A program made the position numbers and the translations under genes. Shown here one piece after another: positions 1-31,871 of a stretch of DNA of 31,871 bases (within the stretch, counting starts at the first letter, position 1; every line of letters begins with the position of its first letter). This stretch comes from a virus. The stretch lies in the IMG/VR virus record IMGVR_UViG_3300042484_000240, positions 1 to 31,871 of that record, one strand, 5' to 3'. The notes beneath the pieces were generated by a model. That model saw nothing but the letters and a program-made list of their open reading frames with translations, searched no databases and had not been told where the DNA came from.

Positions 1-1
1 G

Positions 2-91
2 GAAGGGTTTATGTATCTTAATCCATCAACTGCATTTGAACCAACTAAATACGAAGAACAAAACAATAATTTCGTTACTTATGAATTATAA
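2..91 (+). CDS. C-terminal end of a truncated gene, probably the major capsid protein
   Basis: The frame beginning at base 2 is open from the window edge and stops with TAA at 89-91. It encodes about 29 residues ending FVTYEL. It overlaps the portal start by 11 bases, which is normal spacing for this genome. The right end of the window stops just after the scaffold gene, and in head-gene clusters the order scaffold, major capsid, portal is standard. The fragment is therefore most likely the end of the capsid gene. An ATG at 11 could start a 26-residue peptide, but that would be an odd gene at this position. The identity rests on gene order only; the fragment is too short to recognise. Confidence 0.5.
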   Translation, partial: EGFMYLNPSTAFEPTKYEEQNNNFVTYEL

Positions 92-2054
92 TAATATTAT
101 CACAGTTAAATTCGCACAAGCGGAGCAACCTAGATTTGAAGAAAAGAAAGGTAAAGGGTATATTGAATTCGGTATTAATAATAATTACCCTGATTATTTG
201 ATAGGGTTATATAACGAAAGTCCTAAACATGGTGCTATTATTAAGAGTAAAACTAATTATATATTCGGTCAGGGTTGGGATGGCATTGAACAGAAGGCAA
301 ATACTAAAGGCGAAACTTGGAATCAAGTAACAAAGAAATGTATTTTAGATGATGAACTTTTTGGAGGGTATTATTTACAAGTTATTTATAATTTATTAGG
401 AGAGATTAAGGATGTGTATCACCTTGAATATCATAAAGTTAGAATCAATAAAGAAAAGAATGAATTTCAGGTAAAAAACGATTGGTCAGATAATAAAGAA
501 TCACCTAGATTATACCCTGCTTTTAATATTGCTGACCCTGTTGCAAGTCAAATTTTATTTGTAAAACAATACAACCCTAAATCAGATTACTATCCACTTC
601 CGAATTATTATCAAGGATTAAATTACATTGAAAGTGATGTACAAGTTAGTAGACATATTTTAGGTAATGCAAAGGATGGTTTTGTAGCTTCAACTTTAAT
701 AAATCTAAATGGTGGTGAACCAGCAGAGGAAGCGAAAGAAGCAGTTGAAAGGGGAATAAAAAAGAAGTTTACAGGCAGCGAGGGTGATAGGGTTGTTATT
801 ATGTTCAACAAGTCAAAAGATAATAGTGCTGAAATATTGCCATTATCTTCAACGATGTTAACAAAGGAAGATTTCACAAACGTTAATAATTTAATTCAGC
901 AGGAACTATTTGCCTGCCATCAGGTTACATCACCGAGTTTATTCGGGATTAAGACCGAAGGGCAGTTAGGCGGTTCAACCGAGATTAGAGATGCTTACAA
1001 GATATTTGCCAATACTTATGTAAACGAAAGGCAGCAAGCAATTGAGGAAGTATTTAATCAGTTGTTTAATTATGTAGGTATTAACGGCGAATATGAATTA
1101 ATACCAGTTGAGCCGTTAAGTTTTGAATTTAGCGAAGGTGTAATGGCTGCTAATATGACAAGGGATGAGATAAGGGAAAAACTAGGCTTAACATCTGAAG
1201 TTATTACTCCATCAACAGATAATCCATTAAATAGTCCTATTGAACAACCTATTGCTGCTTCAAATGATTCTATAAAAAACCTAACAGGCAGACAATACCA
1301 AAACGTGATGCGTATTGTTAGGCAGTTTACAGGTGGCAAACTTACCAAAGAACAAGCCGCTTTGATGTTAAAGAATGGATTTGCTTTTACCGACAGCGAT
1401 GTAAATACTTTTCTTGGATTAGATGCTGACCCTTCGACATTTAGTGCAGTTAATAAAGAAACTGAATTGTTAGAAATGTTTGAAAAGTTCAGCGAAAGTT
1501 TGGAAGATTATGATGTGATTGCAGAGAAATCACCTAAAGGATTCAACCACTTTGCAGAGGAGGGTAGTCTAAGCCAATTAGAGGCTGAAATTTTGAACTT
1601 AATTAGTAAGGATAAGAGAATCACCAGCGAAACAATTTCAAGCGTTCTGAAGCAAGATATAGCGGTAGTAGAGGCATCATTAAAAAGCCTAGTTGAAAAG
1701 AATGTTTTAGTTTCTAAGGAAATAAAGGTTGGTCAAGATACTATCATTGAAAGAAAGAAAACAGATATAAAACTAGATAAGCCTAAAACGATTACTTTGT
1801 CTGTTGCTTACACCTATGCTTTACGTTCTGAATTAGCAGGCGAGGAAGTTTTAATTGATGGTTCAAGACCTTTTTGTAGGAAAATGGTTGAGTTAGCAAA
1901 AACAAGATTATGGAGCAGTGCTAATATTCAGCAAATGAGTGTCGTGTTAGGATATTCAGTATTTGACAGGGTTGGTGGATTTTGGAATAATGGAGGTGAT
2001 ATTGAAACGCAATGCAGACACCAATGGAAACCAGTAATAATTAAAAAGAAATAA
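81..2054 (+). CDS. Portal protein with C-terminal winged-helix and MuF-like region
   Basis: The ring-forming portal at the capsid vertex, through which DNA is packaged. I start at ATG 81 (MNYNNIITVKF, 657 aa) because the longer frame from TTG 36 runs inside the end of the upstream gene. Residues 1 to about 395 look like a portal core (IEFGINNNYPDYLIGLYNES near the start; TSPSLFGIKTEGQLGGSTE, which resembles the conserved segment before the crown). Residues about 497-550 look like a winged helix. The last 80 residues contain DGSRPFCRKM, GGFWNN and CRHQWKPV, the pattern seen at the C-terminus of MuF-type minor head proteins. The adjoining gene starts directly after the stop. The portal call is firm; the domain fusion is an inference from motifs. 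Confidence 0.85.
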   Translation: MNYNNIITVKFAQAEQPRFEEKKGKGYIEFGINNNYPDYLIGLYNESPKHGAIIKSKTNYIFGQGWDGIEQKANTKGETWNQVTKKCILDDELFGGYYLQVIYNLLGEIKDVYHLEYHKVRINKEKNEFQVKNDWSDNKESPRLYPAFNIADPVASQILFVKQYNPKSDYYPLPNYYQGLNYIESDVQVSRHILGNAKDGFVASTLINLNGGEPAEEAKEAVERGIKKKFTGSEGDRVVIMFNKSKDNSAEILPLSSTMLTKEDFTNVNNLIQQELFACHQVTSPSLFGIKTEGQLGGSTEIRDAYKIFANTYVNERQQAIEEVFNQLFNYVGINGEYELIPVEPLSFEFSEGVMAANMTRDEIREKLGLTSEVITPSTDNPLNSPIEQPIAASNDSIKNLTGRQYQNVMRIVRQFTGGKLTKEQAALMLKNGFAFTDSDVNTFLGLDADPSTFSAVNKETELLEMFEKFSESLEDYDVIAEKSPKGFNHFAEEGSLSQLEAEILNLISKDKRITSETISSVLKQDIAVVEASLKSLVEKNVLVSKEIKVGQDTIIERKKTDIKLDKPKTITLSVAYTYALRSELAGEEVLIDGSRPFCRKMVELAKTRLWSSANIQQMSVVLGYSVFDRVGGFWNNGGDIETQCRHQWKPVIIKKK

Positions 2055-2840
2055 ATGAGCGCAAATATATTATTCATATCGGAAAGTTTAATAAAAAGCA
2101 GAACTGGAATAAGTGATGCTATTGATGGCAAACAATTAAAGCCGCATATTAAAGTTGCACAAGATTTATATTTGCAACCTGCATTAGGTTCTACTTTATA
2201 CCTTCGATTACAATCAGGTATAGAAGCAGACAATCTTTCTAATTTAGAAAAAAGTTTATTAGACAATTATATAACAGATTGTTTACTTTGGTACACAATG
2301 AGCCTTTTACCTTTTGGATTAGGTTATCAGTTTTTCAGTAAAGGCATTCTTCAAAAAACAAGTGAAGAAAGCAACGCACCTAGTAGGGCAGATTTAGAAT
2401 TGATAGGAAATGAATATAAAAAGACTGCTGAATTTTACAAACAAAGATTAATTAATTATTTAAGGGAAAATTATTTATTATATTCTCAATATTTTAATCC
2501 TGCAAGTGGATTGGATGTTATTTTTCCCGAATTAAAAGCATATACAAGTCCGATTTATTTAGGTAATGTAGTTGATGGGGTTAGGGTATTTAGTAATAAT
2601 GCAACTACCGATGGGGCTACAACTATTTACCATACACCAGCAGCAGGGGATAATAGTTTTTCAGTTGGTGGGTTAACTAACAAAGTAGTATTGATTGCAA
2701 CTAGGTCAGGATTGGTAAAAGGTATCACAAACTTACCTACCGCAAACCCTATGTATTTACAAATAGTTAATGATGTAGTTACGTTATCTACTGGTGATGT
2801 AACACAAGCAGCAGAAATATTTACCTTCACAATAAGATAA
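2055..2840 (+). CDS. Head-tail connector-like protein (DUF6712-like N-terminus)
   Basis: 261 aa, starting directly after the portal stop. The N-terminal 155 residues are helical (KVAQDLYLQPALGSTLY, then LLDNYITDCLLWYTM), the layout of head-completion or connector proteins placed after the portal in Bacteroidota phages, where the family is often named DUF6712. The C-terminal 90 residues change in character to a threonine- and glycine-rich beta region (DGATTIYHTPAAGDNSF), which may be an exposed decoration or tail-interacting domain. Position between portal and tail-completion genes supports a neck role. No catalytic motif is visible. Connector role likely; exact subunit uncertain. Confidence 0.55.
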   Translation: MSANILFISESLIKSRTGISDAIDGKQLKPHIKVAQDLYLQPALGSTLYLRLQSGIEADNLSNLEKSLLDNYITDCLLWYTMSLLPFGLGYQFFSKGILQKTSEESNAPSRADLELIGNEYKKTAEFYKQRLINYLRENYLLYSQYFNPASGLDVIFPELKAYTSPIYLGNVVDGVRVFSNNATTDGATTIYHTPAAGDNSFSVGGLTNKVVLIATRSGLVKGITNLPTANPMYLQIVNDVVTLSTGDVTQAAEIFTFTIR

Positions 2841-2884
2841 ATTTATGGCTTATAAAAAAGCATTAATTCAAAAAGTATTATTTC

Positions 2885-3319
2885 ATGACTTACAACCAAT
2901 TAATAACAACAATAACAAGCCTGTTGCAAAGCCATGCAATGATAGAGACGGCAAAGCACACAACCCCAAAAGAATGGTTGCTAAGAGATGAGCAGCCAAT
3001 TTATCCAATAGCTTGTTTTTCTGTTAATTCGGGAACTATGAATATAGGGAGAGAACAAGTTTTTACTGTTCAATTTTTCTTTTTAGATAAAAGCGGAAAG
3101 GAGGCAGAATTTGAAAACGATGTTATAAGCGACCAAATACAAACTGCTTCTGATATATTGAGCCTTATGAGAACAGGAAGGAATAGTTATTCAATAGATG
3201 ACAACGTTTCATTCAATGCAATATCGGATAAGTACGAAGATTATTTAGCAGGGATAGAATACACAATTAATATTTCAACACAAAACGAATTTACAGGATG
3301 CAACGTTCCTACATTATAA
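2885..3319 (+). CDS. Probable tail terminator / tail-completion protein
   Basis: 144 aa of mixed alpha/beta character, placed after the portal and connector genes and before the fibre gene. An N-terminal helix (LITTITSLLQSH) is followed by beta strands (EQVFTVQFFFLDKSG), a central helix and a last strand (AGIEYTINIST). This layout resembles tail-terminator or tail-completion proteins of siphoviruses, which cap the tail tube at the neck. The ATG at 2885 is used; the 44 bases before it hold no convincing gene. The end overlaps the fibre start by 22 bases. The role is inferred from fold pattern and position, not from a recognised motif. Confidence 0.4.
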   Translation: MTYNQLITTITSLLQSHAMIETAKHTTPKEWLLRDEQPIYPIACFSVNSGTMNIGREQVFTVQFFFLDKSGKEAEFENDVISDQIQTASDILSLMRTGRNSYSIDDNVSFNAISDKYEDYLAGIEYTINISTQNEFTGCNVPTL

Positions 3320-6300
3320 TTTTATTAATACTTTTATCTTTTGGACTAAAAGCGCAGGTTTACCAAGCTATGCCACAGGCTGGATATGGGCCTGTAAAAA
3401 GATTTCTTACTGATAGTGTTTTAACTATTCCAACTGGTATAAATTCTTTAAGAAATATAACAGGAGGAAGGGATGCAGGACAAATAAGATGGAATACAAC
3501 TGATAGCGGTTTTTATGTTTATAGCGGTTATCAATGGATTAAAATAAATATTGATAGTGTTTCTTTAAGCAATAGAATTAATGGCAAATTAAATATTTCA
3601 GATACTGCCACAATGCTTAGTGCTTACATGAGGAAAACCGACACATTAAGTCTTTCAAATAGAATTAATTTAAGGGTCAAATATACAGATACTGCATCAA
3701 TGCTTTCGGTTTATTTACGCAAATTAGATACTGCAAGTTTATCTGATAGAATAAATACAAAACAAGACCCTATAACATTAACTACAACAGGCACAAGCGG
3801 ATTATCTACCCTTACAGGGGCAACTTTAAATATTCCAAATTATGGAGGTGCTTTAACTGCTTATGTACCTTATAGCGGTGCAACTACTGATGTAACTTTA
3901 GGAGCAAGAAATTTAACAGGAACTTTGCTGAATGCAGATTATTCTTTACAAATAAAAAATGAGGTAGGTGCTGGCGGTGCTTCAACATTGGGTTATACTT
4001 CTATAAGTTCAAACAATAGTGGATATTATTTTTATACAAGTTATAGCGGTGGTCAAAAGGGTGCTTATTTTAATTACCCTGCAAGTGGTACAACATTCTC
4101 TTATAACTTGCCTGTTCGTGCAGGTACAATCGCATTGGTAGAAGATACGGTTAGTTTATCAAATAGAATCAATGCAAAAATAGGTGCAACCGATACAGTT
4201 TCTTTATCCGATAGAATTAATCTAAGGGTAAAATATTCGGATACCGCTTCTATGCTTTCACCTTATTTAAGGAAAGCAGATACAAGTTCTTTGAGTAATA
4301 GAATTAATTTAAAACTTAATATAAGTGATACTGCTTCAATGTTATCTAATTATCAAACTGCTATAAATGCTCGTGTAAAATACACAGATACTGCGGCAAT
4401 GTTAGACCCTTATTTAACTGCTGCGGTTACAAGTGTAGGGTTATCAATGCCAGTTGCTTTTAATGTCAGCAATAGCCCTGTAACAAGCACAGGAACGATT
4501 GCAGTAACAGGTGCAGGAACGGCGGCACAATATATTAGGGGTGATGGTCAATTGGCTACTTTGCCATCAGGCGCAAGCGGTGGTTCTTCGGTTGATTATT
4601 ATTTAAATGGGGGAACAAGTCAGGGAACTATTGGAGGAAGTACTTATTACGAAATGAGTAAAATTCCAGTTATAGGAACTAACGCAGATTTTAACAGAAC
4701 TAACGCACAAGGTAACGGATTAATTGCTCAATTTATTACTGATGTTGCAGACCCTAACAGATTAGAAATACCAGCAGGAGCATGGAATTTTGAATTATTT
4801 TTTAATGCAAGTTCAAATGGAGGTTCACCATCATACTATATTGAATTATTAAAGTACGATGGTACTAATTTTACTTCTATTGCTAGTGGTTCGGCTATAC
4901 CTGAATTAATTACAAGCGGAACAACTATTGATTTATATTTAAGTTCTTTAGCAGTTCCCTATACAACATTATCCGTTACTGATAGATTAGTGATAAGGGT
5001 TTACGTTGTTACAAGTGGGAAAACAATTACTCTACATACACAAGATGGACATCTTTGTTTAATTATTACAACATTTGCAGGGGGTGTAAGTTCATTAAAT
5101 GGGTTAACTGCAAATACACAATATTTGGCGGTTGATACGGTAGGAAGTGATTTTAATATTAACAGTTTAGTTGATACACATACTTTTAATTTACCTACTG
5201 CTTCTGCAACAAAACGAGGTGCTTTAAAGTCTGCGGATTGGTCAACCTTTAATGGTAAAATGAATTATGCAGATACTGTAAGTTTGAGTAATAGAATCAA
5301 TACAAAATTAAATAGTAGTGACACTGCTTCGCTATCAAATCGTATCAATGCAAAAGCAGACGCATTAAGTGGAACAACAAACACAGTACCTAAATTTACT
5401 TCAGCAACTACGATTGGAAACAGTAATATTAAAGATGATGGAAGTGCGGTAAGTATAAGCACTACTGCTGGTTCAAATGGTGCGCTTCAAGTTGGTAATT
5501 ATAATGGTAATATTTTAATGAATACTACCAATAGTAATGGAGGTTTAATATTTAAAAATACTTCATCTTCTAATAAATTATGGGATATAAGTTCTTTTAA
5601 CAATGATTTAAATTTTAACGAATCAAATATTTCACCAACTGTTATGACTTTAAAGGCAGGTGGAAATGTAATAATATCAAGTTTAATTGGTAGTGGCACT
5701 CGAATGGTAGTAGCAGATTTAAATGGTGTATTATCTACACAAGCAATTAGTAGTGATACAACTTCATTAAGTAACCGAATCAATTTAAAATTAAATATAA
5801 GTGATACTGCTTCTATGCTTAGCAGTTACCAAAGCGCAATTAATTCTAAGCAAGCAGCAATAACATTAACTACCACAGGCACAAGTGGAGCAGCAACCTT
5901 CAGTTCTAACACTTTAAATATACCACAGTATCAAGCTGCGGGTACTTATGTAACAAGTGTTACAGGAACTTCTCCAATAGTATCAAGCGGAGGTGCTACA
6001 CCCGCTATTTCTATTCCTGCTGCAACAGGTTCAGTAAATGGATATTTAAGTTCTACCGATTGGACAACTTTTAATAATAAATCAAATACTAGCGGAACGG
6101 TTACAAGTGTAGCTGCTTTAACATTAGGCACAAGCGGAACGGATTTATCTAGTACAGTAGCAAATGGTACTACAACCCCTGTAATTACTTTAAATGTACC
6201 AACTGCATCAGCAACAAATAGGGGTGCTTTATCAAGTGCAGATTGGACAATATTTAACGACAAGTTTAATCTACCAAGTTTAACAAGTGGTTCAGTACTA

Positions 6301-6996
6301 TTTAGTAATGGAACAACTATTGCTCAAGATAATGCTAACTTCTTTTGGGATGATACAAATAATAGGTTAGGCATTGGAACTATTGCTCCTGTTGCTGCTT
6401 TAAATGTATTAAAAACATCATCAACATTATATGACCCATTATCTGAAGCAAGCAGATTTCCAACTGCCTCACAAATTTATTTAACAAATTTAAATGCAGC
6501 TAGTAATTCTTTTGCAGGTATTACGTTTCAATTAACAAGAGCATCAGGAATTAATAGCAATGCTTATATAGGGGCGATTTCTACAACGGTTAACCCTGAT
6601 ATTGTTTTTGGTCAAAGAGATGGTTCAAATACTTTATATGCTGAAAAAATGCGTATTTTTTCGGATGGCAATGTTGGAATCGGAACAGGAGCAACTAATA
6701 ATGCTTCAAAACTACAAGTCGCTGGAAACCTATCATTAACAACTGCTGGTAATAAATTATTAATAGCAACAGGAACTAATGCAAGTGCAGGAACAACGGC
6801 GGCAATGACTGCTGGAACAATTACAGTATCTACTACTGCCGTATTAACAGGTAGTATTATTCAATTAACTGCCCAAACAACTGGAGGTACGGCAGGAGCA
6901 TTAAGGGTTAGTTCAAGAACTAATGCAACATCATTTGTAATAACATCAAGTTCAGCATTAGACACATCAACGGTTGGTTGGGTAATTATTAACTAA
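3298..6996 (+). CDS. Large tail fibre / receptor-binding protein with a signal peptide
   Basis: 1232 aa, the longest gene here. Residues 1-20 (MQRSYIIILLILLSFGLKAQ) form a typical Bacteroidota signal peptide with a KAQ cleavage site, unusual for a virion protein. Residues 84-156, 283-375 and later segments carry repeats of the type DTxSLSNRINLKLNISDTAS, a fibre-shaft motif. Residues about 430-595 form a compact beta-rich domain (SVDYYLNGGTSQG onward). Near the end are GIGT segments (RLGIGTIAP, NVGIGTGA), common in tail fibres, then a C-terminal tip with TAGTITVSTTAV, LRVSSRTNATSF and TSTVGWVIIN, which resembles known fibre-tip receptor-binding domains. Fibre identity is strong; the signal peptide is real in sequence, its use unknown. 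Confidence 0.85.
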   Translation: MQRSYIIILLILLSFGLKAQVYQAMPQAGYGPVKRFLTDSVLTIPTGINSLRNITGGRDAGQIRWNTTDSGFYVYSGYQWIKINIDSVSLSNRINGKLNISDTATMLSAYMRKTDTLSLSNRINLRVKYTDTASMLSVYLRKLDTASLSDRINTKQDPITLTTTGTSGLSTLTGATLNIPNYGGALTAYVPYSGATTDVTLGARNLTGTLLNADYSLQIKNEVGAGGASTLGYTSISSNNSGYYFYTSYSGGQKGAYFNYPASGTTFSYNLPVRAGTIALVEDTVSLSNRINAKIGATDTVSLSDRINLRVKYSDTASMLSPYLRKADTSSLSNRINLKLNISDTASMLSNYQTAINARVKYTDTAAMLDPYLTAAVTSVGLSMPVAFNVSNSPVTSTGTIAVTGAGTAAQYIRGDGQLATLPSGASGGSSVDYYLNGGTSQGTIGGSTYYEMSKIPVIGTNADFNRTNAQGNGLIAQFITDVADPNRLEIPAGAWNFELFFNASSNGGSPSYYIELLKYDGTNFTSIASGSAIPELITSGTTIDLYLSSLAVPYTTLSVTDRLVIRVYVVTSGKTITLHTQDGHLCLIITTFAGGVSSLNGLTANTQYLAVDTVGSDFNINSLVDTHTFNLPTASATKRGALKSADWSTFNGKMNYADTVSLSNRINTKLNSSDTASLSNRINAKADALSGTTNTVPKFTSATTIGNSNIKDDGSAVSISTTAGSNGALQVGNYNGNILMNTTNSNGGLIFKNTSSSNKLWDISSFNNDLNFNESNISPTVMTLKAGGNVIISSLIGSGTRMVVADLNGVLSTQAISSDTTSLSNRINLKLNISDTASMLSSYQSAINSKQAAITLTTTGTSGAATFSSNTLNIPQYQAAGTYVTSVTGTSPIVSSGGATPAISIPAATGSVNGYLSSTDWTTFNNKSNTSGTVTSVAALTLGTSGTDLSSTVANGTTTPVITLNVPTASATNRGALSSADWTIFNDKFNLPSLTSGSVLFSNGTTIAQDNANFFWDDTNNRLGIGTIAPVAALNVLKTSSTLYDPLSEASRFPTASQIYLTNLNAASNSFAGITFQLTRASGINSNAYIGAISTTVNPDIVFGQRDGSNTLYAEKMRIFSDGNVGIGTGATNNASKLQVAGNLSLTTAGNKLLIATGTNASAGTTAAMTAGTITVSTTAVLTGSIIQLTAQTTGGTAGALRVSSRTNATSFVITSSSALDTSTVGWVIIN
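3550..5832 (+). repeat. Dispersed fibre-shaft coding repeats (SLSNRIN / SDTASMLS units)
   Basis: Four blocks inside the fibre gene encode variants of the same unit, about 30 residues: 3550-3766, 4144-4431, 5268-5356 and 5753-5832. The unit reads roughly DTxSLSNRINLKL followed by NISDTASMLSxYxRK. The blocks are separated by different beta-rich domains, so the repeats may act as shaft segments and as points where homologous recombination swaps domains. The DNA copies differ at many codon third positions, so they are not very recent duplications. Confidence 0.8.
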
Positions 6997-7005
6997 AATA
7001 AAGAA

Positions 7006-7224
7006 ATGAAAAAAACAATCACAACAGTATTAATTGCATTAAGTATGTCATCGGTATTTGCCCAAGTATCCGATACCTTAATAATTAAGATGGATACAAC
7101 CACTTTTAAAAATGTAATTGCCATCATACAAAAGCAATTGGATTCAAAAGCAGCAAGTAATTATGTATTAGAAGCATTAAGTAAATATGAATTAATATCA
7201 ACAAAGCCTAAAGAAATAAAATGA
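7006..7224 (+). CDS. Small protein with signal peptide, unknown function
   Basis: 72 aa. Residues 1-20 (MKKTITTVLIALSMSSVFAQ) are a classic signal peptide with an FAQ cleavage site, leaving a mature chain of about 52 residues with one likely helix (FKNVIAIIQKQLDSKAA). It sits between the fibre gene and another signal-peptide gene, overlapping the latter by 4 bases (ATGA). No family recognised. It could be a periplasmic or exported accessory of the fibre, or act on the host envelope. Confidence 0.7.
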   Translation: MKKTITTVLIALSMSSVFAQVSDTLIIKMDTTTFKNVIAIIQKQLDSKAASNYVLEALSKYELISTKPKEIK

Positions 7225-7574
7225 AAAAATTAATATTATCAGCTTTAATTTTGGCAAGTTTGTCAACGAAAGCACAAGATAGCACCGCAGTAGCGGACAC
7301 AGTAGTTTATTCAAAAGGTGCGATTCACATTGAGCCAGTTATTGTTAATGCGCAAGGAGATAGTGCTTACTCAATAGTATGGGTAGCATTTGATTTGAGT
7401 AGTAATGCAGAAGGCTGCAATACATATGTTAGCCTAAATGGAAAAACTAATCATAAGTTAGCTGATTTTAATTGCCCTATTCCTGCTTCGGTTGTTGCAG
7501 TATGGGGAGTAGATAATACAATAATAGACAACTATATCCTTTCTCAATATCCACGATTCAAAAAACAGGACTAA
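7221..7574 (+). CDS. Secreted-type protein with signal peptide, unknown function
   Basis: 117 aa. A signal peptide occupies residues 1-18 (MKKLILSALILASLSTKA, cleavage before QDS). The mature part is beta-rich and has two cysteines (EGCNTYV and DFNCPIP) that could form a disulfide in the periplasm, consistent with export. It lies directly before the lysis genes; its stop overlaps the next ATG by one base (TAATG). No enzyme motif seen and no family recognised. Confidence 0.7.
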   Translation: MKKLILSALILASLSTKAQDSTAVADTVVYSKGAIHIEPVIVNAQGDSAYSIVWVAFDLSSNAEGCNTYVSLNGKTNHKLADFNCPIPASVVAVWGVDNTIIDNYILSQYPRFKKQD

Positions 7575-7732
7575 TGAACTTTCAAGATTACAAAATATAT
7601 ATTTTAAATGGCTTTGCGCTTTCGGTATCAATGACCAACATTGAAACTTATTTGCGAGTTACATTACTAATGTTGTCTATTGCATACACAATTTTTAAAC
7701 TTTTAAAAAATGATAAAAATGAAAAATCTTAA
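7574..7732 (+). CDS. Small membrane protein, candidate holin component
   Basis: 52 aa. It starts at the TAATG junction with the previous gene and ends with TAA at 7730. One hydrophobic stretch (LRVTLLMLSIAYTIFKLL) is followed by a basic tail (KNDKNEKS). Position before another tiny membrane protein, a spanin-like protein and the endolysin makes it part of the lysis block, and a holin or holin-partner role is plausible. Small size and a single membrane segment are all the sequence shows. Confidence 0.6.
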   Translation: MNFQDYKIYILNGFALSVSMTNIETYLRVTLLMLSIAYTIFKLLKNDKNEKS

Positions 7733-7901
7733 AACAAGTTTGGCAGGATTACTGGCTGGTATGCCATTTGTTATTGATGCGCTTATGCAAGCCTATACGG
7801 GTGGTTCTTTTACCAATAAAAGCGGTCTACAATTAGTAGCAGCTATCGGGGTGGTTCTTTTAGGTCTATATTCTAAAGACCACGATGTTAAGGGTATTTA
7901 G
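7710..7901 (+). CDS. Small two-helix membrane protein, candidate holin
   Basis: 63 aa from ATG 7710, or 60 aa from ATG 7719 (MKNLKTSLAGLLAGMPF). Two hydrophobic segments (AGLLAGMPFVIDALMQA and GLQLVAAIGVVLLGLYS) flank a short polar loop, and the end reads KDHDVKGI. Proteins of this size and pattern (KTSLAG start, GLYSKDHDV end) are frequent beside endolysins in Bacteroidota phages. The gene overlaps its neighbours on both sides. Holin is an inference from topology and position; no functional motif exists for such proteins. Confidence 0.6.
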   Translation: MIKMKNLKTSLAGLLAGMPFVIDALMQAYTGGSFTNKSGLQLVAAIGVVLLGLYSKDHDVKGI

Positions 7902-8394
7902 TTGGTTGGTAGCAGTTTCCTTATTAGGAGGCTGTTACACCCAATCTAAAGCTGTAAAACAAGTTAACAAGGCACTAGGCAGCTATCCTCAAATAGTGGC
8001 TAAAATTGCCTTAGATTCATTCCCTTGTGATGTTATCCGTATTGATACGATTATATCTGTAAGTGATACGATTGTGGAATACCAACCTATTGAGAATTTT
8101 ACTACTCTGTCGCAAATTGATACTATAATTGAGACAAAAAAAGTGTACGTTAAATTACCGTACAAGACTATTTATATTACAAAAGTAGTGGAATCAACTG
8201 CAAAGCTAACCATCATTAATGCTCAATTAGATTCGGTTAATAATGTGATTCGTGAATTGCAAAAGTCGAAGGATGAATTAAGCGGTAAAGTTGAAAGAAA
8301 AAATAAAGTTATTTGGTGGCTTATTGGTCTTTTGTTGTTATTGTCAATTCCTTTAGTTATCCGCATTTTTAAAATGTTATCAATAAATATTTAG
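7885..8394 (+). CDS. Candidate unimolecular spanin (lipoprotein plus C-terminal membrane anchor)
   Basis: 169 aa. The N-terminus has a lipoprotein signal with lipobox LGGC (Cys17), predicting attachment to the outer membrane. Residues 100-141 are rich in heptad-like helix (AQLDSVNNVIRELQKSKDEL). Residues 142-163 are a membrane segment (VIWWLIGLLLLLSIPLVIRI) predicting an inner-membrane anchor. That arrangement is exactly the unimolecular spanin design known from phage T1 gp11, which joins the two membranes in the last step of lysis. It lies just before the endolysin and overlaps the previous gene by 17 bases. The topology is seen in sequence; the spanin function is inferred. Confidence 0.65.
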   Translation: MLRVFSWLVAVSLLGGCYTQSKAVKQVNKALGSYPQIVAKIALDSFPCDVIRIDTIISVSDTIVEYQPIENFTTLSQIDTIIETKKVYVKLPYKTIYITKVVESTAKLTIINAQLDSVNNVIRELQKSKDELSGKVERKNKVIWWLIGLLLLLSIPLVIRIFKMLSINI

Positions 8395-8404
8395 TTTTAC
8401 ATAC

Positions 8405-8857
8405 ATGAAGCAGCCATCTGAAGAATTTTACCGATTAATAAAGTTATTTGAGGGCTGTAAATTAGAGGCTTATAGATGCCCTGCTAATGTTGTAACTATT
8501 GGCTGGGGTAGTGTTTTGGATACTAAGGGCAATCCTTTTCAAATGGGTGCTAAAATTACTCAGGCTGATGCTGATTTACTTTTGAAAAATGAAGTTAATA
8601 AAAAAGCTAAGTTTCTAAATAAAGAACTAGGGAAAACAGAAATAACGCAAAATCAATTTGATGCGCTTTTATCATTTCAATATAATTGTGGTAATGCAGC
8701 GTTAAGCAGAAGTACTTTATTCAGGAAAGTAAAAGCTAACCCAAATGATAGTACAATAGTTTCAGAATTTGCAAGATGGAACAAGGCAGGAGGCAAGGAA
8801 ATTAAGGGATTAACGATAAGAAGATTAACGGAATCTAAACTTTATTTCAAGAAATAA
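8405..8857 (+). CDS. Endolysin, GH24 lysozyme (T4/P21 type)
   Basis: 150 aa, the usual length for a single-domain phage lysozyme that cuts peptidoglycan glycan strands. The catalytic pattern E-8-(D/C)-5-T is present: Glu16 in LFEGC, Cys25 in AYRCPAN and Thr31 in VVTIGWGS. Further family signs are QNQFDALLSFQYNCG, the ARWNKAGG segment and the TIRRLTE end (usual form RR..E). There is no signal peptide, so it needs a holin, in line with the small membrane proteins upstream. Ten bases separate it from the spanin-like gene. Confidence 0.93.
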   Translation: MKQPSEEFYRLIKLFEGCKLEAYRCPANVVTIGWGSVLDTKGNPFQMGAKITQADADLLLKNEVNKKAKFLNKELGKTEITQNQFDALLSFQYNCGNAALSRSTLFRKVKANPNDSTIVSEFARWNKAGGKEIKGLTIRRLTESKLYFKK

Positions 8858-8862
8858 AAATT

Positions 8863-9696
8863 ATGCGCCCAAGATTTAACGAAACACAATCGGACTGGTG
8901 GAAGCAAAAGCAATTATTTGATAAGCAACTTTACAAGGTATTAATATTTTCAGATTGTCATGGATGGCTGGCAGACCTTTCTGCTTTACGTTGTATTAAT
9001 AAAGTACTTCAGCATAATAAATTTGATGAAGTAATAATTAACGGTGATGTAACCGATATGCCTTACATATCAAAGCACAGTCAGAAACTTTATCAGGAGG
9101 GTATACTAAAAGGATATACTGAAGTCGGAGAAATAGAATACACTAAAGAGCAGATACTTAAACCTTTACGATTAAGCACAGAAGCAAAGATAAGAATTAG
9201 ACTAGGCAACCATGATGAAAGAATAACTAATCCTTACAATATAGGAGATAAACAGTTGGCTAGATTGGCAGTATTGTACAAAAACTATAATAGTACTAAG
9301 TACAATGAGATGCTAGACCTTAGGGAAAGTGATGGTTATATTTATGATGAAAGCGACGTGTACAATTTATTTAATATTTTTGATGTTACACACGGATTAA
9401 GTTTAAATAAGACTGCTGCTGAAAAAAATATATTTGAGTATATGGGGAGTGGTTCTACTGGTCATACTCATAGGCTAAATTCAAAGTATTTAACTAATAG
9501 GAAAAACCCTTATGTTTGGCTTGAATCAGGATGTACAAGGTTAACAAAAGAAGTAGAATTTTTCCCTACTGGTAAAACTGCCGATTGGCAACAGGGATTC
9601 ATTGAAGTAGTGTTTACAAAAACAGGATTCTTTGCCCAGCCTACTTTAATTCTTAATGGTGAATGTTATTATAACAATATAATATACAAGGGATGA
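8863..9696 (+). CDS. Calcineurin-like metallophosphoesterase
   Basis: 277 aa. The metal-binding signature of the family is complete and in order: DCH (SDCHGW, near residue 31), GD (INGDVTD), GNHD (RLGNHDER), a lone H (VTHGLS) and GHTH (TGHTHR). Such enzymes hydrolyse phosphoesters in nucleotides, nucleic acids or proteins; the substrate cannot be told here. It follows the endolysin after 5 bases and overlaps the next gene by 4 (ATGA), so it is expressed with the late genes. Related proteins are frequent in Bacteroidota phages. Confidence 0.88.
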   Translation: MRPRFNETQSDWWKQKQLFDKQLYKVLIFSDCHGWLADLSALRCINKVLQHNKFDEVIINGDVTDMPYISKHSQKLYQEGILKGYTEVGEIEYTKEQILKPLRLSTEAKIRIRLGNHDERITNPYNIGDKQLARLAVLYKNYNSTKYNEMLDLRESDGYIYDESDVYNLFNIFDVTHGLSLNKTAAEKNIFEYMGSGSTGHTHRLNSKYLTNRKNPYVWLESGCTRLTKEVEFFPTGKTADWQQGFIEVVFTKTGFFAQPTLILNGECYYNNIIYKG

Positions 9697-10001
9697 ACGG
9701 AAGTATATTAATACCTGAAAACTTTAAGCTGGGTGGAAAAACTATTAATATAATTATAGACAATGAATATTGTAACGACAATAACTGTTTAGGTGAAGCG
9801 GATTTTACTTTGAAAATAATTACATTATGCGACACCTATGCTGGTAAGAAATTAACAAAGCGAAGCAAAGAACAAATATATTACCATGAGTTAATCCATC
9901 AGATATTGCATACTATGAAATTAGAAAGATTAAAGTACAATGAATTGTTTGTTGATGCTTTTGCCGACTGTTTAATTGAGTATGAACGGACAAAAAGATA
10001 G
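9693..10001 (+). CDS. Small HExxH zinc peptidase-like protein
   Basis: 102 aa. The motif YYHELIHQILHTM contains HExxH with a following acidic region (LFVDAFADCLIEYE) that could provide the third metal ligand, as in ImmA/IrrE- and SprT-like small metallopeptidases. In phages such proteins may cleave a repressor or a host factor, but no partner repressor is visible nearby. It is the last gene of the late block, before a terminator hairpin. Fold and zinc binding are likely; target unknown. Confidence 0.65.
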   Translation: MNGSILIPENFKLGGKTINIIIDNEYCNDNNCLGEADFTLKIITLCDTYAGKKLTKRSKEQIYYHELIHQILHTMKLERLKYNELFVDAFADCLIEYERTKR

Positions 10002-10027
10002 TTTGTTTTTTTTAGTTTTGGTTTAAT

Positions 10028-10058
10028 CCTGTCGTTTCTACGATGGGGTTTTTCTTTT
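10028..10058 (+). terminator. Rho-independent terminator after the late operon
   Basis: A stem CCTGTCG / CGATGGG (7 pairs including two G-T wobbles) encloses the loop TTTCTA and is followed by GTTTTTCTTTT. It lies 26 bases after the last late gene and before the AT-rich leader of the early operon. The downstream AAAACCCA can alternatively pair with TGGGGTTTT, forming a second hairpin. Confidence 0.6.
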
Positions 10059-10110
10059 AAAACCCAATATAATCAATAGTTATTAAAATAATTATATATA
10101 TAATATAAAT

Positions 10111-10146
10111 AAAGTTTAAAATAAAGTTTAAAAAAAAGTTTAAAAT
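10111..10146. repeat. Three tandem 12-bp repeats, possible operator
   Basis: The unit AAAGTTTAAAAT occurs at 10111, 10123 and 10135 in exact register; the middle copy ends in A. The array ends at the first base of the promoter-like box, so a protein binding here could control the early operon. It sits in a 211-base intergenic stretch made almost wholly of A and T. Confidence 0.65.
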
Positions 10147-10153
10147 AAATTTG
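10146..10153 (+). promoter_or_regulatory. Candidate early promoter -7 box (TAnnTTTG)
   Basis: TAAATTTG matches the Bacteroidota -7 consensus TAnnTTTG. No clean TTTG element lies at the expected distance upstream, where the AAAGTTTA repeats lie instead. It is 60 bases before the first gene of the early block and after the late terminator, the right place for an early promoter. Confidence 0.45.
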
Positions 10154-10212
10154 GTGGTATGGAATATTAAATATAATTTTATGGAATCAAATAACAATTA
10201 AAACTAAAAACA

Positions 10213-10554
10213 ATGGAAAATTTAAAATCAAACATTGAAAAAACATTAAAAAGTGGAACTAAACTTTATGAAGTTTATATTGAAAATGGCGAAATAAAAA
10301 TGAAGATGCCAAATGCAAGTATTATCATTGGTTTTACTGCTGATTATATTAAATCGGCAATTAAATTAATTAATGATGATAGTATTGCATACACAAGAAT
10401 TGATAATGATTGGTATGGAGATGGTAAATCAGTTAAATTTTATAGTAGAGATTTAAGTGGTATAAGTAATTTAAAGGGATGGATTAACAATCAATTAAAT
10501 TTTATGTTTAAAAAAGGATTTTATTCTCCATTATCTCCAACTGAAAAATCTTAA
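10213..10554 (+). CDS. Hypothetical early protein
   Basis: 113 aa, first gene of the early operon. It is alpha/beta with an N-terminal amphipathic helix (ENLKSNIEKTLKSG), beta strands (YEVYIENGEIKMKM) and a later helix (GWINNQLNFMFKKG). No signal peptide, membrane segment or known motif. Codon use and base composition match its neighbours. Being first after the promoter, it may be a host-takeover protein, but nothing in the sequence proves that. Confidence 0.6.
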   Translation: MENLKSNIEKTLKSGTKLYEVYIENGEIKMKMPNASIIIGFTADYIKSAIKLINDDSIAYTRIDNDWYGDGKSVKFYSRDLSGISNLKGWINNQLNFMFKKGFYSPLSPTEKS

Positions 10555-10607
10555 TTAAAAAGGGGTGCAGCATCCTATCAACTGAATAAACCAAAAAACA
10601 AACTAAA

Positions 10608-10763
10608 ATGAAAGCAAAAATTAAAATTAAAAACCCTTACACTTACCCAACATATACAGTTATTAGAGGAAGTGAAATTATCACATCATTTTATTCTAAA
10701 AAAGAAGCAATATTATTTAAAAATAAAATAAACGAAAATGAAAAATTACAAAATCGTATGTAA
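10608..10763 (+). CDS. Small basic hypothetical protein
   Basis: 51 aa, lysine-rich (MKAKIKIKNPYTYPTYTVIR, end NENEKLQNRM). It begins after the spacer AAACAAACTAAA, which resembles the leaders of several neighbouring small genes, and overlaps the next gene by 26 bases. The middle (GSEIITSFYSKKEAILF) reads like a short strand-helix fold. Function unknown; judged real by operon placement and repeated leader pattern. Confidence 0.5.
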   Translation: MKAKIKIKNPYTYPTYTVIRGSEIITSFYSKKEAILFKNKINENEKLQNRM

Positions 10764-10887
10764 AGAAACTGGAAGCGTAATTGAAACATTCGCAACCTAT
10801 GATGAAGCACAAAGCAGATTATCTGAATTCGAATATCAGGATTCTAATAATGGTATTTTTGTGGAAGATTTTTATGAAATAATTTAA
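10738..10887 (+). CDS. Small hypothetical protein
   Basis: 49 aa: a strand (KNYKIVCKETG), a helix after TYDEAQSRLSEFE and an acidic end (FVEDFYEII). The strand-turn-helix layout with YDEA resembles many tiny phage proteins that carry a 'position a helix after a beta hairpin' motif, but no family is certain. It overlaps the preceding gene and is followed 10 bases later by the next. Confidence 0.55.
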   Translation: MKNYKIVCKETGSVIETFATYDEAQSRLSEFEYQDSNNGIFVEDFYEII

Positions 10888-10897
10888 ACTAAAAAAA

Positions 10898-11077
10898 ATG
10901 AAACCAAGCCAACTAAAAATGCTCGAAGATTTGTACAACTTTCTAGGAGCAAACGAACTACTACTAAAAGCAGAGTTTAAAAAAATCAAAAAGATAATAC
11001 CTAAAAGTAAAAACCTTAACTTCCAGCAATTTTGCATCACCGCTTATTCTAACTTAAATGAAACTAAAAGTAAGTAA
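10898..11077 (+). CDS. Small basic hypothetical protein
   Basis: 59 aa, mostly helical and basic (LLLKAEFKKIKKIIPKSKNL), possibly nucleic-acid binding. It begins after ACTAAAAAAA and overlaps the next gene by 20 bases. The opposite strand is also open through here, but the run of co-oriented, overlapping small genes makes the + strand reading the credible one. Function unknown. Confidence 0.5.
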   Translation: MKPSQLKMLEDLYNFLGANELLLKAEFKKIKKIIPKSKNLNFQQFCITAYSNLNETKSK

Positions 11078-11216
11078 AACAGTATTACCACCTAAGCAGC
11101 CCAGCTTAATAAAATGGATGCAAGATTTCAAAGTAGGTGTAAGAATTGAAATGAAATCAAACAATAGAGCAGAAGAAATGAATCAATTTTATGACATTCA
11201 AAAAATTAAATTATGA
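11058..11216 (+). CDS. Small basic hypothetical protein
   Basis: 52 aa. The start (MKLKVSKTVLPPKQPSLIKW) is basic and proline-containing; the end (NNRAEEMNQFYDIQKIKL) is helical. It overlaps genes on both sides, by 20 bases and by 4 bases (ATGA). No family recognised. Confidence 0.45.
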   Translation: MKLKVSKTVLPPKQPSLIKWMQDFKVGVRIEMKSNNRAEEMNQFYDIQKIKL

Positions 11217-11302
11217 CTGACAAAGAAATAAATGACGCAATTATTATTACAATCATTATTTTGGTAGCTTTATTTGCCGATAACATTCTAAACTTTTTTT
11301 AA
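11213..11302 (+). CDS. 29-residue membrane micropeptide
   Basis: The ATGA overlap with the previous gene gives the start at 11213. The product has an acidic N-terminus (MTDKEINDA), a single hydrophobic segment (IIITIIILVALFA) and the end DNILNFF. Translation coupling and a clean membrane segment argue for a real gene despite its size. It could modulate a membrane complex; function unknown. Confidence 0.45.
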   Translation: MTDKEINDAIIITIIILVALFADNILNFF

Positions 11303-11303
11303 C

Positions 11304-11576
11304 ATGAAAATTTCAAACTTTACAAATAGCAAAGGAAACAAAGTAGCAAATCAATTTATTATTAATGATTCTGAATTTACTTTATTTCAAAGTTACGATT
11401 CTGTAATAATTAAAACTACATTTGAAGATGGTAAAAGAGTAGTATATTTAGATTCATACTACTGGGATTATTCAAAGACAACAAGTAAATATAGAAATTT
11501 ATTTTTAGGAGAAAATAAAAAAGCAACGGAATTAAAAATTAAAAACAATATTTACAAACTTACTAACCTTAACTAA
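11304..11576 (+). CDS. Conserved small protein (NFTNSxGNKVANQF family)
   Basis: 90 aa. The opening ISNFTNSKGNKVANQFII, the FQSYDS segment and the SKTTSKYRNLFLGE-type block form a pattern I recognise from many small phage and mobile-element proteins of gut and environmental bacteria, annotated only as domains of unknown function. Alpha/beta, no catalytic residues. It begins one base after the micropeptide stop and is followed one base later by the next gene, so the two are co-translated. Confidence 0.65.
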   Translation: MKISNFTNSKGNKVANQFIINDSEFTLFQSYDSVIIKTTFEDGKRVVYLDSYYWDYSKTTSKYRNLFLGENKKATELKIKNNIYKLTNLN

Positions 11577-11577
11577 A

Positions 11578-11847
11578 ATGAAATACAAATTTAAAACCGA
11601 AATTGAAACCGAAATTAATATTGAATTGCCTTATTATTTTAAAATAGAAAATTCACATATGGCAGATTCTTATTTTGCTATAATATCAGAAAATTTAGCG
11701 ATTTGCAATTGGAAAATAAATGATATTACTTCTTTAAATTGTCCTCAAGTAATAACAAAATTTATTGATAAAGGTAAACAAATTACTTCCGCAGAATTTA
11801 AAACTGCAATAACCCAATCTTGTAACCATTTAATTAATCTAATATGA
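11578..11847 (+). CDS. Hypothetical protein
   Basis: 89 aa. The N-terminus has alternating charged residues (YKFKTEIETEINIELPYYF) predicting beta strands, with three cysteines later (AICNWK, NCPQV, SCNHL). The end is helical and overlaps the following gene by 4 bases. No family recognised. Confidence 0.55.
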   Translation: MKYKFKTEIETEINIELPYYFKIENSHMADSYFAIISENLAICNWKINDITSLNCPQVITKFIDKGKQITSAEFKTAITQSCNHLINLI

Positions 11848-12062
11848 AAGACAGTATAGAATTATACATCGAACACCCTACCGATTGGGAGCAGTCAGAA
11901 TATGTTATTGTCGATTACTTTATTAATTGGGATGGCGATAACCTAGATGACTTAGGAATTGACAAATGGCATCCAGTAGATTTAGCAGAATGGATTACTG
12001 AAGATTTAGTTTATAACGAATTACATAACCAAATAAAAAAACAAAATGAGCAATCTAATTAA
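11844..12062 (+). CDS. Small acidic hypothetical protein
   Basis: 72 aa with strong excess of Asp and Glu over Lys (INWDGDNLDDLGIDKWHP; WITEDLVYNEL). It is rich in tryptophan and tyrosine for its size. Small acidic phage proteins sometimes mimic DNA to block host nucleases or CRISPR proteins, but nothing specific supports that here. It overlaps the ERF gene by 17 bases. Confidence 0.55.
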   Translation: MKDSIELYIEHPTDWEQSEYVIVDYFINWDGDNLDDLGIDKWHPVDLAEWITEDLVYNELHNQIKKQNEQSN

Positions 12063-12573
12063 AATTCAAAGCGAATTAAAAGCACCTAAAAACCAAACGA
12101 ATAGTTTTGGAAAGTACAAGTACAGAAGTTGCGAGGATATTCTCGAAGCGGTTAAACCTTTACTTGCAAAGTATAATTGCCAACTTGTAATTAGCGACGC
12201 AATTAAGGAAGCAGCAGGGGTTATCTATTGTGAAAGTAGAATAGCATTTACCGATGGATTAGAGAACATAACGGTAACTGCCTGTGCTGGTATAGAACCA
12301 AATCGTAAAGGTATGGACATAGCGCAATCATTCGGAGCGTCAAGCAGTTATGCAAGGAAATACGCTTTAAATGGTTTGTTTCTTATTGATGATACAAAGG
12401 ACGCAGATGCTACAAATAACCATAAAGAGGAAGTTAAACCATTTATGACTGATGATAAAATGATTAGTTTAGTTTCTCGGTATAATGATGGAGAAAGGGA
12501 TATATTTGAGAAAGCAAAAGCGCATCTAGTATTAAGGGATAAAGATTTACTAACAATAAAAGCCTTAAAATGA
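12046..12573 (+). CDS. erf: ERF-family single-strand annealing protein
   Basis: 175 aa. The opening IKIQSELKAPKNQTNSFGKY with YKYRSCEDILEAVKPLL, and the central QSFGASSSYARKYALNGLF leading into DDTKDADA, are the hallmark segments of the ERF superfamily (P22 Erf and relatives). These proteins form rings on single-stranded DNA and anneal complementary strands during phage recombination and genome circularisation. The adjacent downstream YqaJ-type exonuclease overlaps by 4 bases, giving the usual exonuclease/annealase pair. Length is typical. Confidence 0.92.
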   Translation: MSNLIKIQSELKAPKNQTNSFGKYKYRSCEDILEAVKPLLAKYNCQLVISDAIKEAAGVIYCESRIAFTDGLENITVTACAGIEPNRKGMDIAQSFGASSSYARKYALNGLFLIDDTKDADATNNHKEEVKPFMTDDKMISLVSRYNDGERDIFEKAKAHLVLRDKDLLTIKALK

Positions 12574-13211
12574 TAGAACAATATTCAAGCGAATGGTTTT
12601 CCCAAAGGATGGGCAAACTTACTTCATCAACTATTTATAACTTGATGACCGAACCAAAGTTAAAATCTGAAGCAGGGCAATTATCAGCAACCACAAAAGA
12701 ATATCTAACAAGTAAACTTGCTGAACGTTTAACAGGGGTACAAAGAGAATTCACTAGCAATGCAACAAATCATGGTTTAGAATTAGAGAACGAAGCTATA
12801 AGATTTTATGAGGGCAAGACAGGAAACAAGGTTAACCCTTCAGGATACATTGAATCAATTAGCGGTCTGTATGGTGGTACACCTGATGGGTTGATTGAAG
12901 GTGGTGGAATAGTGCAAATTAAATGCCCCTACCAATATTCAAATCATATTAATAACGGTTGCATTGATAGTCAGGAATATTTTAAAAAGAATTACAAGCA
13001 GTATTACTGGCAATGTCAAAGTGATATGATAGTAACGGAAAGCGAATTTTGCGATTATGTTTCTTATTGTCCACAAATAGCTGATAACCTAAAAATGTTT
13101 ATCTTTAGGATTGAAGCAAACATTGGTGATATGGAACTACTTTTACAAAAAATACACATGGCTGGAGAATATATTAATAACCTTTATAATCAAATTTCAA
13201 ATGAACGATAA
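12570..13211 (+). CDS. YqaJ / lambda-exonuclease-type recombination nuclease
   Basis: 213 aa. The fold is shown by the start SEWFSQRMGKLTSS, the HGLELENEA helix and the core GGTPDGLIEGGGIVQIKCP, where Asp106 and Lys118 fill the catalytic places. It would resect 5' ends and hand single strands to the upstream ERF protein. One oddity: the second acidic residue of the usual E-x-K is Gln116 (QIK). The rest of the family pattern (YYWQCQSDM, a tryptophan-glutamine helix) is intact. The end overlaps the next start by 11 bases. Confidence 0.88.
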   Translation: MIEQYSSEWFSQRMGKLTSSTIYNLMTEPKLKSEAGQLSATTKEYLTSKLAERLTGVQREFTSNATNHGLELENEAIRFYEGKTGNKVNPSGYIESISGLYGGTPDGLIEGGGIVQIKCPYQYSNHINNGCIDSQEYFKKNYKQYYWQCQSDMIVTESEFCDYVSYCPQIADNLKMFIFRIEANIGDMELLLQKIHMAGEYINNLYNQISNER

Positions 13212-13578
13212 TTTAAAAACAATACTTAAATACATTCAGTTATATACCGAATGCGATAACTATGCACTAGGAAAGATTGCTTTATTATTTGATGAATATC
13301 CTTTAGAAACTGTTAGGGTACAGATAGTTGAGAAAGAAATAAAGCAATTTATTCCTGAAAAAAAAGATATAGATGAATGGACAAAAAAATATCTTATAAC
13401 AAATAACATTACCTATGAACAATTAACTGCTAATAATCGTAAATATGAAACAGTATTGCAAAGGGTTAATTTTTCTAAAGAAGCTAGAGATAATGGATTT
13501 TATTTAACGCAGATAGGTAAAAAATTAAAGATGCATCACTCTAGCATCATTCACCTAGTAAACAATTTTCAACCATAA
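13201..13578 (+). CDS. DnaA C-terminal-like DNA-binding protein
   Basis: 125 aa from ATG 13201; the longer frame back to 13111 lies inside the exonuclease gene and is not needed. The C-terminal third (RVNFSKEARDNGFYLTQIGK, then MHHSSIIHLVN) matches the layout of the DnaA domain IV helix-turn-helix, where the signature ends in a DHSTV-type segment. The AAA+ ATPase part of DnaA is absent, so it may act as a stand-alone origin or promoter binder. It lies between recombination and replication genes. A DNA-binding role is likely; an origin-binding role is inference. Confidence 0.55.
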   Translation: MNDNLKTILKYIQLYTECDNYALGKIALLFDEYPLETVRVQIVEKEIKQFIPEKKDIDEWTKKYLITNNITYEQLTANNRKYETVLQRVNFSKEARDNGFYLTQIGKKLKMHHSSIIHLVNNFQP

Positions 13579-13588
13579 AAACAAAACA

Positions 13589-13840
13589 ATGACAGCACCA
13601 ACAAATCAAAATGCAGAAGTACTAAACTTGCTTCTAACAGAAAAACAAACATCATTAAACCTAGTGATGAATGGAATCCTAAACTAAACTGCAAGGATTA
13701 CAAACCTTCGAGCAATGGGAGTAAATGTCCTTTGTGAATTTATTTCACATACCAATAAGTTTGGTAGGGCAATAAGGTATGGTCAATTTTCAGTATTGAA
13801 TAAAAAAGATTCAAGGAGAATTTACAAAGAAATTAATTAA
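13589..13840 (+). pseudogene. Winged-helix-like gene interrupted by an in-frame TAA
   Basis: ATG 13589 opens a frame of 32 codons ending NLVMNGILN and TAA (13685-13687). The very same frame then continues without a stop for 50 codons: TARITNLRAMGVNVLCEF, then NKFGRAIRYGQFSVLNKK, and stops at 13838. The ARIxxLRxxG segment is the recognition-helix pattern of a small winged-helix family common in phages, and the first 32 residues give the helices expected before it. A single CAA-to-TAA change would explain the break. It could instead be readthrough, a sequencing error, or restart at ATG 13715. Confidence 0.7.
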
Positions 13841-13846
13841 TTAACT

Positions 13847-13868
13847 AGGGGTGGTTAATTCCACCCCT
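13847..13868. terminator. Perfect hairpin, possible terminator
   Basis: AGGGGTGG and CCACCCCT form a perfect 8-bp stem around TTAATT. It lies 7 bases after the broken gene and 12 bases before the next ATG. The trailing bases TAAATTTAC are only weakly T-rich, so it may be an RNA processing or attenuation hairpin instead. Confidence 0.5.
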
Positions 13869-13880
13869 TAAATTTACATC

Positions 13881-14111
13881 ATGATAAGCATCAATTCAAA
13901 TATATTCGATTTTAAAATAAATAATTCAGCTAAACTATTTTATGTATATCTTCAACATACCAAAGCACTTGAAAAATCAAATGCCCATTATGCAGATTGC
14001 TTTGAAGTATCTACAATGACAATTACCAATTGGCTTAATGAACTTCAGGATAAAGGAATTATTGAAATAATTTTTGATAAAAACAAACGTAAAATAAAAA
14101 TCAATGAATAA
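13881..14111 (+). CDS. Small winged-helix DNA-binding protein
   Basis: 76 aa. The core FYVYLQHTKALEKSN, then CFEVSTMTITNWLNELQDKG and a strand pair at the end (IIEIIFDKNKRKIKI) give a winged helix: helix 2-turn-helix 3 (STMTITNWLNEL) with a wing after KG. This resembles the N-terminal DNA-binding part of phage replication initiators and GntR-like regulators. It overlaps the DUF4373 replication gene by 8 bases, suggesting a joint role at the origin or in control of this operon. Confidence 0.65.
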   Translation: MISINSNIFDFKINNSAKLFYVYLQHTKALEKSNAHYADCFEVSTMTITNWLNELQDKGIIEIIFDKNKRKIKINE

Positions 14112-14526
14112 ATCTTATTACTTTAGCCATGACTACGCAGCAAGTAACGATGTAAAGATTCTATTTCTGAGGCAACAATTAGGGATGGAAGGTTATGGAA
14201 TCTATTGGTTTTTAGTTGAAAATCTTGCACAGGCTGGGGGCATTCTACCCATGAACATTACCCCAGTTCTGGCAATGCAGATGCAGACAAATGAGGTAAA
14301 AGTAAAGGCAGTAATTGAAGAATTTAATTTGTTTACAATTGCCGAAAATGGTTTCTTTTCTAAACGATTAACCGAACATTTAGAGATGAGAAAAAAACTA
14401 AGTGATAAGGGTAAAATTGGAGCAGCTTTACGTTGGAAAAATGGGGGGGCTATTGGGGGGGCTTATGCAAAGAAAGAAAGAAAAGAAATAAATAATAGGG
14501 ATTTTTTAACAAAAATAGTTCTTTAA
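14104..14526 (+). CDS. DUF4373 / Lin1244-Lin1753-type replication protein, short form
   Basis: 140 aa. YYFSHDYAASNDVKILFLRQ followed by LGMEGYGIYWFLVENLAQ is the signature of the Lin1244/Lin1753 N-terminal domain (DUF4373), found in phage replication-initiation proteins related to DnaD. Family members often carry a further 100 or more residues; here the protein ends soon after a lysine- and glycine-rich linker containing two G7 runs. The protein may therefore be a reduced form or a slippage-truncated one. It would bind origin DNA or help load the DnaB helicase encoded next. Confidence 0.75.
   Translation: MNKSYYFSHDYAASNDVKILFLRQQLGMEGYGIYWFLVENLAQAGGILPMNITPVLAMQMQTNEVKVKAVIEEFNLFTIAENGFFSKRLTEHLEMRKKLSDKGKIGAALRWKNGGAIGGAYAKKERKEINNRDFLTKIVL
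14443..14466. repeat. Twin G7 homopolymer runs in the DUF4373 gene
   Basis: G7 runs at 14443-14449 and 14455-14461 sit inside a near-tandem 12-base unit ending GCT. In frame 0 they give GGAIGGA. Such runs are slippage-prone in replication and in assembly, and either shifted frame ends within about 20 codons. Confidence 0.7.
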
Positions 14527-14599
14527 TACAAATACAATCATCAAATCAGTATAAATGCTATTTAAACGCATTTTAAGGTAGCAAGGTTTGATTTTAAAT

Positions 14600-14620
14600 T
14601 ACTTTTGATAGAATCTATCA
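14600..14620 (+). promoter_or_regulatory. Candidate promoter box with overlapping dyad before dnaB
   Basis: TACTTTTG (14600-14607) fits the Bacteroidota TAnnTTTG box. It overlaps the perfect dyad TGATAG-AAT-CTATCA (14606-14620), a plausible operator. It lies in the 128-base gap before the helicase gene. A TTTG occurs at 14587-14590 but is nearer than the usual spacing, so the promoter call is tentative. Confidence 0.35.
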
Positions 14621-14654
14621 CGAACACATTAAATAACCCAAAAACAGGCTTAAA

Positions 14655-15986
14655 ATGGCTAAGACAACAAAAGCACCACCAAACAACAAAGAGGTTGAAG
14701 ATAGGATACTAGGGGTATTATTAATCGAACAAAATTCAGTACATACCTACATAGCTAAAATTACATCCGAATTTTTCTACCAAACTAAAAACCAATTAAT
14801 ATTTAAAGCAATTCAGGGTTTATATGATAAAATGTCTGCTATTGATATTGTAACTGTATGCCAATACTTGACAACTAACGAGCAAATGGAATTGGTTGGC
14901 GGAGCATTTGAAGTAGTTAAATTAACAAACAATGTAACAGGAAGCAGTTCAATGAATGATTGGATATTAATTCTACAACAAAATTACCTACAAAGAAAAG
15001 GTATTGTAATTGGTCAGGAATTAGTTAACGATAGTTATCAGGGAGAAATTGAGAATCATCTTAATAATGCTTCTAATAAAATATTAAACGCACAAGAAAG
15101 CATATACAAAAATAGTGAGAAAGGCATGGCTCATTACATCATGTCTTTAGCTAAGGAAAGGGATTCAATACTTGAAAATGGGCAGATTGGAATTGATACA
15201 GGATGGGAAAGTTTAAACAAATATATTAGCGGATGGGTTAATCCTGATTTAATTATTTTAGCAGCAAGACCAGCACAGGGAAAAACTGCTTTTATGTTGA
15301 ATGCAATCCTTAATGTTTTAAGACAAGATAAGCCAGTTGGAATATTTAGTTTGGAAATGTCAGGGGAGCAGTTAGTTAACCGATTAATAAGTTTAGATAG
15401 TGGTATAGCACATCATTATTTACGGACTAACAACCTTACAGAAGCACAAAAGTTTATGCTGATGGCTAGTGAAGAAAGATTACAAAAAGCAAAATTATAC
15501 ATTGATGACACTCCATCTTTAAACATCAGAGATTTACGAAGCAAAAGCGCAATCATAAAAAGAAAATATAACATTGAATTTCTTTGTATTGATTACCTTC
15601 AACTTATGAGTGGAGTAGACAGGAAAGGAAATAGAGAAAGCGAGATTGCAGAAATAAGCAGAGGATGTAAAATAATAGCAAAGGAATTAAACATACCAGT
15701 AATGGCATTATCACAATTAAGCAGGGCAGTTGAAAGCAGAAATGATAAAATGCCACAACTTTCAGACCTTAGAGAAAGCGGAGGGATAGAACAGGATGCA
15801 GATTCAGTTATATTCCTAATGCGACCCGAAACATACGGCATTAAAGAAATAGAAGTTGATGGAATGACGCATAGCGCAGAAGGTAAATGTATAGTAAAGA
15901 TTGCAAAAAATAGGCATGGTAATTTAAAAAATATTCCTTTTCAGTTTATTGGCGAAAGGATGGAATTTAAAGAAATGAAAAATTAA
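14655..15986 (+). CDS. dnaB: Replicative DNA helicase, DnaB family
   Basis: 443 aa, full length for a DnaB-type hexameric helicase that unwinds DNA at the phage fork. The N-terminal domain covers about residues 1-150 (NNKEVEDRILGVLLIEQ). The RecA-like domain has Walker A RPAQGKT (205-211), FSLEMSGEQLVNRL, Walker B CIDYLQLMSG with Asp313, the SQLSRAVE segment and DLRESGGIEQDADSVIFL, all canonical. No primase or polymerase is in the window, so the phage must use the host replisome. The DUF4373 gene just upstream may load it. Confidence 0.95.
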   Translation: MAKTTKAPPNNKEVEDRILGVLLIEQNSVHTYIAKITSEFFYQTKNQLIFKAIQGLYDKMSAIDIVTVCQYLTTNEQMELVGGAFEVVKLTNNVTGSSSMNDWILILQQNYLQRKGIVIGQELVNDSYQGEIENHLNNASNKILNAQESIYKNSEKGMAHYIMSLAKERDSILENGQIGIDTGWESLNKYISGWVNPDLIILAARPAQGKTAFMLNAILNVLRQDKPVGIFSLEMSGEQLVNRLISLDSGIAHHYLRTNNLTEAQKFMLMASEERLQKAKLYIDDTPSLNIRDLRSKSAIIKRKYNIEFLCIDYLQLMSGVDRKGNRESEIAEISRGCKIIAKELNIPVMALSQLSRAVESRNDKMPQLSDLRESGGIEQDADSVIFLMRPETYGIKEIEVDGMTHSAEGKCIVKIAKNRHGNLKNIPFQFIGERMEFKEMKN

Positions 15987-15992
15987 AAACTT

Positions 15993-16205
15993 ATGAAAGC
16001 AATATTAGAATTTAACCTACCTGAAGACAAACAAGAGTTTGAACTAGCATCAAAAGCATCCAAGATGTATTGCACCTTGTGGGATTTTGATGTATGGTTG
16101 CGGACAGAAATAAAATATAATAACCAAGAACATTATGAACCAGTAAGGGATAAGCTGCGAGAGTTAATGTATGACAATAGAATTGATTTTGATATGGTGG
16201 AATGA
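15993..16205 (+). CDS. Small conserved phage protein, unknown function
   Basis: 70 aa, starting 6 bases after the helicase stop. The layout (ILEFNLPEDKQEFELASKAS, WDFDVWLRTEIKY, then DKLRELMYDNRIDFD) is one I recognise as recurrent in Bacteroidota phages beside replication genes: an acidic N-terminal strand then helices. No known motif. The spacing implies co-translation with the helicase, so a helicase accessory role is possible but unproven. Confidence 0.65.
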   Translation: MKAILEFNLPEDKQEFELASKASKMYCTLWDFDVWLRTEIKYNNQEHYEPVRDKLRELMYDNRIDFDMVE

Positions 16206-16210
16206 TTGTG

Positions 16211-16301
16211 CTATAACGGTTGAGGCTAAGAGCAGTTGCCTAAAATACTGCTCAAAATTTGCACTATGCTTGATGGCAATTGCTTTTAGCCTTTGTTAGT
16301 G
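16211..16301. repeat. attC-like hairpin element, left of a small gene
   Basis: GGCTAAGAGCAGTTGCC (16224-16240) pairs with GGCAATTGCTTTTAGCC (16275-16291): 17 positions, 15 Watson-Crick and two G-T wobbles. Outside it, CTATAAC (16211) and GTTAGTG (16295) share the pairable core TAAC/GTTA, separated from the inner stem by unequal spacers of 6 and 3 bases. Outer core, unpaired spacer, inner stem and a 91-base length resemble an integron attC site. The exact RYYYAAC/GTTRRRY cores are not met, so this is attC-like at best; a strong RNA hairpin is the safe reading. Confidence 0.5.
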
Positions 16302-16325
16302 GCTGGTGCGGTAAATTAAAGACAA

Positions 16326-16538
16326 ATGAAAAAAGTAAGAATAATTGAAAGAACAATGCCCGATGGTAGAATAGAATTTACAATACAACAAAGACACTTC
16401 TTGTTTTTTTGGTGGTGGGTAGATGCTTGGATGAATAATGATGTTTCAACAATAGATAGTTTTTCAACATTAGAAAAATCACAAAAAAACTTATGCTATT
16501 TTGATGGAACAAAATGTCGTGAAGAAGTGGTGATGTAG
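16326..16538 (+). CDS. Small protein in a mobile-cassette-like unit
   Basis: 70 aa (MKKVRIIERTMPDGRIEFTI; aromatic core RHFLFFWWWVDAWMNN; then DSFSTLEKSQKNLCYFDGTK). I recognise this pattern from small hypothetical proteins scattered through Bacteroidota genomes. It is flanked by inverted copies of a 15-base sequence: GTTAGTGGCTGGTGC (16295-16309) and GCACTTGCCACTAAC (16538-16552, 13 of 15 matching), the second overlapping the stop codon. A single gene with little spacing, bounded by such elements, is what a gene cassette looks like. Function unknown. Confidence 0.65.
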   Translation: MKKVRIIERTMPDGRIEFTIQQRHFLFFWWWVDAWMNNDVSTIDSFSTLEKSQKNLCYFDGTKCREEVVM

Positions 16539-16545
16539 CACTTGC

Positions 16546-16625
16546 CACTAACTAGCTTATATGCGCTACAAACATTCGTATATACACTCAATTTTGGCTT
16601 AAATGCGAATGATTCATAGTAATAT
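16546..16625. repeat. Second attC-like element, right of the small gene
   Basis: CACTAAC (16546-16552) opens the element and is the exact complement of the GTTAGTG that precedes the gene. An inner imperfect stem is GCTACAAACATTCG (16565-16578) with CGAATGATTCATAG (16606-16619), and GTAATAT follows at 16619. The total is 80 bases, within the length range of attC sites. GTTATATAAGTC at 16768 resembles the closing GTAATATAGTC and may mark a further remnant. Confidence 0.4.
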
Positions 16626-16655
16626 AGTCAGCTTTAACCTGACAAATAAACTATG
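16615..16655. repeat. Nested two-step hairpin
   Basis: CATAGT (16615-16620) pairs with ACTATG (16650-16655). Inside it, after 6 bases on each side, GTCAG (16627-16631) pairs with CTGAC (16639-16643) around a 7-base loop. The symmetric internal loop is A/T only. It could be a protein-binding dyad or an RNA structure. Confidence 0.5.
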
Positions 16656-16686
16656 ATTGATAAACAAGGTTTTAATGATTGATAAA
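16653..16686. repeat. Iteron-like 12-base direct repeat
   Basis: ATGATTGATAAA occurs at 16653-16664 and 16675-16686. The copies begin 22 bases apart, about two helical turns, so a dimer could bind on one face of the DNA. They lie between the nested hairpin and the long inverted repeat, as origin iterons often do. Confidence 0.55.
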
Positions 16687-16688
16687 TT

Positions 16689-16782
16689 AATGACTATAAT
16701 TCGGCATATTTGCGAAATAGCTGCCAAAATATTGCATGAATTTTTACAAATATTTCACGCATAATGTGTTATATAAGTCATT
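16689..16782. repeat. Long imperfect inverted repeat
   Basis: The left arm (16689-16719, beginning AATGACT and ending TGCGAAATA) is complementary, with small gaps, to the right arm (16751-16782, beginning TATTTCACGCA and ending AGTCATT). The central 31 bases contain a further AATATT pair. The arms could extrude a cruciform or form a long RNA hairpin. Confidence 0.45.
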
Positions 16783-17028
16783 AATGCTGGCTTTATGCGA
16801 CATTTAAGAAACACTAAAACTAGATGCAAATTAATATAAATAGGAGCAGATTAATTAATTACATTTAAAAACATATAAATTATGACACCAAAAGAAATAG
16901 AAAAATTATAATTACCGCAAATCTGCGTCAAATACTATTATTATTCAACGCAAACCGTTACAATCTGTCACGCTTTCGTACATAAATTATAAAATACTGT
17001 TGTAGCAAAATTATAAACCTAAACAAAA

Positions 17029-17036
17029 AAGGAGGT
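17029..17036 (+). promoter_or_regulatory. Perfect Shine-Dalgarno sequence
   Basis: AAGGAGGT is fully complementary to the 16S rRNA anti-Shine-Dalgarno end and lies 7 bases before ATG 17043 (counted from the GGAGG). The other genes in this window lack such a site, as is usual in Bacteroidota, so this one stands out. Confidence 0.6.
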
Positions 17037-17042
17037 TACATT

Positions 17043-17087
17043 ATGACTATTTGGGTAGTATTACTAACTATAATAAAATATATTTAA
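17043..17087 (+). CDS. 14-residue hydrophobic peptide ORF (possible leader peptide)
   Basis: ATG 17043 to TAA 17085 encodes MTIWVVLLTIIKYI. It has the only perfect Shine-Dalgarno in the window, and a GC-rich run that could form a hairpin follows about 10 bases after the stop. A leader peptide whose translation affects downstream transcription, or a membrane micropeptide, are both possible. The small size leaves doubt. Confidence 0.35.
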   Translation: MTIWVVLLTIIKYI

Positions 17088-17094
17088 ACTAAGG

Positions 17095-17130
17095 GAAAGG
17101 GCGGGGATAAATTGTCACCCCCCTTATTAT
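17095..17130. terminator. Weak GC hairpin before the VRR-NUC gene
   Basis: The run GGGCGGGG (17099-17106) faces CCCCCC (17118-17123) across about 11 bases and is followed by TTATTATAAC. Only four or five contiguous G-C pairs are clear and the T tract is interrupted, so termination or attenuation is possible but not certain. Confidence 0.3.
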
Positions 17131-17160
17131 AACTTTATTTCAAATGTTAATAACTTTATT
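17129..17160. repeat. 11-base direct repeat upstream of the nuclease gene
   Basis: ATAACTTTATT occurs at 17129-17139 and 17150-17160, starting 21 bases apart, two turns of the helix. The second copy ends 13 bases before ATG 17174, a fitting place for an operator of the middle operon. Confidence 0.45.
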
Positions 17161-17173
17161 ATAATTTTATGTC

Positions 17174-17551
17174 ATGTTAGAGAAAGACTTACACAGGTTA
17201 GTTTGCGACTACATACGAAAACTTTACCCATACGTTATATTTAGAACTGACTTTAGTTCAGGAATGAGAATGTCAATAGGGATGGCAAAGCGCCACAAAG
17301 CATTGCAATATTCAAATGCCTATCCTGATTTATTTATAGCTGAACCAAAGGGAAACTATGCAGGTTTATTTATAGAATTAAAAACAGTTAATAACGTAGT
17401 ATTTAAAAAAGACGGAACAATGCGAAAGAATGAGCATCATGAAGAACAGGAAACAATGATGTTAAAGTTAAGAGGCAAGGGATATAAAGCAGAATTTGGA
17501 TTAGGATTTGGACATACGATTAAAATAATAAATGAATATCTTAACCAATAA
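17174..17551 (+). CDS. VRR-NUC domain nuclease
   Basis: 125 aa, a single VRR-NUC domain, a branch of the PD-(D/E)xK nucleases found in phages and in the Fan1 family. The core is YPDLFIAEPKGNYAGLFIEL ending in ELK: the Asp of YPD and the Glu-x-Lys of ELK supply the active site, and the later EEQ glutamine and KAEFGLG segment fit. Such phage proteins are thought to cut branched DNA such as Holliday junctions before packaging. It starts the middle operon after the long non-coding region and is followed by the SSB-like gene after 11 bases. Confidence 0.85.
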   Translation: MLEKDLHRLVCDYIRKLYPYVIFRTDFSSGMRMSIGMAKRHKALQYSNAYPDLFIAEPKGNYAGLFIELKTVNNVVFKKDGTMRKNEHHEEQETMMLKLRGKGYKAEFGLGFGHTIKIINEYLNQ

Positions 17552-17562
17552 AAACAAACCAA

Positions 17563-17841
17563 ATGAGCAACGAAAAAAAACAAGCAATCAGATTAGGAAG
17601 CGGTAAAAAAATTAACGATACTTTCCTAAGTTCAAGCCTGTGTATTACGGATGCCTTAGAGCATTCATACGAATACAATGGTAAGAAGTACATCAAGTTA
17701 AACATTAGCATATTTGCTGAACCTGACCAGTACGGAAAGAACGTAAAGATTACATTGAATGATTACGACCCAAAGGCAAAAGCAGAAACACCAAAAACAA
17801 AGCCAGTAAGTATTAATTCAAATGATGATTTACCTTTCTAA
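17563..17841 (+). CDS. Probable single-strand DNA-binding-like protein
   Basis: 92 aa. The N-terminal part is beta-rich (AIRLGSGKKINDTFLSSSLC, KYIKLNISIFAEPDQYGKNV), compatible with a small OB fold. A proline- and lysine-rich linker then leads to the last residues NDDLPF, the acidic-plus-Phe tail by which SSB proteins recruit replication partners. Length is short compared with about 170 aa for bacterial SSB. Placement between the VRR-NUC nuclease and an HNH protein fits DNA metabolism. The tail is clear; the OB fold is inferred. Confidence 0.6.
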   Translation: MSNEKKQAIRLGSGKKINDTFLSSSLCITDALEHSYEYNGKKYIKLNISIFAEPDQYGKNVKITLNDYDPKAKAETPKTKPVSINSNDDLPF

Positions 17842-18104
17842 TGAAAGCGCATACTAAAATATACATGAAGTATTTTGGTTATGGCATTGATTCGTACTTT
17901 GCCTGTGAAGTTTGTGATAATCGTGGAGTTGATTTACATCACATTGAAAATAGAGGAATGGGTGGAAGTAAAACAAAAGATTATATTGAAAATTTAATTT
18001 GCGTTTGTAGACAATGCCACGAGTTTTTCGGGGAAAAAGATGAATATTTAGAATTTTTAAAAATGAAACATTATGATTTTATGGAAAGACATCAAGGGTT
18101 ATGA
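17841..18104 (+). CDS. HNH-type endonuclease-like protein
   Basis: 87 aa. Zinc-binding pairs CEVC (Cys22, Cys25) and CRQC (Cys56, Cys59) frame the segment DLHHIENRGMGGSK, and NLICVCRQCHE closes the beta-beta-alpha metal motif. This is the HNH layout of small phage nucleases. The start overlaps the SSB-like stop by one base (TAATG). The end overlaps the next gene, a homing-type endonuclease, by 32 bases. It may resolve branched DNA or help at packaging; the target is unknown. Confidence 0.75.
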   Translation: MKAHTKIYMKYFGYGIDSYFACEVCDNRGVDLHHIENRGMGGSKTKDYIENLICVCRQCHEFFGEKDEYLEFLKMKHYDFMERHQGL

Positions 18105-18567
18105 AGGTATTTATCAAGCAAGTAATTTTGGTAATATAAAATCATTATCAAGATTAGTTAAAATTGGCAATAATAAAAGGGTAATTAATGAGAAAATATT
18201 ATCTCCTATAAAATGTAGTAATGGATATTATGCAGTAAACTTTACTTATAAAAAAAGAAAGCAATATTTATTACATAGATTAATTGCAAATACTTTTTAT
18301 GGAGAAAATAATGAATTAGTTGTTAATCATATTGATTTTGATAAATCTAATAACAAATTAGATAATTTAGAATTTTGCACACAAAAAGAAAATATACAAC
18401 ATTCCTGTATAGGAGATAGAAATGGCAGATTAATTTTAAATACTGAAACTGGTATTTATTATTATACTATTGTTGAGGCAGCAAAATCTATTAATAAAAA
18501 TGATGATTATTTAATTAAAAGATTAATTAATAAAGTAAAAAATAATACTAATTTTATTTATGCTTAA
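18073..18567 (+). CDS. NUMOD4-HNH homing endonuclease
   Basis: 164 aa. A NUMOD4 DNA-binding module opens the protein (WKDIKGYEGIYQASNFGNIK). The HNH nuclease follows: LLHRLIANTF (His68), then VVNHIDFDKSNNKLDNLEF with Asn85 and His86. The end (TETGIYYYTIVEAAKSINK) resembles a NUMOD1 module. Free-standing homing endonucleases spread themselves between phages by cutting alleles that lack them. The gene begins inside the 3' end of the previous HNH gene, which suggests that it arrived by insertion there. Base composition is more AT-rich than flanking genes. Confidence 0.88.
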   Translation: MILWKDIKGYEGIYQASNFGNIKSLSRLVKIGNNKRVINEKILSPIKCSNGYYAVNFTYKKRKQYLLHRLIANTFYGENNELVVNHIDFDKSNNKLDNLEFCTQKENIQHSCIGDRNGRLILNTETGIYYYTIVEAAKSINKNDDYLIKRLINKVKNNTNFIYA

Positions 18568-18576
18568 AATATATTT

Positions 18577-18762
18577 ATGCCATTATTAGAACAGATTAAC
18601 ATTGACTTGCAAAAGCGCGAACAAAAAGGGATTAAAACTTACGGAACTACTTTAGATGGTGCGGATTTAAATAAAGAGCAATTATTAAATCACTTATACG
18701 AAGAGCTGCTTGATGCAGCTTTTTATATTAAAAAATTAATTAATGATAAGTCAAGTAATTAG
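18577..18762 (+). CDS. MazG-like nucleotide pyrophosphohydrolase fragment-type protein
   Basis: 61 aa. The pattern GIKTYGTTLDGADLNKEQLL followed by HLYEELLDAAFYIKKLI is one I recognise from small phage proteins related to MazG-type NTP pyrophosphohydrolases, where the EE...D helix binds magnesium. The full MazG fold needs two such helix pairs, so this would act as a multimer or a regulator of nucleotide pools. It starts 10 bases after the homing endonuclease and overlaps the ParB-like gene by 20 bases. The enzyme activity is inferred from the motif only. Confidence 0.5.
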   Translation: MPLLEQINIDLQKREQKGIKTYGTTLDGADLNKEQLLNHLYEELLDAAFYIKKLINDKSSN

Positions 18763-19402
18763 TATTAATAAGTTAAAAAATAATACTGGACAAATAGAAG
18801 GGTTGCCTAAAAATCCAAGATTATTGAAGGATGACAAGTTTAAAAAGCTAGTTAAGTCAATTAAGGATGACCCTGAGATGTTACAATTAAGAGAAGTTAT
18901 TGCTTATCCATTAAATAATGAATTAATTGTTATTGCTGGAAATATGAGATTAGGTGCTTGTAAAGAATTGGGACTAAAAGAAATACCTGTTAAAATACTT
19001 CCGCAAGATACATCAGTAGAAAAATTAAAAGCATATACAATTAAAGATAATTTAGGATATGGCGAATGGTCTTGGGATGATATTGCAAACGAATGGGATA
19101 TGGAACAACTTGAAGATTGGGGGATGGATTTACCTTTGTTTGATAAGATTGACAATATTGAAGATGGAGAAGAAATAGAGTTTGAACAATCGGTACAATT
19201 AGAACCACCAAAAGAATATATATTAATTATGGCTGAACCAAATAGCGTTGAATGGGAAGAGTTAAAAGAAACATTAAAATTAAAAATAGTAAAGAAAGGA
19301 GGGTATAAAAAGGGAAGTCCATTTAATGCAGTAGGATTAGAAAGGGTTTTATATTGGAATGATTTTAAAAACAGATTAAATGTTAATAGCAATACCGAGT
19401 AA
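18743..19402 (+). CDS. ParB-like nuclease domain protein
   Basis: 219 aa. A ParB/Srx-type N-terminal domain is indicated by LPKNPRLLKDDKFKKLVKSI, the VIAGNMRLGACKELGLKEIP segment (usual form GNxRxxAxxxLG) and VKILPQDTSVEKLKAYTIKD. After it comes an acidic middle (DNIEDGEEIEFEQ) and a C-terminal alpha/beta part of unknown fold (YILIMAEPNSVEWEEL). Phage relatives act as adaptors or nicking enzymes and often neighbour DNA-modification genes. The overlap of 23 bases with the next gene, a DNA glycosyltransferase-type protein, suggests that they work together. Confidence 0.8.
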   Translation: MISQVISINKLKNNTGQIEGLPKNPRLLKDDKFKKLVKSIKDDPEMLQLREVIAYPLNNELIVIAGNMRLGACKELGLKEIPVKILPQDTSVEKLKAYTIKDNLGYGEWSWDDIANEWDMEQLEDWGMDLPLFDKIDNIEDGEEIEFEQSVQLEPPKEYILIMAEPNSVEWEELKETLKLKIVKKGGYKKGSPFNAVGLERVLYWNDFKNRLNVNSNTE

Positions 19403-20096
19403 AAATAGAGCAGGAGATACAACAACAAATAAAATTCTGCCTAATATTGGAACTTTTTTTGTACCATTAAGCCAAGTGCATCAGTATAGTTATATTCAAA
19501 ATGTAGTTGGAATACCAAACGAAATTCAGGGTATTACAAATACAAGAAATTGGATATTAAAAAACACAAAAGAAAATTGGGTAGTTTTTTTGGATGATGA
19601 TGCAAAAAATGTAGGTTATACTCAACTAGGAAGAACACAAGCAAAAAAGATAGAAATCAGAGATGAGGGATTTTGGGCAGAAGAATTTATAAAAGCATTT
19701 GATTTAACTGAACAATTAGGCTATAAAATGTGGGGGGTAAAAACTGAAGCAGCACCACGCTCAGTTTATCCATATAAACCAATTATAACAAAAACATATT
19801 TAACCGCTTCCTGCATGGGAATGGTTAATGATGGAGAGTTTTATTTTGATGAAAATTTTAAAGTAAAAGAGGATTATGAAATATGCTTAAGACATATTGT
19901 TAAATATGGAGGTATTTTAGGAATTAGATATTTACATTGGGAAAATGAACATTGGGTAACTGAAGGAGGATGCAAAGATTATAGAACAATAGAAATGGAA
20001 AGAAAAGCAATAAAGGATTTAAATAAATTATATCCAAATATGTTAAGAAGTGCTAAAAGGAAAGCAAATCAATTTACAATACAGTTAAATTTATAA
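19380..20096 (+). CDS. TET-associated (TAGT / GREB1-like) glycosyltransferase
   Basis: 238 aa. The start IAIPSKNRAG, the DDD metal site (residues 72-74, WVVFLDDDAK), the block RSVYPYKPIITKTYLTASCM, then KEDYEICLRH, WENEHW and GGCKDYRT match the glycosyltransferase family that Iyer and co-workers described next to TET/JBP-type base oxygenases and proposed to glycosylate modified bases in phage DNA. The fold is GT-A-like. Here no TET/JBP gene is visible, while a ParB-like gene overlaps upstream. The likely role is sugar transfer onto a hydroxymethylated base to shield DNA from nucleases; the acceptor is not proven. Confidence 0.8.
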   Translation: MLIAIPSKNRAGDTTTNKILPNIGTFFVPLSQVHQYSYIQNVVGIPNEIQGITNTRNWILKNTKENWVVFLDDDAKNVGYTQLGRTQAKKIEIRDEGFWAEEFIKAFDLTEQLGYKMWGVKTEAAPRSVYPYKPIITKTYLTASCMGMVNDGEFYFDENFKVKEDYEICLRHIVKYGGILGIRYLHWENEHWVTEGGCKDYRTIEMERKAIKDLNKLYPNMLRSAKRKANQFTIQLNL

Positions 20097-20608
20097 TGAA
20101 TAAGTGTAACGATATAGTGCTGGAGATATATAACCATCCTGACCTTATAAAAGCGATAAGCAAAACAAAGCCTGAATCAATACAAGACGATTTAAGACAA
20201 GAAATAGCAGTTAGCTTATTACTCCAACCTTGTGATAAGATATCAGCCCTATTCGCATCTAATAACTTATTACGGTATGCAATTAAGATATGTTGGTTTA
20301 TGGCTACTTCTAAAACATCAGAATTTTATTATAAGTATAAAAAAAGTGATTTATTAAAAGCAGTTGAGTATTTTAATAGTCAATTAGATTTACCGATAAT
20401 ACCTGAAAGTTTAGCAGAAGAGGCAACAAAAGCGCTTACAAAAAATAACATAGATATTGAAACCGACCACGAAATAAGAATATTTAATAAATACGTAGAA
20501 CTAGGCAGCAATAGAAAGGTAGCAGAATATTACGGAATACCAGTTAACCACGTTTGCAATATTACCAACAAAGTAAAAAAAGAATTAAAATGTATATTAT
20601 TACAATAG
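20096..20608 (+). CDS. Sigma-70-like factor
   Basis: 170 aa. The N-terminal half (SIQDDLRQEIAVSLLLQP, then FASNNLLRYAIKICWFMATS and FYYKYKK) has the length and helix pattern of sigma region 2. The C-terminal end (LGSNRKVAEYYGIPVNHVCN, then ITNKVKKELK) is a helix-turn-helix as in region 4. Comparable short sigma-like proteins are common in Bacteroidota phages. It may direct host RNA polymerase to the late genes that begin at the terminase. Overlaps neighbours on both sides. The sigma role is likely but unproven. Confidence 0.6.
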   Translation: MNKCNDIVLEIYNHPDLIKAISKTKPESIQDDLRQEIAVSLLLQPCDKISALFASNNLLRYAIKICWFMATSKTSEFYYKYKKSDLLKAVEYFNSQLDLPIIPESLAEEATKALTKNNIDIETDHEIRIFNKYVELGSNRKVAEYYGIPVNHVCNITNKVKKELKCILLQ

Positions 20609-20829
20609 CAGCATTTACGTTTGCTTATTATTTCATTAACGTAATTAATGGGCATATCATTCTAAAGAGGATATTCAAAATACCTTTAGTAAAAAGATTA
20701 AGACCTTTTGACTGTATTCAATGCCTTACTGTATGGTCAGCATTAGCATTTACATTTTTACCTATTCATACAGTTGAAACAATAGCGGTAATATTTGCAG
20801 CAGGGTTTATATCAATTAAAATAAAATGA
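20590..20829 (+). CDS. Small membrane protein with DCIQCLTVW motif
   Basis: 79 aa from ATG 20590, inside the end of the previous gene; a longer frame from 20554 is possible. Two membrane segments (MYIITIAAFTFAYYFINVI and VETIAVIFAAGFISI) flank a third weaker one around RPFDCIQCLTVWSALAFTFL. The paired cysteines after a basic-proline-Phe stretch resemble the DUF1360-like family of small phage and bacterial membrane proteins (usual form C-x-x-C-x-x-x-W). Function unknown. It overlaps the following gene by 4 bases. Confidence 0.6.
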   Translation: MYIITIAAFTFAYYFINVINGHIILKRIFKIPLVKRLRPFDCIQCLTVWSALAFTFLPIHTVETIAVIFAAGFISIKIK

Positions 20830-21185
20830 AATATTCAAATAGTTTTACGCACGATTTAAAATTTGGGGAACTTGCAGAAACTTGGGTAAATGATTTATTT
20901 AACGGTGGATTAAAAGTTGAAGTAAAAAGCGATAGATTAGCATTAAAGACTGGTAATATATTTATAGAAGTTTATTCAAGGGAAAAGCAATCAGGCATAT
21001 CAATTACCGATGCAGATTATTGGATATATAGATTTGAACAAAATGATATGGCAATAATAATACCTACTAATAAATTAAAAGAATTAGTTAAAGAATATTT
21101 TACAGGGAATTTCACATTAGGTGGGGATAACAATACAAGTAAAGGGGTATTAATACCAATAAATAAAATCTTACAAAAGCAATAG
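20826..21185 (+). CDS. PD-(D/E)xK nuclease-like protein
   Basis: 119 aa. The segment GLKVEVKSDRLALKTGNIFI with EV, then SREKQSGISITDADYWIY gives a two-strand core with acidic-x-Lys residues (VEVK) followed by an I-E pair, as seen in small PD-(D/E)xK-type phage proteins that resemble type II restriction endonucleases. I recognise the GNIFIE and SGI-TDADYW pattern as a recurrent phage family. The nuclease assignment is tentative because a clear upstream Asp is lacking. The start overlaps the membrane protein by 4 bases and the stop abuts the GT-B gene. Confidence 0.55.
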   Translation: MKYSNSFTHDLKFGELAETWVNDLFNGGLKVEVKSDRLALKTGNIFIEVYSREKQSGISITDADYWIYRFEQNDMAIIIPTNKLKELVKEYFTGNFTLGGDNNTSKGVLIPINKILQKQ

Positions 21186-22175
21186 ATGAATATAATTGGA
21201 TTAACACATAAGGAATCAGGATGCGGATATCATAGAGTAATATTGCCCCTTGCTTTTATGGATGACATTAAAGGTTATGTAACCAACTTTATAACGGAAG
21301 ATAAGACCGATAATTGGGATATTTTAGTTTATAACAGGATATGCCAATACGATTTAAATTGGAGCAAAACTAAGGAACTGCTTGGGTGTAAGGTAGTTAT
21401 GGATATTGACGACCATTGGAAACTACCTTTTAATCATTTGAATTATGAGGCATACCAAAGCATGGGTGAAAGGATAGAACGTAACTTAATGATGGCAGAT
21501 TTAGTTACGGTTACTAATTCTAACTTATTGAATAAAGTAAAGCAGTTTAATGATAACGTGGTAGTAATGCCCAATGCTTTACCGTATGGAATTAATCAGT
21601 TTACGGATATAAGGGTAGCATCTGAAAAGGTAAGATTATTTTGGTGTGGTTCGGTAAGTCATGAGAACGACATTAAGATATTGAGAGAACCACTAAAAAG
21701 ACTGACAGGAAATATTCAAATGGTAATGGGTGGGTATAACGATAGCGACCCATTAACTAAATCTATTTGGGATAGAATGTTTTCAATGTTTGCTGGTAGG
21801 CATCCATCGGTTAAACTACCATCAACAAGTCCTACTCAATACATGGATATGTATAATTATGCTGATATTGTTTTAATACCTTTAGAAGATTCAGAATGGC
21901 ACGGATGCAAAAGCAATCTTAAGATATTAGAAGCAGCAGCAAAGAGATTGCCTGTTATCTGTTCAAATGTTGCACCTTATAATATAAATACTGATGCTCC
22001 TGTGTTATGGGTAAATAATCAAAAAGACTGGTTTAAATATATTAATCTATTAATCAATAATCCTAGCTTAAGGGAAAATTTAGGCAACGAACTTTATGCG
22101 TGGGCGTCCAAAAGGTACAACTTCAAAGAAATTAATCAACAAAGATTTGATGCCTACAAAAGCATTATTACTTGA
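21186..22175 (+). CDS. GT-B fold glycosyltransferase (GT4-like)
   Basis: 329 aa. The N-terminal domain includes DILVYNRICQYD and VVMDIDDHWKLPF; the C-terminal domain has the sugar-nucleotide site region HGCKSNLKILEAAAKRLPVI with the E of ILEAAA and the CSNVAPY turn, as in GT4 enzymes. It has no signal peptide. In a phage it could add a second sugar to modified DNA bases, glycosylate virion proteins or alter host surface sugars. Its place two genes after the TAGT-type enzyme favours the first idea. The 3' end overlaps the next gene by 80 bases. Confidence 0.82.
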   Translation: MNIIGLTHKESGCGYHRVILPLAFMDDIKGYVTNFITEDKTDNWDILVYNRICQYDLNWSKTKELLGCKVVMDIDDHWKLPFNHLNYEAYQSMGERIERNLMMADLVTVTNSNLLNKVKQFNDNVVVMPNALPYGINQFTDIRVASEKVRLFWCGSVSHENDIKILREPLKRLTGNIQMVMGGYNDSDPLTKSIWDRMFSMFAGRHPSVKLPSTSPTQYMDMYNYADIVLIPLEDSEWHGCKSNLKILEAAAKRLPVICSNVAPYNINTDAPVLWVNNQKDWFKYINLLINNPSLRENLGNELYAWASKRYNFKEINQQRFDAYKSIIT

Positions 22176-22389
22176 AAAAGAAACAAATCTAGTATTTGAT
22201 AAGCATAGGCACTTTTACGATTTTTACCATAAGACAGGCGAAATAGTAAACTTTAACCATGATATTCAAAAAGAGTTATTAGATGAATATCGCAGAGTAA
22301 AAGATGCGTACTATCATTATAATACTAATTGTACAATATGCGTAATTGATTTCCTTAACCTAATATACAGATGGTATGATAACGCCTAA
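22096..22389 (+). CDS. Small protein with RGRPKG AT-hook-like start
   Basis: 97 aa. It opens MRGRPKGTTSKKLINKD, an AT-hook-like minor-groove binding motif, then is helical (DFYHKTGEIVNFNHDIQKEL; YNTNCTICVIDFLNLIYRW). The start lies 80 bases inside the glycosyltransferase gene in another frame, an unusually long overlap for this genome; the next in-frame ATG, at residue 19, would remove the hook. I prefer the long form because RGRPKG starts are common in phage DNA-binding proteins. Position just before the methyltransferase and terminase suggests a DNA-binding role. Confidence 0.6.
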   Translation: MRGRPKGTTSKKLINKDLMPTKALLLEKETNLVFDKHRHFYDFYHKTGEIVNFNHDIQKELLDEYRRVKDAYYHYNTNCTICVIDFLNLIYRWYDNA

Positions 22390-22906
22390 AGAATTTCTAG
22401 AAAAAGAAATAGGATGGGGCATAAGTTTTGACAATGCTGATTTTCTAAACCTAGCAAAAGAAACTGCAAGCCAATTAAAAGACCTGCCGATTAAATCAAT
22501 AATGGATTTCGGTGCTGGTACTGGCGTTTATTCTGCTGCGTTTCATATTGAAGGATATGATACATTTGTTTATGAAATATGGAACGAGCATAAAGAATAC
22601 ATAAGAACCAAAGCACCACATCTAAATATAATTGATAAGCCAATTACAACGGATTTAATGGCAATAATTGAAGTTGCAGAACACATGACCAACAAAGAGA
22701 TTTTAGACCTATTTAAAGCGGTTAAACCTACTTATGTACTATTCAGTTCAACAAGTGAGATAACAGACTACGATGAGCAATGGGGGCATATTAACGTAAA
22801 GAACCAAGCTGATTGGGTATTGATGTTTAAACGTATGGGTTATGAATTAGATAGACATTTATTTTATCCCACAGTTTACAGTAAATTATTTAAATTATGT
22901 CTTTAG
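22376..22906 (+). CDS. SAM-dependent methyltransferase
   Basis: 176 aa. Motif I is IMDFGAGTGVYSA (Asp44 with GAGTG), and motif IV region is MAIIEVAEHM, both of the class I Rossmann methyltransferase fold; the end VYSKLFKL is compatible. There is no DPPY or PC motif, so it is not a standard DNA adenine or cytosine methylase and resembles small-molecule or sugar methyltransferases. It could methylate the sugar added by the upstream glycosyltransferases. It overlaps the terminase small subunit start by 10 bases. Confidence 0.8.
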   Translation: MITPKEFLEKEIGWGISFDNADFLNLAKETASQLKDLPIKSIMDFGAGTGVYSAAFHIEGYDTFVYEIWNEHKEYIRTKAPHLNIIDKPITTDLMAIIEVAEHMTNKEILDLFKAVKPTYVLFSSTSEITDYDEQWGHINVKNQADWVLMFKRMGYELDRHLFYPTVYSKLFKLCL

Positions 22907-23280
22907 AGAAACAACCACATGGAGGATTCCTTAATCGTTATGAGAAAGGAGCAGCATGGAAAGGTAACAGGAATGGCAGACCTAGAAAGTATATAACTGA
23001 ATTAGCACCAATGGGTTATAAGAACGCACAGGTAATGGATTGCATTCAGGTATTAATGGCAATGACTGTGGATGAATTGAAAGCAGTTTGGGATAACAAA
23101 GAAAGCACAATATTAGAAAAGACTTTAGCAAATGCGTTAATTAAATCAATGGCTAAAGGTTCGTTGTATTCAGTAGATACTTTATTAAGCAGGGTATACG
23201 GTAAGCCAAAAGAAACAACGGCAGTAATTCAGGATAGCAAAATAGAAGTGGTATTTGTAAAGGGTAAAACCATTTTATGA
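22897..23280 (+). CDS. terS: Terminase small subunit-like protein
   Basis: 127 aa. The GNRNGRPRKYI segment near residue 24 resembles the N-terminal basic region of terminase small subunits and DUF5681-type proteins. The centre is helical (QVMDCIQVLMAMTVDELKA) and GSLYSVDTLLSRVYGKPKET is the conserved tail of this group. It recognises the packaging site and recruits the large subunit. It sits directly before the large terminase with an ATGA overlap, which supports the call more than its sequence does. Confidence 0.75.
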   Translation: MSLEKQPHGGFLNRYEKGAAWKGNRNGRPRKYITELAPMGYKNAQVMDCIQVLMAMTVDELKAVWDNKESTILEKTLANALIKSMAKGSLYSVDTLLSRVYGKPKETTAVIQDSKIEVVFVKGKTIL

Positions 23281-24431
23281 TTTTAGAGTTACCAGAAGCG
23301 CATAAAAATCAAACTAAAATACTTGAATCACAGGCAAGATTTAGAGTTGTAATGTGTGGCAGAAGGTTTGGTAAGTCTGAATTAAGTCAGGTTGAAATTA
23401 TTAGCAATGCAATTCAGGGAATGAATGTTGCCTACATCACTCCAACATATAAACTAGCAAAAACATTCTTTGAGAAATTAATACAATGCGTACCATTTGA
23501 AAACAACAAAAGCGATTTAACTATTCATTTTCCTAATGAAGGAACAGTTGAATTTTATACAGGTGAAAGACTAGATAATCTAAGGGGTAGAAAATTTCAT
23601 TTAGTAGTAATAGATGAAGCCAGCTTTATACCTAACTTAGAAGATGGCTGGCTAAATTCAATCCGACCTACCTTAACCGATTATCAAGGCAGAGCATTAT
23701 TCCTATCAACCCCACGAGGCAAAAACTATTTTTATTCTCTTTACATGAAGGGTGGGCAAAGAGATTGGGAAAGTTTTAAGTTTACTACTTATGACAATCC
23801 TTATATTTTAACATCAGAGATTAATGATGCAAAAGCACAGTTGCCATCAGTTGTATTTGAGCAAGAATACATGGCTAACCCTATGGAAAATGCAGCCAAT
23901 CCATTTGGTAGTGAACACATTACAAAGTGTACTTGTAATTTAAGTTACAATGAACCCATGTACTTTGGTATTGATTTGGCAAAGTCTGTGGATTGGACTG
24001 TTATAATAGGATTAGATAGCGATGGTAAAGTAAGTTACTATAAACGGTTTCAAAAGGACTGGTTACAGACAAAAGAAACAATAAGACAGATACGAAAGCA
24101 CAAACATATTTTTATTGATAGTACTGGAGTTGGTGATGCGATTGTAGAGGACTTGCAAAAGCACTTCAATGATATGACAGGGTTCAAATACACATCTACC
24201 AGCAAGCAGCAGTTAATGGAAAGCCTTGCATCATCAATCCATAAAGGCGAGATAGGATTCCCCGAAGGAGCAATTAAAGACGAATTAGAAATATTTGAAT
24301 ACTTATTTACATCAACTGGGGTAAGGTATTCTGCACCATCAGGATTCCATGATGACTGTGTTAACGCTTTAGCATTAGCTAATAAATGCCGTATTGAAAA
24401 CAAAGGAAGCGGTCAATATCATTTCATTTAA
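23277..24431 (+). CDS. terL: Terminase large subunit (ATPase and nuclease)
   Basis: 384 aa. ATPase: Walker A variant CGRRFGKS (27-34), Walker B VVIDEAS with Asp113-Glu114, coupling segment FLSTPRGKN. RNase H-like nuclease: Asp233 in YFGIDLAKSVDW, Asp281 in FIDSTGVGDA and Asp359/Asp360 in GFHDDCVNALALA. This is the packaging motor that cuts and pumps DNA into the prohead. It is compact compared with terminases of about 450-600 aa but has every motif. It opens the late operon; tail genes follow rather than head genes. Confidence 0.96.
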   Translation: MILELPEAHKNQTKILESQARFRVVMCGRRFGKSELSQVEIISNAIQGMNVAYITPTYKLAKTFFEKLIQCVPFENNKSDLTIHFPNEGTVEFYTGERLDNLRGRKFHLVVIDEASFIPNLEDGWLNSIRPTLTDYQGRALFLSTPRGKNYFYSLYMKGGQRDWESFKFTTYDNPYILTSEINDAKAQLPSVVFEQEYMANPMENAANPFGSEHITKCTCNLSYNEPMYFGIDLAKSVDWTVIIGLDSDGKVSYYKRFQKDWLQTKETIRQIRKHKHIFIDSTGVGDAIVEDLQKHFNDMTGFKYTSTSKQQLMESLASSIHKGEIGFPEGAIKDELEIFEYLFTSTGVRYSAPSGFHDDCVNALALANKCRIENKGSGQYHFI

Positions 24432-24462
24432 TTACATTTTTCAAAAACTTATATAATAGATT

Positions 24463-25110
24463 ATGACAATTAAGCAATTTCAGGAGTTGTACTATGTGGC
24501 TACTTCAACCGATATGGACTTTGATAAGTCAATTAAGATGGTAGGTATAGTAACAAACAAAACACCTGAGCAGGTGGAAGCAATGTCAATGATTCGTTTT
24601 AATTTACTTTGTGCAAGGGTACATAAAGAGTTTAAAATATTTGAAAGGGATTTGTTAAAAAGCAAACCTAGAAAGATAGTAAGGGTAGGAAAGCGATTTT
24701 ATAAAATTAATTACGATGTAGCAAAGGCAAAGGCATCAACCTATGTAGAAGTAGCAACCTTTAGCACAGATATAATTCAGAACTTGCACAAAATAATGGC
24801 TTCAATAGTTACACCAGTTAGATTTAGATGGGGTAAATGGGTAGAGGTAGACCATGAAGATTTAGCAAAAGAAATGGAGGCAATGGATTTTGCGGCTGCT
24901 TACCATGCAGCGGTTTTTTTTTACACTCTATTCAACGTATCAATGCAAGTTATCCAGCCTTATTTGGTGGCAGAGATGACAAAGAAAGGAATATCGAAGG
25001 AGAAAGCGATGGAGGTATTGACGATTTCACAAAACATTTTGGATGGCTTTACAATGCCAAGATGGTCGCAGACTTCGAAAGAATATCTATTGAATCGGTT
25101 TGGAATTTAA
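24463..25110 (+). CDS. Tail assembly chaperone, unshifted (G-type) product
   Basis: 215 aa, mostly helical (TIKQFQELYYVATSTDMDFD start). In Bacteroidota phages a protein of this type follows the terminase and precedes the tail genes. Tail assembly chaperones help load the tape measure into the tail tube. At 24914-24922 the gene reads through a run of nine T, and an uninterrupted -1 frame begins there, making the normal reading the short form. The role is inferred from position and the frameshift architecture. Confidence 0.7.
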   Translation: MTIKQFQELYYVATSTDMDFDKSIKMVGIVTNKTPEQVEAMSMIRFNLLCARVHKEFKIFERDLLKSKPRKIVRVGKRFYKINYDVAKAKASTYVEVATFSTDIIQNLHKIMASIVTPVRFRWGKWVEVDHEDLAKEMEAMDFAAAYHAAVFFYTLFNVSMQVIQPYLVAEMTKKGISKEKAMEVLTISQNILDGFTMPRWSQTSKEYLLNRFGI

Positions 25111-25193
25111 AAGTAATTAATTTTTTAAATGATTTACTTTATTTAAAATTAAAACAGGATAAGGATAATGAGTATCTCAAAAAGTCAGCTTGA
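24463..25193 (+). CDS. Tail assembly chaperone, -1 frameshifted (GT-type) product
   Basis: A -1 slip on T9 (GTT TTT TTT becoming TTA) joins the first 153 residues to 90 residues of the -1 frame, 243 aa in all, stopping at TGA 25191. The extension reads DDFTKHFGWLYNAKMVADFE, then IESVWNLKVINFLNDLLYLK and ends KDNEYLKKSA. The FGW...NAK...FLNDLLYLK pattern is the shape of T domains of chaperones of this phage group. The -1 frame has no stop over 270 bases of AT-rich DNA, which is unlikely by chance. It overlaps the next gene by 26 bases. Confidence 0.75.
24914..24922 (+). promoter_or_regulatory. T9 slippery site for -1 programmed ribosomal frameshift
   Basis: Frame 0 is GTT TTT TTT TAC, containing a perfect X-XXY-YYZ heptamer of T. 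It is the only point within the common reading of the two chaperone forms with strong slip potential. No clear downstream pseudoknot was traced by eye. Confidence 0.65.
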
Positions 25194-25800
25194 TAATTTT
25201 GCTAAAATAGGTAAGTCAGATTACACTATTGATGATACTTATGTGCCTGATTTAGATAATACAACATTGGCTTTTTTTGAACAATATGCTAAAACATTTT
25301 TTGAAGAAATACAAATAGAACTAAAAGCAAAAAAAGTAAAAAGAGCAAGCGGTGATTTAGCAGATAACACAAAGGTAGTTGCAAATGAGGATGGAAGCGG
25401 TATAAAGATATCAATGATTAACTACTATGATTTTGTAAATAAAGGAGTTAAGGGTGTTGACGATTATTCAAATGCCCCAAATAGTCCGTATCAATATAAA
25501 ACATATGGAATGCCCAAAAAGGCAAGGGATGGAATTAAAAAATATATCCAAAGTGGGAAAGCGAGATTAAGATTAGAAACACCTAAAAAAACAATAATAG
25601 GCGCACAAAAAAAGAGTCCTTCAATTAATTCACAAGTTCAAACAATGGTTTATCTAATTAAGAAATGGGGTATAAAAACAACTAACTTTTTTGATAACGC
25701 AACGGAAAGAGTAACAAAAGATTTAAGTGAAGATTTAATGTATCTAATTGGAAAAACTATAATAGTAAAAATTGGGCAACCTAAAAAGAAAAGTAAATGA
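25168..25800 (+). CDS. Hypothetical structural protein, possibly neck or tail completion
   Basis: 210 aa. Its start overlaps the frameshifted chaperone product. The central segment INYYDFVNKGVKGVDDYSNA with QYKTYGMPKKARDGIKKYIQ resembles the HK97 gp10-like family of phage structural proteins (usual form ..YA..vE.G..). N- and C-terminal parts are helical. It lies between the chaperone and the first tail protein, so a virion or assembly role is likely. No motif settles which. Confidence 0.5.
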   Translation: MSISKSQLDNFAKIGKSDYTIDDTYVPDLDNTTLAFFEQYAKTFFEEIQIELKAKKVKRASGDLADNTKVVANEDGSGIKISMINYYDFVNKGVKGVDDYSNAPNSPYQYKTYGMPKKARDGIKKYIQSGKARLRLETPKKTIIGAQKKSPSINSQVQTMVYLIKKWGIKTTNFFDNATERVTKDLSEDLMYLIGKTIIVKIGQPKKKSK

Positions 25801-26945
25801 GTATAACAATTAATACCAATCCTGCAAGCGGAAGCACGGCACAAGATGACCTGTGGCACGTTGCAACAAGTACGGCATCAGGTAGTACAGACATGAAATA
25901 TATCTTTGAAGTATATGTAGGTGGCAATAGAAAAATATCAGTTAGGCAATTCCCTGAACCTTCAACAGGAAAGGCATATTTTAATGCAGGTGCTACGGTG
26001 CGCAATAGTCTTACTTTTAATTGGTTTGAGCCAGTTGGTACTGCTTACGTTTATGAGCCAAATTTAAGCGGTGAAATGGCAGTACAATACGATATTAGAG
26101 TAGGCGAGGAAGTTAGCGGAATAACAACATTTAATCTTGCATCAGGAACTACAACGGCATACAATTACAATGCTCCTTTACTAAAGCGAAGGGTATTAAG
26201 TTTGTCTGATAGATTAAACAAATGGTTAACCAATAGACCACTTTATGCAAATACTAAACTGGGTGAAAATTTATACATTCCATTTTATACCAATACAACC
26301 TTAAATTTAAAATGCTCAACCTTTGATGCATCTAATAATCAAATAGCAACTGCAAGCGGAAGCACTACAACAATAGAGAATGGATTTGTACAAATGAATA
26401 TCGGAAGTACTGCAATAGCTACTGCATTATCAATAACAATAAACGACAGTGTAAAGTATTATGAAGTATGGTTTAATAGTTTTGAAAAGATAAGGGTTTA
26501 CGTTGTTTGCAATCCTAAGTATGAGCCTATTAATATTCACTTTGTAAATGCTTGGGGTATGTGGGATAGTGAAAGATTTGATTTAGTCAGTAGGCTTAAT
26601 ATGTCGGTTGAACGTAAAGCATTTGAGCAAAGAGATTATAGATTTAACGGTAATGCAGTTGACTACAAAAGCACATCAAATAGATATTATGAAGGGGCAA
26701 TTAATTATAGTAATAAATCAAACTTTACTTATAAGCTAACTGCCGATGCTTTAACGGATGATGAATATAGTTGGATGGCTGACCTTATAGCATCCCCACA
26801 AATACTGATGGAGATAGACAGTTACTTTTATCCTGTTACATTAGTGGAAAATAACTATGAGTTTAGCAAAAATGTATTTAACAAATTAAAGGCATTAGAG
26901 TTAACGTTTAACATGAACCAAACAAGATATTCCCAATTAAGATGA
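25797..26945 (+). CDS. Tail protein (beta-rich)
   Basis: 382 aa, beta-rich throughout (MKYIFEVYVGGNRKISVRQF; YEVWFNSFEKIRVYVVCN), with no signal peptide. FDLVSRLNMSVERKAFEQRD and a closing EFSKNVFNKLKALELTFNMN are features I recognise from a tail-protein family of Bacteroidota phages. It overlaps the next tail protein by 4 bases. A distal-tail or tail-tube role is plausible from its place before the large tail protein and the tape measure. Confidence 0.6.
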   Translation: MSITINTNPASGSTAQDDLWHVATSTASGSTDMKYIFEVYVGGNRKISVRQFPEPSTGKAYFNAGATVRNSLTFNWFEPVGTAYVYEPNLSGEMAVQYDIRVGEEVSGITTFNLASGTTTAYNYNAPLLKRRVLSLSDRLNKWLTNRPLYANTKLGENLYIPFYTNTTLNLKCSTFDASNNQIATASGSTTTIENGFVQMNIGSTAIATALSITINDSVKYYEVWFNSFEKIRVYVVCNPKYEPINIHFVNAWGMWDSERFDLVSRLNMSVERKAFEQRDYRFNGNAVDYKSTSNRYYEGAINYSNKSNFTYKLTADALTDDEYSWMADLIASPQILMEIDSYFYPVTLVENNYEFSKNVFNKLKALELTFNMNQTRYSQLR

Positions 26946-28972
26946 CAAGAATATTAATAGAAGATTACGACCTAGATATTGATAAGGGATTGAGTAATCA
27001 AATTACTTATTCGGTAAGTGATTTAAAAAACTTAGATACTAAGACAACATCATTTAGTAAAACAATTATATTGCCAGGAACTGCAAATAACAATTCTTTA
27101 CTTGGTAATATATTTGAGTTTAACAATGCAAACTATACGGATACATCAAGTCCAAATGTTGCGTATAATTACAATGCAAGTAAAACTGCAAAGTGTAGTA
27201 TAGTTGTAGATGGGATGACAGTAATAAAAGGAGTATTTAAATTACTTGAAATTATTATTGATGGACAGAATGTAGAATATGAATGTAGCGTTATTGGTGA
27301 ACTTGGTGGATTTTCTATGAGTTTAGGCGCAAAGAAAATCCAAGAACTAGATTTTAGCGCATATAATCACGTTTATAGTATAGCAAATATTACAGGAAGC
27401 TGGACAAATGAAAATGCAGGTGCTGGTTATTATTATCCTCATATTGATTACGGAACTTATTCAACTGATAAAAAGAATTGGAATTACAGAACATTTAGAC
27501 CTGCTTTATTTGTAAAAGAATATTTAGAAAAGATTTTTGAAGTAGCGGGTTACACGTATGAAAGTGATTTATTTAATACCGATAGATTTAAGCGTTTAAT
27601 AATTCCGCATAACTTAAAAAAGATTGTTAGTTACCTAACAGGGCAAGCAAAGTTTGTAGCTAAGATTGCAACGTATGTTAATGATGTTGCTTGGAGGTGG
27701 AATGCGGTAAGTTTAGGTGATTTCTTATTAAGTGGCAGTTATGATGAAGCAATATATTACAATGGTGCTACAACGATAACTGCTAATTTTAGGATTTCAT
27801 TATCGGGTCAAGTTATAACGCAAGATTTTGCTGGCACTTATTATTTTACATTAACAAAAAATGGTGTAGCTATTGGCTCTGTTCCAATTACAACAACATC
27901 AAGTTTACCGTATACATTTTCTGCAAAGAAAATAAATGTAGACAATGTAAGCATTGCTTATGGTGATACTTTTGCAGTTAGTTATCCATCATACAGTATT
28001 ACATCATTAAGGCAGATAACAAGTTCATTTGATATTATTACTGACTCAAAATTACCTGTAACTATTAATCTTGGTGATACTATCACAATAAATGATTGCA
28101 TCCCTAAAAACATACTTCAAAAAGATTTCTTTGCTTCTATTTTAAAGTTATTTAATCTTTATGTAGATGAGAATAGGTTTGATGAAAAGCATTTAATTAT
28201 TAAACCTTATGTAGATTATTATGATGGTAGTGTAGAGGATTGGAGTGATAAGGTAGACAGGGGCAAACCGATAAGGATTAAGCCTATGTCGGAGTTAAAC
28301 AGTCGTTATTATTCTTTAAAATATAAAGATGATAATGATTACTATAATGAGTTGTATAAAAAAAGATATAACGAAGGATACGGAAGCAGAATATTTGATA
28401 GCGAGTATGAATTTTCAAAAGAGACTGAAAATGTAGAATTAATATTTGCTCCTACTCCCCTAGTTGGTTATGCTGCGGAAGATAAAGTTTATAGTACAAT
28501 ATTTAAACAAACAAATGATTTAGAGGAAGTTATTGATTCAGTTATCAGAATATTAGTAGCAAAGAAAATTACTGGAGTAGCAAGTTACAATATCTTAGAT
28601 GGTGCAACTGTATTAACAAGCCAAACCGTTTATGGTTATGCAGGACACTTTGATGACCCTGATGCGGTAGCAAATGATTTAAACTTTGGTGCAACACAAG
28701 AATTATTTTTTACATTGGTTAGTGGTGCTTTAAATGTTAATCAATTCAATGTTTATTATAGTCCGTACATGGCAGAAATTACAGATAAGGATAGCAGATT
28801 ATTAACTTGCAATGTAAAGTTAACCGATGTAGATATATTTAATTTAAATTTTGCTTCATTCAAATATATTGATGGTGGTTTGTATAGATTAATTAAACTT
28901 ACTGATTATACACCTGAAGCAAACGAAACAACGAAGGCAGATTTTTTAAGGGTAATAAATAAAGAATATTAA
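26942..28972 (+). CDS. Large tail protein, probable tail-tip/hub
   Basis: 676 aa. The N-terminal region (DLKNLDTKTTSFSKTIILPG, then TANNNSLLGNIFEFNNANYT) is the characteristic start of a tail protein conserved in Bacteroidota phages. A central beta domain (residues about 260-340) is inserted, and KNILQKDFFASILKLFNLYV begins the part that resembles hub or baseplate-type proteins (DENRFDEKHLIIKPYVDYY). The end is beta-rich. It probably forms the tail tip near the tape measure; its order before the tape measure is unusual compared with lambda-like phages. Confidence 0.65.
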   Translation: MTRILIEDYDLDIDKGLSNQITYSVSDLKNLDTKTTSFSKTIILPGTANNNSLLGNIFEFNNANYTDTSSPNVAYNYNASKTAKCSIVVDGMTVIKGVFKLLEIIIDGQNVEYECSVIGELGGFSMSLGAKKIQELDFSAYNHVYSIANITGSWTNENAGAGYYYPHIDYGTYSTDKKNWNYRTFRPALFVKEYLEKIFEVAGYTYESDLFNTDRFKRLIIPHNLKKIVSYLTGQAKFVAKIATYVNDVAWRWNAVSLGDFLLSGSYDEAIYYNGATTITANFRISLSGQVITQDFAGTYYFTLTKNGVAIGSVPITTTSSLPYTFSAKKINVDNVSIAYGDTFAVSYPSYSITSLRQITSSFDIITDSKLPVTINLGDTITINDCIPKNILQKDFFASILKLFNLYVDENRFDEKHLIIKPYVDYYDGSVEDWSDKVDRGKPIRIKPMSELNSRYYSLKYKDDNDYYNELYKKRYNEGYGSRIFDSEYEFSKETENVELIFAPTPLVGYAAEDKVYSTIFKQTNDLEEVIDSVIRILVAKKITGVASYNILDGATVLTSQTVYGYAGHFDDPDAVANDLNFGATQELFFTLVSGALNVNQFNVYYSPYMAEITDKDSRLLTCNVKLTDVDIFNLNFASFKYIDGGLYRLIKLTDYTPEANETTKADFLRVINKEY

Positions 28973-28973
28973 A

Positions 28974-30668
28974 ATGGCAACGGAAAAACAAATATTAGCT
29001 TATGAGATTACACTCGAAGCGGCAAAAGCAGAGGGTTCAGTAGGTAAATTTAAAAAGGAATTAAAAGATGCCAATAACGAATTGCAATATATGGCAGAGA
29101 GGTTTGGTGAAACTTCTATTGAAGCACAAATCGCAGCAAAAAAAGTTGCAACATTAAAGGATGCAATTGGAGATGCAAAAGCAGTAGCAGATTCATTTAG
29201 TCCTGATAAAAAGTTTGTTGCATTAGGTGGTGCTTTACAAGGTGCAGTTGCTGGATTTAGTAGTTTGCAGGGCGTTATGGGATTATTTGGTGCGGAAAGT
29301 AAGGATGTAGAAAAGATGATTTTAAAAGTTCAAAGTGCAATGGCTTTGCAACAAGGAATAAGTGGCGTAATTGGTGCAATGGATAGCTTTAAATTATTAG
29401 GTGCTGAAGTAGTAAAGAGCAATTTATTTTTAACTATTAATAATTCAGTTACTGCCATATCAAGTGGTTTAATGAAATTGTTTGGGATATCAGTTGATAC
29501 AACATCAATGTCATTTAAGCTACTTAAAGGTGCTATTGCAGCAACTGGGATAGGTTTATTAATTATCGCAGTTGGAGAGTTAGTAAGTAAATTTCAAGAA
29601 TGGTCACAAGCAGCGGAAAATGCAGCAAAAAAACAAAAAGATTTTGATGCAGCACAAGTTCAATCTTCAAAAGATGCGGTGGCTTCCGTTACACACAGAT
29701 TATTATTAGAAAAAAATCTTGCAGTTTCAAAAGCTACTACTGAAGAACAAAAATTTAAAATTGAACAAGACTTTAAACGGAAATCAATAATTCTTTTACA
29801 ACAACATTATGAGAAAACAAAAGGATTAAATGATAAAGAATCAGAAAGTGCAATTGGTACAATACAAGATATAAATAATGCTGGGCAAGTTGCAGCAGAA
29901 AATGAAAAACAAAGGGTAATAAAAGATAATAAAGAAAAAGCAAAAGAAAGTGCAAGATTAGAAAAAGAAAAAAAAGAAAAACAACAAGCAGCAACTGATA
30001 AATATTTTGAAGATGCAAGAAAGCAAGGCGCAAAAGATTTAGAAATAGCAGCAGCAAAAACAAAAGACCAAGATGAACAAATAAAAAAAGATGAATTACT
30101 AGCAGCATCAAAAGTTACAATTAGTTCAAATGCTGCATTTGCTGTAAGAGATGCCACTAAAATGTCAGTTGAACAAACTAATGAACTAAATAAAAAATAT
30201 AATGATATTGATTTAGCTGATGCAAAAATATTACAAGATGCAAAAGTAAAAGCAACAGTTGATACTTTAAATATTGTAGGAGATATTCTAGGAAAGGAAA
30301 GCGCAGCAGGAAAAGCAATAGCGATTAGTAGTGCGTTAATAAATACATATTTAGGTATATCAGCAGGGGTTAAACTTGGATACCCAGCAGCTATCCCAGC
30401 AGTATTGGCGGCAGCAGCAACAGGATTTAAAGCAGTTAAAAACATCATAGGTACTAAATTACCAAAGGGTGGTGGGGGAGGTGGTAGCGTTCCATCAATG
30501 GGCAGTATGGAAGCACCGATTAAACCACAAACACAAACTACAACATTATCAACTGCATCAATTAACCAAATAGGTGTAGCAAGTTCAAGGGCATTTGTAT
30601 TGGAAACCGATGTTACTAATAATCAAGAAAGGATACAAAGATTAAATAGGGCGGCAAGGATAAATTAA
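28974..30668 (+). CDS. Tape measure protein
   Basis: 564 aa. An N-terminal helical, coiled-coil region (EGSVGKFKKELKDANNELQY onward) leads to hydrophobic segments (FVALGGALQGAVAGFSSLQG; GAIAATGIGLLIIAVGELVS), then a long charged helix rich in Lys, Gln and Glu (about 210-400), and another hydrophobic stretch ending in GGGGGSVPSMGS. That is the usual tape-measure architecture. At roughly 0.15 nm per residue the tail would be about 85 nm, so a siphovirus-like morphology is likely. Confidence 0.88.
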   Translation: MATEKQILAYEITLEAAKAEGSVGKFKKELKDANNELQYMAERFGETSIEAQIAAKKVATLKDAIGDAKAVADSFSPDKKFVALGGALQGAVAGFSSLQGVMGLFGAESKDVEKMILKVQSAMALQQGISGVIGAMDSFKLLGAEVVKSNLFLTINNSVTAISSGLMKLFGISVDTTSMSFKLLKGAIAATGIGLLIIAVGELVSKFQEWSQAAENAAKKQKDFDAAQVQSSKDAVASVTHRLLLEKNLAVSKATTEEQKFKIEQDFKRKSIILLQQHYEKTKGLNDKESESAIGTIQDINNAGQVAAENEKQRVIKDNKEKAKESARLEKEKKEKQQAATDKYFEDARKQGAKDLEIAAAKTKDQDEQIKKDELLAASKVTISSNAAFAVRDATKMSVEQTNELNKKYNDIDLADAKILQDAKVKATVDTLNIVGDILGKESAAGKAIAISSALINTYLGISAGVKLGYPAAIPAVLAAAATGFKAVKNIIGTKLPKGGGGGGSVPSMGSMEAPIKPQTQTTTLSTASINQIGVASSRAFVLETDVTNNQERIQRLNRAARIN

Positions 30669-30698
30669 ACAACTAATTTTAAATTATATATTATAAAT

Positions 30699-31286
30699 AT
30701 GAAATTGCCTATTTACGATTTAATAATTAATCAGGATGAGAATAACGATGCAGAGGTTTCATTCGTGGCTTTGGTTGACGCACCTGCAATTAAAAAAGAA
30801 TTTCTTGCATTTAATGAGGAAGAAAGATTAACATTTGCTATCCAATCCGAAAGCGAACATATCATCACAGGACCATTAATGATTCCACAACAATTAATTT
30901 ATAGAAATTCAGAACAATTCGGAGAACACTATGTAAAGTTTTCAGTTGATACCATCAAACAGATAGCAATTAAGTTTAGCAAAAAGGGATATCAAAAAAA
31001 CGTTAACCTTATGCATGAGGCAAATATGCAAGTGGAAGGGGTAACAATGTTTGAAAGTTTTATAAGCGATTCTAAGCGTGGTATAAAACCGATGGAAGCA
31101 TTTAAAGACTTACCTGATGGAACTTGGTTTGGTAGCTTCTACGTTGAAAATATGAAGGTATGGGAATTAGTAAAGTCAGGCGAAGTAAAGGGATTTAGCG
31201 TTGAGGGGATGTTTGATTATGAAGCACCATTAAGCGAAGACCAAAAACAACTAGCAGAATTAAGAGAAATTTTAAACAGTTTTTAA
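30699..31286 (+). CDS. Prohead protease (XkdF-like)
   Basis: 195 aa. The opening LPIYDLIINQDENNDAEVSF, with VALVDAPAIKKEF, the His of NLMHEANM (His106) and the Ser of VKGFSVEGMF (Ser167) match the XkdF-like serine protease group of capsid maturation proteases, which share the herpes-assemblin-type fold. It cleaves the scaffold and perhaps the capsid protein during head maturation. The scaffold-like gene follows after 19 bases. A third catalytic residue was not located with certainty. Confidence 0.8.
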   Translation: MKLPIYDLIINQDENNDAEVSFVALVDAPAIKKEFLAFNEEERLTFAIQSESEHIITGPLMIPQQLIYRNSEQFGEHYVKFSVDTIKQIAIKFSKKGYQKNVNLMHEANMQVEGVTMFESFISDSKRGIKPMEAFKDLPDGTWFGSFYVENMKVWELVKSGEVKGFSVEGMFDYEAPLSEDQKQLAELREILNSF

Positions 31287-31305
31287 AAATCAATATAATA
31301 GTAAT

Positions 31306-31860
31306 ATGGAAGCAAAAGAAATTTTACAAAAAGTAAAGCAATATTTTAACGAATTAGCTGCTGCCCCTGAAGTTATGGCTGCACCAATTGCAGAACCTAC
31401 CGAATACGAATTAAAGGATGGCGGTAAAGTCATGATTGATGTTCTTGAAGTTGGTGGTATTGTAATGATTGATGGTAGTGCTGCATTAGCAGGCGAAGCC
31501 GAATTAGCAGATGGTACAAAAATGACTATCGGAGATAACGGAGTTATTACTGCAATATCAATGCCTGAAGAACCAATGGAAGAACCTATTGTTGAAGATA
31601 TGAACACAAAGTTTGCAGCATTTGAAACATTGACAAGCGAAAAATTTGCTAACTATGAAATTAAGTTTTCTGCATACGAACAACGTTTTGCTGATTACGA
31701 GGTTAAAATGAAGAAAGCAAATAAAGTAATTGACGAACTTTTAAAATTATCAACTTTACTAGTGGAAGCACCAGTACAAGCACCTGATAGTTCAGTAAGA
31801 ACATCAAACACTTTTAAAGATGTAGAAGAAAAAAGAACACTAAATATTTTATTTAACTAA
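31306..31860 (+). CDS. Scaffold-like protein upstream of the capsid gene
   Basis: 184 aa. The protein is acidic and has alanine-rich N-terminal helices, a central beta repeat region (VEYEL-type: EYELKDGGKVMIDVLEVGG; AELADGTKMTIGDNGV) and a long C-terminal coiled coil (TSEKFANYEIKFSAYEQRFA; DYEVKMKKANKVIDELLKLS). I recognise this beta-plus-coiled-coil architecture from Bacteroidota phages, where it lies between prohead protease and major capsid gene. A scaffold role follows. The window ends 11 bases after its stop, where the capsid gene would begin. Confidence 0.65.
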   Translation: MEAKEILQKVKQYFNELAAAPEVMAAPIAEPTEYELKDGGKVMIDVLEVGGIVMIDGSAALAGEAELADGTKMTIGDNGVITAISMPEEPMEEPIVEDMNTKFAAFETLTSEKFANYEIKFSAYEQRFADYEVKMKKANKVIDELLKLSTLLVEAPVQAPDSSVRTSNTFKDVEEKRTLNILFN

Positions 31861-31871
31861 ACAATTATAAA

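Follow-up and report, generated by a model that had tools for sequence, protein, structure and literature searches.

The locus described here raises the question of what a phage glycosyltransferase of the TET-associated type (TAGT) modifies when no oxygenase gene lies beside it, and which of the surrounding genes belong to it. TAGTs act on the products of TET/JBP enzymes according to a proposal cited in PMC4111573. The window, which is the whole stretch of 31,871 nucleotides analysed from the virus record IMGVR_UViG_3300042484_000240, contains all the genes named in a previous sequence-only reading at their respective positions, and the ParB-like and TAGT genes overlap by exactly 23 bases. The features are compiled in Table 1.

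Table 1. Coordinates of the ParB-TAGT gene pair, its domains and its exchange boundaries in the window.
Feature	Position	Strand	Evidence
ParB-like gene	18743-19402	+	phrog_17622 match
ParB N-terminal ParB/Srx-fold domain, residues 1-134	18743-19144	+	Sister identity, Foldseek
Left exchange boundary, inside ParB, codons ~132-144	19137-19173	+	Homology to non-TAGT sisters ends
ParB C-terminal domain, residues ~135-219, travels with TAGT	19145-19402	+	DNA-homology break, conservation
TAGT glycosyltransferase, GT-A type, PF20691	19380-20096	+	PF20691 (E 8e-11), phrog_842 (E 2e-18)
ParB/TAGT reading-frame overlap, 23 bp	19380-19402	+	Recurs in nearly all relatives
Right exchange boundary, TAGT stop/next gene start	20085-20099	+	Homology to sisters resumes

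The ParB-TAGT gene pair

The TAGT scores 42.7 bits against PF20691, for which the curated cut-off is 27.5 bits, and retains the residues R10, T16, G51, R56, N57, D72-D73, E164-D165 and G196-G197, each of them conserved in 90% or more of 74 TAGTs. The DD, ED and GG motifs expected of a GT-A active site are present, and the catalytic residues are intact. No credible relative was found in the PDB by sequence, and the AlphaFold model, with a pLDDT of 43, is too poor for an analysis of the acceptor site. The ParB-like protein matches phrog_17622 (E 2e-44), scores 21.7 bits against ParB_N (PF02195), below the cut-off of 26.3, and finds its best matches in ParB/Noc in both fold and profile searches. 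Its predicted model shows a ParB/sulfiredoxin fold (Foldseek to ParB/Noc/sulfiredoxin, E 7e-6), with pLDDT blocks of 85-93 across most of the N-terminal domain. The general Pfam scan reported no HTH domain in the 219 amino acids of this protein and no ParA among the window genes it covered.

The pairing of the two genes is not due to chance, since almost all relatives share the 23-bp overlap, with 29 bp instead in one subgroup, and the ParB-like gene lies immediately 5' of the TAGT gene in 98/98 cases from a set of 99 distinct relatives. ParB and TAGT are also the only families common to all 14 long genomes; the next most widespread, a structural one, is found in 11 of them. Among TAGT partners, the C-terminal domain of ParB is more conserved than the N-terminal domain (mean column identity 0.80 vs 0.73) and is proposed here as the docking element for TAGT. 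The unit is two genes, ParB-like and TAGT, and not the six grouped by the sequence-only reading, the core of which is nevertheless stronger than first claimed. We found no report of the ParB-TAGT link in the open-licence literature. A look-up of bacterial hosts in the genome contigs returned a single match, to one short metagenome-bin contig.

An exchangeable slot

The pair occupies a slot bounded by the genes at 18577 and 20096, which was compared in 31 sister contigs whose genes neighbouring the slot are about 81-100% identical to those of the window. The N-terminal domain of ParB is retained across the sisters with an identity of up to 97%, including 96-97% amino acid identity to L228, L235 and L251, which have an amino-methyltransferase in the slot, while the cargo differs. 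ParB is combined with N6/N4-methyltransferase fusions in 8 of the 31 sisters, with glycosyltransferase and TET in four, with TAGT without TET in four, with ATPase-GNAT in three, with a D12 (Dam-type) methyltransferase, a C5-methyltransferase or Mom (PF25680, 1e-49) in two each, and with DpdA-like plus QueC/PTPS/radical-SAM/FolE (queuosine-type) in one. The remaining five sisters keep ParB alone, so that it may also do something independent of an enzyme. According to blastn comparison of the window with L228, L235, L251, L237, L248, L222 and L245, the exchanged unit spans from within ParB to the TAGT stop codon.

Since DNA-modifying cargoes are swapped into the same slot with sharp boundaries, TAGT would likewise modify phage DNA, for which this equivalence, one of position only, provides strong comparative evidence. 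The DNA-glycosylation function suggested by the sequence-only reading gains support, as the slot carries DNA-modifying enzymes in most sister phages. The locus also shows the pattern of a DNA-modifying enzyme that directly follows a ParB N-domain, or is joined to it in one protein, close to the terminase, with TAGT as the putative modifier. Such pairs near the terminase occur elsewhere in Leptospira phage LE3 (GNAT), Streptococcus phage Javan291 (TAGT), a prophage of Streptococcus marmotae, Mycobacterium phage Acadian (TET+TAGT) and Bacteroides phage BS-TP3 (methyltransferase).

We consider it likely that the locus is a self-contained, exchangeable two-gene cassette for phage DNA modification, in which TAGT adds a sugar to the phage DNA. 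The ParB-like protein would act as a general DNA-associated factor whose N-terminal domain stays constant whatever the chemistry, and its C-terminal domain together with the overlapping TAGT gene would form the swappable effector. ParB may recruit or position TAGT, which would use a nucleotide-sugar of the host as donor to glycosylate the phage DNA and could thereby shield it from restriction. As the terminase genes follow downstream of the cassette, the sugar is probably added before packaging.

Search for a hydroxylase

Unlike its known relatives, the cassette probably puts sugar on phage DNA in the absence of the oxidising enzyme that is assumed to be necessary. Pfam searches on most window ORFs, together with profile searches, revealed no TET/JBP, thymidylate synthase/hydroxymethylase or C5-methylase in the window. 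The PF12851 profile for TET/JBP gave no match over threshold, and an HMM derived from six phage TET proteins and run at maximum sensitivity found TET in none of the 14 long genomes while recovering the positive controls. No dCMP/dUMP hydroxymethylase (thymidylate-synthase fold, PF00303) exceeded the cut-off in 23 records in a whole-genome family search of limited sensitivity, which missed the window's own TAGT, so that its negatives are weak and the TET negative rests on our own HMM. A C5-methylase as the source of 5mC was rejected, being present in only 2/23 records. The lack of a visible hydroxylase noted in the sequence-only reading is borne out in the 14 long genomes and in 89 flanked loci. 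Its suggestion that the missing gene is hidden in the uncovered segment of about 1.9 kb is very unlikely in view of synteny, as this segment encodes the major capsid protein, together with two small proteins of the virion, in three sister genomes.

Judged from the gene neighbourhoods, the TET linkage of TAGT is clade-specific. One TAGT clade has TET in 54/54 loci and another in 0/75, and the clade of the window has it in none of its 89 flanked loci; on the TAGT tree, TET presence requires 3 changes, as opposed to 19 when shuffled.

The acceptor and alternative explanations

The other cargoes are self-sufficient, DpdA being accompanied by QueC, PTPS, radical-SAM and FolE, and TAGT by TET. As they bring everything needed, a base normally present in DNA is favoured as the acceptor of the cassette, at what we estimate to be roughly even odds. 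It is plausible, and put forward here tentatively, that the TET-independent TAGT clade directly glycosylates an unmodified base, with an exocyclic amine or a ring nitrogen as examples of the site. ParB would guide the enzyme and serve as a universal chassis on which DNA-modifying enzymes can be interchanged. To our knowledge, no glycosyltransferase moves a sugar from a nucleotide-sugar onto an unmodified DNA base.

Possible, but rather doubtful, is that TAGT glycosylates a hydroxymethylated or otherwise hydroxylated base whose hydroxyl comes from a host enzyme or from phage enzymes that lack homology to TET/JBP and to dCMP/dUMP hydroxymethylase. This explanation shares the claim of DNA glycosylation with the two-gene cassette, so that the confidences in the two overlap, and it fits the family name of TAGT, the proposal, cited in PMC4111573, that TAGT works with TET/JBP, the TET that accompanies some TAGT clades and the many phage genes that are still unnamed. 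However, no gene beyond ParB and TAGT is common to the 14 long genomes, so that a single dedicated phage hydroxylase shared by them is not seen, and PF12851, PF00303 and our own TET profile gave no match over threshold. Moreover, the TAGT-only pairs (ParB-TAGT without TET) occur in unrelated phage backgrounds, and a host enzyme would therefore need to be widespread.

Phages do have glycosyltransferases acting on surface sugars, and genes for a sugar epimerase and other glycosyltransferases are found in related loci, so that the target of TAGT could be a virion protein, a host surface sugar or ParB itself, with the adjacency of ParB reflecting regulation. We regard this as unlikely, given that the sister slots carry DNA methyltransferases, Mom, glycosyltransferase+TET and the 7-deazaguanine pathway, and that the exchange unit starts inside ParB and ends at the TAGT stop.

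The larger module proposed earlier also contained a GT-B gene (PF13692; phrog_7162, E 3e-65), a Methyltransf_23-type methyltransferase gene (8e-6, 26.1 bits, just below the 27-bit cut-off), and PD-(D/E)xK and AT-hook-like genes labelled solely by motif reading. Membership of these four is not supported, and the six-gene module was rejected, since the GT-B, methyltransferase and PD-(D/E)xK genes do not track ParB-TAGT. GT-B is 81-93% conserved in sisters regardless of slot content, the methyltransferase gene co-occurs with methyltransferase, TET or empty slots, and the PD-(D/E)xK gene represents an indel of its own. By this distribution, neither GT-B nor the methyltransferase gene depends on the slot, and with this the suggestion of a methylated or doubly decorated sugar falls. 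That TAGT, GT-B and methyltransferase jointly make such a DNA sugar is highly improbable. The three genes lie within 3 kb of each other in the window, but sisters retain GT-B whether their slot holds ParB alone, a methyltransferase, Mom or TET, the methyltransferase gene persists in several such slot types, and most ParB-TAGT loci have neither gene.

Significance and comparison with known systems

Within a single phage lineage, about eight DNA-modification cargoes are swapped on one near-constant ParB domain. The ParB proteins that stand without explanation near phage modification genes can thereby be tested as a common factor. As TAGT clades split into those always and those never found with TET, the assumption that TAGT requires a hydroxylated base made by TET can be tested directly. 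Should the acceptor prove to be a canonical base, the cassette would represent a new class of DNA modification and provide a new enzyme tool.

In TET/JBP-TAGT systems such as those of Arthrobacter phage Altadena and Mycobacterium phage Acadian, the TAGT (PF20691) lies near a ParB-like gene as here, and in Acadian the terminase genes again follow directly. However, these systems have a TET/JBP oxygenase beside TAGT, and often a deacetylase, whereas the window clade has neither there. ParBc proteins of unknown function have been described near phage DNA-modification genes (PMC12783734), and the ParBc-linked DNA methyltransferase/carboxymethyltransferase systems share with this locus a ParB_N protein fused to or near the DNA-modifying enzyme; here, by contrast, the cargo is a glycosyltransferase and its exchange on a near-identical ParB is directly seen. 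In the T-even glucosyl-hmC pathway, sugar is likewise placed on phage DNA, and phrog_842 is named after the T-even glucosyltransferase, but no dCMP hydroxymethylase homologue was detected here (23 records, search of limited sensitivity). The Dpd/DpdA-DpdB 7-deazaguanine systems (PMC12839542, PMC6392294) also pair a ParB-superfamily partner with a base-modifying enzyme, using base-exchange chemistry in contrast to the glycosylation predicted here, and in one sister phage the very slot that holds TAGT in the window is occupied by DpdA-like plus QueC/PTPS/radical-SAM/FolE.

The ParB-TAGT pair

The window covers the 31,871-bp IMG/VR virus record in full, and every gene named in the sequence-only reading was found at its coordinates. 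The active site of the TET-associated-type glycosyltransferase (TAGT) is intact. In the structure model of the ParB-like protein, the N-domain mostly reaches a pLDDT of 85-93, and its fold matches are ParB, Noc and sulfiredoxin.

Genes of the window and their profile matches
Gene	Position	Match
NUMOD4/HNH homing-endonuclease-like	18073-18567	
ParB-like protein	18743-19402	phrog_17622 (2e-44); ParB_N sub-threshold
TAGT glycosyltransferase	19380-20096	PF20691 (8e-11); phrog_842 (2e-18)
PD-(D/E)xK-like	20826-21171	
GT-B glycosyltransferase		PF13692; phrog_7162 (3e-65)
Methyltransf_23 protein		Pfam match slightly under the curated cut-off

A protein search of viral contigs recovered the TAGT at 64-100% identity in 60 loci, and alignment of the window genes to these loci showed that ParB and TAGT travel together across otherwise largely unrelated gene backgrounds. 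Further scans raised the set to 99 distinct sequences of the window's TAGT type, with ParB directly upstream in all 98 that have visible upstream DNA. The two reading frames overlap by 23 bp in the window and in nearly all relatives, and by 29 bp in one subgroup. ParB and TAGT were the only families found in 14/14 long genomes, the next best being a structural family (11/14), so that the six-gene glycosylation module proposed earlier shrinks to a conserved unit of two genes.

The PD-(D/E)xK-like gene is missing in most sister phages, where its flanks are contiguous, and is a separate indel; it also occurs in L243, a sister with Mom in the ParB slot (91%), and in L125 (57%). The homing-endonuclease-like gene adjoins the slot and is present only in some relatives.

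Exchange of cargo on one ParB

Sister phages retrieved with the GT-B gene are 81-93% identical to the window in GT-B, 95-100% in the gene at 20096 and 91-98% in TerL. At the position of the pair they carry ParB with differing cargo, confirmed for representative cargoes, and the ParB N-domain of three sisters with methyltransferases (L228, L235, L251) is 96-97% identical to that of the window. These gene contents make this a DNA-modification slot.

Cargo at the ParB position in 31 sister contigs (L-numbers), the window's near-copies left out
Cargo	Contigs	Members
Fused N6/N4 methyltransferases	8	L221, L225, L228, L235, L240, L241, L245, L251
ATPase-GNAT	3	L222, L230, L231
Mom	2	L229, L243
D12 methyltransferase	2	L227, L234
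C5-methyltransferase	2	L233, L249
Glycosyltransferase + TET	4	L238, L239, L242, L250
TAGT without TET	4	L224, L232, L244, L248
DpdA-like + QueC, PTPS, radical-SAM, GTP cyclohydrolase I	1	L246
ParB without enzyme	5	L223, L226, L236, L237, L247

DNA homology to the non-TAGT sisters stops at 19137-19173, within ParB past its N-domain, and restarts at 20085-20099, the TAGT stop codon; the exchanged block is therefore the ParB C-domain plus TAGT. At about the left boundary, sisters with methyltransferases have the enzyme joined in frame to ParB, and among the ParB partners of TAGTs the mean column identity is 0.80 in the C-domain versus 0.73 in the N-domain. The C-domain may thus serve as the coupling between TAGT and ParB, a role that the in-frame fusion plays for the methyltransferases.

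In L236 and L237, an HNH endonuclease gene lies just upstream instead of a modifying enzyme. The TET-associated TAGT of L242 (1740-2452) is split into two frames, reflecting either an assembly error or decay, and is intact in L250.

TAGTs with and without TET

Linkage to TET is specific to TAGT clades. Among the relatives of the L250 TAGT, TET follows directly downstream in 54/54 loci that have context, with ParB lying upstream in 53/53; the relatives of the L244 TAGT have ParB in 74/80 and TET in 0/75. On a tree of 74 TAGTs, in which deep long-branch placement is unsure, the TET label changes 3 times versus 19 with shuffled labels, and the catalytic residues are kept in nearly all. Such clade-specific linkage with few changes argues that TAGT without TET is a stable state and not a recent loss in the window.

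In some L244-type loci, ParB and TAGT are separated by an additional gene, either a second TAGT-like one or a different glycosyltransferase. Tandem TAGT-like genes follow ParB, without TET, in nine loci (L307, L310, L311, L312, L315, L319, L329, L335, L339), and a sugar epimerase lies downstream in L308, L322 and L325, which suggests two sugars or two sites.

Search for a hydroxylase

The earlier observation that no oxygenase is visible held up. A search at maximum sensitivity with a profile of six phage TET/JBP proteins recovered its positive controls at E below 1e-100 and gave no significant match in any of 17 TAGT genomes or contigs, the window among them, and searches with PF12851 and PF00303 gave none over cut-off. 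TET was found in 0/89 distinct flanked loci of the window's TAGT type with at least 700 bp downstream. A C5-methylase occurs in 2/23 records. The whole-genome family search is not fully sensitive, as it overlooked the window's own TAGT.

Synteny argues against the suggestion that the missing gene lies in the uncovered segment. The record is open at both ends (1-91 and 31861-31871), and about 1.9 kb separates its last and first genes in three sister contigs (33.0-34.7 kb), which are circular assemblies because their ends overlap. There the segment encodes a capsid-like protein of 321 aa along with two small proteins; the gene of the second small protein (122 aa) ends in the window, its final 29 codons corresponding to the first bases (1-91). 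Given this synteny, the uncovered segment would hold virion genes, not an oxygenase. A contig of 44,117 bp (L016/L017) carries the TAGT twice, 31,865 bp apart, and probably represents a circular genome of about 31.9 kb that was assembled beyond its full length.

Acceptor and comparison with known systems

We infer that DNA is the TAGT substrate, that ParB recruits the TAGT and that the modification brings an anti-restriction benefit. Because other cargoes bring their needs, a TAGT on its own should require no more than a nucleotide-sugar from the host and a base that DNA already contains, and we tentatively take such a base as the acceptor of the TET-free TAGT. A precedent for attaching a sugar to an unmodified DNA base exists in the DarT-type ADP-ribosylation of thymine. 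A hydroxylated base, host-made or unrecognised, is a serious and only slightly less likely candidate; it would agree with the proposal that TAGTs act on TET/JBP products, as cited in PMC4111573.

ParB also lies near the terminase in reference phages, beside ATPase-GNAT in Leptospira phage LE3, a methyltransferase in Bacteroides phage BS-TP3, a modification gene in Mycobacterium phage Acadian and TAGT in Streptococcus phage Javan291, whose whole record gave no TET with PF12851. Acadian gp2 (813-1691 of its locus L184) bears the annotation queuine tRNA-ribosyltransferase but aligns with TET/JBP oxygenases, sharing their HxD and H...R motifs, and judged by this alignment the corresponding name of phrog_6059 looks wrong.

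ParBc proteins of unknown function have been described near phage modification genes (PMC12783734), and the ParB-like DpdB is paired with DpdA (PMC12839542, PMC6392294). In the open-licence literature searched, neither ParB-TAGT pairs free of TET nor the exchange of cargo on a single ParB turned up.

Follow-up and report, generated by a model that had tools for sequence, protein, structure and literature searches.

Organization of the locus

The window analysed here, a stretch of 31,871 bases, is an IMG/VR virus record in which the gene for the terminase large subunit (TerL; 23277-24431, plus strand) lies immediately upstream of an open reading frame at 24463-25110 on the same strand, here called frame 0. 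This frame encodes a protein of 215 amino acids that has homologues in other viral contigs and is referred to below as the short, or G-like, form. Inside it lies a run of nine T residues (T9; 24914-24922, plus strand), the only T run of at least nine in the window, which frame 0 reads as GTT TTT TTT TAC. The run contains the in-frame heptamer T_TTT_TTT at 24915-24921 (plus strand), that is, in the phase required for a tandem -1 slip. From the slip onwards, the -1 frame continues on the plus strand for 90 codons plus a stop (24921-25193) and reads LHSIQRINASYPALF...FGWLYNAKMVADFE...FLNDLLYLKLK; residues 1-153 of the short form joined to this T-like extension would yield a form of 243 amino acids (153 + 90). 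Taken as a whole, the open stretch of the -1 frame spans 24858-25193, beginning 5′ of the slip; the plus-strand stretch 24922-25107 is dual-coding, with 62 codons that belong to the short form alone and are read in the -1 frame as well. For the -1 extension, the ORF list of the window holds no ORF of at least 60 amino acids with a start of its own (ATG, GTG or TTG). An earlier, sequence-only reading of this DNA had placed the T9 run, the frame-0 stop at 25110, the end of the -1 frame at 25193 and the 90 codons exactly where we find them; recomputing the frames also returned its two product sizes of 215 and 243 residues and, as far as ORFs of at least 60 amino acids are concerned, agreed with its remark that the extension has no start codon of its own.

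Conservation of the T run among relatives

Relatives of the gene were collected from viral contigs by a protein scan (28 loci), an alignment scan (46 loci), two scans with alignments of the T domain (the best 80 of 195 and the best 80 of 213) and a scan with the T part of the cultured phage P12024S (the best 80 of 321), with many loci shared between scans. In all loci of the first sets, which range in frame-0 identity from 100% to about 32%, the T run is found at identical codons. The later sets hold 126 distinct contexts, gathered with no condition on an in-frame T7, of which 121 carry T9, four T10 and one T8, and none a run shorter than eight T. Pooling gave 237 related viral loci, for which an in-frame T7 was a condition of entry and which fall into 71 groups under 85% DNA identity; the run is T9 in 65 groups and T10 in the other six, with T8 in one contig (L132), whose heptamer is still intact. 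Among the loci examined, no interrupted heptamer (TTTTTTC, GGGAAAG) takes the place of the T run. The sequence-only reading had proposed a comparison of homologous loci, and its claim withstood it well: across the 237 loci the T run, its frame and the -1 amino acids are conserved, and the opposite case, an intact frame 0 with neither a conserved T run nor a conserved -1 extension, clearly does not occur among them.

Two single loci deserve mention on their own account. L118 carries T10 and the nearly identical L117 T9, a difference that reflects either true variation in run length or a faulty assembly where the contig ends. In a further T10 locus (L073:847-1584) the long form of 246 amino acids lies in one frame and the G-tail frame holds three stops. 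Here a single lineage appears to have lost the two-product switch, which suggests that such loss can happen.

Selection on the two frames

Substitution patterns were followed along the gene in 20 relatives. In frame 0, synonymous variability (pS) stands at 0.705 upstream, drops to 0.000 over codons V151-F153 and rises again to 0.374 in the overlap, and the heptamer is free of synonymous change in all 20; in the -1 frame, pS is 0.293 in the overlap and 0.633 past the frame-0 stop, where pN is 0.246. This order matches what would be expected for a single coding region, a slip signal, a dual-coding region and, finally, a single coding region in the new frame. In addition, when the frame-0 codons are shuffled synonymously, the -1 overlap stays open with a mean probability of 0.013 (0.008 for the window gene), the relatives being mutually non-independent and multiplied probabilities of this kind indicative only. 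All 42 distinct relatives examined for this have an open -1 frame, and none of them an open +1 frame. At the level of sequence, these data show both predicted products to be under purifying selection and the T run to be under constraint at the nucleotide level. In other words, sequence and selection concur in a gene from which two products would be made from one start through a -1 switch inside the first ORF. Synonymous variability is already low (0.18) at codons A149 and A150 (24907-24912), possibly a context effect on slippage.

Proposed slippage by the ribosome or by RNA polymerase

Two mechanisms might generate the switch. The first, to which we give about an even chance and a narrow preference over a ribosomal slip, is the addition of one U by RNA polymerase at T9. 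The second is a purely ribosomal -1 slip, in which the tRNA-Phe in the P and the A site would re-pair one base back on U_UUU_UUU; we regard it as somewhat less probable than an even chance. Judged on sequence patterns, polymerase slippage appears at least as likely as ribosomal slippage, and both may contribute. The sequence-only reading had claimed a programmed -1 frameshift: its site at T9 and its open -1 frame hold, while for the level of the putative slip the comparison of relatives leans slightly to RNA polymerase.

To our knowledge, the known G/GT pairs use ribosomal slippage. Specifically, the lambda G/GT switch is ribosomal, this being its established route (PMC5009743), and in E. coli U_UUU_UUY belongs to the efficient motifs (PMC4066793). 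An in-frame heptamer of the X_XXY_YYZ type, as needed for ribosomal -1 frameshifting, is present in the window gene and in all relatives, and even the T8 locus retains it complete. From the ribosomal standpoint, moreover, nine Ts would arise because a Val, Leu or Ile codon and a T-starting codon flank the heptamer. The phase of T9 is uninformative as to the mechanism, since every T9 includes one in-phase heptamer.

Several observations weigh against the ribosome as the only agent. The run is never interrupted, though a C as the last base of the heptamer would be silent in both frames: with T to C at 24921, the frame-0 codon still specifies Phe, and the -1 codon still specifies Leu as TTA/TTG becomes CTA/CTG. 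TTC accounts for 29% of the Phe codons upstream of the slip, U_UUU_UUC is an efficient ribosomal motif naturally used in bacteria (PMC4066793), and TTTTTTC stands at the slip heptamer in none of the pooled 237 loci. The background of run lengths in 394 other coding sequences of related phages (378 kb) is also informative. T runs of at least eight are missing there (0 observed, 9.7 expected), and A runs of at least nine are about tenfold under-represented (3 observed, 29.6 expected); in-phase T7 heptamers are mildly reduced (35 against 54 expected), and in-phase A7 heptamers number 67 against 57.5 expected. That is, longer runs are avoided elsewhere and in-phase T7 heptamers are not specially so; by these counts, the avoided feature is run length and not phase. 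Avoidance of long runs could stem from indel mutation of the DNA instead of transcription.

A hairpin or pseudoknot downstream of the slip site is a common stimulator of ribosomal -1 frameshifting. Downstream of T9, RNA folding shows no excess (mean z -0.1 to -0.6), the consensus energy is weak and there is little covariation; the lack of a conserved stimulatory structure may count against a purely ribosomal slip, though none is obligatory. A match to the CnfY thermometer of Rfam was discarded as chance (25.9 against 130 bits).

Transcriptional slippage, for its part, calls for about nine A or T without interruption, and such a run is present at the locus, with T9 in the window gene and 8-10 T in every relative. 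In Thermus dnaX and Shigella mxiE, nine consecutive A or T give multi-frame products (PMC1088944), and the likeness makes the T9 of the window a candidate transcriptional slippage site, although these two genes are not phage tail chaperones. The more comprehensive proposal, tail chaperones of a large phage group whose ratio would be set by slippage of RNA polymerase on T9, with alternative conserved C-terminal domains in the two frames, we hold to be slightly less than evenly balanced. The invariant T run provides a clean test of whether ribosome or RNA polymerase governs the ratio of the two forms, a ratio that decides tail assembly in lambda.

Tail module, protein family and putative chaperone role

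Three genes, encoding 210, 382 and 676 amino acids, separate the slip gene from a gene for a tape-measure-like protein of 564 amino acids (28974-30668, plus strand). The first of them (25168-25800, plus strand) shares its first 26 nt with the end of the -1 frame and is a conserved neighbour. The 564-residue protein is related to P12024S_49 (BLASTP 6e-9), which in turn matches the tape measure family phrog_58 (E 2.2e-4). Its position is conserved, and the order TerL, slip gene, downstream genes and tape-measure-like gene is kept in nearly all relatives. The tape-measure-like gene lies on the same strand as the slip gene, about 3.9 kb downstream, and the latter therefore belongs to a tail module. 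G/GT genes usually, though not universally, stand between the major tail protein and tape measure genes. The slip gene adjoins TerL instead and is not placed directly between two such genes.

The window protein itself has no significant match in Pfam or PHROG. Its homologues do match two profiles, weakly: Phage_TAC_7 (PF10109) in 14 of 30 homologues (E up to 0.1, best 1e-4) and phrog_166, 'tail protein', in 17 of 30 (best E 1.2e-4). The Phage_TAC_7 matches shown in detail cover only some 40-50 N-terminal residues and lie below the curated cut-off (L064, for example, scores 19.9 bits against a cut-off of 25); by this measure the slip gene family is not filed as a member of PF10109. The frame-0 protein is modelled as helical (pLDDT 86.7) and the T extension as a helical hairpin whose first third is poorly predicted. 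A Foldseek search of BFVD with the model returned 29 matches below 1e-3, none of known function, and matches named tail assembly chaperone appeared only above this threshold. Among annotated phages, tblastn found no direct homologue of the window protein, and two scans of cellular genomes found none either; solved structures gave neither a useful sequence match nor a convincing fold match, and profile comparison with HK97 gp13 gave no match. VIA-align rows of up to Z 6.4 were set aside as generic helical arrangements.

Synteny, helical models and the weak Phage_TAC_7 and phrog_166 matches suggest a tail assembly chaperone of the G/GT type as the best reading of the slip gene, and lend support to the sequence-only reading, which had compared it with the lambda-like tail chaperones. 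We consider a tail-chaperone role very probable, and hold with much the same confidence that it is exercised by two products, whatever the level of slippage. In such a scheme a single gene would give rise to two tail-assembly chaperone forms with 153 residues in common. Standard decoding would produce the G-like form of 215 amino acids, and some expression events would slip at T9 into the -1 frame and yield a GT-like form of 243 amino acids with a T domain. If lambda is a guide, binding of the tape measure protein might fall to the common part and recruitment of the tail-tube subunit to the T domain, with the frequency of slips setting the ratio of the forms; we infer the chaperone role, the binding partners and a useful slip rate. 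The 62 post-slip codons of the short form are conserved at the protein level and predicted to form helices, which points to two products with alternative C-terminal domains from the same DNA.

It is also conceivable, if unlikely, that the two-product switch is real and that the protein acts not as a tail assembly chaperone but in packaging or at a different step in the assembly of head or tail. Such a role would suit the position of the gene, which adjoins TerL and not the tape-measure gene, and the missing family match of the window protein. The homologues, however, match two independent tail-chaperone or tail profiles, the gene is syntenic with a tail module, and the two-form -1 design is a hallmark of G/GT genes.

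Comparison with known systems

The slip gene is real and conserved, and is a variant of the known G/GT design, a kind to which it adds a large unlabelled phage family. It shares with lambda G/GT two products, here predicted ones, from one start, a -1 switch at an in-frame heptamer, a T domain and a place in the tail module. The differences are equally clear. In lambda, GGGAAAG is followed by about five codons of G, whereas in the window gene T9 is followed by 62 conserved codons of the short form; the lambda gene lies between those for the major tail protein and the tape measure, whereas the window gene comes right after TerL; and the two have no common family match. The likeness to G/GT drawn by the sequence-only reading thus stands for the two forms and the tail module and fails for the short form, which has a conserved C-terminus of 62 residues of its own, unlike lambda G; its remark that the slip run and the family differ from those of lambda was correct. 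A long dual-coding overlap with alternative C-terminal domains sets these genes apart from lambda G. Phage P2 likewise makes E+E' by a -1 shift; Phage_TAC_7, the family of P2 E and Mu gp41, is weakly matched by the homologues mentioned above and unmatched by the window protein.

The closest cultured counterpart is found in the Nonlabens phage P12024S, whose host is Persicivirga, and in P12024L. Genes 38 and 39 of these phages (L153, JQ823122.1, 23136-23830 in P12024S) follow TerL, carry T9 at the equivalent place and have a -1 extension. The slip site of P12024S reads ATA CTT TTT TTT TAT, the extension is T-like, and the frame-0 protein I6R9M9 is among the significant structural matches to the window model (E 2.4e-6). 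Its G tail is shorter, with an overlap of 76 nt, and its sequence is too divergent for confident pairwise profile detection. The two genes are annotated as separate hypothetical CDSs and look, from their sequence, like parts of one slip gene; the word 'unannotated' in the sequence-only reading applies to P12024S. A slip would explain a gene split by annotation, including in this cultured Flavobacteriia phage, and the T run may serve as a handle for locating tail modules in otherwise unannotated phages. The host of P12024S, together with the missing obvious Shine-Dalgarno sequence 5′ of 24463, leads us to infer a Bacteroidota host for the metagenomic loci.

The same annotation, in which the second half is a separate CDS of 55 amino acids with its own start, is what speaks for a T-like region that is never fused and instead forms an overlapping gene in its own right, with translation from a start codon inside the gene or after reinitiation. 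This is very improbable, as no start codon in the window yields at least 60 amino acids of the extension, the -1 amino-acid conservation begins exactly at the T run and the slip codons show zero synonymous change. A homopolymer indel from sequencing or assembly, or a decaying gene, is a negligible prospect already refuted by the comparative data: homopolymers are error-prone, as the T10 and T9 of near-identical L118 and L117 recall, but the same run and frames recur in the 237 loci, which come from many samples, and in the genome of a cultured phage, with purifying selection on both frames.

More distant candidates were sought in Flavobacterium phage 6H and the Duneviridae, which are retained as a lead only: the fold match to 6H is marginal (E 0.09) and profile comparison with the Leef_1 protein gave no match. 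Phages of the 6H group have one long ORF at the gene. The 6H gene itself (L154, KC959568.1, 10352-10927, minus strand) encodes 191 amino acids and ends early, while its near-identical counterparts in FPSV-F7 and 23T reach 293 amino acids, 6H differing from them over about 30 bases at that point; L323, L328, L324, L325 and L327 are grouped with this observation. The 6H-type genes are possibly single-frame counterparts of the slip gene, candidate homologues at most.

Other genes of the window

Elsewhere in the window, the stretch 3298-6996 encodes a fibre-like protein of 1232 amino acids in which DTASLSNRIN-like motifs recur and which ends in a K1-lyase_C domain at its C-terminus (Pfam E 1.4e-18). 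Two glycosyltransferase-like genes (19380-20096 and 21186-22175; phrog_842 and phrog_7162) lie upstream of the packaging genes.
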